Part shown: in pieces, positions 1 to 44,073 of the stretch
How the letters are laid out: the number at the start of each line of letters is the position of its first letter
How positions within the stretch are numbered: the first letter of the stretch is position 1
Source of the DNA: Nitrospirae bacterium GWC2_57_13
GTDB lineage: Bacteria > Nitrospirota > UBA9217
Reading direction: 5' to 3'
Assembly: GCA_001805055.1 (NCBI GenBank)
Contig: MHDZ01000018.1
Span: 44,787-88,859, forward strand
Length of the DNA: 44,073 nt
Made by a program: the position numbers and the translations under genes
Notes under the pieces: model-generated
Databases searched by the model: none
What the model was told of the DNA's origin: nothing
What the model saw: the letters and a program-made list of their open reading frames with translations, nothing else

Positions 1-531
1 AGTTGCCACGATCAGGCCGTCGGCGCGGATCGTGGTCAGGCGGCCGCCGTCCACCAGCACATCGAGACCAACCATCCGGGCAAGGGCGCCCTTGTTGATC
101 ACGGCGTCGTTCAGCACTGTATACCGGGCAATGCGCTTCCCTTCGCGCACAACGCTCACTGTCAGCATCATCCGTTCCTCGGCGGCGAGCTTGCCGGCAA
201 TGGCCTGTTCGAGATGGTCATGGAGCTCGTTCTGGGAAAGCTCCGCCAGGAAGCCGAGGCTGCCGAGATTCACGCCAAGGATCCTGACACCCCGCTTGGC
301 AGCGCAGACCAGCCGGGCAACGGACAGGAGCGTGCCGTCGCCGCCCAGCACAACGATCATGTCGGCGCGGGACGCGATCGTCTCGCGATCATGGCCCTGC
401 GCCTTGATCGCCCGGGCTGTCACTTCGTCGATCAGGACAAGGCGGCCCTTCTTCGTCAGCCCGCTGCTCAGCTTCTGCGCAGCCTTGTGCGCCGCAGGGA
501 TGTTCTTGGCTATGATGCCGATCTTCTTCAT
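1..531 (-). CDS. nadK: NAD kinase, C-terminus cut by window edge
   Basis: ATP-dependent NAD kinase, which makes NADP+ from NAD+ in the cytoplasm. The 177 residues present begin MKKIGIIAKN and carry the diagnostic GGDGTLL loop, the NLGSLGFL motif and the ND pair that binds the substrate ribose. The frame is still open at base 1, ending in ADGLIVAT, just before the PTGSTAY motif usual in the family; about 110 residues should lie outside the window. The ATG at 529-531 follows an AGAGGA about 11 bases upstream. It is the last visible member of the minus-strand run pdxJ-acpS-nnr-CBS-tsaE, separated from tsaE by a repeat-bearing gap. Identity is secure. Confidence 0.95.
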   Translation of the reverse strand, partial: MKKIGIIAKNIPAAHKAAQKLSSGLTKKGRLVLIDEVTARAIKAQGHDRETIASRADMIVVLGGDGTLLSVARLVCAAKRGVRILGVNLGSLGFLAELSQNELHDHLEQAIAGKLAAEERMMLTVSVVREGKRIARYTVLNDAVINKGALARMVGLDVLVDGGRLTTIRADGLIVAT

Positions 532-630
532 TTTTCAGGATATTCCTCTGAGGCGCTTACGCCTATAACTTCGACAATAGATCGTCGATGTCTGTGTCTC
601 ATTCGAAAGCCATATAAAAGGCAGGATGTT

Positions 631-730
631 TTCTCGCCAAGGCGCAAAGAGCGCAAAGAAATGCATAGCCTTTTGGCTTTTAACCCTCGACTTAACGGTT
701 TCCTTTGCGTCCTTTGCGAGCTTTGCGAGA
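631..730. repeat. Inverted pair of 9-bp-periodic GCAAAG repeats in the tsaE-nadK gap
   Basis: The gap 532-888 has no convincing gene. At 631-660 the plus strand reads as nonamers ending in GCAAAGA/GCAAAGAAA; at 699-730 the reverse complement of the same nonamers recurs (CCTTTGCGT, CCTTTGCGA, GCTTTGCGA). The two arms can pair into a long imperfect hairpin around a loop of about 40 bases. The same nonamer style (CACAGAG-like) recurs at 3916-3942, 40190-40216 and 40482-40508. It could affect read-through from tsaE into nadK. Confidence 0.75.
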
Positions 731-888
731 GACGCTTTTAGTTCTGTCCTGGATTTTGCTTCCCCGCAAGAGCCATGTATTTCGGGTGAAATTCCGGACG
801 GTGCGTAATGAGTTACGAGATACACGCGACACAAAATAGAAACAAATCTTCGTGCCTGCAGGGTAGATCTGGTTCCTGTTTGTCCTGA

Positions 889-1356
889 TTAGGCCAGTTC
901 GTTTTTCAACTCATCCAGGAGCGATTCGTACCGGGCTCCCTCGGCCAGAAACCCTATCTCGCGGCTGTTCTCGGAAAGATGGGAGAGATAGACGCTCAAC
1001 CGTCCCGCGGGAAGCTCCTCGTCGGCACGCTCGGCCCATTCTATCACTGTCACGCCGTCGGAATCAATGTACTCCTCAAATCCGATGCCTTCCAGTTCCG
1101 AGGGCTCCTTCAGACGGTAAAGATCGATATGGTAGAAGGGCACCCTTCCCTCATATTCGTTCACGAAGGTGAAGGTGGGGCTGGTGATGTACTTCTCACG
1201 CACATCGAGACCCATGGCAATGCCGTAGGAAAAGGACGTTTTCCCGGCGCCGAGATCGCCGTAAAGACAGACGACGTCGCCGGGGCCGAGACAGCGGCCC
1301 AGCAGCTCTCCGATACGTTCGGTCCGTTCCGGAGCAGGCGAGACGACACTGAACAT
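889..1356 (-). CDS. tsaE: tRNA threonylcarbamoyladenosine biosynthesis ATPase TsaE
   Basis: TsaE (YjeE family) is the small ATPase that works with TsaD and TsaB to make the t6A modification of ANN-decoding tRNAs. The 155 residues show the Walker A GDLGAGKT at about 33-40, the family signatures SPTFTFVNEY and HIDLYRL, and EWAER near the C-terminal part. Length is normal for the family. The ATG at 1354-1356 overlaps the stop of the upstream CBS gene by one base (TGATG), implying translational coupling. A TTG one codon upstream is a less likely start. tsaD and tsaB are not in the window. Confidence 0.95.
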   Translation of the reverse strand: MFSVVSPAPERTERIGELLGRCLGPGDVVCLYGDLGAGKTSFSYGIAMGLDVREKYITSPTFTFVNEYEGRVPFYHIDLYRLKEPSELEGIGFEEYIDSDGVTVIEWAERADEELPAGRLSVYLSHLSENSREIGFLAEGARYESLLDELKNELA

Positions 1357-1814
1357 CAATCGGCCCGGCGCGCAGAGGCCTTCACCACGTCGCGTTTGCC
1401 CACAATGCCGATGACCTTGCCGTCCTTCACTACGGGAAGCAGGTGTTTCTTCTTATCGGACATGAGCGTGGCGATGTCCGCAAGCGTGGCGTCTTCCGCG
1501 ATCGTGATCACCTTGCGCACACAAATATCGCCCACCTTCGTTGCGACGATCTTCCTGACCTCTTCCTCGAACTTCTTCGAGCTTTCGAGATAGATGGCGG
1601 CATCCAGAAAACTCACCACCGTCGGAATATGGAGCCGCTTGTTCCGGCTGATGAGGTCGTTCTCGGTCACGATCCCATAGAGGGCACCGGATTCATTCAC
1701 CACGGGGACGCCGCTGATCTTGTGCTGAACCAGCAGCGATGCCAGGTCCTCCACCGATGTATCGGGTGCTACGGTGATAACGTCTTTCGTCATGATGTCT
1801 TTCGCGGTAAGCAT
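1356..1814 (-). CDS. Two-CBS-domain protein
   Basis: A 152-residue soluble protein made almost only of two CBS motifs, roughly residues 1-60 (MTKDVITVAPDTSVEDLA, then GIVTENDLI) and 90-150 (VRKVITIAEDATLADIA, then GIVGKRDVV). Such Bateman pairs usually bind adenine nucleotides and sense energy state; the ligand cannot be read here. A linker of about 30 residues with FLDAAIYLESSKKFEEEV separates them. The ATG at 1812-1814 follows AGAGGTG at good spacing. The stop overlaps the tsaE start by one base, so the two are translated together. Similar stand-alone CBS proteins occur near nnr/tsaE in other bacteria, but the role is unknown. Confidence 0.9.
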   Translation of the reverse strand: MLTAKDIMTKDVITVAPDTSVEDLASLLVQHKISGVPVVNESGALYGIVTENDLISRNKRLHIPTVVSFLDAAIYLESSKKFEEEVRKIVATKVGDICVRKVITIAEDATLADIATLMSDKKKHLLPVVKDGKVIGIVGKRDVVKASARRAD

Positions 1815-1930
1815 AATTTCACCTCTAGAAAAAGTCTGGTACGCTGATGTTCGTCCAGCATGGCTGCTGCTGATCTCGACAAAAACTATTGGACGCGGAT
1901 CAAATCTGATAACTTCTGATAAGGGTACAT

Positions 1931-1965
1931 GGGACAGTCCCCTTTGGTTCCAGGGGGACTGTCCC
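1931..1965. repeat. GGGACAGTCCCC palindrome, copy A
   Basis: A near-perfect hairpin lies between nnr and the CBS gene: GGGACAGTCCCC, a 10-base loop with TTTGGTTCCA, then GGGGGACTGTCCC. The same element occurs inverted at 21389-21423 and as a tandem array at 26241-26402. The rest of the gap 1815-2092 shows no gene. It is a dispersed palindromic repeat that would form a strong RNA hairpin in either direction. Confidence 0.85.
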
Positions 1966-2092
1966 GGTCATGCTCTTAAGGAAAAAAGCCATTGCCCGAC
2001 CAGGGTTATCCGCTTTTTCCGTGTTCAGACTGCCGTTTTCAAGTCTATACGTACGGACCTGAATTCATCAGCGTCCCGAGATATTCGACCCC

Positions 2093-3640
2093 TTATGCTG
2101 CGGCTGATTCTGTTAGCTTAATCGCTTCCGGTATCTTATCGATCACATCCCCTGCGATCATTGCTGTCTCACCCTTCTCTTTAGCCGCCAGGTCTCCGGC
2201 CAGCCCATGGAGATATACCCCAAGGCAGGCGGCCTGCGCTGCCGCATATCCCCGGGCCAGGAGCCCGCCGATCATACCGGTCAGCACATCGCCGGTGCCG
2301 CCTGTTGCCATGCCGGGATTTCCGGTCGAATTGACAAAGAGAGAACCGTCCGATGTGGCTACGACCGTGCCCGCGCCTTTCAGGACCAGCGTGACCTTGT
2401 GCTCTGCAGCGAATTCGGCTGCAAGGTCGATCCGGTTCTTCTGGACCTCTGATGACGAAACGCCCAGCAGCCTCGCCATCTCTCCGGGATGAGGCGTCAG
2501 CACGAGGGGGGCCCGTGCTTTCTTGAGGATGTCCAGGGAGCCGGCAAGGGCGTTCAAGCCGTCAGCATCGATCACTGCGGGTATCGCGAGCTTCTCTACC
2601 AGATGCCGGACGGTCTGCACTGTCTCCGGATCCGTTGAAAGGCCTGGTCCGATCGCGCAGGCTGTCATTGTCGCAGAAGCTCTGAGCAGCGTTTTTACAG
2701 CTGCTGAACCGAGCGCTCCGGCAACGCTCTCATCAGCAGGGATGCACATAGCCTCAGCTACCTGCTGGATAATCGGCACGATCCCCTTTGGCGCAGCCAC
2801 GGTCACAAGACCGGGACCGACCCGCAGAGCGCCCCGCGCCGCCATCATAGCTGCGCCGGCCTTTCCCGGGGACCCGGCAATGATCATGAGATGGCCGAAG
2901 TCCCCCTTGTGGGCATCAGGCTTCCGGCGGCCCAAAAGCCCCCAGGCAAAACCGCTGTCCAGGAGCGACAGGTCCACGTTCTCCTGCTCCACCGCTTCAA
3001 TGGGAATGGAGATATCAACAACGCGGACCACACCGGCATGGGTTGCACCGGGATGAAGCACGATGCCACGCTTCGGGAGAGCCATGGTGATTGTCAGGTC
3101 CGCCATGACCGCCTCGCCCATAACTTCGCCCGTATCAGCGTTCACTCCCGTGGGGATGTCAACAGCCACAACAGGCCTGCCCGAGGCATTGATCATCCGC
3201 ACGGCCTGAAGGTAGTCGCCCGTCAGGGCCGAAGTGATGCCGACGCCAAGCACCGCATCTACCAGGATATCGGACCATGCAAGAATGTCGGCCAGTGACG
3301 CAGGCGTTGCATCGGGAAGGACCTCCACGTCCACTTTGCGCAGGATCCCGAGGTTCAGCTGTGCATCGCCTGCCAGGGCAGCAAAGGGGGCGAGCAGCAC
3401 AACCCGTACTGCCACGCCGCGGTTCCGGAGCCGGCGGGCAAGGGCGAGACCGTCGCCGCCGTTGTTCCCCTTGCCGCAGATGACGCCGATCTTCAGGCCC
3501 GCAAGGCCGTCGAAGAACCGCTCCATCTCAACGAGAATTGCCGACGCAGCGTTCTCCATCAGCACCGCACCGGGGATCCCGAAATTGGCGATGGCCCTGC
3601 CGTCGATGCTCTTCATCTGTGCAGCAGTAACGATCTTCAT
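2093..3640 (-). CDS. nnr: Bifunctional NAD(P)H-hydrate repair enzyme Nnr
   Basis: Repairs hydrated NAD(P)H: the N-terminal half (about 1-215) is the NAD(P)HX epimerase (YjeF_N) and the C-terminal half (about 225-515) the ADP-dependent dehydratase of the ribokinase-like fold. The epimerase shows CGKGNNGGDGLALARRL. The dehydratase shows LTPHPGEMARLLG and the phosphate loop GNPGMATGGTGDVLTG. At 515 residues it has the normal full length. I chose the ATG at 3638-3640 because MKIVTAAQMKSID is the usual family N-terminus. A GTG at 3671-3673 in the same frame has a better ribosome site (GGAAG, spacer 8) and would add 11 residues. Confidence 0.95.
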   Translation of the reverse strand: MKIVTAAQMKSIDGRAIANFGIPGAVLMENAASAILVEMERFFDGLAGLKIGVICGKGNNGGDGLALARRLRNRGVAVRVVLLAPFAALAGDAQLNLGILRKVDVEVLPDATPASLADILAWSDILVDAVLGVGITSALTGDYLQAVRMINASGRPVVAVDIPTGVNADTGEVMGEAVMADLTITMALPKRGIVLHPGATHAGVVRVVDISIPIEAVEQENVDLSLLDSGFAWGLLGRRKPDAHKGDFGHLMIIAGSPGKAGAAMMAARGALRVGPGLVTVAAPKGIVPIIQQVAEAMCIPADESVAGALGSAAVKTLLRASATMTACAIGPGLSTDPETVQTVRHLVEKLAIPAVIDADGLNALAGSLDILKKARAPLVLTPHPGEMARLLGVSSSEVQKNRIDLAAEFAAEHKVTLVLKGAGTVVATSDGSLFVNSTGNPGMATGGTGDVLTGMIGGLLARGYAAAQAACLGVYLHGLAGDLAAKEKGETAMIAGDVIDKIPEAIKLTESAAA

Positions 3641-3735
3641 ACGTTTCAGCCGCCGTGAGTTGATGCGATGCACAGTATTGACTTCCGCAAAAGTAATGCA
3701 ATAAGAGGTCTTTTTGCCCCATGATCAAAATAAGT

Positions 3736-3836
3736 TTCCTCCCCTTCAAGGGGAGGATTAAGGTGGGGATGGGTATTAAAAGGCCGCGGTACAAGCCCAT
3801 CCTCACCCCGGCCCTCTCCTTGAAGGAGAGGGAGGT
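3736..3836. repeat. Twin-hairpin TTCAAGGGGAGG repeat element
   Basis: In the nnr-acpS gap (3641-4031) two small palindromes, 3738-3756 (CCTCCCC TTCAA GGGGAGG type) and 3812-3832 (CCCTCTCC TTGAA GGAGAGGG type), face each other with flanks that also match in inverted orientation (GGTGGGGATGGGTA against the complement of the right arm). This is a composite inverted repeat of about 100 bp. Related copies sit inside a coding region at 40258-40293 and 41021-41068. Confidence 0.75.
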
Positions 3837-3915
3837 CGGCTGCCGGATGCTGATTGGCGGCATTTGATCTCGTTGCTTTATTTATGCGGAACTCTATAAT
3901 AAGAGAACCGCTTCT

Positions 3916-3942
3916 CACCAAAGCTACACAGGGCACAGAGCA
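3916..3942. repeat. CACAGAG-type nonamer repeat remnant
   Basis: Three nonamers (CACCAAAGC, TACACAGGG, CACAGAGCA) lie between the twin-hairpin element and acpS. They resemble the nonamer tracts at 631-730, 40190-40216 and 40482-40508. No gene is visible in the surrounding gap 3641-4031. Confidence 0.5.
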
Positions 3943-4031
3943 AAAAACGGCTCATCCCGACGCTTCGAGATCGAGACGCATCCCCTTCGCTCAAGGGACG
4001 CCGTCTCTCATTGCATCTTTTCGGGAAAATC

Positions 4032-4406
4032 TTACCCCACCAGGATCGCCTGAGCCACGGCATACCCCTCGTCATGGGAATAACTGAGCATGATCTGCTT
4101 CACGCCCTTCAGGTCGGCTAGGTCCTTTACCCGGCCCGCAATGTTCACAATGGGACCGCCGCCCTCACCGTGAAGCACTTCGATGTCCGTCCATTTCATG
4201 CCGGCGCTCAATCCCGTTCCGAAGGCCTTCAGCAGGGCCTCCTTCGCAGCAAAACGCGCCGCGTAATGCTGGGCAGGATATTTCTGGCGCGCGCAGTATG
4301 CCCGCTCACGCTCGGTGAAAATACGCTCAAGAAAAGATGCATTATTCGATCCTGCTTTGTCAATGCGGCTGATCTTCACAAGGTCGATGCCGATTCCGAT
4401 GATCAT
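4032..4406 (-). CDS. acpS: Holo-[acyl-carrier-protein] synthase
   Basis: Transfers 4'-phosphopantetheine from CoA to apo-ACP, activating fatty-acid synthesis. The 124 residues start MIIGIGIDLVKISRI, with the metal-binding Asp in GIDLV, and carry the conserved RFAAKEALLKAFGTG helix with its catalytic Glu and Lys. Length is normal for the trimeric AcpS type. The ATG at 4404-4406 follows a GGGGGGT tract about four bases upstream. It lies downstream of pdxJ, a pairing conserved in many bacteria, and upstream of nnr. Confidence 0.96.
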   Translation of the reverse strand: MIIGIGIDLVKISRIDKAGSNNASFLERIFTERERAYCARQKYPAQHYAARFAAKEALLKAFGTGLSAGMKWTDIEVLHGEGGGPIVNIAGRVKDLADLKGVKQIMLSYSHDEGYAVAQAILVG

Positions 4407-4425
4407 GTGACCCCCCGAATACTGC

Positions 4426-4509
4426 GCATAGAGCAGAGTGCATAGAGTATCTTACGTCCCATGCTCTGCGCCTCAGGCCCTATGCTCTATGCCCCATGCC
4501 CTATGCTAT
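4426..4509. repeat. Heptamer (ATGCTCT-type) short tandem repeats in both orientations
   Basis: Seven consecutive heptamers fill 4461-4509 (ATGCTCT, GCGCCTC, AGGCCCT, ATGCTCT, ATGCCCC, ATGCCCT, ATGCTAT). At 4426-4453 four heptamers of the complementary sense occur (GCATAGA, GCAGAGT, GCATAGA, GTATCTT). The whole acpS-pdxJ gap is thus an inverted heptamer array. The same heptamer family recurs at 24648-24675. It resembles the heptameric STRR repeats known from cyanobacteria in style, not in sequence. Confidence 0.8.
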
Positions 4510-4511
4510 CT

Positions 4512-5228
4512 TCAAATATGAATCAATGCAGCCATTTCCCGCACCGCCCGCTCCATGCCCACGAGGGACGCGCGGGAAATGATGCTGTGACCGATATTCA
4601 ACTCTTCGATCTCAGGGAGATCAGCGATCAAGGCGACATTCCGGTAGTTCAAGCCGTGTCCGGCGCCGACGCGCAACCCCAGGCTCGCCGCCAGTTGGGC
4701 TGCCTCGGCGATCTTCACGTACTCCCGCTCCCGATCTGCTTCATTCTTTGTGTTCGCATAGGTCCCTGTGTGGATCTCGACCCACTGGGCGCCGGCCTTC
4801 TTTGACGCCGCGATCTGGTTCTCATCAGGATCGATAAAAAAACTGACAAAGATCCCCGCCTTCACGATAGGAGCGATATACTCCCGCAGGACATCCATCC
4901 GGCCGGCCACGTCCAGTCCGCCCTCGGTCGTCAGCTCTTCCCGCTTCTCGGGAACGAGCGTTACAAATTCCGGCTTCACATCAAGGGCGATGCGCCGCAT
5001 CTCTTCCGTCGCGGCCATCTCGAGGTTCAGTTTGGTCTGGACCACCTCCCGCAGCACGCGCAGGTCACGGTCCTGGATGTGACGCCGGTCTTCCCGGAGA
5101 TGCACAATGATGCCGTCAGCTCCGGCCAGTTCCGCCAGCACTGCAGCGGCAACCGGGTCCGGCTCAACACCCCGCCGAGCCTGGCGAAGCGTGGCAATAT
5201 GATCGATATTCACCGATAACCGTGGCAA
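4512..5228 (-). CDS. pdxJ: Pyridoxine 5'-phosphate synthase
   Basis: Condenses 1-deoxyxylulose-5-phosphate with 3-amino-2-oxopropyl phosphate to form pyridoxine 5'-phosphate, in the DXP-dependent vitamin B6 route. The TIM-barrel motifs are all present: [17 protein letters not shown] near the N-terminus, [28 protein letters not shown] and GAGHGLN. I place the start at a TTG (5226-5228) behind a GGGAGG with a five-base spacer, giving 238 residues, the family norm; the longer open frame to 5459 would add a non-homologous N-terminus. It heads the operon that continues with acpS. Identity is secure, the start very likely. Confidence 0.95.
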
Positions 5229-5483
5229 CAAACCCTCCCGAAATATTCCAGATGATCGCGTACATACAAAATCGGCCGTCAGATACTTAATGCTTAATTG
5301 AAATCGATTGTAGCATCTCTCCCCAAAAATATCCAGAAAATTCATCCCGTCAACGGGCCGCGCGACATCCATGACGCGATATTGACTGCTCAGAACGATA
5401 AAGCGTTGTCGAAAAACGCAGCTGAGCTGCGCCAGCGACTGCCGCATCCGAAGTTGCATCCACTACCGGCAAATAAGATCGAT

Positions 5484-5510
5484 GGTACTTTTCACGAGGT
5501 GAAAAGTACC
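5484..5510. repeat. Perfect 12-bp hairpin GGTACTTTTCAC/GTGAAAAGTACC
   Basis: A 12-bp perfect inverted repeat with a GAG loop ends 21 bases before the -35 box of the FlgT-like gene. No T-tract follows it on either strand, so it is a poor terminator. It may be an operator or a dispersed palindrome. The remainder of the gap 5229-5593 holds no gene. Confidence 0.6.
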
Positions 5511-5531
5511 CAAAATCAATCACTTGTTTTC

Positions 5532-5560
5532 TTGACCGGTCCCTGCGCCTCTGGTATAGT
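5532..5560 (+). promoter_or_regulatory. Sigma70-type promoter of the FlgT-like gene
   Basis: TTGACC at 5532-5537 and TATAGT at 5555-5560 with a 17-base spacer are close to the sigma70 consensus. Transcription would begin near 5567, leaving a short leader with AGGAGGT (5582-5588) just before the ATG at 5594. The likely start inside the leader also rules out the ATG at 5570. Confidence 0.8.
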
Positions 5561-5593
5561 TCCTGTATCATGAAGTCATTCAGGAGGTGCATC

Positions 5594-6778
5594 ATGCAGG
5601 CCATCATCAGATTACTGTTCCTTGCACTACTCTTCACCATTCCTGGAGCGCAAAACGCGGCGGCGCAGGAATCACGCACCGTGACCGCCGAAGGCGTCGC
5701 CATGATCCAGCAGGGCGCTGTTGACATCGCCCGTGACGCTGCGCTCGAAGACGCGCAGAAGCGCGCCGTGGAGCAGGCCATCGGCATCCTTATCGAATCC
5801 CAGACACAGGTCGAAAACTATCAGCTCATCAGCGACAAGATCCTCGCCCAGACCAAGGGGTATATCAAACGGTATAACGTGATGAACGAAACGACCCAGG
5901 GGGAGCTCCTTCGCGTTGTCATCACCGCCGAGGTGGCACTGGGCAAGCTCGAAGACGATCTCTCGGGCATCGGCATTCTGCTCGTCCAGATGGCAAAACC
6001 CCGGACCATGATCCTGATCGCCGAGCAGAACATCGGCGGCCCGGTGAACGCCTGGTGGTGGACTTCGTCAGGCCAGGTAGACATCAGCGCTGCGGAGAAC
6101 AGCTTCATAGACGTCTTTACAAAAAAAGGTTTTGAGTTCGTGGACCATGAGGCGGCGGCGCAGGACATCAAGGTGTCCCGGGCCTATCAGACCCAGGACC
6201 TTTCCGCCGGCCAGGCGCGCACGCTCGGGAACCAGGCAAAAGCCGAAGTGGTGATCGTGGGCAAGGCAGTATCGAAGATCGCGGGACGCGTCGGAGGCGT
6301 GATGCTCTCGGCCCAGGCCGACATTTCGGTGCGGGCTGTGCGCACCGACACGGGGCAGGTGATCGCCTCTGCCACGTCGCACGCTGCGGCAGTGCACATC
6401 AATGACCAGACCGCGGGCATCGAGGCGCTCCGGAAGGCGGGCACCCAGGCGGCCGAGGAACTGCTTACGAAGATCCTTGCCGTCTTCGCAAAAGAAGTGG
6501 GCGGCACGCGTTCGATCCTGATCACCATCAACGGCCTGACCAAGGACCAGTTCGTGAAGTTCAAGGACGTGCTTCGCAGCCAGGTGCGCGCCATCAAGGA
6601 CCTTCACGAAAAAAGCTTCAGCGGGACCAGCGCCGTGATCCAGGTCGATTCGAAGAGCAGCACCCAGGCTCTTTCCGACGAACTGCTGCTCCGGAACTTC
6701 GGATCCTTCAGCGTGCAGGTCACGCGCTCTACGGCGAATACGATGGAACTGCAGGTCGCGCCCCAGTCCAAACCCTGA
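5594..6778 (+). CDS. Secreted FlgT-N-domain-like protein
   Basis: A 394-residue exported protein. The signal peptide is MQAIIRLLFLALLFTIPG with a likely cut after NAAA. The mature N-terminus (about 30-115) has the pattern of the flagellar assembly protein T N-terminal domain: GVAMIQQGAVDIARDAALEDAQKRA, then VEQAIGILIES and a strand-rich end. A middle section (about 135-290) with ILIAEQNIGG and VVIVGKAVSKIAGR resembles the nucleotide- or peptidoglycan-associated fold of curli/LpoB-like proteins. Alternating helix-strand units follow. No flagellar genes are nearby, so a flagellar role is unproven; a general envelope function is equally possible. The start at 5594 is fixed by the AGGAGGT five bases upstream. 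It is monocistronic, between its own promoter and a terminator. Confidence 0.75.
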   Translation: MQAIIRLLFLALLFTIPGAQNAAAQESRTVTAEGVAMIQQGAVDIARDAALEDAQKRAVEQAIGILIESQTQVENYQLISDKILAQTKGYIKRYNVMNETTQGELLRVVITAEVALGKLEDDLSGIGILLVQMAKPRTMILIAEQNIGGPVNAWWWTSSGQVDISAAENSFIDVFTKKGFEFVDHEAAAQDIKVSRAYQTQDLSAGQARTLGNQAKAEVVIVGKAVSKIAGRVGGVMLSAQADISVRAVRTDTGQVIASATSHAAAVHINDQTAGIEALRKAGTQAAEELLTKILAVFAKEVGGTRSILITINGLTKDQFVKFKDVLRSQVRAIKDLHEKSFSGTSAVIQVDSKSSTQALSDELLLRNFGSFSVQVTRSTANTMELQVAPQSKP

Positions 6779-6800
6779 TCGCAATTTCACAGAGGAACAA

Positions 6801-6838
6801 AAAACTCCCTGTCCATTCTTCAGGACAGGGAGTTTTTT
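6801..6838. terminator. Bidirectional intrinsic terminator
   Basis: Stem AAAACTCCCTGTCC (6801-6814) pairs with GGACAGGGAGTTTT (6823-6836) around an eight-base loop, with a T-run on the right and an A-run on the left. It sits between two convergent genes and can end transcription from both. Confidence 0.92.
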
Positions 6839-6900
6839 ATTTGCTGGCGCGACTGCACGGAGTTCAGGACCGGGCGCTGGCGTGACTGAACTCTTTTTTT

Positions 6901-9648
6901 CTACTCTTCGAACATGATGCGTATTTTTTGCTTCGGAAAGATCAAGTCAGGATTTGCGATCTTGTTGTCCTTGGCAACGCGGGGATAATTGAAGGGATTG
7001 CCCGTAAAGCGCTTGCTGATGTGCCAGAGCGTGTCCCCCTTCCTGACCTCATAGACCTCTGTATCCATGACTGTCCCTTTCGGCACCTTCAGAACGAGCG
7101 GCTCCTCGATCTCGGCCTTCGGCGCGGGAACTTTCCTGCCAGCCGCAGCAGCAGGCTCTTCCCTTACAGCATGCTCCACAGGGGCCTTCCGAAAATCACC
7201 GAGCAGATAGAACAGCACGATCAGTGCCACAGCGATCAGCACAGCAATAAGCCTGCTCTTTTTCGGACGAGGCTCATCTGCTGCCGGTGTTATGGCTGAC
7301 CGTGGCGCAGATACGGCCGCAGGTAGTTCATGTTCCCGCCGAACTTCCCGGATGGCTGTTTCAGCGGCGACTGACCCGCGTACACGTTCCTCAGCGTCTG
7401 CCTCCTCCCCTGCCTCACTGACGCCTGCTCCTCGTACTTCCGTATCTCCAGCCCGGGCGATAGTCTCTGCTTCCCGCACCACCTCTTCTGCTTCCCGACG
7501 GGCAAGTTCTATTCGCTCTGCTTCTGCACGGGCCTCTGCCTCCAGCCGTTCGCGTTCTTCCGTTTCCAGCCTGAGGCGCTCTTCTTCCGCTGCCTGCAGA
7601 CGCGCTGCTTCTTCAGCACGTTCCCGCTCCTCTGCCTCCTGCCCGGCCTGCGCCTCCGCTGCGTGTTCTTCGGCTTCATTCTTGGAACGCTCCTCTGCTT
7701 CCTGACGCAGCCTATCCGCTTCCTCTGCTGCTGAGCGTGCTTCCGCTTCCCGGCGGGCAAGTTCTATTCGCTCTGCTTCTGCACGGGCCTCTGCCTCCAG
7801 CCGTTCGCGTTCTTCCGTTTCCAGCCTGAGGCGTTCCTCTTCCGCTGCCTGCTGGCGCGCTGCTTCTTCAGCACGCTCCCGCTCATCTGCTTCCTGCAGA
7901 GCCTGCGCCTCTGCTGCAATGCGCGCCTGTTCTTCTGCTGCTTCTTTTCGGGAACGCGCCTCTGCCTCCTGGCGCAGACGCTCTGCATCATCTGCCCCTG
8001 CCTGGTCCTCAACTTCCCGGCGGGCCAGCTCAGCCTGCTCAGTCTCAGCACGGGCTTCTTCTGTGACACGAATCTCAGCGTCCTGCCGCGCCGGTGCGGC
8101 CTCTTCGGCTTTCAGACGTTCAGTATCTGCACCGATTGCCACGGCCCCCTTCGGAACCGTTGCAGATACGACCGGCTCTCCGACCATATATTCCTCGGGC
8201 AGAAGAGCAGGCACGATCTCCGCAGGCGCCTCCTGCATCTCTTTTGAAAGTGCGCCAAGGAAACTCTTGACCAGGGACAGATCGAAGTGAACGGCCAGTG
8301 CCTCGACGTTCAGGATCAATCGCACCACATCCTTGTCCGGATAGCATCCATAGACAACGGAGTGGGGCAGCACGATCGGCACAACCCGTTGCTGATCAAC
8401 GGGCAGCCGACGTTCTCCATAATATGACTCGGTTATGACCAGGGCGCGGAAATCACCGTTGCGCACCACGATCATCTTCCATTCCGGCTGAGCGAGCGAG
8501 CGCCTGCCGAAGACCGTGGCCAGGTCGAGCACCGGCAGAAGTTCTCCCTTGTGCTCGGCTACGCCGGCAACGATGGGCTGCACGTTCGGCACTGACCGGT
8601 AGGGCTTGAAAGGCACCGTGTCCTCTACTTCAGCCCTCGGCAGCGCGTGGCGGGCGCCGAGCAGCGAGAATTCGGCCACCACGACCTCTTCCTTCCGGAA
8701 CTGGTCGGGAAATTGGGAATCAGGATGATAGCGATCGGGCAGAGGCACCCCGATGTCGCTATGCCGGGGGGACATGAGCATGCCGAGGTCGATCAGCGGC
8801 AAAAGCGCGCCGTGGTGGCGCGCGGCAGTGGGCACCCAAAGTGACTGCGCCAGAGGCGGCAGCGGTTCTATCGTGAAATCCCTGCTGAACTGTGTGCCGC
8901 CGTCTTCGTCCACGAGAAACCCGAAGGGAGCCCCGGAAAGGTCTGCCGGGATCATGGCGCTTTCCATGCCCGCTTTCGGAAGTTTCATGAGCTGGGCAAG
9001 CCGTATGAGCGGAAATACCTTCCGGTCGTGAGGGGCAACACCCTTCACATAGGGGGGAATGAGAGACAGCTTCGTGATCCGGCCCGGCGGGAACGACTCT
9101 TCCTCCAGTCCCGCTGCCGGAGCGGCAAAGACCTGCTGCCCGGCGCTGAAGACCCGAACGCTCTTGACAGACTCAATATCCGTTGGTGCTGCCGAAGGTA
9201 CAACGAATTCGGCCATCGCGGGTTCACGGTCGGCCTTCTGGATCCTGCCGAAGAGCGCGTTGATATTGATCACCGGCATGAGTTCAGACGCGTGAAGAAC
9301 GCAGGAACCGACAACAGCGGTCTTCAGGTACTCAGGCATGGGCAGCACGTTCTCAGGGGACGCCTCGATGCGGCTGATCCTGTCCTCGACCACGAAGCCG
9401 GCAACCTTTTCCTGGTCCGACATCAAAAGAAGCCGTGCAGGCATGTCCCGCCCCAGGGGTGGGAGACCGAGGCAGACCGCCAAGTCAGCAAGCGTGACCG
9501 TACGGTCATCGAGAATGGACATGCCGGCGATGCAGGCAGGGCTGAGAGGAATACGGTGGATGCCCGGAACATCCCGGACAGCGACAATCTCATCTTCCCA
9601 CAAACCGTATCGCGTGCCGGCTATTGACAGGATCAGTAGGTGTCTCAT
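6901..9648 (-). CDS. Triple CheW-like, coiled-coil, membrane-anchored LysM protein
   Basis: A 915-residue fusion. Residues 1-140, about 160-300 and 325-460 look like CheW domains (HLLILSIAGTRYGLWEDEI; VKSVRVFSAGQQVFAAP; VVVAEFSLLGARHALPR), each with the ILDDRTVTLADL or LLPLIDLG type strand. About 500-745 is an Ala/Glu/Arg-rich coiled coil with an 85-residue duplication. A single membrane helix (RLIAVLIAVALIVLFYLLG, about 798-817) follows. The last 50 residues are a LysM domain (VRKGDTLWHISKRF, NPDLIFPKQKIRI), which binds glycan chains. A likely topology puts CheW parts in the cytoplasm and LysM in the periplasm. No kinase or receptor gene is adjacent. The start at ATG 9646-9648 lacks a clear ribosome site. 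Confidence 0.85.
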   Translation of the reverse strand: MRHLLILSIAGTRYGLWEDEIVAVRDVPGIHRIPLSPACIAGMSILDDRTVTLADLAVCLGLPPLGRDMPARLLLMSDQEKVAGFVVEDRISRIEASPENVLPMPEYLKTAVVGSCVLHASELMPVININALFGRIQKADREPAMAEFVVPSAAPTDIESVKSVRVFSAGQQVFAAPAAGLEEESFPPGRITKLSLIPPYVKGVAPHDRKVFPLIRLAQLMKLPKAGMESAMIPADLSGAPFGFLVDEDGGTQFSRDFTIEPLPPLAQSLWVPTAARHHGALLPLIDLGMLMSPRHSDIGVPLPDRYHPDSQFPDQFRKEEVVVAEFSLLGARHALPRAEVEDTVPFKPYRSVPNVQPIVAGVAEHKGELLPVLDLATVFGRRSLAQPEWKMIVVRNGDFRALVITESYYGERRLPVDQQRVVPIVLPHSVVYGCYPDKDVVRLILNVEALAVHFDLSLVKSFLGALSKEMQEAPAEIVPALLPEEYMVGEPVVSATVPKGAVAIGADTERLKAEEAAPARQDAEIRVTEEARAETEQAELARREVEDQAGADDAERLRQEAEARSRKEAAEEQARIAAEAQALQEADERERAEEAARQQAAEEERLRLETEERERLEAEARAEAERIELARREAEARSAAEEADRLRQEAEERSKNEAEEHAAEAQAGQEAEERERAEEAARLQAAEEERLRLETEERERLEAEARAEAERIELARREAEEVVREAETIARAGDTEVRGAGVSEAGEEADAEERVRGSVAAETAIREVRREHELPAAVSAPRSAITPAADEPRPKKSRLIAVLIAVALIVLFYLLGDFRKAPVEHAVREEPAAAAGRKVPAPKAEIEEPLVLKVPKGTVMDTEVYEVRKGDTLWHISKRFTGNPFNYPRVAKDNKIANPDLIFPKQKIRIMFEE
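7495..7905 (-). repeat. Direct repeat within the coiled coil (85-codon offset)
   Basis: About 155 bp at 7495-7650 recur at 7750-7905 with few changes, offset 255 bases (85 codons, in frame). Both encode the same ARREAEARAEAER-type coiled-coil segment. The high identity at DNA level indicates a recent internal duplication, which lengthens the rod. Confidence 0.8.
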
Positions 9649-9658
9649 ATAGACTTAC

Positions 9659-9687
9659 ATTTTGATTCCAAAGTCGTAATTTGTCAA
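9659..9687 (-). promoter_or_regulatory. Possible promoter of the CheW-LysM gene
   Basis: On the minus strand TTGACA (9682-9687) and CAAAAT (9659-9664) are spaced by 17 bases. Initiation would fall near 9652, only about five bases before the ATG at 9648, so the message would be nearly leaderless, consistent with the missing Shine-Dalgarno. Confidence 0.5.
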
Positions 9688-9808
9688 GAGCATCAGTGCG
9701 GTAATTTGATCGGGTAGTACTAAGATTTTTGGGTCGGACATGACCACGCTGATAGCGTGCTGCAAGCATGTAGTCCAAAAATGCGGTATCGCCGCAGGCG
9801 CACTGGAG

Positions 9809-10708
9809 CTACCCCACCCCCACCATACGCTTTGCCGAGATGACCGTGTTCTTCATCAGGATGGCGATGGTCACCGGCCCCACGCCGCTCGGAACGGGAG
9901 TGATGAACGACGCCTTCTTTGCTACGGGCTCGAAATCCACGTCACCGACGGTCTCGCCGTTGTCGAGGACGTTGATCCCGATGTCCACCACCACTGCCCC
10001 ATTCTTGACCATGCCGGCCGTGATCAGGCCGGGACGCCCCGTGGCGCTGCAGAGGATGTCCGCCTGGCGTGTTTCCGCGCCGAGGTCCGCGGTCTCGCGG
10101 TGGCAGACCGTGACCGTCGCCTCACGCGCGAGCAGCATCATTGCGAGCGGCTTGCCCACGGCAAGGCTCTTGCCCACGACCACGGCCTTTTTGCCCTTGG
10201 GTTCGATGCCGTAGTGTTCGAGCATGCGCATCACTCCGTAGGGCGTACAGGGAAGAAATGTCGATTTTATCGCGACCGCGAAGCCGGGCTCAAACAGCTG
10301 AGACGTTGACTCATCCGTTGCGAGCCTTCCCACGGAGATGGATCCCTGGCCGTCAACGTCCTTCTCGGAGGCAATGGAATTCATCACTTTCCGCGTGTCG
10401 ATGTGGCGCGGCAGAGGCAGGAATACGAGGATGCCGCTGGCACGCTCATCATTGTTCAGGGTCTTGATCAGGTTCAGGATATCGTTCAGCGTTGACGACT
10501 CGGGGAGCGTGTGGTTGAAGATGTCGATGCCCGCACGCACGGCAGCGCTCTGAATGGCCTGATAATACATGTACGATGACCTGTCCTGGCCCACGAGCAC
10601 CAGCGCGAGGCCGGCACGGATGCCGATCTTTCCCAGCCGGTCGGTCTCATCCTTTACGACCCTGATGATCCTGGAAGATAGTTCGTGCCCTTTCATGAAC
10701 TGCGCCAT
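9809..10708 (-). CDS. folD: FolD-family protein lacking cyclohydrolase residues
   Basis: Homologue of the bifunctional 5,10-methylene-THF dehydrogenase/methenyl-THF cyclohydrolase. The 299 residues keep the fold signatures KDVDG, PCTPYGVMRMLEHYGI, the NADP-loop VVVGKSLAVGKPLAMMLL, VVDIGIN and ITPVPSGVGPVT. The active-site helix reads SSYMYYQAIQSAA: the Tyr is kept but the catalytic Lys four residues on is Ile, and the GILVQLPLP motif reads GILVFLPLP, so the Gln that activates the Lys is Phe. In known enzymes these residues serve the cyclohydrolase reaction, so this protein may be a dehydrogenase only, or altered. The ATG at 10706-10708 follows AGGAGGGTGT; an upstream in-frame start to 10768 is unlikely. 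Confidence 0.88.
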   Translation of the reverse strand: MAQFMKGHELSSRIIRVVKDETDRLGKIGIRAGLALVLVGQDRSSYMYYQAIQSAAVRAGIDIFNHTLPESSTLNDILNLIKTLNNDERASGILVFLPLPRHIDTRKVMNSIASEKDVDGQGSISVGRLATDESTSQLFEPGFAVAIKSTFLPCTPYGVMRMLEHYGIEPKGKKAVVVGKSLAVGKPLAMMLLAREATVTVCHRETADLGAETRQADILCSATGRPGLITAGMVKNGAVVVDIGINVLDNGETVGDVDFEPVAKKASFITPVPSGVGPVTIAILMKNTVISAKRMVGVG

Positions 10709-10732
10709 ACACCCTCCTGAACCGGATGAGCC

Positions 10733-10786
10733 CCGATACTCGGGACAGGCCGGAATAGTAAATTGCAAATTGGAAAGTTCAAATTG
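10733..10786. repeat. GATACTCGGGACAGG element and CAAATTG heptamers
   Basis: In the gap between glpD and folD a CCCGATACTCGGGA palindrome core at about 10733-10746 is followed by four heptamers at 10759-10786 (TAAATTG, CAAATTG, GAAAGTT, CAAATTG). It is another copy of the 7-bp-periodic repeat type of this genome. Confidence 0.6.
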
Positions 10787-10854
10787 AAAACGCGCCTGCG
10801 GGGAAAATACGGCATGCTTGCCCTATAACCCGGCTGCATCAACGCCTTTGCCTG

Positions 10855-12456
10855 CTAATATCCCCGGTCTTTTTTCAGCTCCCCTTCAAAATCCGCAACC
10901 TGTGCTGCTGTCTCGTCGCTGCTCCACTTCAGCTGCGCGCCGGCAACATCAGCGATCTTCCCGGCCTGCGGCAGTCCGCGAAACGCGGAAATCCCGATCT
11001 GCATCCGCCGGAGAACGATGTCCTGCAGGGTCCGTGCGCCTTCTTCCTGTACGCTGTAGGCGACCTGGGCATAGATGTCCCGGCTGTCATGAGAAATCTG
11101 GGCGCGCAGGCGCGAATCGTCCCTGGCTATGGCGAGGACGCGCTCAGCCCGGGACCCATAGTGGGAAACAAGATGTTCCACCGTCCCGGCATCAATGGCA
11201 TATTTCGCCGATAGCTCGGGCACTCCGTCCCTCAGGTATTCCTCATAGACCGCCGGCAGGCTTCCGGGCAGCGGCGTTGTATGTGTTGCGCTCCCGGTGC
11301 GAAGGCCGAGGACCCGGCAGACCGCATCCACTGCGTCCTTTGCCATATTCCGGTAGGTGGTATATTTTCCTCCTGCGATGGTGATGATCCTCCCCTCACG
11401 ACCCTCGGCGAGCACCCGGTGCTTGCGTGATATTCTGGACTCGCTCTTGCCGGCAAAGGCAAGAGGTCTGATGCCCGCATAAGTGTACAGGATTGACTCG
11501 CGGGTCATGCGGAGACCGGGAAGTATCCGCGCGCTCTCAGTGAGCAGATAGTCCACGTCATCGGCCCCGGCGTGCACCTCGTCAAGATCGCCGCCGTACT
11601 TCGTGTCCGTGGTCCCTATCAGGGACAGGTTGCCGAAGGGCACGATAAAGAACATGCGCCCGTCCCGGGAATTGACAAAGAGCGCCTGGTCCGTCAGCTT
11701 CGGGAGCACCAGATGAATGCCCTTGGTGGGATGGATGATTTTCTTACCTTCAACGCCGCCGGCGCGCCGTACGGCATCGATCCAGGGTCCGGCGGCGTTC
11801 ACCAGCGTCTTTGCGCGGAACTCGCCCCATTCTCCGGTGATGCTGTCCCTGACCGAGACAAGCACTCCTCCGTCAAGGCTGACGATCTTTTCCACGGTAC
11901 GGTAATTCAACAGGCGTGCGCCTGCCTCTCGCGCCGAGATGATGTTCTCGATCACAAGCCGCTCAGGCATGAGGATCTGGTGGTCGTAGAACAGTGCACT
12001 GCCGGTGAGGCCGTCGCGATTCAGCCGCGGCTCGAACTGGAGCGTCTTTTCCGCGTTCGAGGTAAAATAATGGGGAACGTCCTTTTCATGGGACAGAAGA
12101 TCATAGAGATGGATGCCCACGGAGATCACGAATCGGCCGTGGGCGTCCTGTTTATAGATGGGTATGACGATCGGGAGGGGCCGGACGAGATAGGGCGCAA
12201 GCCGCCGTATGATCGCCCGCTCCCGAAGCGACTCTGCAACGAGGTCCATTTCGAAGTTCGCCAGATACCGCAGGCCGCCGTGGATCAGCCGGGTGGTCTT
12301 GGAACTCACGCCTGACGAAAAGTCGTTTTTTTCGAGCAGAATAGTCGAAAGACCCCGCAGCGCAGCATCGCGCGCCACGCCGGCGCCGGTTATACCACCG
12401 CCGACAACAATGAGATCGAAAATCCGGGATGATGTCTGTGGATCGGGAACTGACAT
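10855..12456 (-). CDS. glpD: FAD-dependent glycerol-3-phosphate dehydrogenase
   Basis: Oxidises sn-glycerol 3-phosphate to dihydroxyacetone phosphate at the membrane, feeding electrons to quinone. The 533 residues show the FAD Rossmann loop VGGGITGAGVARDAALRG (about 17-34), the FSSGVSSKTTRLIHGGLRYL motif, LVNAAGPWIDAV, and DTKYGGDLDEV in the catalytic part. The C-terminal all-helical domain (about 400-530) is present, so the length is complete. The ATG at 12454-12456 follows AAGGAGGA. The nearby glycerophosphodiester phosphodiesterase would supply its substrate, so the two form a glycerolipid salvage pair. Confidence 0.95.
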   Translation of the reverse strand: MSVPDPQTSSRIFDLIVVGGGITGAGVARDAALRGLSTILLEKNDFSSGVSSKTTRLIHGGLRYLANFEMDLVAESLRERAIIRRLAPYLVRPLPIVIPIYKQDAHGRFVISVGIHLYDLLSHEKDVPHYFTSNAEKTLQFEPRLNRDGLTGSALFYDHQILMPERLVIENIISAREAGARLLNYRTVEKIVSLDGGVLVSVRDSITGEWGEFRAKTLVNAAGPWIDAVRRAGGVEGKKIIHPTKGIHLVLPKLTDQALFVNSRDGRMFFIVPFGNLSLIGTTDTKYGGDLDEVHAGADDVDYLLTESARILPGLRMTRESILYTYAGIRPLAFAGKSESRISRKHRVLAEGREGRIITIAGGKYTTYRNMAKDAVDAVCRVLGLRTGSATHTTPLPGSLPAVYEEYLRDGVPELSAKYAIDAGTVEHLVSHYGSRAERVLAIARDDSRLRAQISHDSRDIYAQVAYSVQEEGARTLQDIVLRRMQIGISAFRGLPQAGKIADVAGAQLKWSSDETAAQVADFEGELKKDRGY

Positions 12457-12615
12457 GCAGTCCTCCTTGGGCTAGCTCAGGCTATAGGGGTATGCAGAAA
12501 ATAACTCGCTTTTTTTGCAGCAACGGGAGGCGCAGCAGTCATGCTGAGTTCCGCATGCGGCAGGTCTTACCGCTGTTGTTCCCTCTCATCACAACGACCC
12601 TCCCGGGCCCCTGCT

Positions 12616-13314
12616 CTATCTTTTCATTTCCATGATAACGGCCTTCAGCACCGCGGGTTTGTTGGTGTAAATGCCGTCTACACCCCAGGATATGAATTTC
12701 TTCATCTCTGCTTCATCATCCAGGGTCCAGACATAGACTTTGATTTTTTGCTCATGGCAGGCAGTGACCAACGCTTCGGAGACCGTTTTTCTTTTCAGGC
12801 TGATGATACCGTAGCCTTTGGCCCGGTAGGATTTGACCTCCCGAACTGAAAAGGAGTCAAATATACCGGCCGTAGCGAGGTTCGGCAGCACCCTCCGTGC
12901 GTCGATCACCTCACGCTCCTGAAAGGACGAGCACAGGAGCGGCCCCCGGTAGCCTGACCCCGCCAGATGGGCGGCGCAGAGGGCTCCTGCGCCGTCGCTC
13001 TTGATCTCGAGGTTGAGGCTCGCTCCACCGGCCACGAGCGTCAGGACATCGGACAGCAGCGGGACCGGCTCGCCGTTCTTCAGCCGCAGTTCTGCGATCA
13101 CGCCGGACTCGGCCTGCTCTATGTCGATGTTACCCTCTGCGGTCCTGCCTGTTTCCCTGTCGTGCATAAGATAAAGACGATTGTCCCTGCTTTTCCGGAC
13201 ATCGACCTCGATCATGTCTACGCCGAGGGAAAGGGCGAGGCGGACCGCCTCGAGGGAATTTTCGAGTGCATGGGAGGAATCTCCCCGGTGGGCGATCACA
13301 AGAGGAAGCGGCAT
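12616..13314 (-). CDS. Glycerophosphodiester phosphodiesterase
   Basis: Hydrolyses glycerophosphodiesters to glycerol 3-phosphate and an alcohol. The 232-residue TIM-barrel has the catalytic IAHRGDSSHALENS (His at 9), IEVDVRKSRDN with the metal-binding Glu and Asp, LMHDRETGRTA with the second His, LNLEIKS, and a final VWTLDDEAEMKKFISWGVDGIYTNKP. No signal peptide is seen, so it is cytoplasmic and resembles UgpQ more than periplasmic GlpQ. It lies immediately upstream of glpD on the same strand, with a 159-base gap. The ATG at 13312-13314 is fixed by the motif near the N-terminus; a TATAAT box sits only six bases before it. Confidence 0.95.
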   Translation of the reverse strand: MPLPLVIAHRGDSSHALENSLEAVRLALSLGVDMIEVDVRKSRDNRLYLMHDRETGRTAEGNIDIEQAESGVIAELRLKNGEPVPLLSDVLTLVAGGASLNLEIKSDGAGALCAAHLAGSGYRGPLLCSSFQEREVIDARRVLPNLATAGIFDSFSVREVKSYRAKGYGIISLKRKTVSEALVTACHEQKIKVYVWTLDDEAEMKKFISWGVDGIYTNKPAVLKAVIMEMKR

Positions 13315-13320
13315 GCCTCA

Positions 13321-13348
13321 ATTATACTGAAATTTTATGATTTCGCAA
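13321..13348 (-). promoter_or_regulatory. Promoter implying a leaderless phosphodiesterase message
   Basis: TATAAT (13321-13326, minus strand) and TTGCGA (13343-13348) are separated by 16 bases. The expected start point is the A of the ATG at 13314, so the transcript would have no leader. A GAGG one base from the ATG is too close to act as a normal ribosome site. Confidence 0.55.
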
Positions 13349-13418
13349 CGTCGATCCGAAAACAAAAGTAGTGGCATTCTGCGCGCTCTTCCGGTAAGAT
13401 TGCGCCAGGAGGACTGCT

Positions 13419-14888
13419 GTGAAACGCATCCTGTTCTGGAAGGTCTTATTCGTCCAGGTCGTGGTTATTGCCTTTGCACTGGTGCTCTTCGGCGCTTACC
13501 AGGCAGGCGCGATCAGGAGCTTCTGCTTTGTCGTGCTCCTGCCACTGCTCGTTTCCGCAATCCTGTCAGGAATTGTCTACTGGTCCATGCGAAAAAGGCT
13601 CGAAGCCCTTTCCGGCTTTACCCGCGCCATCGCCGGCGGCGAGTTCCAGCGCCGGCTCATCGTCCACCGCCGCGATGTCACCTCACGCCTGAAGGAAGAT
13701 CTGAACACCATGGCTGAATCCCTGGCGGACCAAATCCGGGATCTGCAGGGCCGCATGACCACCCTGGAACTGGCACTGACAGGCATGGCAGACGGTGTGC
13801 TGATCCTCGACCCTTCCGGCAGGGTCGCCTTTTCTAATAATGCCTTGCGCACCCTCTTCGGTGTTCCCGGAGACAGTGGCGGAAAACCCTTTTTGGAGGC
13901 TGTGCGCCACCACGGTCTCGCCATCCTGATCAACCGGGCCATGCAGGAACGCAGCCCCCTGACCGGGGAACTGGAGCTCCTCTTCCCCATAAAGGCATTC
14001 GTTGCGGCAAGCATCCTGCCCATCATCAAAGAATCCATGCGCGAGGATGTTCATCTCGGAACCGCCGTGATCATCCGGGACATCACGAAGATCCGGGACG
14101 TGGAGCGGGTCAGGAAGGACTTCGTGGCGAACGTCTCGCACGAACTCAAAACGCCCATCGCCGCCATCCGGGGCTTCGCCGAAACGCTGCTCGACGGCGC
14201 CATGAACGATAAGGAAGAGGCGTCCGGATTCCTCGGTGTCATCCAGAGCCACGCTGCGAGGTTGCAGCGCCTCGTGGATGATCTGCTGACGCTCTCCCGG
14301 ATCGAACTGGGTGCCGTGTCATTCTCGATGGCATCCCACGACGTTGGTCCGCTGATCGAGGACGCCGTTCAGCTCATAAAGCCCCAGGCTGATGCGAAGC
14401 AGGTGGCGATAACCATCAAGACCGACCCCGGACTGCAGCCGGTCCATGCAGACCGCGACCGGATCGCCCAGGTACTCTTGAATCTTTTGGATAACGCAGT
14501 GAAATTCGCCCCTCCGGGAGGGGCGGTGTGGGTGCTGGCGAGAAACGCAGAAGATAAGAAGGTAAAAAGTTACGAAGATGAGAAAGAGCTCGCGCCCTCT
14601 CAACATCCCATTTTCAATGCTTCAGGAGATTTCATCGAAATCTCCATTGAAGATACAGGCCCCGGAATTCCCCCGCAGCTCATCCCCCGGCTGGGGGAGC
14701 GCTTCTACCGGGTGGATCCCGCCCGGTCACGGGAACTCGGCGGAACCGGCCTGGGGCTCGCCATTGTGAAGCACCTGCTGCAGGCCCACGGCTCTTCCCT
14801 GGTCATCGAGAATGCGCGCCGCGGCGGAACGATCGTCAGTCTTCGTCTTTCGGTTTCCCCGTCACTTTCTCGAGGATCTTGTCCTTGA
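13419..14888 (+). CDS. PhoR-like membrane sensor histidine kinase
   Basis: A 489-residue inner-membrane kinase. Two membrane helices (about 8-30 and 34-55) are joined by almost no periplasmic loop. HAMP (about 56-108) and PAS (about 118-225) domains follow, then HisKA with ANVSHELKTPIAAIRGF (His241), and HATPase_c with the N-box NLLDNAVKF (about 355), DTGPGIP, and GGTGLGLAIVKHLL. This architecture is that of PhoR/WalK-type kinases. The ATP-binding domain has about 25 extra residues (375-400) between N-box and DTGPG, encoded partly by a heptamer repeat. No response regulator gene adjoins. Start is a GTG at 13419 behind AGGAGG. The 3' end overlaps the convergent patatin gene by 53 bases, so its last 18 codons are read on both strands. 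Confidence 0.9.
   Translation: MKRILFWKVLFVQVVVIAFALVLFGAYQAGAIRSFCFVVLLPLLVSAILSGIVYWSMRKRLEALSGFTRAIAGGEFQRRLIVHRRDVTSRLKEDLNTMAESLADQIRDLQGRMTTLELALTGMADGVLILDPSGRVAFSNNALRTLFGVPGDSGGKPFLEAVRHHGLAILINRAMQERSPLTGELELLFPIKAFVAASILPIIKESMREDVHLGTAVIIRDITKIRDVERVRKDFVANVSHELKTPIAAIRGFAETLLDGAMNDKEEASGFLGVIQSHAARLQRLVDDLLTLSRIELGAVSFSMASHDVGPLIEDAVQLIKPQADAKQVAITIKTDPGLQPVHADRDRIAQVLLNLLDNAVKFAPPGGAVWVLARNAEDKKVKSYEDEKELAPSQHPIFNASGDFIEISIEDTGPGIPPQLIPRLGERFYRVDPARSRELGGTGLGLAIVKHLLQAHGSSLVIENARRGGTIVSLRLSVSPSLSRGSCP
14552..14586. repeat. AGATAAG-type heptamers inside the kinase gene
   Basis: Five heptamers (AGATAAG, AAGGTAA, AAAGTTA, CGAAGAT, GAGAAAG) form a 35-bp purine-rich tract in frame, encoding DKKVKSYEDEK between conserved boxes of the ATP-binding domain. 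The tract is unlike the GC-rich codons on both sides. Confidence 0.75.
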
Positions 14889-15810
14889 TGGTCTTGATGT
14901 GCCCGGCAATGCTCTTATCCGTCTTTTCCGGCGCAGCGACCTTGTAGATCTTGAGCTTTATCTCCGCAAGATGTTCCAGCGCCGCAACTTCTCCATGTTT
15001 GAACAGTTCCCGGGGCTGGCTGAAATCAGCCCAGTGAATGTGGCCAACCTCAGCCCTCACGATGATATCCGCCTCCTGGAGAATGAGATTATTGAGGTAG
15101 ATGCGCGTCACCGCGTCGGCGCGCAGAATGATGTCGAGGCCTGAACGATCCTCAAAAGGCGCAAGATCGCTCGAAACGTTCACTGCAATGACGATGTCGG
15201 CGCCCATCTCCCGGGCGCAGCGCACGGGCACCCGCTCCACCCATCCCCCGTCGACGAGCAGCATATCGCCGTCCTTTACGGGCGGGAAGATGCCGGGCAG
15301 CGAGCAGCTGGCGCTGACCGCTATGCGAAGCGGACCGCTCGTGTAGATGACCCGCTGCCCGTGCTGGATATCCGTGGCAACGCAGCCAAAAGGGATCGAG
15401 GTGTCCTCGATGGCCATGTCCGGGATCAGAGGATAAATGAATTCCCGGTATTCCTCCTCGGAGATGAAGGCGGGCTTCGTTGCTGTTACGCCCCAGAAGA
15501 ACCCTTTGCGCACAAGGTTCGCCATGTCGGCGAAAAAACCCTGGCGATTGTTCGCAGGCTGCTCGAGACGGCGGATGAACTCCAGCCTAGTCTTTCGGGA
15601 GCGGAAGCTTCGCAGGAACTGCTCCACCCGGTCCATCCAGTACACTGCGTCGGGCCGCGTTGCATAGAGGCCGCCCACAAGGGCCCCCAGGCTGGTCCCG
15701 CAGATCATGTGGATACGGATGCCCGCGTCCTCCAGGACTTTGAGCACACCCAGATGGGCAAGCCCGCGCGCAGCGCCTCCTCCCAGTGCCAGACAAACCT
15801 TCGGTTCCAT
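14836..15810 (-). CDS. Patatin-like phospholipase (RssA/NTE type)
   Basis: A 324-residue serine hydrolase of the patatin family, expected to cleave acyl esters of lipids. It has the oxyanion loop GGGAARGLAHLGVL (about 9-22), the nucleophile elbow GTSLGALVGG, and the catalytic Asp in VDGGWVERVPV. It has no signal peptide, as in RssA-like cytoplasmic members. I chose the ATG at 15808-15810, after GAGGGAG; the frame extends upstream to 15996 but would overlap the DUF2062 gene and adds non-homologous residues. It is the last gene of the lon-thiL-DUF2062-patatin run and overlaps the convergent kinase gene. Substrate is unknown. Confidence 0.9.
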   Translation of the reverse strand: MEPKVCLALGGGAARGLAHLGVLKVLEDAGIRIHMICGTSLGALVGGLYATRPDAVYWMDRVEQFLRSFRSRKTRLEFIRRLEQPANNRQGFFADMANLVRKGFFWGVTATKPAFISEEEYREFIYPLIPDMAIEDTSIPFGCVATDIQHGQRVIYTSGPLRIAVSASCSLPGIFPPVKDGDMLLVDGGWVERVPVRCAREMGADIVIAVNVSSDLAPFEDRSGLDIILRADAVTRIYLNNLILQEADIIVRAEVGHIHWADFSQPRELFKHGEVAALEHLAEIKLKIYKVAAPEKTDKSIAGHIKTIKDKILEKVTGKPKDED

Positions 15811-15947
15811 CAATGCTCCCTCGCATCGTACTTCATACAAGCATATCGAATCAACTATAGCATCCGCACCTTTTTCTGTAAAGGAATTTTCGACTTCAGG
15901 GCACCGGAGGAGAAGAATGAACAACGCCTGACGAGCAGGACCCGCGA

Positions 15948-16406
15948 TCAGGCTGACCGGTCCGGCTCCGTACGCCGGTAGCGGACCACGAGCCAATAGA
16001 ACCCGAAATAGGAAAGGATGCCGCCCACAGCGCCGACAACGAGGGTCCCGGCCACAAAAGGCCAGAGATAGGGCTTTACCACAGTAAAGAGGTCCATAAG
16101 GCCAAGCTCGTTCCAGGCAATCTGCGGTGGTTCGATATCGGCGCCGGTGATCAACAGGCCGAACCAGAGGCAGAAACCGTAGAGCGGGATCATTGTCCAG
16201 GGATTCATCACGAGCGAAGCTGTAATGATTACGAGCTTGCTGAGGCGAAATATCACGGCAATGAGCAGGCAGGTCAGGAAATGAAGACCGATCGTGGGCG
16301 AGAAGGCGATGAACACGCCGAGCCCGAAGGCCAGGGCGAGCCTCTGCGGAGGATCGTCGAGCTGCATGATGGACCGAAGGCGGTCGCGAAAATACGTAAA
16401 CTTCAC
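15948..16406 (-). CDS. DUF2062 membrane protein
   Basis: A 152-residue integral membrane protein with the DUF2062 pattern: a short basic N-terminus, then ALAFGLGVFIAFSPTIGLHF, MNPWTMIPLYGFCLWFG and a C-terminal pair of helices (FVAGTLVVGAVGGILSYFGFY). Three to four membrane segments are visible. The family is widespread and its function is unknown; members often sit near cell-envelope genes. The start is taken at a GTG (16404-16406) with only a weak ribosome site; an internal Met 13 residues on is possible. It lies 60 bases after thiL. Confidence 0.85.
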   Translation of the reverse strand: MKFTYFRDRLRSIMQLDDPPQRLALAFGLGVFIAFSPTIGLHFLTCLLIAVIFRLSKLVIITASLVMNPWTMIPLYGFCLWFGLLITGADIEPPQIAWNELGLMDLFTVVKPYLWPFVAGTLVVGAVGGILSYFGFYWLVVRYRRTEPDRSA

Positions 16407-16466
16407 AGGTTTTCTCTTTCGTTTCTCAATGCCCGGCCCTGTCGGAGATCTTCGGGACCGCCGCCA

Positions 16467-17507
16467 TCAGCGCCTGCGGAAATGGTCATACCCTTTGGGC
16501 GGCAGTTCGGTCCGCCTTCCATCAGTCAGAACGAGCACTGCACCCTTTTTCCGCCTGATGACCCCGATCTCCGAGGCTTCAAGACCAAGTGACCTGAAAG
16601 CCTTGAGCTTTCGCTCCGGAACAGTAAAGAGCAGCTCATAGTCCTCGCCCCCCGACAGGGCATGATCGCGAGGGGTTGTCGCGATCTGCCTGCTGTTCTG
16701 CAGAAGGTCCGCTGAGAGTGGTATAGCGTCTGCATATATCTCGGCGCCCACGCCGCTCTCTTCACAAATGTGGAGCAGGTCCGACGAGAGACCATCGCTC
16801 ACGTCGATCAGGGACGATGCGCAGCGAGCGCGGGCAAGAGAACGCCCCTCAGCCACACGCGGCTCCGGCCGCAGGTGTTTCCTGATCAGCCTGCCTTCTC
16901 CTGCGCCGTAGCGGCCTGATCCGGCATTCCCGCTGCAACGACCAGAGCGTGATCCCTTCCGGGAACGCTTCCGGAGCAGCGCCAGGCCCGCAGCGGAATC
17001 TCCGAGCGTTCCGGTCACGAAAATCCGGTCTCCCGGCCGCGCCCCTGAGCGCGGCAGCAGCGCGTTCTTTTCCGACTCCCCGAGCACCGTGATGCTGACG
17101 ACCAGGTCCTTCCGTGATGCGCACGTGTCGCCGCCGGCGATCAGACAGCCGTGGATGCGGGCCAGGGTGTCAAAGCCGCGATAAAATTCAGTCATGTCGT
17201 CAACGGAAAACGCCGCGGGAATGCCGAGCGAAATGAGGCAGAAACGGGGAATGCCGCCCATGGCCGCGATATCACTGATGTTCACTGCAGCGGATTTCCA
17301 TCCCAGGGAATAGGGGTCGGTAAGTGCCAGGTCAAAGTGCACGCCTTCCAGAAGCATGTCCGTCGTTGCCAGAAGCGTCCTGGACGGTGCAATGCGGAGC
17401 GCCGCGGCGTCGTCTCCGATACCGAGAAGCATGCGCGGAGAAGGGCGGGAGAAGGATTTCCGTATCTTGCTGATCAGGCCGAATTCGCCGAGTTCCGACA
17501 GTTTCAT
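16467..17507 (-). CDS. thiL: Thiamine-monophosphate kinase
   Basis: Phosphorylates thiamine monophosphate to the diphosphate, the last step of cofactor synthesis. The 346 residues carry GIGDDAAAL, TTDMLLEGVHFD, GGDTCAS, GTLGDSAAGLALL, DVSDGLSSDLLHI and SGGEDYELLF. Start is ATG at 17505-17507, MKLSELGEFGLI being the typical N-terminus; the long upstream extension to 17822 is unlikely because it overlaps lon. An unusual Arg/Ser/Gly-rich stretch of about 25 residues (KGSRSGRCSGNAGSGRYG) follows GLALLRK, where most family members have a short linker. It is probably a lineage-specific loop. Confidence 0.94.
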   Translation of the reverse strand: MKLSELGEFGLISKIRKSFSRPSPRMLLGIGDDAAALRIAPSRTLLATTDMLLEGVHFDLALTDPYSLGWKSAAVNISDIAAMGGIPRFCLISLGIPAAFSVDDMTEFYRGFDTLARIHGCLIAGGDTCASRKDLVVSITVLGESEKNALLPRSGARPGDRIFVTGTLGDSAAGLALLRKRSRKGSRSGRCSGNAGSGRYGAGEGRLIRKHLRPEPRVAEGRSLARARCASSLIDVSDGLSSDLLHICEESGVGAEIYADAIPLSADLLQNSRQIATTPRDHALSGGEDYELLFTVPERKLKAFRSLGLEASEIGVIRRKKGAVLVLTDGRRTELPPKGYDHFRRR

Positions 17508-17661
17508 GTAGCGTCGTCTTTCGCGGGTCACTAACGACACCCGTCTCATCAGAGGATAACGGAGCCGTGGCAGTATAGAATGCCATTGCCGAACCACGGA
17601 ACGGGCATCATAACCTCTTCCTTTTTTTACCGCTCCTATGGAGCCCCTTCGGCATCCCGCC

Positions 17662-17735
17662 TGTCCCGCTTGCGGGGACATGTCGGGACTTGAACAACGC
17701 GACATCCCGCCGTCCCGCGCGAAGCACGGGACGGC
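17662..17735. repeat. CGGGAC palindromes in the lon-thiL gap
   Basis: Two small hairpins: TGTCCCGC/GCGGGGACA at 17662-17680, and GCCGTCCCG (17709-17717) with CGGGACGGC (17727-17735) around a nine-base loop. The second lies eight bases beyond the lon stop but has no T-run. They look like dispersed palindromic repeats and may slow read-through into thiL. Confidence 0.65.
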
Positions 17736-17742
17736 CGCGGGG

Positions 17743-20154
17743 TCAGTGCGTTGCCCGCGAACTTCCGGCGAGCTTCCTGGAGGGCTTGCTGGCCGGCTTG
17801 CTCTTCCTGAGCGCCGCGGCAATCACGTCGTCCATCGTCTCGACAAAAACGAACTTCATCTCCTTGCGGATGTTCTTCGGTATGTCTTCCAGGTCCTTCT
17901 CGTTCTGTTTCGGAATGATGACGGTCTTGATGCCTGCCCGCCTCGCTGCCAGGGTCTTTTCCTTCAGCCCGCCGATGGGCAGGACCCGTCCCCGGAGGGT
18001 CACTTCGCCTGTCATGGCCAGGTCCTTGCGCACCGGCGTGTTCGTAAAGACCGACGCTAGCGCCGTGGCCATGGTTACGCCCGCCGAGGGACCGTCCTTG
18101 GGGATAGCGCCGGCCGGAACGTGTATGTGCACGTCCGTCTTCCCCAGAAGGTCGTCATGGATGCCGAGCACCTTGGCGCGCGAACGGACATAAGTAAGCG
18201 CCGCATGGGCGGACTCTTTCATCACGTCGCCCAGATGGCCGGTAAGGGTCAGGGTGCCCTTCCCGCGCATGGTGGTGGCCTCGATATAAAGAATATCGCC
18301 GCCCGACTCGGTCCAGGCAAGCCCGGTCACGACGCCGATCTCGTCCTTCTCCCGTTCCGCCTCGGGCAGGTACTTGACCACGCCCAGGAATTTGTGGAGA
18401 TTCGGCGGAGTGATCGATATCCGCTCGGTCTCACCTTCGGCCACCTTCCGCGCCACCTTGCGGCAGAGGTGGGCGAGCTCGCGCTCAAGGTTCCGGACGC
18501 CGGCTTCGCGCGTGTACTGTGCGATGACCTGAAGCACTGTCTTGTCCGGAATCTCGATGTTTTTTTCCGTGATGCCGTGTTCCTTCAGCTGCCGGGGAAT
18601 GAGATAGCTCGTAGCGATGCCGAGCTTCTCCTGCTCCGTGTACCCCGACAGGTAGATGACCTCCATGCGGTCCCGGAGCGGCGATGGTATGGGATCGGTC
18701 ATGTTGGCCGTGGTGATGAACATCACGCTCGAGAGATCAAAGGGCAGCCCGATATAGTGGTCGCTGAACGCGTTGTTCTGCTCCGGATCGAGCACTTCGA
18801 GCAGTGCCGCCGAGGGGTCGCCGCGGAAATCAGCGCCGATCTTGTCCACCTCGTCGAGCATGAAGACGGGATTGTTGTACCCCGCTGTCTTGATGCCCTG
18901 TATGATCCTGCCGGGCAATGCGCCCACATAGGTCCTGCGATGACCGCGTATCTCCGCTTCGTCGCGCACACCGCCCAGGGAAATACGCACGAACTCGCGG
19001 CCCAGGGAGCGCGCAATGGACTTGCCGAGCGAGGTCTTTCCCACGCCCGGGGGCCCCACGAAGCAGAGGATCGGCCCCTTCATCTTATCTTTCAGTTTTC
19101 TCACCGAAAGATACTCGATGATCCGTTCCTTTACTTTTTCCAGGTCGTAATGATCTTCATCGAGGATCCTGGCTGCCGCCTTGAGGTCAAGATTGTCCTT
19201 TGTGGATTTGCTCCAGGGGAGCTCCGAGAGCCATTCGATATAGGTCCTGGTCATGGAGGCCTCGGCAGCGTCGGGATGCATCCGTTCAAGCCGCCGGAGC
19301 TGCTTATCCGCCTCCTTCTCGGCCTTATCGGGCATCTTCGCCGCCTTGATCTTGTCGCGCAGCTCCCGCATGTCCTCGGAGCGGTCATCGGTCTCGCCCA
19401 GTTCCCGCTGGATGGCCTTGAGCTGTTCACGCAGGAAGTATTCGCGCTGTGTCTTGTCGATCTCGCCGCGCACGTCGGCCTGGATCTTCTGCTGCATCGA
19501 CAGCAGCTCGATCTCCTTGCCCAGCGCTTCGTTGATGCGCTTGATCCGCTGCACCGGGTCGGTTATCTCAAGGGTCTCCTGGGCCTGCTCCACCTTGAGT
19601 CCCATGTTCGCCACGGCAAGATCGGCCAGCTTGCCGGGGTCATCGACATTCTCGATGACCACCATGATATCGGGGAGGATCACCTTGCCGAAGGAGACGA
19701 GCTTCTCAAGCTGCTCCTTCACGTTCCGCATGAGGGCTTCGGTCTCGATGGAGACCGAGGCAGGCGACTCGGGAAAATGCTTGATCTCTACCTGATAGAA
19801 GGGCTCCTTCTGAAGAAATTTTACGGTCCGGGCCCGGGCGACCCCCTGGACGAGGATCTTGATGCGTCCGTCAGGCAGCTTGAGCATGCGCATGATCACG
19901 CCCACCGTTCCCATCGTATAGAGATCCGAAGGCGAAGGATTCTCGACGTTCACGTCCTTCTGGGAGGTGAGAAAGATCATCCTGTTGCCCTCAAGGGCCA
20001 CCTCGATGGCCTTGATGGACATCTCGCGGCCCACGAAGAGGGGCAGCACCATGTAGGGGAACACCACGATGTCCCTGATAGGGAGCAGCGGCAGTTTCTT
20101 CGGGATCTCTATGGACTGTTGAAGGTCCGTCTGTTTCATCTCTGTTTTAGCCAA
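17743..20154 (-). CDS. lon: ATP-dependent protease Lon
   Basis: Cytoplasmic AAA+ serine protease that degrades misfolded and regulatory proteins. The 803 residues show the N-terminal substrate domain ([23 protein letters not shown]), Walker [10 protein letters not shown], Walker [11 protein letters not shown], and the proteolytic dyad: Ser690 in KDGPSAG and Lys733 in GGLKEK. Length and order are standard. Start is a TTG at 20152-20154 behind GAGGAGG with a five-base spacer; an ATG five codons on lacks such a site. A basic, Ser-rich tail ends the protein. A good promoter lies just upstream. Confidence 0.97.
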
Positions 20155-20188
20155 ACCGTCCTCCTCGCTGCCGTTGCGAAATAAACAG

Positions 20189-20217
20189 ATTATACCGTTT
20201 TTCCGGCGAACAAGCAA
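20189..20217 (-). promoter_or_regulatory. Sigma70-type promoter of lon
   Basis: Minus-strand TATAAT (20189-20194) and TTGCTT (20212-20217) have a 17-base spacer. The start point would be about 28 bases before the TTG codon. No CIRCE element or sigma32-like promoter is evident. Confidence 0.75.
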
Positions 20218-20500
20218 CTGCCCCTGTTTATCGTCAAAGGAGCAGAAGTTACTCTACCGTTGCATAAAAAGAGCCGCTCATGAGGAGGCGGGTGTGCTGG
20301 AAGCCCTTTTAGAGCGATACCATAGTGAAGCGCATCTTTTCCAGAAGAACGCCTGCGGGAAGGCACATCCCGTGCACTCCTGCCGATGCCGCTTTTCCCA
20401 ATATTCATCGCATTCTAAAAAGGCTGGAAGCATGCCTGCCTCCGGAAATCTGCAACTATACCGGCTATATATATATGTAGTGCCCGGGACCAGCCCGTTG
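20218..20500. other. Intergenic stretch with no visible gene
   Basis: Between the lon promoter and the 3' end of galU. I see a TATATATATA run near 20468 but no coding region, no clear terminator and no heptamer repeat. Short open frames here are not supported by a ribosome site or recognisable motif. Confidence 0.6.
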
Positions 20501-21370
20501 TCAGATTTTCAACGACTGGAGATACTCCTTGAATGCAGCGCCGAACTCCTCGTTTCGCAGCCCGAACTGGACCGTGGCTTTCAAAAAACCGAGCTTGTCT
20601 CCGGCATCGTGCCGGTCTCCCTTGAAAAGATAGGCGTAGACCGGCTGTTTCTCCATCAGCAGCCTGATCCCGTCGGTAAGCTGTATCTCCCCTCCCTTGC
20701 CCGGCTTGGTGTTTTCAAGGGCGGTGAATATCTCCGGCGTCAGGATATACCTGCCGATGATAGCAAGGTTCGAGGGCGCGTCCTCAGGGGCCGGCTTCTC
20801 CACAACGCCGCGCACCTCATACACCCGGTCGTCGACCTTCCTGCCGTCGATCACGCCGTACTGGCTGACTTCGGAACGGGAAACCTCCTGGATCGCCAGG
20901 ATCGAAAAGGGGTATTTCTGGTACACTTCCATCATCTGTTTGAGCGCCGGCACCTCGGAATCAATAATATCGTCGCCCAGCAGCACGGCAAAAGGATCGT
21001 CACCAACGACCCGCCGTGCCGTCAACACGGCATGGCCGAGGCCGAGAGCTTTTTTCTGGCGTACATAGCAAAAGGTCACCATCTCGGCGATACGCTGCAC
21101 CTCGGTCAGGAGCGCATGCTTGCCCTTGGCCTTCAGGTCTTCCTCGAGTTCAAAGGCCACATCAAAGTGGTCTTCAATGGCCCGCTTTCCCCTGCCCGTC
21201 ACGAGCACCACCTCTTCGATGCCCGAAGCGACTGCCTCTTCCACCACGTACTGGATGAGCGGCTTGTCCACCAGGTTGAGCATCTCCTTGGGCGAGGCCT
21301 TGGTGGCAGGCAGGAACCGCGTCCCGAAACCCGCAGCGGGAAACACGGCCTTGGTGATCATCTTCGGCAT
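20501..21370 (-). CDS. galU: UTP-glucose-1-phosphate uridylyltransferase
   Basis: Makes UDP-glucose from UTP and glucose 1-phosphate for envelope polysaccharides. The 289 residues begin with the nucleotidyltransferase loop VFPAAGFGTRFLPATKASPKEML and contain GRGKRAIEDHFD, LGDDIID, VVEKPAPEDAPSNLAI, GGEIQLTDGI and the C-terminal GDRHDAGDKLGFL. Length is normal. The ATG at 21368-21370 follows AAGGAGT. It ends the minus-strand mlaE-mlaF-mlaD-galU run, with a palindromic repeat between mlaD and galU, so it may be partly uncoupled. Confidence 0.95.
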   Translation of the reverse strand: MPKMITKAVFPAAGFGTRFLPATKASPKEMLNLVDKPLIQYVVEEAVASGIEEVVLVTGRGKRAIEDHFDVAFELEEDLKAKGKHALLTEVQRIAEMVTFCYVRQKKALGLGHAVLTARRVVGDDPFAVLLGDDIIDSEVPALKQMMEVYQKYPFSILAIQEVSRSEVSQYGVIDGRKVDDRVYEVRGVVEKPAPEDAPSNLAIIGRYILTPEIFTALENTKPGKGGEIQLTDGIRLLMEKQPVYAYLFKGDRHDAGDKLGFLKATVQFGLRNEEFGAAFKEYLQSLKI

Positions 21371-21388
21371 TCAAGGACTCCTTTACAC

Positions 21389-21423
21389 GGGACAGTCCCC
21401 CTCGAACCAAAGGGGACTGTCCC
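21389..21423. repeat. GGGACAGTCCCC palindrome, copy B
   Basis: GGGACAGTCCCC (21389-21400), an eleven-base spacer, then AGGGGACTGTCCC (21411-21423). The loop, read on the minus strand (TTTGGTTCGAG), matches copy A at 1931-1965, so the element is inverted relative to it. It lies 18 bases from the galU ATG, in the mlaD-galU gap. Confidence 0.85.
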
Positions 21424-21447
21424 TATTCTTATCCCGCTAAACGCCTG

Positions 21448-22860
21448 CTATTTCCCCGGGATCGGCATGCTCCCGAGCAGATACTTAAGGTCATCATCAT
21501 CGAAGCGGATCCCCAGCCCGGCAAAGCCGCTGGCCCGTCCGGAATTCAGGAAGTTGTCATACCCTGCGTTCAGGAAGACCACACTGCTGAACTGATAGGC
21601 GAGCGAAGCCTTCATGTGGGTATTCTCGTTGCCCGGTTCCGTACTGTTGAAATTCCATGCGTCGAGGCTGAATTTTATCTTGTCGCTGAAGAGAAAGTAA
21701 TCGGCCCCGACGCCGCCCCGCGATTCGATCAGGCCCACGCGGGCAGCAAGGTTGCCCCAGCGCTTCGCGAACATGACGCTGAAGCGGAGGCGGTCCTCGT
21801 AGGTCTCACTCACCGTGGTTGTGCCCGGCGGCGTGGCCACGGCCTCCGAGCGAGTATATTTCGCGTAGGGATCTGAGATAATTTCAAGAACATAATACTT
21901 GTCCATCCGGGGCTTCAGCTCCAGAGTGAAATAGCTCTTGGCATCGGGAAACATATACTCGCTCCGGAACCCGATGATGGTCTTCGTACGCTCAAGCCGC
22001 GCAGTCATATCTCCGATCCCGCGTGCCGCAGTCTCGATGCTGTTGTACATGCCGTCGTCGTTCACCAGCTTGCCGAGCGTGCCCTCGCCGCGCTCCACCT
22101 TCTTCGTCACGTTCTCGATCGAGGCCAGGGCCAACTCGGCGCTCCGCGAGGCTTCCCGCGCGTTCTCCAGGGATACCCTGAGATTGTCGCGGTTTTCGTT
22201 CACCACGGCGTTCAGGCTCGCCACCAGCTCGTTCATGCGCATGACAAGCTCGCCCCCGTCGCTGCGAAGGGTATGGGAAAAATCCCGGATGTTCGACATG
22301 GACCCCCGCAGATCGGCGAGAATGTCTTCCATGGAGCGCGCTCCCCGCTCGCTGCCGAAGACCTGGCTGAGCGAACCCGTCACCTGCTTGATGTCGTCGG
22401 AGATGGCGGAGAGCTGGTTGATGAGCTTGTCCACGTCGCTCGGCGACACGGTGACCGCGATCTCCTCCTTGTTCTGGTAATACTCGAAGCTGGCGCCATG
22501 GGGATTCGATCCCGGGCCACGATCAGGAATGATCTCCACATATTTCTCGCCGAGCAGACCCAGGGTCTTGATCATGGCACGGGAGCCGCGGATGATGCGC
22601 ACCTCGGGCTTGATCCGCAGGGTCAACCGCGCCCTGCTGTCAACCAGCTCCACCAGCTCCACCGTCCCGATCTGAACCCCTGCCATGCGTACGGCCGCTT
22701 TGGCGTCGAGGCCTGCCACAGAATCGAATACGGCGATGATCGTATACCCTTTTTTCTCGCCGAACTCGTATTTACCCACGGCAAAGGTCATCCAGAGCAG
22801 CGTGATCGATCCGACGAAGACCAGAAGCCCCACCTTCGCCTCTGCGCTCAGCTTGTACAT
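21448..22860 (-). CDS. mlaD: MlaD/MCE-family lipid-transfer protein with C-terminal strand-rich domain
   Basis: Substrate-binding subunit of a lipid ABC transporter working between the two membranes. The 470 residues have an N-terminal anchor (VGLLVFVGSITLLWMTFAVG), one MCE domain (about 38-118: FDSVAGLDAKAAVRMAGVQIGTV and TLGLLGEKYVEII), then a helical stretch (about 140-290) typical of MCE needles. The C-terminal 170 residues alternate hydrophobic and polar residues (YFTLELKPRMDKYYVLEI, KFSLDAWNF, MKASLAYQF, FAGLGIRFDD) like an outer-membrane-type beta domain, much longer than E. coli MlaD. This could span to the outer membrane. Start ATG 22858-22860 follows AAGGAG. It is downstream of mlaE and mlaF. 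Confidence 0.9.
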   Translation of the reverse strand: MYKLSAEAKVGLLVFVGSITLLWMTFAVGKYEFGEKKGYTIIAVFDSVAGLDAKAAVRMAGVQIGTVELVELVDSRARLTLRIKPEVRIIRGSRAMIKTLGLLGEKYVEIIPDRGPGSNPHGASFEYYQNKEEIAVTVSPSDVDKLINQLSAISDDIKQVTGSLSQVFGSERGARSMEDILADLRGSMSNIRDFSHTLRSDGGELVMRMNELVASLNAVVNENRDNLRVSLENAREASRSAELALASIENVTKKVERGEGTLGKLVNDDGMYNSIETAARGIGDMTARLERTKTIIGFRSEYMFPDAKSYFTLELKPRMDKYYVLEIISDPYAKYTRSEAVATPPGTTTVSETYEDRLRFSVMFAKRWGNLAARVGLIESRGGVGADYFLFSDKIKFSLDAWNFNSTEPGNENTHMKASLAYQFSSVVFLNAGYDNFLNSGRASGFAGLGIRFDDDDLKYLLGSMPIPGK

Positions 22861-22898
22861 TCTCGCTCCTTGCCCGAAAAAACGCTCATCCTGAATTC

Positions 22899-23026
22899 CG
22901 CAGGTGGACGCAGATACCTGCGGATAAAATCAAAGCATTTGCCTGTTGTTGATCCTCACCGGCAAGATGATTTCCAAGTGCTTTTCCCGTTTTTAAAATT
23001 CGCATCAATTCGCGTTCCTTCGCGGC
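22899..23026. repeat. CGCAGAT/GCGGAT decamer-type repeat in the mlaF-mlaD gap
   Basis: At 22899-22930 the units CCGCAGGTGGA, CGCAGATACCT and GCGGATAAAAT follow each other; at about 22995-23026 a related series (AATTCGCATC, AATTCGCGTT, CCTTCGCGGC) lies in the opposite sense. They resemble the other degenerate short repeats of this window. The gap 22861-23071 holds no gene although it separates two subunits of one transporter. Confidence 0.55.
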
Positions 23027-23071
23027 TACGTGCCGTATTTCGGCTCATTCGTTCACCCGCCGCGGGAGCGA

Positions 23072-23824
23072 CTACTCCGCCGTGATCGGGCCCACGGCGC
23101 TCCCGGTGATGAACTGACGCACGATGGGATTTTCCGTGTTCCTGATCTCGTCAGGCGTGCCGGTCTCGAGTATCTCGCCCTTATACAGCATGGCAATGCG
23201 GTCCGAGATCTTATAGGCGCTCTGCATATCGTGCGTGATGGCGACTGACGTGACGCCCAGCTTCTTTCTGAGATCGATGATCAGGTCGTTGATCGCGTCC
23301 GCCATGATCGGATCAAGGCCCGTTGTCGGCTCGTCGTACAGGATGATCCCCGGCTCCATGGCGATGGCCCGCGCGAGGCCGACCCGTTTTTTCATACCGC
23401 CTGAAAGGTCCGCCGGCATCTTGTCCTCCACGCCCTTGAGGCCCACCAGCTCCAGTTTCTCCGTGGCAATGACCCGGACCTCTTCATCGGACATCTTTGT
23501 ATGCTGCTTCAGGGCGAAGCCCACGTTCTCCCAGACCGTGAGCGAGTCGAAAAGCGCTGCAAGCTGGAAAAGCATGCCGAACTTCTTTCGCATCTCGTTC
23601 AGCCCTTCCCCTTTGAGAGAGCTGATCTCCTGGCCGTCTATGACCACCTTCCCCTTATCGGGAAACAGCAGGCCGATGATATGCTTCAAGAGCACGCTCT
23701 TGCCGCTGCCGCTGCCGCCGATGACGGTCATGCTCTCGCCCTTCTCCACCGTCAGGTTCGCGCCGCGCAGGACATGATGGCTTCCGAAGCTCTTATGCAC
23801 ATTCTGTATCTCGATCATGCCCAT
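23072..23824 (-). CDS. mlaF: MlaF-type lipid ABC transporter ATPase
   Basis: The ATPase that drives MlaE/MlaD lipid transport. The 250 residues show Walker A GGSGSGKSVLLKHIIG, the Q-loop FQLAALFDSLTVWENVGF, the signature LSGGMKKRVGLARAIA, Walker B GIILYDEPTTGLDP and the switch ITHDMQS. The GMKKR variant of the signature is characteristic of MlaF. I chose the ATG at 23822-23824, four bases after the mlaE stop with GGTGA before it; a second ATG two codons on is also possible. Translation is likely coupled to mlaE. Confidence 0.95.
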   Translation of the reverse strand: MGMIEIQNVHKSFGSHHVLRGANLTVEKGESMTVIGGSGSGKSVLLKHIIGLLFPDKGKVVIDGQEISSLKGEGLNEMRKKFGMLFQLAALFDSLTVWENVGFALKQHTKMSDEEVRVIATEKLELVGLKGVEDKMPADLSGGMKKRVGLARAIAMEPGIILYDEPTTGLDPIMADAINDLIIDLRKKLGVTSVAITHDMQSAYKISDRIAMLYKGEILETGTPDEIRNTENPIVRQFITGSAVGPITAE

Positions 23825-23828
23825 GGCG

Positions 23829-24599
23829 TCACCACAGCAGCGCGGACAGAAAATAGTCAAGGATCAGAATGAGCATGCACGAGACCACCACAGCCCCTGT
23901 CGTGGCCTTGCCCACGCCCTCGGCGCCCCCTTCGGTGTTGAACCCCTTGTAGCAGCCGATGAGGCCGATAACAGCGCCGAAGACAAGGGCCTTGATCAGC
24001 CCATACCAGATATCGCTCACTTGCGTGTTGTTGATGCTCTGGTTGATATACGTTACGGGGTTCGTGCCCAGGACCTTGACGCCCACGAAGTAGCCGCCGG
24101 TGATGCCGATCATCATGCCGAGGGCGGTGAGAAAGAACATCATGATCGTGCTCGCGATGAACCGGGGCACGACCAGATATTTCATGGGGTTCGTGGCGAG
24201 CGTGGCCATCGCGTCGATCTGCTCCGTCACTTTCATTGTGCCCAGCTCCGCCGCCATGGAAGCCCCGGCCCGGCCCGCAACCATGAGACCCGTGAGCACG
24301 GGACCCAGTTCCCGGGTCATGGAGAGCGATACCACGGCGCCGATGAGCGATTCGGCGCCGAACCGTTTGAACCCCGTGTAGCTCTGGAGCGCAAGCACCA
24401 TGCCCGTGGAGATCGCCGTGGTGAGCACGACGGGGATGGAGTTCACGCCGATCTGTTCCATTTGTTTCAGCACGTTCTTCAGGTAAAAAGGCCTGCTCAC
24501 GCTCAAACGGAGCGTCTCGCTGAAAAAGATCAGGACTTTCCCGATCTCCGCCAGGGAGAGCAGCGCCCACTTGCCGAAACGTTCCAGCCAGCTATTCAT
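23829..24599 (-). CDS. mlaE: MlaE-type lipid ABC transporter permease
   Basis: Inner-membrane permease of the Mla/MCE system. The 256 residues have the MlaE-family core: IPVVLTTAISTGMVLALQSY, RELGPVLTGLMVAGRAGASMAAELGTMKVTEQIDAMATL, NPMKYLVVPR, and four to six membrane helices ending with VVVSCMLILILDYFLSALLW. The EQIDA motif on the coupling helix contacts the ATPase. Length is typical. The ATG at 24597-24599 follows a GGAG. It starts the mlaE-mlaF-mlaD group after a heptamer-repeat gap downstream of alr. Confidence 0.95.
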   Translation of the reverse strand: MNSWLERFGKWALLSLAEIGKVLIFFSETLRLSVSRPFYLKNVLKQMEQIGVNSIPVVLTTAISTGMVLALQSYTGFKRFGAESLIGAVVSLSMTRELGPVLTGLMVAGRAGASMAAELGTMKVTEQIDAMATLATNPMKYLVVPRFIASTIMMFFLTALGMMIGITGGYFVGVKVLGTNPVTYINQSINNTQVSDIWYGLIKALVFGAVIGLIGCYKGFNTEGGAEGVGKATTGAVVVSCMLILILDYFLSALLW

Positions 24600-24647
24600 C
24601 GAGACTCCGTCTCAGATCGCATTGGGCAAAGCGCATGGATAATACAC

Positions 24648-24704
24648 GCATAGAGCATGGCGCATAGGGCGTGAACCTCTCTGTTCTCTGTTCTCTGTTC
24701 TCTG
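24648..24704. repeat. GCATAGA and TTCTCTG heptamers between alr and mlaE
   Basis: Heptamers GCATAGA, GCATGGC, GCATAGG, GCGTGAA run from 24648 to 24675; a second set (CTCTCTG, then TTCTCTG three times exactly) fills 24677-24704 and abuts the alr stop codon. The first set belongs to the family at 4426-4509. The exact triple repeat suggests recent slippage. Confidence 0.8.
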
Positions 24705-25880
24705 CTATTCATACACCCGCGGCACACGGCTGCTGATCCCGCACAGGACCTCGTAGGGAATCGTACCGGTCTTCACTGCGATATCCTCTGCGGTGATCCG
24801 CTCGCCGCCCATGGTCCCGATCAGCACAACTTCGTCGCCTTCGCTTACGCCGGGAACGTCAGTCACGTCGAGCATCGTCATATCCATACATACCCTGCCT
24901 GTCACGGAAGCGCGTCGGCCGCGCACCAAAGCCTCCCCCTTGTTCGAAAGACCGCGGCTGAATCCGTCAGCGTACCCGATGGGCATTGTGGCAATAAGGC
25001 TCTCCCGGCTGGTAATGAAGGTTCTGCCATAGCTGATGGGAGTTCCTGCAGGCGTTCGTTTCAGATAGGCGATGCGCGTCACGAGGGACAGAACAGGCCG
25101 AAGGTCGGCTGCAAGGTCGCCGGCCTCGAGGGGATTATACCCATAGAGCATCAGTCCCGGCCTGACCATAGAAAAATGGGCGCTGCCGAAATCAAGTACT
25201 GCAGCGCTGTTGGCTGCATGGCACAAGGGGACAGCGATCTTCCTTGCATCGAGCTCACTCATGAGGCCAGTGAAGCGGTCCATCTGGACCGCCGCAAACT
25301 GCTTGTCCCTCAGGTCGGCGTCGGCAAAATGAGTCATCAAGCCCTGGATCCGCAGTTTTTCATGCTTTCGAAGCTGCGCAATGAATTCCGCGGCTTCCTC
25401 GGGAGCCACTCCGATCCGGCCCATGCCCGTATCGATCTTGACGTGCACGTCGAGAACGCAGCCCCGTTCCCGTGCGGCGCGGGCAAGGGCTCCTGCCATT
25501 CCCGTCGTAAAGACCGCGGGAATAAGGTTCCACTCAACGATCGCTTCGGCCTGATCGGGAAAGAGGGCGCCCATCAGCAGGATCGGCGCCCTGATGCCCG
25601 CCTCCCGCAACTCGCGCCCTTCTTCCACCAGCGCCACACCGAGCATATCAGCGCCCAGGGCGAGTAGATGGCGTGCAACAGGAACGGCTCCGTGGCCGTA
25701 GGCACGGGCCTTGACAACGGCCAGGACCTTCTTGCCCGCGGTCCTGCGGACCACTTCCTGAAAATTATGCGAAAGAGCGCCCAGATCGATCCTGGCTTCC
25801 GTGGGACGCTGCGACGCCGGCGGGTACAAGGCATGCGGCTCGCTGCCCTGAGAAGCACGTTCAGTGCGTGATGCTCTCAT
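24705..25880 (-). CDS. alr: Alanine racemase
   Basis: PLP enzyme that makes D-alanine for peptidoglycan. The 391 residues carry the PLP lysine in AVVKARAYGHG (Lys57; the residue two after it is Arg where Asn, Asp or Ala is commoner), GMGRIG, LMTHFADAD, CHAANSAA, VRPGLMLYGYNP, and the second-base region PISYGRTF with MPIGYADGFSRG. Start is taken at ATG 25878-25880 after GAGGGGATCA, which overlaps the end of the zinc-ribbon gene by 20 bases; the frame is open much further but would run through that gene. N-terminal residues 1-27 are not conserved, so a later start is possible. Confidence 0.93.
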   Translation of the reverse strand: MRASRTERASQGSEPHALYPPASQRPTEARIDLGALSHNFQEVVRRTAGKKVLAVVKARAYGHGAVPVARHLLALGADMLGVALVEEGRELREAGIRAPILLMGALFPDQAEAIVEWNLIPAVFTTGMAGALARAARERGCVLDVHVKIDTGMGRIGVAPEEAAEFIAQLRKHEKLRIQGLMTHFADADLRDKQFAAVQMDRFTGLMSELDARKIAVPLCHAANSAAVLDFGSAHFSMVRPGLMLYGYNPLEAGDLAADLRPVLSLVTRIAYLKRTPAGTPISYGRTFITSRESLIATMPIGYADGFSRGLSNKGEALVRGRRASVTGRVCMDMTMLDVTDVPGVSEGDEVVLIGTMGGERITAEDIAVKTGTIPYEVLCGISSRVPRVYE

Positions 25881-26055
25881 TGATCCCCTCGAAGTCCCCC
25901 TGCTCGTGGACCACCTCGATCTTGTCAAAGGACTGCCCGCACTCCATGCACTCCCAGTGATGCACGGTCCAGTATTCCGCATCCAGCTCGACGCTGTAAT
26001 CATTTTCCTGAAAGAGATCCGTTCCGCCGCAAAAGGGGCACAAAATAGGTTCCAT
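25861..26055 (-). CDS. Small zinc-ribbon-like protein
   Basis: A 64-residue acidic protein with two CxxC pairs, CPFCGG at the N-terminus and CMECGQ about 30 residues on, spaced as in a zinc ribbon. Between them is an aromatic strand pair (YWTVHHWE). Such proteins resemble DNA- or RNA-binding ribbons but no specific family is recognised. The ATG at 26053-26055 has an excellent GGAGGT five bases upstream, which supports a real gene and argues against the GTG-type extension to 26103. Its stop lies inside the alr coding region (20-base overlap), suggesting coupled expression. Confidence 0.8.
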   Translation of the reverse strand: MEPILCPFCGGTDLFQENDYSVELDAEYWTVHHWECMECGQSFDKIEVVHEQGDFEGINESITH

Positions 26056-26230
26056 GAACGACCTCCGCTCCCGACCCGCCGCCGCACCGGACTGCGTATA
26101 CAAGCGATCATCGGGCGCAGCACTTCAATGCATGATTGCATCGTACTCTATCATAGCATGACTCGTTTTGCAAAAGTTTTTTGTCTTTTTGCGGAAGGAG
26201 GAATGAGACCGAGGCCTGCCGATGGCGAGA

Positions 26231-26402
26231 GAAACAAAAAGGGACAGTCCCCGTAAATTCCAGGGGGACTCAGAAACAAAACAGGGACAGTCCCCTTAGA
26301 TGCCAGGGGGACTGGAACCAAAACAGGGACAGTCCCCTTAGATGCCAGGGGGACTGGAACCAAAACAGGGACAGTCCCCTTAGATGCCAGGGGGACTGTC
26401 CC
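26231..26402. repeat. Tandem array of GGGACAGTCCCC palindromes (42-bp unit) behind the giant gene
   Basis: Four units begin at 26241, 26284, 26326 and 26368 (spacing 43, 42, 42). Only the unit at 26368-26402 is a complete palindrome; in the others the right arm stops after GGGGGACT and is joined to a GGAACCAAAACA-like linker. The three later units share the loop TTAGATGCCA, the first differs (GTAAATTCCA). Read on the minus strand, the array begins six bases after the stop of the giant gene: one full hairpin, then three shorter ones, the last followed by TTTTTGTTT. It would act as a series of terminators. The rest of the gap 26056-26408 shows no gene. Confidence 0.88.
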
Positions 26403-26408
26403 TTTCTT

Positions 26409-29400
26409 CTACTTTATCACCCTGATGATGTCCACCCCGTCAAAGGTCGTTGTTCCCACCGTGCCGGAAACATGGACCGGCACCTTCTCGCCCTGGAGCA
26501 GCAGGGCGATCACGTCGCTGCGCTTGAACTTGACCATCAGGTCGGGGATGCCGTCCTTGTCGTAGTCTCCCACGGAGCAGGGCTTCTGCACTGCAGGGAT
26601 GACCCCTTCCAGCCGGACCGATGAAACGTCGATGTCCTTCACGGCATAACCGGCAGGGAGTTCGATGTACACGACGACCCAGGTGCCGTTGCTGCCCTGA
26701 TTCAGCGTATTCGGGTCGAAATCGATCGTGGCGTTGATCGACGTTACGGGCAGATGGACCGAGAAGGTGGCCATGTCCATCCATTCCCCATAGCGTTCGC
26801 CGTCATGGGCCTGGGCCCGCCACCGGTACTTGGTCTTGTTCAGCAGGGCTTCAGGCACCTGAAGGGACGTGATGCCCGAGTCGCTTTCAGGAACTCCCGT
26901 GATCTTCTGCACCAGAACGCTTTCGATATAGATCTCGAAATCATAGGTCAACTGGTCGCTGTCCGGGTCTTCAGCGTTATGGATCGACAGCGCAGGCCTG
27001 AGGGTGTCAACGCTGCCGCCCTCAACAGGGGCATTGAGCCGCGGCGCTTCAGGCGCGTCATTTGCCGCGTTCACCATGAAGGAGGCGGGCGTCATCCAGC
27101 CGCTCTGCGCTTCTCCGTCAAAGGCCCGTGCTTGCCAGTAGTAGGTCTGATTTTCGTTCAGCGTCACGGGTACTGTCCACGAAGTCACTCCGTTGCCTCC
27201 CTCATCCCTCATCCCACTTCCCACAATGAGATTCTCGAGACCAGCGTCTGCGTAGACCTGGAACTCGTAGGTAAGAACGTCTCTGTCCGGATCGATCGAA
27301 TTATGCACGGACAGGGTTGGTGTGGATACGTTCACCCCTGATCCAGGTGACGGATTAGCAAGGATCGGCGCTGCAGGAGCGTCGTTTGCGGTGTTCACGA
27401 AGAAACTGATGTCTTGCGACAAGTCGCTCTCGGCAAAACCGTCGTACGCTTTGGCGCGAACGTAATAGACGGTGTTGTCCGCCAGATCAGCAACGCGCCA
27501 AAGGGTGGTGCCCAGGCCTTCGGCGATCGGGCCTGAGCTGCGGAGATCAGGCGAATCAAAGGTCCTGACCCGGTCGACCTCGAAGATATACGTAAGACCG
27601 GTGGAGTCGGGGTCTGTGCTGTTCGTTACGATGATGTCCGCGGACTGCGAAGCGATCTCCTCGTTGTTCAGGGGCGCGATGATCGCCGGCGCAGATGGTG
27701 CGTCGTTCGTTGTGTTGACGAAGAAGGAGGCCGTGGTCATCCAGTCGCCTTCAACGAGCCAGTCATCGGCCTGAACGCGCCAGTAGTAGGTGGTGTTTTC
27801 CAGAAGCTGGACAGACACCTGCCAGGACGTTGTTCCCGGGCCTTCGGCTACGCCCGTGATAGAATCAACGATTTGGGTGAATTCCGGGTCAAGGGCAATG
27901 TCGAAGTTATAGGTCAGGCCAGTGCTGTCCGGGTCGCTTGCATTGTTCACCGTCAGGACCGGCTGCAGGGTGTCCACATCCGAGCGGTCCGCGGGGCTTG
28001 CGAGCGTGGGCGCCGTGGGTGGATCGTTCTCCACGTTCACCCGGAAGGATGCGGTCGGGGTCATCCATTCTCCGTAGAGCCAGCCATCGAAAGCCCTGCT
28101 GCGCCAGTAGTAGGTCTGGTTCTCGATCAGCGCCACAGGCACTGTCCACGCAGTCAAGCCGTTGCCTCCCTCATCCCTCATCCCACTTCCCACAATAAGA
28201 TTCACGAGGCCCGTGTCTGCATAAACCTCGAACTCGTAGGTCAGGGTGTCTTGGTTCGGGTCAGAGGCGTTGTTCACCACAAGGACCGGCGTGAGGGTCC
28301 CGACGTCGCTGCCCATCGGGGGAGATGACAGGGACGGGGCCGTGGGCGCGCCCTGCACACGGAAGTAGGTCCCTGCAAGGGTCTCCGTGATAGGGCCATT
28401 CGGTCCGGGAAGGGACGCCTGCAGGACCACGAGATAATCCTTGGCGCTGTAGCCTGTGGTGTCTACCAGAGCCTCTGCTGTGGCGCCGGCGCCCATGGGC
28501 AGCGATGCCTGGCCGGGTATCGTGGCGTAGACGGCCGATTCCGCGGCATCGACGATCAGGACGGATATGCCGATTTCGGCAAGGTCTGTGTTCCCCTTGT
28601 TCAAGATGCTGTAAGTCGCGTTCACCGAATCGCCGGACAGCACGTTCTGATTCTGAACGGAAATGGCGCCTGACAGCGCAGCCGAGGGCTTGATGTCGCT
28701 GCTGATCACGATCGATGCGCTGCCTGTGGAAAGGATTGTGCCGGAAGCGTCTTTGACTTCGAGTGTCACCGGATAGGTCCCAGGAGCAAACGTGCCGGTG
28801 TTCCAGTAGGTCGTGAAGGTGAATGACGCCCCAGGCATGAGGGTGGAAACGGTCTTCGTATCTACGAAGACCGGACCGTTTAAACCGTTTGAACTGTTTA
28901 ATCCGATTGTCAGCTTCGCTGACAGGTTCTCAAAGATGTAATTCCCACTCAAACTCGCGATCGTGGAAGTTATCGCAACGGCCTCGTTCGGACTGTAGGA
29001 GATCTTGTCGGTGACCGGGACGGCGCTTGTACCCGTGTCAGGCAGGATGTCAAAAGATGCCGTGCTCTCTGCGGCCACAGTGCCGCCATCCGAAAGCTGA
29101 ACGTGTACTTTGTAGCCGCCGGCATAGGTTGTTCCCGTATTCCAGGTGAAGTTGAACATCCGGCGCGGAAGCGCCTCAGGCGCTCCTAACACCGGATGGA
29201 CCTCAGGAGAAGCAAGTGATACGCTTATGCCGAGGTTTCCGAGACCATTTTCGTAGAGACCCGTTGCGATCACGGATTTCGTACCGAAGGTCCCGTCTCC
29301 GTTGCCCGAGTATACTTCTACGTAACCCGAAAAAACCGCGGCAATGACATCCAGATGGCCGTCACCATTCACGTCGGCTGTGTCGGTGGTCGAATAATTG

Positions 29401-32400
29401 CCGATGTCCAGCGACGGGATAAGTACTGGCGCGCCAAAGGTGCCGTCTCCCTTCCCTTTGAAGAAATACGCGTCGCCCGTATGGGTTTTATTCGCTATGA
29501 TGTCTACCTTCCCGTCTTCATCAAAATCCCCGGCAGTGACGCTGTCCGTCGCTGTAGTGCCGCCGCCCGGTATACCCAGATTTTCAGGCATCAGAAACGT
29601 CCCGTTGCCGTTCCCGCGGTACACATAGACCGGCCCGCTAGCGCCGGTGACAATGAGATCCGGCAATCCGTCATGGTCCACATCAGCCGCGGTCTTTCCG
29701 ATGAAAACGGCATCAATGGGCCAGGCTGCCGGCGCAGGAATGGTCGTCTGGGTAAAGGTCCCGTCTCCGTTGCCGGTGTACAGATACAGAGTGTTCTTGG
29801 AGCCGCCGACGACAAAATCCTTCTTCCCGTCTCCGTTGAAATCCGCTGATGCCATATCGTAGAGGTAGGTGATGGTCCCAATCTGCCCGATGCTTTTCCT
29901 GGGCAAGAAAGTGTTGGTGCCGTCCGCCCTGTTCTGGTAATAGTAGAGTTCCTTGGCGAACCCGGAGCCGGTGACGATATCCGCGAACCCGTCGCTGTTG
30001 AAATCGTCGAGCACGATGCCCCGTGTAATATCGTTATTCGGGGAAACGTCATCTATAAACCTCGGGGCCGAGAACGTTCCGCTTCCCAGGTCTTCCTGCA
30101 CGTAAATCCTGCCCTTGTCGTCGCTGAGCGCAATGAGACGGCCCGAGAGGGGGATTTTCGTATTAGTTGAAGGCTGCTTCGCGCCGTAGTCCGTCGTGTC
30201 AAAGAACAGGTAAAAGTGGCGCGGGACATCGGCAGTCGTGAGGCCGTCCATGAGCCAGGTCACTTTTGACGGCATGGCCTGTACAAAGGCCGCCTTTGCC
30301 TGTTTTTCGCCGATGGCATTCCCCATACCGTCATATTCCAGTACCCGGATTGAATCAGTATCAATGGTCCTGCCTGCTACGCCGAGCGATGCCAGCAGGC
30401 CGTCGAAGTCCGCAAAGACGAGCGCCACCGCATCGTTCACGTTCCTGGTTTCGGTTACCGTCACCGGCACGCGGTAGCCCCAGCCTTCCATACCCCAGGG
30501 TTCGAGGTCGCTGACGGTGAAGGCTGCAACGTGGGCGATCTGCCGGCCATTGACGGTCTCTACGAAAATGTTCCCTGAGCCTGACCACGCCGCGCCGCCT
30601 TCGTTCTTGACGGCGAGATTGATGCCCACGACGGACTGGGCCTGATACTCGCCTCTGTCCGTCATCACCCCCACGGAAAGCTTTTTCCGGTTCACTGCAA
30701 GACGTTTCATCGCGGTGTTGTTCGTCTCCGCGAGTTCGTCGATGATGTTAGCCGGATCGATGACAACGTGGAAATCGTTCGTATCCGGGAGCCCGAGCGT
30801 CTGGATCGTGAAATCGAGCATGGCCTCGCCGCCCAGTTCGAGCATCTGGCTGATCAGCCTGGTCCCCAGGAGCGCGCCGTTGCTTTGGGGATCACCCCGA
30901 TACAGGCGCACCGGAACAGCGCCGACAGCGGCCCCCCTGTTCCTGATCCGGGCCGTGAGCACGACGGTCTCCCCTTCGGTTGCCGTCTCTTTCGTCAGGG
31001 TGATATCGGAGGCCAATATGGCCAGGTCCGGCTTCATGGGCGCGGTAATGTTTGCCGTGAGCATCACGGTATTGTCCGATTCGTTGGATTCTTCGACCGT
31101 ATTGAGCGGGTCTGCAACGAGGTACAGCTTGTTCGGACCCGCATGGCCGAGGGTGTCCCAGGCAAAGGCCACGGTCGACGTCTGCTTCGGAGCCACCACG
31201 GCATGGTATACGCCTTGTCCGATCTGCGTTCCGTTGTTCGCAGGATCGCCGAGGTATGCCCGCACGAGCACGTCCCGAATGGCCTTGTTGCTTTCGTTGG
31301 TCAATGTCGCGCTGAGTTCCACGAGCTGTCCTTCCGTGGGCGCGGCCGGCGTGAGTACCGGTGCGGACAGGGCCAGGTTGTTCAGAGGCGTTGCCAGGCC
31401 GGCGGGATAGCCGTAGGACGTGGTCATCCCGTAGCCGTGTACATAGACGCCGACGGGCTTGTCCGCAACGATCACGTGTTCGCCTTCGTTGACGGACAGC
31501 AGCGCATAGGACGCCGCATCCGTCAGCGGGAGCCAGCCGTCCGTGACTGTGACGCCGTCGAGCGTTACCGCCGTTTCCGGTTCCGGCGCGATGATCGTGA
31601 CAAAGTTCCCCTGTTTGCTGTACTCGGGAAAGAGAGAATTGTACCCGCCGTAGCCGGGGAAACTGTAGAAGCGGTACGCTGTCCGGAGCTTGTCCGTGGG
31701 GATGAGGGTCATCTGGAACGGGTCGCCCACTTTGGCCGACATGATTCCCTTGGCATACTGGGCCACGGAGATCGGCTGACTGCCCGTGATGCGCAGGGCC
31801 TCTTCCTGCTCGAACTCGGTCCACTGGCCTGCTTGCAGGGTGAATGTTCGCGCCGTGTGGTACTGATTTTTCACGACAACCTGGGTATTGTCCCGGACAG
31901 CCATGATTCTGAACACGTCGCCGCTTCCCGGTGAGTAAAGGGGCGCGCTGTAGTAGTCCGTGCCGAGCAGCGATACAGGCAGCATTTGTTCAAGCAAAAC
32001 GTCGCCATAACTTATTTGGATTGACGTTTCGCGGCTCGAGGTGACGAAAGCGCGGTAGGCACTTCCGAAAACGCCGATAGGACGGTTGCTCGTGATCCGG
32101 GTTCCCGTCAGATCCACACCCGTATTGCCCGTATTGTAGACATAGGTCTGGCCCTGCTCCAGCCGGATGGAGCTGCCGCCGATGTTCACCTCAGTGTTGT
32201 TTTCAGCAGCGACGATCGTATAGGCCCCGCCGGGAAACCAGAATTGAGACACGCCGGGGTAATAGGTCATGACATAGTATTCCGTGCCGAGCATATGCAC
32301 GGGCAGGGCGCGGTAGCTGTCGTCGCCGTCTTTCACGCTGTCCGGCGCGTGAAAGACGACCGAAACCTTCCGGTCGCTCTGGATGCGGATCCCCTTGTTC

Positions 32401-35400
32401 TCGACGACGTTCTTTGTATCGTTGACCTCGCTCGAGGCCATGAGCGGAATGACCGCGGGCGCGCCGGGCGCCACGTCGACGGTCCAGGTGTGATAGGACG
32501 TCTGGTACAGGGGAACGGCCGTGGTGACCGTCACCCGGGCCGCTTCGTCCGACTGGATCACGATCTTGGCGGTGTCGTAGTAAGTGGGGGGCCAGGCAAG
32601 CCAGAAGTCCGTGCCCTCGTGAGTCGCGCCGCCGGCGATATGCTCGCCGAACACGGCGCTCACCCGGTTGTTGGAGGGATCAGCGTCCTGGGGGGCTACG
32701 TTCTCGATGACCGCCGTCAGCGTGACGCCGTCGCCCGGATAGACGTAGCCCGGGAAGACGGCCGAGGTGCGCCCGCCGGCGTAGAAGGTGAGGGCCTGCT
32801 GCCCGATCAGGCGGCCCTGCTCCGGTGTGCCCTCGTACAGAGAAAGCGTTCCGGACACGGTCACCGCGCCGGTGCCGTAAATGGTGACGTTCACCGAGAC
32901 ACTGTCGCCCGCAGACGGCGCGGCCGGCGAGAGCAGAAGATCGCCGTCGCCCACGGACAGGTCGACCTTGTACGTAGGTATGGTCTTTCGCGCACTGTTG
33001 TTGTTCTCGTCGGTTTCCTGGTGCTTCTTCCCCGGATCCACCACGACGTAGATTTCCGGAACGCCCAGAGTCATGGTGAACGGCACGGTCACCGTGCCGA
33101 CGCTGACCTGGTTGATATATAGTCCGCTTGCCCTGATCAGCGCGCCGCCCGAAGCCGGGTTGCCGTTGTAAAAGGACACGTCGGCATACAGTAGCTCGCT
33201 GCCGGAATTGTGCACCGTAGCCGAGATGTTCACCGAGCTGCCGGCAAGGGGAAGGGCCGGCGAAAGAGTGATGTCCGCGTCCGAGATCGAGAGGTCCAGG
33301 GGGCACGAGGACCTGACGGTAACGGGAAACACCGCGCGGTTGTTGGCTTCGTTGAATTCCTGCACGATGTTGCTTGGGTCGGCGATAACGTGCAGCATGT
33401 GCTCGCCCACAGTGAGATAGCCCAGCGACGCATACCCGGTGCGCGTCCCCATGGCGGTGATCGTCGTGCTGCCATCGGGAAACAGGTAGAACGTGCCGAC
33501 GCGCGCGCCGCTGGACTCAGGCGCCCCGTTCCACAGTTCGAAGGGCAGATCCGTGTATCCATTCTTTGCATTGCCGCCGTAGTTGGCAACGCTCGCCGTG
33601 ATGAACAGTTTTGACCGTGGCGTGACGCAAGCCGGAAAGGAGCTTATATCCGCTGCCGTAATGCTGAGGTCAGGCAACATGGCCACCGGGTCATATCCCC
33701 GGTATGCTTTGTTGTTCGTCTCATCGGTTTCTACGATGAGGCCGCCCGGATCGACGACAGCGTAGATCAGCGGATTGTCCGTGGGAATCGTCCAGGTGAA
33801 GGCCGCACTCTGGCCGGTCAGAGCCGGTACGGTGATCGGGGTCGTACCGATGAGCGAACCGCCTGCCGCGGGATCGCCGCGATAGAACGATACGGACGTG
33901 TCCACATGCCTGCTGCCGCTGTTCGTTACAACGGCCGTGATAGTGAAAGCCTTCCCCGGCTCCGCGCCCGAGGGGAAGAGAAAGCCGATGTTCGAAGCCG
34001 TGATTGCAAGGTCCGTGGGCTTCGATCCTTCCACGGTGATCGTGATCATGCCCTGGTTGTTCGTTTCGTCCAGTTCCGGGATGCTGTCCTCGGGATCGAT
34101 TACGAGATAGAATGCCTGCGTCCCCGCAGGGCCCCCCGTGATCGTGGCCGTGAGCGGGTAGGAAGCGCGGCCCTGCAAAGATGTGATGGTGAAGTCGTTC
34201 ACGACCGTGCCGCCGGACCCGGGCAGACCGCGATAGACCCGCACCGGGACATTCGTCGCTTCCTTCTCTCCGAGGTTTCTGATGTTGATGGTGATGTTCA
34301 AGGGCTCATCCACCGTGGGCGTGACCGGAGCGTAGGTCGTTTCCGTGTTGTCGATGAAAAGATCGGATGGAGAGAAGATGGTATAGTAATTCACCGCTGT
34401 GTTGTCGGTCTCGACAAGCTCGTCAATCGTGTTGAGCGGGTCGATAATGGCATGGACCGCGTGGCGGTCCGTATCCGTGGTCATGGTATGGACCACCTGG
34501 GCCGTGCCGGTACCCCCCGGCGCAATAGAAGGAAGCGTTATGAGCGAACCGATCTGAAGCCCTCCTGCGGCCGGATCTCCGTCAAAAAGCTGAAGAACGA
34601 CGCTGTCTGCGGCGGCAAGGCCGGTGTTATGGATCATCACGCTGATCGTGACAGCTTCACCGGGGACAGGCGTGGTTTGGGAAAAAGAAATGTCCGCTGA
34701 TGTGATCGTAAGATTCGGCTTCACCTTTGCCATCGCCTGGAGGGCCAGGGCCGTGGAATAGGGATCGTCGTTCCAGGAGCCGTTGGAGGATTGCGAAGCC
34801 GCGAGGTAGGCAATTGCATTCTGTAGGGGCAAGGCACCGCCTTGCCCGCTCTCGATCAATGAAATAATGGATAAGGCCGTTTCGTATATAGTGGACGGAC
34901 TCGACCCGAATCCGCCATCGGTGTTCTGTTTGGTCAGAAGATAGGCCTTTGCTGTGTCTATGGAACCTTGAACTATGAACTGTGAACTGAAGTTTGACAA
35001 CGTCCGCAGCACTATGGAAGTGACATACGCATTACTCGGATCGCCTGCTTCCGCCGTTGTCGTCGGCCGGTACCCCCACCCCCCGTCTGCATTCTGACTG
35101 CTCGTGAGAAAAGCCAGGCCTGCATTGACGACAGAAAGATCGGAATAGTTCGCGGCCTTCAAAGCCTGGAGCGCGAGGGAGGTGTCGAGGGGGTTGCTTG
35201 AATCACCTTCTTTTAAGCCCCACCCGCCGTCGGAATATCTGCTGTTTATCAGAGTCGATATTAACGTGCTTGCATCCTGCCCTGCATTTGTCAGAGAAAA
35301 TATTTTCCGCGACAATTCATCCATAGTTGTCGCGTCCTGCGAGCTTAACCAGCTTATACCGTTGCCATAATTTATCCCAGCAGGATCAAGATATTTCAGC

Positions 35401-35582
35401 GTACCAAGAACGTCGGTGCTGTAGACAAAGGCCAAATCTGACTGGACGCCCCAACTGCCGTCGGCGTTTTGGCTGGCGGAAAGCCATGCTGTGCCATCAG
35501 ATGTTGCGGCGCTCTGAGCAGAGCAAGGAATCGACCATAATGAGCATGCGATGAGAACGGCCAGGATAAAAATCTTTTTCAT
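26409..35582 (-). CDS. Giant secreted multidomain surface protein (3057 aa)
   Basis: Exported (signal MKKIFILAVLIACSLWSIPC, cut near SAQ). Rough domain order: prenyltransferase/squalene-cyclase-type repeats 25-285 (SQNADGSWG, SQNADGGWG, QNTDGGFG); several CARDB domains 285-985 (DISFSQTTPVPGEAVTISV, ending DETNN); an IgGFc-binding-like domain 985-1395 (GTDFWLAWPPTYYD, FPGGAYTIVAAENNTEV); CARDB 1405-1630; a DUF2341-like part 1697-1815; FG-GAP/VCBS repeats 1820-2117 (DFNGDGKKDFVVGG, DVNGDGHLDVIAA) with Ca-binding Asp loops; strand-rich modules 2124-2413; five Fn3-like modules 2414-2937; and a C-terminal domain with a DYDKDGIPDLMVKF loop. It is adhesin- or matrix-like. No sortase or PEP-CTERM tail is seen. 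The ATG at 35580-35582 follows GGTGGAG. It is fourth in a minus-strand unit of secreted proteins. Several loops are encoded by repeat DNA. Confidence 0.88.
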   Translation of the reverse strand: MKKIFILAVLIACSLWSIPCSAQSAATSDGTAWLSASQNADGSWGVQSDLAFVYSTDVLGTLKYLDPAGINYGNGISWLSSQDATTMDELSRKIFSLTNAGQDASTLISTLINSRYSDGGWGLKEGDSSNPLDTSLALQALKAANYSDLSVVNAGLAFLTSSQNADGGWGYRPTTTAEAGDPSNAYVTSIVLRTLSNFSSQFIVQGSIDTAKAYLLTKQNTDGGFGSSPSTIYETALSIISLIESGQGGALPLQNAIAYLAASQSSNGSWNDDPYSTALALQAMAKVKPNLTITSADISFSQTTPVPGEAVTISVMIHNTGLAAADSVVLQLFDGDPAAGGLQIGSLITLPSIAPGGTGTAQVVHTMTTDTDRHAVHAIIDPLNTIDELVETDNTAVNYYTIFSPSDLFIDNTETTYAPVTPTVDEPLNITINIRNLGEKEATNVPVRVYRGLPGSGGTVVNDFTITSLQGRASYPLTATITGGPAGTQAFYLVIDPEDSIPELDETNNQGMITITVEGSKPTDLAITASNIGFLFPSGAEPGKAFTITAVVTNSGSRHVDTSVSFYRGDPAAGGSLIGTTPITVPALTGQSAAFTWTIPTDNPLIYAVVDPGGLIVETDETNNKAYRGYDPVAMLPDLSITAADISSFPACVTPRSKLFITASVANYGGNAKNGYTDLPFELWNGAPESSGARVGTFYLFPDGSTTITAMGTRTGYASLGYLTVGEHMLHVIADPSNIVQEFNEANNRAVFPVTVRSSCPLDLSISDADITLSPALPLAGSSVNISATVHNSGSELLYADVSFYNGNPASGGALIRASGLYINQVSVGTVTVPFTMTLGVPEIYVVVDPGKKHQETDENNNSARKTIPTYKVDLSVGDGDLLLSPAAPSAGDSVSVNVTIYGTGAVTVSGTLSLYEGTPEQGRLIGQQALTFYAGGRTSAVFPGYVYPGDGVTLTAVIENVAPQDADPSNNRVSAVFGEHIAGGATHEGTDFWLAWPPTYYDTAKIVIQSDEAARVTVTTAVPLYQTSYHTWTVDVAPGAPAVIPLMASSEVNDTKNVVENKGIRIQSDRKVSVVFHAPDSVKDGDDSYRALPVHMLGTEYYVMTYYPGVSQFWFPGGAYTIVAAENNTEVNIGGSSIRLEQGQTYVYNTGNTGVDLTGTRITSNRPIGVFGSAYRAFVTSSRETSIQISYGDVLLEQMLPVSLLGTDYYSAPLYSPGSGDVFRIMAVRDNTQVVVKNQYHTARTFTLQAGQWTEFEQEEALRITGSQPISVAQYAKGIMSAKVGDPFQMTLIPTDKLRTAYRFYSFPGYGGYNSLFPEYSKQGNFVTIIAPEPETAVTLDGVTVTDGWLPLTDAASYALLSVNEGEHVIVADKPVGVYVHGYGMTTSYGYPAGLATPLNNLALSAPVLTPAAPTEGQLVELSATLTNESNKAIRDVLVRAYLGDPANNGTQIGQGVYHAVVAPKQTSTVAFAWDTLGHAGPNKLYLVADPLNTVEESNESDNTVMLTANITAPMKPDLAILASDITLTKETATEGETVVLTARIRNRGAAVGAVPVRLYRGDPQSNGALLGTRLISQMLELGGEAMLDFTIQTLGLPDTNDFHVVIDPANIIDELAETNNTAMKRLAVNRKKLSVGVMTDRGEYQAQSVVGINLAVKNEGGAAWSGSGNIFVETVNGRQIAHVAAFTVSDLEPWGMEGWGYRVPVTVTETRNVNDAVALVFADFDGLLASLGVAGRTIDTDSIRVLEYDGMGNAIGEKQAKAAFVQAMPSKVTWLMDGLTTADVPRHFYLFFDTTDYGAKQPSTNTKIPLSGRLIALSDDKGRIYVQEDLGSGTFSAPRFIDDVSPNNDITRGIVLDDFNSDGFADIVTGSGFAKELYYYQNRADGTNTFLPRKSIGQIGTITYLYDMASADFNGDGKKDFVVGGSKNTLYLYTGNGDGTFTQTTIPAPAAWPIDAVFIGKTAADVDHDGLPDLIVTGASGPVYVYRGNGNGTFLMPENLGIPGGGTTATDSVTAGDFDEDGKVDIIANKTHTGDAYFFKGKGDGTFGAPVLIPSLDIGNYSTTDTADVNGDGHLDVIAAVFSGYVEVYSGNGDGTFGTKSVIATGLYENGLGNLGISVSLASPEVHPVLGAPEALPRRMFNFTWNTGTTYAGGYKVHVQLSDGGTVAAESTASFDILPDTGTSAVPVTDKISYSPNEAVAITSTIASLSGNYIFENLSAKLTIGLNSSNGLNGPVFVDTKTVSTLMPGASFTFTTYWNTGTFAPGTYPVTLEVKDASGTILSTGSASIVISSDIKPSAALSGAISVQNQNVLSGDSVNATYSILNKGNTDLAEIGISVLIVDAAESAVYATIPGQASLPMGAGATAEALVDTTGYSAKDYLVVLQASLPGPNGPITETLAGTYFRVQGAPTAPSLSSPPMGSDVGTLTPVLVVNNASDPNQDTLTYEFEVYADTGLVNLIVGSGMRDEGGNGLTAWTVPVALIENQTYYWRSRAFDGWLYGEWMTPTASFRVNVENDPPTAPTLASPADRSDVDTLQPVLTVNNASDPDSTGLTYNFDIALDPEFTQIVDSITGVAEGPGTTSWQVSVQLLENTTYYWRVQADDWLVEGDWMTTASFFVNTTNDAPSAPAIIAPLNNEEIASQSADIIVTNSTDPDSTGLTYIFEVDRVRTFDSPDLRSSGPIAEGLGTTLWRVADLADNTVYYVRAKAYDGFAESDLSQDISFFVNTANDAPAAPILANPSPGSGVNVSTPTLSVHNSIDPDRDVLTYEFQVYADAGLENLIVGSGMRDEGGNGVTSWTVPVTLNENQTYYWQARAFDGEAQSGWMTPASFMVNAANDAPEAPRLNAPVEGGSVDTLRPALSIHNAEDPDSDQLTYDFEIYIESVLVQKITGVPESDSGITSLQVPEALLNKTKYRWRAQAHDGERYGEWMDMATFSVHLPVTSINATIDFDPNTLNQGSNGTWVVVYIELPAGYAVKDIDVSSVRLEGVIPAVQKPCSVGDYDKDGIPDLMVKFKRSDVIALLLQGEKVPVHVSGTVGTTTFDGVDIIRVIK
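27196..27230. repeat. CATCCCT heptamers in Fn3-like module 4
   Basis: CCTCCCT, CATCCCT, CATCCCA, CTTCCCA, CAATGAG in frame, encoding IVGSGMRDEGG on the minus strand at about residues 2784-2796. A nearly identical tract is at 28165-28199. Confidence 0.8.
28165..28199. repeat. CATCCCT heptamers in Fn3-like module 1
   Basis: CCTCCCT, CATCCCT, CATCCCA, CTTCCCA, CAATAAG in frame at about residues 2461-2473. It differs from the copy at 27196-27230 only in the last heptamer, so the two modules arose by duplication or conversion after the tract was gained. Confidence 0.8.
28876..28902. repeat. CCGTTTAAA nonamers in the giant gene
   Basis: CCGTTTAAA, CCGTTTGAA, CTGTTTAAT follow each other in frame; the minus strand encodes LNSSNGLNG at about residues 2227-2236, a three-residue period as expected for 9-bp units. 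Confidence 0.7.
34822..34848. repeat. GTAGGGGCAAGG hairpin element inside the giant gene
   Basis: A perfect 8-bp stem (GGGCAAGG 34827-34834, CCTTGCCC 34840-34847) with loop CACCG, in frame, encoding GQGGALPLQ in the prenyltransferase-type region. It has the look of a dispersed intergenic palindrome captured in a coding region. Confidence 0.65.
34963..34997. repeat. GAACTGT heptamers inside the giant gene
   Basis: GAACCTT, GAACTAT, GAACTGT, GAACTGA, AGTTTGA run in frame; the minus strand encodes SNFSSQFIVQG at about residues 195-207, between two alpha-alpha repeat units. Confidence 0.7.
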
Positions 35583-35682
35583 AGAGGCTCCACCGTCTAT
35601 TGAGTTGTATTTTAAATCAGAAAACATCTGTATTCTGCGAAAGGCTGCTCTCATCAATTACTGAACATAACATTATCATTGA

Positions 35683-36588
35683 CTACTCTTGCAACATCCT
35701 CGCCATCATCACATCCAACGTGTTATGTTCAAAAAAATAAACATTCCCTTTTTTATCTATATATGTCCTAGTCGTCGGCTCGATATTTATACTGCACCTA
35801 GAAAGCTCTTTTCCGCCTGCATTATTCAGAACAGCTATTGCGTTATCCTTCTTCATTCCGCCTACCTCAGACAAAATGTCTAAGGAGTAACCGGTAAATC
35901 TTATAAATCGTCTCAGAAAATCCAGCTTTGTTCCCCCAAAATCGTCGAACTTAATACCCCTCGTTAATAATTTCCCATCCCGGGAGTAGATGCCACCTAA
36001 AGCCATTTTCTGACTGTAATCACTATAAACATATATTTTTCCATCCTTGTCTAAATCGAGATACTCAGCCTCATATCCGCGACCCGCCGCTTCCCAAAAG
36101 TCCTTGCCGAGACCCAACTTGTCACTCAAATAATTTATCGTCTTAACCAGTTTGCCGCTAGGATTATACATTTCTATTCTATACTCGTATAAATTAATCA
36201 CATATAGATTATCGTGCACATCAACAGCCATATCCTTAATGACATCGCCAAAAGGCTGCTTATTGCCCCGCAAGGGTTTTTGCAACGCAAACTTCATTAA
36301 AAATCTGCCGTCCTTATCGAATTTCAAAATTCGATAATTAACTGAATCACCGATGTAAATATTCCCCTTGCTATCTAAAATGAGTGAACGCGGTTGATTT
36401 ATGTCTTCCGGAGATAAGACCTCACCATTCTCCTCCGGAACATACTGTCCATAATGGATTGCAGTGCCCGCTTTCCATTCGACAAGCTTCACCGTGCTAC
36501 ATTTAGACGTAGTCTCTGCGGCCAAGGCGATCGACAATAGCATAAAAGTACAATACAAAAGCAGCAAAATGGTTTTAAATGTTTTCAT
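35683..36588 (-). CDS. Secreted NHL/beta-propeller-like protein
   Basis: A 301-residue exported protein (signal MKTFKTILLLLYCTFMLLSIALA). The body has propeller-type strand repeats: NQPRSLILDSKGNIYIGDSVNYRILKFD, VIKDMAVDVHDNLYVINLYEYRIEMYN, EYLDLDKDGKIYVYSDYS and TYIDKKGNVYFFEHN, as in NHL/6-bladed propellers that bind proteins or ligands. Two Cys (CSTV near the mature N-terminus, CSIN near the end) could pair. Codon use is AT-rich, unlike the giant gene downstream. No ribosome site is obvious before the ATG at 36586-36588; it starts 33 bases after the preceding propeller gene, so coupling is likely. Function unknown; a partner or protector of the upstream NlpC/P60 protein is possible. Confidence 0.75.
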   Translation of the reverse strand: MKTFKTILLLLYCTFMLLSIALAAETTSKCSTVKLVEWKAGTAIHYGQYVPEENGEVLSPEDINQPRSLILDSKGNIYIGDSVNYRILKFDKDGRFLMKFALQKPLRGNKQPFGDVIKDMAVDVHDNLYVINLYEYRIEMYNPSGKLVKTINYLSDKLGLGKDFWEAAGRGYEAEYLDLDKDGKIYVYSDYSQKMALGGIYSRDGKLLTRGIKFDDFGGTKLDFLRRFIRFTGYSLDILSEVGGMKKDNAIAVLNNAGGKELSRCSINIEPTTRTYIDKKGNVYFFEHNTLDVMMARMLQE

Positions 36589-36621
36589 TTAAAGTACGAT
36601 CATTCGTAAACGTCTAAGCGA

Positions 36622-37536
36622 TTATTTAGCAAACATTGGGCTTCTTCCATCTTCAATAACTCTACTTTTCTTGCCGGACACAAGATCAAGATGACTGATG
36701 TCTAAGTCCGGATTTTCAGTCATATCTTCGTAATACAAATTGTTGTCACCCGCAAAAGCAAATTTAGCTGGAGAGAATCCGGGCTGCATTTTTATTTCCC
36801 GAAATTGTTTCAGAGACCGAACATCGTAAATCTTAATGCTATGGCTATTCCCTATGGCTAAGGTCTTATTATCCAACCATGATGAAAATATGCCACTTTC
36901 GATCTCTTTGACACTTTGTTTTTTGTCGATCATATTCATCAAATATACACGCCATCCATTACCCCTAGATGATGCGAAGGACACCCAACGTCCATCAGGT
37001 GACCACTGCACAGCAGTATGATGATATGGACTGTCTTTAGTTAAATCGACCTTTGCCTTTGTATTAAGATCAACAATCCATATATGCCTTACTTTTCTTG
37101 TAGCGGCTTGGGTTTTATTAAACTCTTTTTCAGATTCACTAATATAAATAACCTTATCATTTGTCGGAGAAATAGTAGGATTGCTCATATCTGTTTCTAC
37201 TTCCATTAAAAATACTTCTTCGTTAGTTTTCGCATTGATGATATAAAGCTTGTTATTTTTGATAGCAGCAATTTTATTATAATCAGACGATACGCTAAAA
37301 TTAACAACGTCGTTTGCTTGAATAAATTGAATATTTTGCTTCGTTGCTGGATCAAACAACCATATATTACCAGTCTTTATATACAATAACTTATTTTTTA
37401 AAAATGTCTCTTTCTTTGAAACAGTGCTTATCGTGGAGCCGGCGCTCAGGCCTGCATGACAAACGGGCAACGTAGAAAATACAAAATAAATTATTACAAA
37501 AACACCTAATCTAAACTTCGCCAGTTCTGCCATCAT
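36622..37536 (-). CDS. Secreted TolB-like beta-propeller protein
   Basis: A 304-residue exported protein (signal FRLGVFVIIYFVFSTLPVCHA). It contains WD40-like/PD40 repeats of the TolB type: GNIWLFDPATKQN, KLYIINAKTNEEV, NPTISPTNDKVIYISESE, HIWIVDLNTKAKVDLT, AVQWSPDGRWVSFASSRGNGWRVYLMN and HLDLVSGKKSRVI. The SPDGRWVSFASSRGNGWRVY pattern is classic. DNA is AT-rich. Start is ATG 37534-37536, or the next codon, ATG 37531-37533, which has better spacing from AAGGAG. It begins seven bases after the stop of the transglutaminase-like gene, so the two are coupled. Role unknown; TolB proper acts with Pal, but no pal or tolA is nearby. Confidence 0.78.
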   Translation of the reverse strand: MMAELAKFRLGVFVIIYFVFSTLPVCHAGLSAGSTISTVSKKETFLKNKLLYIKTGNIWLFDPATKQNIQFIQANDVVNFSVSSDYNKIAAIKNNKLYIINAKTNEEVFLMEVETDMSNPTISPTNDKVIYISESEKEFNKTQAATRKVRHIWIVDLNTKAKVDLTKDSPYHHTAVQWSPDGRWVSFASSRGNGWRVYLMNMIDKKQSVKEIESGIFSSWLDNKTLAIGNSHSIKIYDVRSLKQFREIKMQPGFSPAKFAFAGDNNLYYEDMTENPDLDISHLDLVSGKKSRVIEDGRSPMFAK

Positions 37537-37543
37537 TCTCTCC

Positions 37544-40500
37544 TTATTTTGGATTCCTTATTGTTCCAAAGCCGATAAATAATTGGCCCGAAGATTTTGG
37601 CACACTATCCCATTGCTCTTCAGTACAGGTATACGGCTTTTTGCCCTCCTTGCAGCCAGATGTACCCGAACATTTTTCTACACCCCTACAGGTACAACAG
37701 GATGGTTTGTCTAATGTCCGCAAGGGTGTATTATAAGGACTCTTGCTCGATTTATAATCGTTCGTAACATTCATCGGGTTGTCTGACACAACACCTTTAC
37801 CTCCAGCATGGATAAAGTTTAATGTTCCCTTTCCGTCAATGTTGACTTTTACTACAATACCAACATGTGTCAAGTCATCATCTTTCTCACAATTGCAATT
37901 ATAATCAAGAGTATTGTCCCAGAAAACCATATCGCCTATTATCAGTTTATCATCGGTAGTTCGTATGCTTTCATTAATTTTTAGTTTTTTGGCTATTTCA
38001 TAAAAATAATAGACACCATTTTTTCCGTCTGCGTATGGAATGCCGTTCTTCTTCATAAGATTCTCGCCACAACCCGCCCACTCGTCCAAACAAATTCCTG
38101 CAGCTTTATATGCCTTTCTCACCAAACCAACACATTGGCCTATAGTCTCGTATTTATAACCCTTAAAATCCTCCGCTTCCTTTACAATCAATTCACCAAT
38201 TTCAAGTTCTGCAGCTGTAATAATAGTCCTCCGTGTCTGCGGATCAATACTATCTTTTACCCAACCCAGAGGTTCCTTATGAAGTTGCACAATCTGCATC
38301 CCATCATTCTGACTCGTACTATCGCTTCCCGCGAGCCCGCCGGAAATCATATACGCCCCTGAACCGGTCACGTCTTTTATGAAATATCCGACGCCGTTCC
38401 AGTCGTTTATCTGGACGTTCGCCTGTGGTATCGTTACCTCTTTGCCCGCATTAACTGCATTCTGAATTTCAGTCTTTATTTCAGAAGCTACCTGAAGCAA
38501 TGGGAGTGTCTGACCGATGTTTGATGAATTAATATAGTGAATGGGTGTCCCGTTCGCCATAGCGACCTGTATTGCCCGCACAGCCGAGACCGACGAGAAA
38601 CCGTCGATTCTCTCAAAGATGTCGTGCTCATGATAAGAACTGACGAGCCCGGCAATGTCCATATAAGCCTTCTCTTTGGCCACATTGCCGTCCTTCGCAA
38701 CCGCAATTACCCTGTCCATTGCAACATCCATATTGATTCCCGATGGCGTCGCTGTTCTGGGTATCAAAAAAAGATGCGAAACCGACAGCGTGAACGAAGT
38801 AATGCCCTCTGAAAGCGTCCTTGTTACGACGGTGTTGAACAATTTCGCTCCTGATCTGTATATCTTGTCGTTTGCAAGGAAATAGGTTACGGCGCGAAGA
38901 TAGAGCAGTTCCCCGATCAGGTCGTCGTTCCCGAGCGTTCCGGCAGTTTCTGAGAGCACATTCGTCGTGAGTGTGTAGTTTCTTTTGCCGAGGACATTTT
39001 CGTTGATGCCCTGCAAGTCAAGCCCTATCGCATAGTAGGCGCCGGCAATGAGCTTCTTCTGAACGGTTTCGGACAGTCCCTTGGGCTGCGAGAGCTGCAA
39101 CATTAATGCCTGTTCTGCGCCCATCATCGCTGCGTCGCCTGACAATTTGATGATGCCGTCAATCTTCAGGACCGGTTTCAGATTCAATAAATACGCGGGT
39201 ACTCCGTAAATATAGCCTCCGTAGTTGCTGATCAGGGCTTCATCTGAAGACGTCGCCGGTATATATGACAGAGTGATTCTTTTTCCGGCTATTTCAGGCA
39301 TTGTGAATGCAAGTGACGCTCCCGGCAGAGAGAATACGGCTTTCGCTTGAGTGTTGGCAGGAACGCTCGCAAATACACCACCTCGGACGATAGTTTTGTA
39401 CGGCAGCGTCGAGGAAAGAAATGGATATCTTTCTTGCTTTATTTCCCGGTAGCCTTTCACGTCTATGATCGACGTCTCCGGCATATTTGCATCAAGATAT
39501 TCTTGTATCTGGCTCTGGTAATAGTGTACGGGGTTCTGGCTTTGGACCTGACTCAGATAATCGTTCTGGCTGAATGACACCGTCGGAGTAATGTCAAACC
39601 CCGCTGCGTACACATATTCCTTGAAGCTTCCGTCCATGGGGATCCAGGTCTTGATGCTTTGGTCCATGATGGCCCCGCGGTAGTTGCCGTAGGGAATGTA
39701 CGTCTCGACCCAGGTGTGCTCCATCTGCACCTTGGCGATCTTTGAGCCAACAATATATGGCTTAACCGGGATACCGCCGCTTGCCATAAGCGATGCTGCA
39801 GCCATTGGATCTGTGAAGCCACCCGCCCAGTTCAGAACTTTCTCAATGGGAACCTCGATGGTTCCATAAACGTACCGCGCGGGAATGTTAGAGGCGCGCA
39901 GCAGGGCAATAAGCAAACTTGCCGTATCGAATGCATTGCACTGCTGAGCCTGAAGGCACATATCCGCGCCCTGAATTGAGCCGTAGGTGGGCACAAATTC
40001 GATGTTGTTCCTGACCCATTCGTAGATCTTGACGGGATTGTTGCCGAGTTCCAGGGCCTTTGCCTGGATCTCCGGCGTGAACTGGACTTCGGGGGTCTGG
40101 GATAGGTCGGCTGCGGTGGGCAAGTCTGCTGCCGTGGCAGCAGCCAAGTTCAGAGTGCTGAGTTCGAAGTTCGGAGTTAGGTCATGCGCCACAGAACTCT
40201 CAGAGAGCACAGAGAAAGCGGTGACAGGGAGAATAGGCGACGGGGCGAGTGATGAACCACCCCTCACCTCAGCCCTCTCCTCTGATGGGCGAGGAAGCTG
40301 GAACGGAACGTCGCTGGCGATGTCGTTGTAAGCGAGTAGAATCCGTGAAGGGTCAGGCGTCAGGGGTGAGGCGGCAGAAAGAAGTTCGGAGTTATGAGTG
40401 CGGAGTGCGGAATTGAATTCACTTGTTGCCAAAATCCGGGCATATCCGTGTGGATCCGTGTCCGACAGTTTCGCCGTCCTCGGTGAACTCTGTGGTCTCT

Positions 40501-41191
40501 GTGGCGGAAAGTCCTTCTCGAATTCCTCCTTCTTCAACCTCGGCTCCCGCTCCTTGCCCTTCACGCTCCGGAACGGCAGGTTGTTCGGGTCCAGCGGCAC
40601 GTGCTTTGACGGGGCCTTGGTCTTGTCGAGATGAGCTTTGGCTCGTTTCAGGGCATCTTTCCCCTGCTTGCTGTATACTCTTTGCTGTTTACTTATCCCC
40701 TGTTTACTGTCTGCTGTATACTGTTCTACTTCACTGAGGTTCTTCTTCAGTTCAGCAAGATTATCCTCATAGTGCTTCACGAACTTGTAGTGCCGGTCCA
40801 GTATCTCCTGCGGCAGTTTGGTGTCCTTCAGCTTCTTCTCCGTCTCGGAAAATTCCTTCCGCAGTTCACTATCTAATGTCTCAATCTCTAATCTCTGCTT
40901 CGTGACCGCCTCTATCTCTCCAGCCGCATCCTCTCCCCGTCCTGCCTTCTCCTCGGCCTTCCCGACCTTCTCGCGGATCGTTTCGATGGCCTTCTCGAAC
41001 CTGTCGCCTGCTGTCTCAGCCACCCCCCTGCCTCCCCCCTTGCCAAGGGGGGACCGAGAGGGGTCCGCATTCCGCACTTGCTTCTTCTCTGCCGCATACG
41101 CGGCAATCGAATACAGCGGCATGTACGTCCAGCAGAAGAAGAACAAGGTGATGGCAGAGACAAATCTGGCGATTCTCAAAAAAGCGCGCAT
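37544..41191 (-). CDS. Secreted transglutaminase-like / NlpC-P60 two-enzyme protein
   Basis: A 1215-residue exported protein (signal in MRAFLRIARFVSAITLFFF, cut near AAYA). Residues 35-360 are a coiled-coil and low-complexity part largely built from repeat DNA. Residues about 370-540 form a transglutaminase-like domain with the triad Cys418 (QQCNAFDTASLL), His492 (MEHTWVETYIP) and Asp520 (WIPMDGSF). A long strand-rich middle (540-1000) follows. Residues about 1005-1140 look like NlpC/P60, with Cys1020 (GQCVGLVRKAYKAAG), His1109 (THVGIVV) and His1128 (FIHAGG), and a Cys-rich tail. Similar transglutaminase heads precede RHS or toxin tails in other bacteria. The C-terminal part is AT-rich. The ATG at 41189-41191 follows GAAGGA; the ORF's earlier start lacks support. 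Target is probably peptidoglycan or a protein; not shown. Confidence 0.82.
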   Translation of the reverse strand: MRAFLRIARFVSAITLFFFCWTYMPLYSIAAYAAEKKQVRNADPSRSPLGKGGGRGVAETAGDRFEKAIETIREKVGKAEEKAGRGEDAAGEIEAVTKQRLEIETLDSELRKEFSETEKKLKDTKLPQEILDRHYKFVKHYEDNLAELKKNLSEVEQYTADSKQGISKQQRVYSKQGKDALKRAKAHLDKTKAPSKHVPLDPNNLPFRSVKGKEREPRLKKEEFEKDFPPQRPQSSPRTAKLSDTDPHGYARILATSEFNSALRTHNSELLSAASPLTPDPSRILLAYNDIASDVPFQLPRPSEERAEVRGGSSLAPSPILPVTAFSVLSESSVAHDLTPNFELSTLNLAAATAADLPTAADLSQTPEVQFTPEIQAKALELGNNPVKIYEWVRNNIEFVPTYGSIQGADMCLQAQQCNAFDTASLLIALLRASNIPARYVYGTIEVPIEKVLNWAGGFTDPMAAASLMASGGIPVKPYIVGSKIAKVQMEHTWVETYIPYGNYRGAIMDQSIKTWIPMDGSFKEYVYAAGFDITPTVSFSQNDYLSQVQSQNPVHYYQSQIQEYLDANMPETSIIDVKGYREIKQERYPFLSSTLPYKTIVRGGVFASVPANTQAKAVFSLPGASLAFTMPEIAGKRITLSYIPATSSDEALISNYGGYIYGVPAYLLNLKPVLKIDGIIKLSGDAAMMGAEQALMLQLSQPKGLSETVQKKLIAGAYYAIGLDLQGINENVLGKRNYTLTTNVLSETAGTLGNDDLIGELLYLRAVTYFLANDKIYRSGAKLFNTVVTRTLSEGITSFTLSVSHLFLIPRTATPSGINMDVAMDRVIAVAKDGNVAKEKAYMDIAGLVSSYHEHDIFERIDGFSSVSAVRAIQVAMANGTPIHYINSSNIGQTLPLLQVASEIKTEIQNAVNAGKEVTIPQANVQINDWNGVGYFIKDVTGSGAYMISGGLAGSDSTSQNDGMQIVQLHKEPLGWVKDSIDPQTRRTIITAAELEIGELIVKEAEDFKGYKYETIGQCVGLVRKAYKAAGICLDEWAGCGENLMKKNGIPYADGKNGVYYFYEIAKKLKINESIRTTDDKLIIGDMVFWDNTLDYNCNCEKDDDLTHVGIVVKVNIDGKGTLNFIHAGGKGVVSDNPMNVTNDYKSSKSPYNTPLRTLDKPSCCTCRGVEKCSGTSGCKEGKKPYTCTEEQWDSVPKSSGQLFIGFGTIRNPK
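40148..41068. repeat. Cluster of repeat tracts within the transglutaminase-like gene
   Basis: In-frame tracts: heptamers at 40148-40182 (GTTCGGA type), 40384-40418 (GTGCGGA type), 40671-40726 (CTGTATA type, eight units) and 40869-40896 (AATCTCT type); nonamers at 40190-40216 (CACAGAG) and 40482-40508 (TGTGGTCTC); palindromes related to the 3736-3836 element at 40258-40293 and 41021-41068. They correspond to residues about 42-348 of the protein and alternate with Lys/Glu-rich coiled-coil sequence. Confidence 0.8.
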
Positions 41192-41462
41192 AATTCCTTC
41201 TCCATTATTAATCAAGAAAGTGATAGAACCGGGTCAGGCAGGTGCGACCTTTGTAGCACGAAACAACGGAGCCGGTCAACGAATTATTTTTGGCTTTTTT
41301 TTGGCGGGATGATGCTACCAGAGGGCTGTCGCGGGATGTGCTCGGGATTCCGCATAATAAAGTTCGGACATACTAATAATGTTACGCTGAAACCGCCCGT
41401 TCATCATTGATATCAGCCCGGCCTCCTGAAGACAGCACCAAAACAGTCAAAAACGCATTGAC
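41192..41462. other. Intergenic region between divergent genes
   Basis: It separates the minus-strand exoprotein unit from the small plus-strand gene. A TTGACC lies on the minus strand near 41280 but I see no convincing -10 at the right distance and no clear sigma54 site. A run of T near 41295 lacks a good stem. Confidence 0.5.
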
Positions 41463-41702
41463 GTGCCGAAGTTCATGCCTTATAAATTATCCATGCGCAT
41501 GACAGCGGAAGCAAAAACATCGCTCAGGAGGGAGTACGCGCTCTACACGAACGCCGTCGCCTTCTATAAAAAGGCGCTTCGCGAGCTTGAGAAAAAACAC
41601 CGCCTGAGCACTCAGTCCTTTCTGAAGCGCTTTGAGTCCGGCAAGCTCGGCGATGACGCCGACTACTTCGATGGGAATGGGAAATTTCAACAGGGGGGCT
41701 GA
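41463..41702 (+). CDS. Small antitoxin-like protein, possibly frameshifted at its end
   Basis: A 79-residue Lys/Arg-rich protein. The body (EYALYTNAVAFYKKALRELEKKH) is helical, and the end FLKRFESGKLGDDADYFD resembles small antitoxin-like proteins that finish with a FExGxLGDDxDFFEW-type motif. After DYFD the reading gives GNGKFQQGG; inserting one base after GA would restore a Trp (DYFDWEWE), so a frameshift is possible. The start may be GTG 41463, or ATG at 41475 or 41493; none has a clear ribosome site. No toxin gene is next to it. Call is tentative. Confidence 0.5.
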   Translation: MPKFMPYKLSMRMTAEAKTSLRREYALYTNAVAFYKKALRELEKKHRLSTQSFLKRFESGKLGDDADYFDGNGKFQQGG

Positions 41703-41704
41703 TG

Positions 41705-41741
41705 CAAAAAATCAAAAAGGCGCACCCTTGGGGTGCGCCTT
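41705..41741 (-). terminator. Intrinsic terminator of the sigma54 regulator gene
   Basis: AAGGCGCACCC (41717-41727) pairs with GGGTGCGCCTT (41731-41741) around TTG. On the minus strand the stem is followed by TTTTTGATTTTTTG, so it ends transcription of the regulator gene; the plus side lacks a T-run. Confidence 0.9.
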
Positions 41742-41789
41742 GCCTGCTCGTGAGCGCACCCACATCAGCGTGCGCATATCACTACTTCG

Positions 41790-43259
41790 TCAGTTCGTAT
41801 AGGCCGATGAATCGATGCCCAGCTTCTTGAGCCGGTACCTCAGCGTGTCCCTGCTGATGTCGAGCAGCCGCGCGGCCTTCCGCTGATTTCCATGGGCCAT
41901 CTCGAGGGCCTTCCTGATATATTCCACTTCCACGCTCTTGAGAGAAAGGGTGTTGAGCGGCCGTCCTGTTGCCTGTTCCGGGCTGCCGCCGTCCCCTCCT
42001 GCCGGTAGGGCCATGGGCGGGGCATGCTGTTCCTGCTTTCTCGAAGCACACAGGACCGCGGGCAGATCATCGACATCGATCATTTCACACTTTGAGAGGA
42101 TGACAAGCTTCTCGGCGAGGTTCTTGAGCTCCCTGATGTTGCCCGGCCATGAATACGCCTGGAGGGCGCTGACGGCCCGCTCCGAGATCCCCTTGCATTG
42201 GCAGTCGTGTTTCTCGGCGAAACGCCGCAGATAGTGGTTCGCGAGGAGGGGAATGTCCTCCCGCCGATCTCTGAGCGGGGGCATCTCGATGGTTACGACG
42301 TTCAGCCGATAGAAGAGGTCGAGCCTGAACTTCTTGGACTGCACAAGCTCATAGAGGTTCCTGTTCGTTGCTGCGAATATCCGGACATCGGTCTGGATGT
42401 TCTGAAGGCCGCCGACCCTCCGGAACTTTTTCTCCTCGATCAGCGAGAGGATCTTGGACTGCATCCGATAGGGCATGTCCCCGATCTCATCGAACAGGAC
42501 CGATCCGCTGTCCGCTATCTCGACGAGCCCCTTCTTCGCCGCCTTGGCGTCCGTGAAGGCGCCCTTTTCATGCCCGAAGAGCTCACTTTCGATAAGGTGT
42601 TCAGGGATGTTGGAGCAGCCGATCTCCACGAAGGGCTTTGATGAACGATGACCCATTTCGTGCATGATCTTGCAAAGATAGCTCTTGCCGGTGCCGCTCT
42701 CACCCAGAACGAGCACTGTCACGTCGTCCTTGGTGGCGAGCCGCTCCGTGATCCTCACGACCTCTTTCATGGAACTGCTTGAAAAAATGAAATCGTCCTG
42801 GAAAAAAGCCTGCCCCTCTGCTGACCCGTCCGGCTTCATCGCCTTGAGCATGCCCGTCAATTTCTCGAAATCGATCGGCTTTTCCAGGTAGTCCAGTGCC
42901 CCTTTTTTCATCGCCTCAACGGTGCTCTGGATATCGGCCAGGCCCGTGATCATGATCACGGTCACGTTGGGATCTGCTTCTTTGATGGTCTTCAGAAGAG
43001 TAAGGCCGTTTGCGTCAGGCAGGTGTATGTCGAGTATCACGATGTCCGGCCTGTCCTCTTCCAGGCTCTTGAGCGCGTGAATGCCGGAATCCGCTGTAAA
43101 GACCGTGAAGCCCTCGTCTGCAACAAAATGCTGGAGAGAATACCTGATCAGCGCCTCGTCATCGACGATCAATACTTTTTTTGCCGCTTTTTTCGGTGCA
43201 TGGCAATGCGTTCTCTGTCTGGTATGGCTCTGGCATGATACTGGCGAAACAGTTCTCAT
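41790..43259 (-). CDS. Sigma54-dependent NtrC-family response regulator
   Basis: A 489-residue activator of RpoN-dependent promoters. A receiver domain (about 28-140; VDDEALI, phosphoacceptor Asp77 in VILDIHLP, KP loop LEKPID) is followed by an AAA+ domain (about 160-400) with Walker A GESGTGKS (186-193), ESELFGHEKGAFTDA (233-238 replaces GAFTGA) and SVLFDEIGDM. A C-terminal Fis-type helix-turn-helix (GNQRKAARLLDISRDTLRYRLKKLGI) ends it. The first 27 residues are a basic tail before the receiver. The ATG at 43257-43259 follows a G6 tract. No partner kinase gene adjoins. It lies next to a unit of secreted proteins, which makes that unit a candidate target, without a visible site. Confidence 0.93.
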   Translation of the reverse strand: MRTVSPVSCQSHTRQRTHCHAPKKAAKKVLIVDDEALIRYSLQHFVADEGFTVFTADSGIHALKSLEEDRPDIVILDIHLPDANGLTLLKTIKEADPNVTVIMITGLADIQSTVEAMKKGALDYLEKPIDFEKLTGMLKAMKPDGSAEGQAFFQDDFIFSSSSMKEVVRITERLATKDDVTVLVLGESGTGKSYLCKIMHEMGHRSSKPFVEIGCSNIPEHLIESELFGHEKGAFTDAKAAKKGLVEIADSGSVLFDEIGDMPYRMQSKILSLIEEKKFRRVGGLQNIQTDVRIFAATNRNLYELVQSKKFRLDLFYRLNVVTIEMPPLRDRREDIPLLANHYLRRFAEKHDCQCKGISERAVSALQAYSWPGNIRELKNLAEKLVILSKCEMIDVDDLPAVLCASRKQEQHAPPMALPAGGDGGSPEQATGRPLNTLSLKSVEVEYIRKALEMAHGNQRKAARLLDISRDTLRYRLKKLGIDSSAYTN

Positions 43260-43264
43260 AACGG

Positions 43265-43308
43265 CCCCCCGGCGACTCTTTCCCGCAAAAGGGAAAGTCT
43301 ACCCCCCC
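43265..43308 (-). promoter_or_regulatory. Hairpin between two G-tracts at the regulator's ribosome site
   Basis: In the mRNA a G7 tract (43302-43308) precedes a stem CTTTCCC/GGGAAAG (43278-43284 with 43291-43297), and a G6 tract (43265-43270) serves as the ribosome site. The tracts could slip or fold, changing translation. Confidence 0.45.
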
Positions 43309-43447
43309 AAGAGAACAACCTGACATGCAAACAGCCATCTGAAACAGTACGTTCACTTTTTTTGTCTGGATACAGCGGAGTGAGAGACTCATTACCGGAA
43401 CTTCATGACATCGGGTGAGCACAGCCTCTCATCCCGGCATCATCAGC

Positions 43448-43497
43448 AAAAAAAAAACCTTCATCCAGCGGGCAATTACTTACCCGCCGAAGGAAGG
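43448..43497 (-). terminator. Strong intrinsic terminator in the regulator leader
   Basis: Read on the minus strand: CCTTC outer arm, inner stem GCGGG/CCCGC, closing GAAGG, then ten T (43448-43457). It sits about 190 bases before the regulator ATG, so most transcripts from the upstream promoter would stop here. Confidence 0.85.
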
Positions 43498-43555
43498 CGT
43501 CATGACCGTCCCTAGGCAAAGAATGCCGCCCGTCACGAGGCGGCTACTTTTCTAT
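43448..43555 (-). ncRNA. Candidate structured leader or small RNA upstream of the regulator
   Basis: A promoter at 43562-43591 would start a transcript near 43555. It holds a hairpin GCCGCC (loop TCGTGACG) GGCGGC (43525-43544), a linker with TTTGCCTAGGGACGG, and the T10 terminator. Length is about 105 bases. No known riboswitch core was recognised. It could be a free small RNA or an attenuator of the downstream sigma54 regulator gene. Confidence 0.5.
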
Positions 43556-43561
43556 AACACG

Positions 43562-43591
43562 ATTTTATTATGATTGAATATGCAATGTCAA
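43562..43591 (-). promoter_or_regulatory. Sigma70-type promoter of the leader RNA
   Basis: Minus-strand TTGACA (43586-43591, perfect -35) with TAAAAT (43562-43567) at an 18-base spacer. The surrounding AT-rich DNA supports promoter function. Confidence 0.7.
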
Positions 43592-43870
43592 GCGCAATTT
43601 TGGATATCTCTGCACTGTTCTGGAAAACCACAAATCTATATTCATTTTATATACAAGCTGTTGCGGGTTGATCCGCCCAAAAATCAAATAAAATTTGCTG
43701 AAGGGGGGCACTACACCCCGCTGCGGCCAGAGTGAAAACAGGCTTTCACTGATCCTCTCAGATAACGCCATAGGACCCTTCTTGATCGACCATTCCGGAA
43801 GAACCGCTCCCCGTTATCGGTGAGCTCACGCGACAACCAGCAGTCTCTCCTTAGCCCGACATCTTCAGGA
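43592..43870. other. Intergenic stretch without recognised features
   Basis: From the leader promoter to the end of the CARDB gene. I find no gene with a credible start, no terminator with a T-run after the CARDB stop and no heptamer repeat. Confidence 0.55.
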
Positions 43871-44073
43871 TCACTCTATCATTACCATGCGGCTGTAAGT
43901 GTTGTTCTCCTCGTTCAGTTCGGCGACAACATGGTCCGCGTCAACGCGGGCTATCAGGTAGTACGAGCCTGTGGGCGTGTTAGCGGGGATGGCAGCCGTG
44001 ATGCTGCCGCTTGCGGACTGGTTGACGCCAAGGGCGGCAACAGGGATGTCGCCCAGGGCGATATCACCGCTGT
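43871..44073 (-). CDS. C-terminal end of a CARDB-domain protein (start outside window)
   Basis: The last 66 residues of a frame that enters from the right edge. It contains PVAALGVNQSASGSITAAIP, then TGSYYLIARVDADHVVAELNEENNTYSRM, the typical end of a CARDB module (cell-adhesion-related, strand-rich), which usually closes with E-x-N-E-x-N-N. The stop is TGA at 43871-43873. It resembles the CARDB modules of the giant protein at 26.4-35.6 kb and is probably another secreted surface protein. Total size unknown. Confidence 0.85.
   Translation of the reverse strand, partial: SGDIALGDIPVAALGVNQSASGSITAAIPANTPTGSYYLIARVDADHVVAELNEENNTYSRMVMIE

Follow-up and report, generated by a model that had tools for sequence, protein, structure and literature searches.

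In-frame dispersed repeats in the linkers of a predicted secreted transglutaminase-like protein from Nitrospirae

Our analysis revealed nine repeat tracts that are read in frame within a single transglutaminase-like gene (P0001) of a Nitrospirae bacterium. The tracts belong to seven families, two palindromic (P1 and P2) and five of the heptamer type (H1 to H5), which have further copies elsewhere in the genome. They are confined to two linkers and one helix turn of a protein whose enzymatic part is conserved, and different repeats were found in the corresponding linkers of orthologues. We consider it quite probable that dispersed repeats were inserted or expanded in unstructured linker sequence and persisted where the frame stayed open, mostly as neutral filler. 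A preliminary description of the window (the whole stretch of 44,073 nucleotides analysed) had counted at least eight in-frame repeat segments from four families, and in this respect it was borne out and extended.

Host gene and repeat tracts

The ORF P0001 (37544-41215, 1223 amino acids) is encoded on the minus strand, as are all features of the gene given below, on a contig of a 3.3 Mb genome. Judged by the starts of its orthologues, the real start is likely the ATG at 41191 (Met9). The protein is predicted to be secreted: a signal peptide is followed by a domain of four helices, which a long unstructured linker connects to a transglutaminase-like catalytic domain. Specifically, a signal peptide or membrane segment was recognized by inspection at residues 9-42 (41090-41191), with similar segments in the orthologues. 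Linker 1 separates this signal from the helical domain (residues about 69-237, 40505-41011), and linker 2 separates the helices from the transglutaminase core (Pfam PF01841, residues 380-528, 39632-40078), which is free of repeats. The match to the PF01841 profile scored 54.3 bits against a cut-off of 23. No NCBIfam family was assigned to the protein, and a search against solved structures returned the putative cysteine protease 3isr as top match (E 6e-4), which agrees with a transglutaminase-like core. An AlphaFold model based on 23 sequences (mean pLDDT 66) places helices at residues 69-93, 98-131, 136-170 and 177-198. Residues 49-65 and 239-349, where pLDDT is below 50, are probably disordered, with the low values fitting disorder and equally a shallow alignment depth.

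Linker 1 carries a single tract, the palindromic P1 at 41022-41065, which is read as DPSRSPLGKGGGRGV. Linker 2 carries seven tracts, listed here in the direction of reading: CTCTGTG-type H3 heptamers (40476-40505, read as PPQRPQSSPRT), an H5 repeat of the ACACGGAT type (40433-40461, DTDPHGYARI), ACTCCGM heptamers of H1 (40381-40413, NSALRTHNSELL), TGACSCC heptamers of H4 (40345-40377, SAASPLTPDPSR), the palindromic P2 (40253-40297, LPRPSEERAEVRGGS), a second tract of H3 heptamers (40188-40216, FSVLSESSVA) and a 3' tract of H1 heptamers (40146-40181, DLTPNFELSTLNL). The remaining tract, H2 (CAGNNNN units, 40675-40724), lies at a helix turn and the start of helix 4. It is the sole repeat-derived part of the helical domain, which is otherwise conserved in the orthologues. 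The tracts are 27-50 nt long; P1 and P2 measure about 45 bp each and both fold as hairpins. The reading frame is unbroken through every one of the repeats.

The N-terminal third of the protein had initially been described as largely built from repeats. For the whole span 40148-41068 this is too strong, as repeats make up 107 of its 307 residues (35%), whereas the wording is apt for linker residues 240-362 with a share of 80 out of 123 (65%). A repeat origin of the TCTAATC-like stretch at 40872-40896 was not supported, because the orthologues conserve the helix that it encodes and the region has no other match in the genome, and the stretch was left out of the tract count. Here and in the first part of H2 the orthologues hold the corresponding peptides without a clear repeat, the outcome that the preliminary description had named as refuting its reading, and for these two places the reading fails.

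The H2 heptamer tract

The segment 40671-40726 had been read as a clean array of eight heptamers with a seven-residue period that matches the coiled-coil heptads on both sides, and neither part of this reading was upheld. The tract reads CAGTATA CAGCAGA CAGTAAA CAGGGGA T AAGTAAA CAGCAAA GAGTATA CAGCAAG CAGGGG, with a one-base slip after unit four, and extends by eye to about 40660. The encoded SKQ motifs begin at residues 170, 175 and 182, that is with spacings of 5 and 7, and Tandem Repeats Finder favoured two copies with a period of 36 bp. A period of seven residues therefore applies to one step only and is no general property of the tract. In comparison with the nearest orthologue, L061 (68% protein identity to P0001), the tract is 36 nt longer, which equals 12 codons or five heptamers plus the slipped base. 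The peptide YTADSKQ from the first part of H2 aligns with SAVSGKQ or YAVGSKQ of the orthologues, and only about 12 residues are extra.

A coiled-coil origin of H2 was rejected on three grounds. The AlphaFold model places the tract from the end of helix 3 across a loop into the beginning of helix 4. The fraction of aliphatic residues at a/d positions, which would be hydrophobic throughout in a coiled-coil heptad tract, is 0.12 and thereby the lowest of all windows tested (preceding helices reach up to 0.75). Moreover, a difference of 12 residues is no multiple of 7. Having the poorest heptad pattern in the helical region, H2 does not provide a new coiled coil, and on the predicted structure it is best seen as a lengthened helix turn.

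For this tract we see a little less than an even chance that it was not captured but arose on the spot through slippage within a CAG/AAG-rich coding stretch, with the 36-nt difference being a local duplication. Such growth would be limited to H2 and would not conflict with a capture of the remaining tracts. It would fit the CAG...GTAAGCGGTAAGCAG present at this site in L063 and L062, the three H2-like units that L061 holds at nearly ancestral length, and the two 36-bp copies reported by Tandem Repeats Finder, whereas close matches to H2 elsewhere in the genome, several of them outside predicted genes, argue for capture. Repeat DNA had also been put forward as a source of new spacer or coiled-coil protein sequence. 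As to spacers the proposal holds, since the two linkers are rich in in-frame genome repeats and vary between orthologues; as to coiled coils it fails, given an old helical domain that is free of repeats.

Repeat families elsewhere in the genome

BLAST searches with this region as query revealed further copies of P1, P2, H1 and H2 in the genome, and copies of H3, H4 and H5 were found within a 444-kb genome sample. Searches of this sample with the family consensus sequences (score of at least 15) gave 2-32 matches per family compared to 0-1 in reversed sequence, with H6, a family absent from P0001, as a noisier exception. The background counts are based on this sample of stretches plus genome searches, and the density of tracts outside P0001 might be overestimated since the sampled contigs were mostly known beforehand to hold matches. 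From these counts 0.08 tracts would be expected in 921 bp (P about 1e-14, a value that is descriptive only because the region was picked after being seen). When the complete gene was used as an unselected query against its own genome, all 22 non-self matches fell at nucleotides 151-963 of 3672, within the first quarter. The same 5' bias was seen, matches to paralogues aside, for the orthologues L063 in genome G001 and L083 in G002.

Outside P0001 the sample held 38 tracts, of which 27 were intergenic, 2 partial and 9 located in predicted ORFs, although coding sequence accounts for about 80% of the sample. Most of the nine ORF-located tracts resemble over-extended N-termini and only two are clearly internal. 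One of these is an in-frame ACTCCGA heptamer tract (LLTPNSEPRTLHS) inside the domain of a histone-deacetylase-like protein (L091, 3214-4257). The other, in-frame CTCTGCC heptamers between two matched profile stretches of a Memo-like (AmmeMemoRadiSam B) protein (L105, 12911-13774), is probably another in-frame capture within a conserved protein. The window itself contains a clean intergenic example, an array of TCTCTGT heptamers at 24678-24704. Also between genes, at 26231-26398, a 42-bp unit (GAAACAAAACAGGGACAGTCCCC...) is present in four copies arranged in tandem, and relatives of it, often as inverted pairs, were found in 6 of 20 sampled genome stretches.

The mostly intergenic location of the repeats in this genome could also be taken to mean that they mark a pseudogene, i.e. 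that P0001 is decaying. A similar hint comes from the orthologue L065 of genome G005 (4150-4600), in which P1 separates a signal peptide in one frame from a mature protein in another; the switch lies inside P1, an element with long G-runs, and could reflect a genuine frameshift, a G-run of variable length or an error in the assembly. For P0001 we regard decay as highly improbable, given a frame that is intact over 1223 codons, a Pfam core scoring 54.3 against the cut-off of 23, and the conservation of both helical domain and core.

Linkers of the orthologues

The named relatives are Nitrospirota metagenome assemblies, and more distant orthologues stem from Geobacter, Geotalea and other Desulfobacterota-type bacteria. 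Across 22 orthologues the helical domain aligns without repeats, and the parts that vary are the two linkers and the turn that joins helix 3 to helix 4. Within 31 orthologous frames including P0001, which are not all independent since some are paralogues or come from overlapping genomes of origin (three stand in a row on one G002 contig), 27 of 31 tracts were located in the two linkers, three in the helical domain and one in the core plus C-terminus, counting the families H7, H8, V1 and S1 that were added once the orthologue linkers had been inspected. The two linkers make up 12.0 of the 76.5 kb (16%) of these frames, and the null gave 3 tracts. The excess was retained without P0001 (19 of 22 tracts in linkers, P 5e-13) and when the set was restricted to families defined from this genome (12 of 14, P 2e-8).

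Matching linkers of the orthologues hold other families: L005 has H7 and an element resembling P1, L065 has H1 in reverse, and L081 has a V1-type repeat. The linker families of L065 and L005 are multi-copy in their own genomes, with weaker support for L081. Some captures recur in other genera: L063 also has the 3' H1 tract, L065 has P1 at the same site and in the same orientation, and several orthologues have P2, variants of which occupy one site in different reading frames (L001, L062, L065, L083 and, by eye, L003). Their presence across genera means that some captures have lasted long, and selection may have acted on those that are shared. The comparison at each site returned lineage-specific linkers and some tracts common across genera, with no near-identical sequence among those compared. 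The linkers vary in length and content; at H2, which offers the cleanest case, the difference is confined to 12 codons, and the first part of the tract aligns.

In the Deltaproteobacteria-labelled orthologue L081 (4800-5560) linker 2 spans 237 residues with a long internal duplication and peptides of the VIPANTGIQ or TPAHAGVQ type, which from their sequence look like further translated repeats.

Origin and persistence of the tracts

The preferred explanation starts from linker 1, linker 2 and, less often, turns between helices as sites that would tolerate changes in length. Palindromic REP-like elements and period-7 heptamers would repeatedly have been inserted or copied into the linkers, or expanded there by slippage, and those copies that left the frame open could persist. 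A spread of heptamers by slippage and copying between tracts is plausible; to our knowledge no mover has been described for the heptamer families. The captured peptides would most likely be neutral filler that extends a flexible tether, and not a new coiled coil. We infer this insertion route and the neutrality of persistence, and the retention of the frame was observed directly.

A different view would be adaptive recruitment, with the linker as a site of diversification in which capture is favoured by a changed tether length or surface sequence of the secreted enzyme. The recurrence of tracts in the same linkers (at least one tract in 12 of 31 orthologous frames), the range of linker 2 from 31 to 237 residues, and the P2 site with its different variants and frames in several orthologues are all consistent with this. 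However, 31-42 linker residues suffice in Geobacter-type orthologues, and low-confidence, probably disordered sequence would let neutral insertions survive anyway, so that we consider adaptive recruitment very unlikely. Only slightly less unlikely, in our judgement, is that the linkers are true hotspots at which unrelated families were captured repeatedly across Nitrospirota and Desulfobacterota-type bacteria, with the captured sequence tuning the tether of the secreted enzyme.

Comparison with known repeat systems

In-frame capture of dispersed repeats is already established (PMC2229807, PMC2759123, PMC4679880), and what characterizes it was also found here, namely a dispersed family, an open frame and an unstructured site (pLDDT below 50, or a helix turn in the case of H2). 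According to two reviews that summarize the work of Ogata 2000, 2002 and 2005 (PMC2229807, PMC2996958), the Rickettsia palindromic elements (RPE), for which Wolbachia offers comparable protein-coding palindromes, are dispersed palindromic repeats that also occur between genes and are read in frame in conserved proteins, usually where these lack structure. P1 and P2 are likewise dispersed palindromes read in frame in unstructured segments, but with about 45 bp they fall short of the 105-146 bp of RPE (PMC2229807), which have terminal inverted repeats. A further difference to RPE are the five heptamer-array families, giving seven families in one gene and occupying the same linkers in orthologues.

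The heptamer families resemble the TAACTGA heptanucleotide repeats of marine Beggiatoaceae and cyanobacteria, which are mostly intergenic, sometimes occur in ORFs as LSVISYQ heptapeptides, and within proteins lie mostly at the edges or outside of known domains (PMC4679880). Those of P0001 also have a period of 7 and are mostly intergenic and sometimes in ORFs, but their units (ACTCCGM, CAGNNNN, CTCTGTG etc.) are different and degenerate, and several families lie adjacent in one internal linker. The enterobacterial elements RU-1, RU-2 and RU-3 are small repeats in frame within genes and have been suggested to give rise to new peptides (PMC2759123). In-frame retention of small repeats is thus common to both, whereas RU elements are MITE-like units of 103-168 bp and the tracts described here span 27-50 nt. 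With REP/RAYT systems P1 and P2 share a palindromic structure and dispersal, and P2 is sometimes found in inverted pairs (L032, L034 and L048). A link of P1 or P2 to the four Y1_Tnp matches of the genome was considered and rejected, as the flanking sequence retrieved for these genes (up to 1.5 kb) contained no copy of either element, in contrast to REP/RAYT. Among the papers searched, none treated heptamer repeats of Nitrospirae. What appears unusual is that a single gene has gathered seven families and that orthologues from several bacterial groups carry repeats at the same linkers.

The protein family offers a compact natural series, with linkers of 31-237 residues several of which are filled with identifiable repeat DNA. 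Such a series would allow one to ask how non-coding repeats turn into protein, how fast repeat identity decays, and whether captured linkers have any function. It also calls for caution, since bacterial peptides such as PRPSGERAGVRGG or LTPNFELSTLN can be translated repeats rather than motifs.

Elsewhere in the window, an ORF of 3082 residues (26409-35657) showed CARDB, IgGFc-binding, FG-GAP and squalene-cyclase-like matches, and is adjoined by two beta-propeller-like ORFs at 35683-37536.
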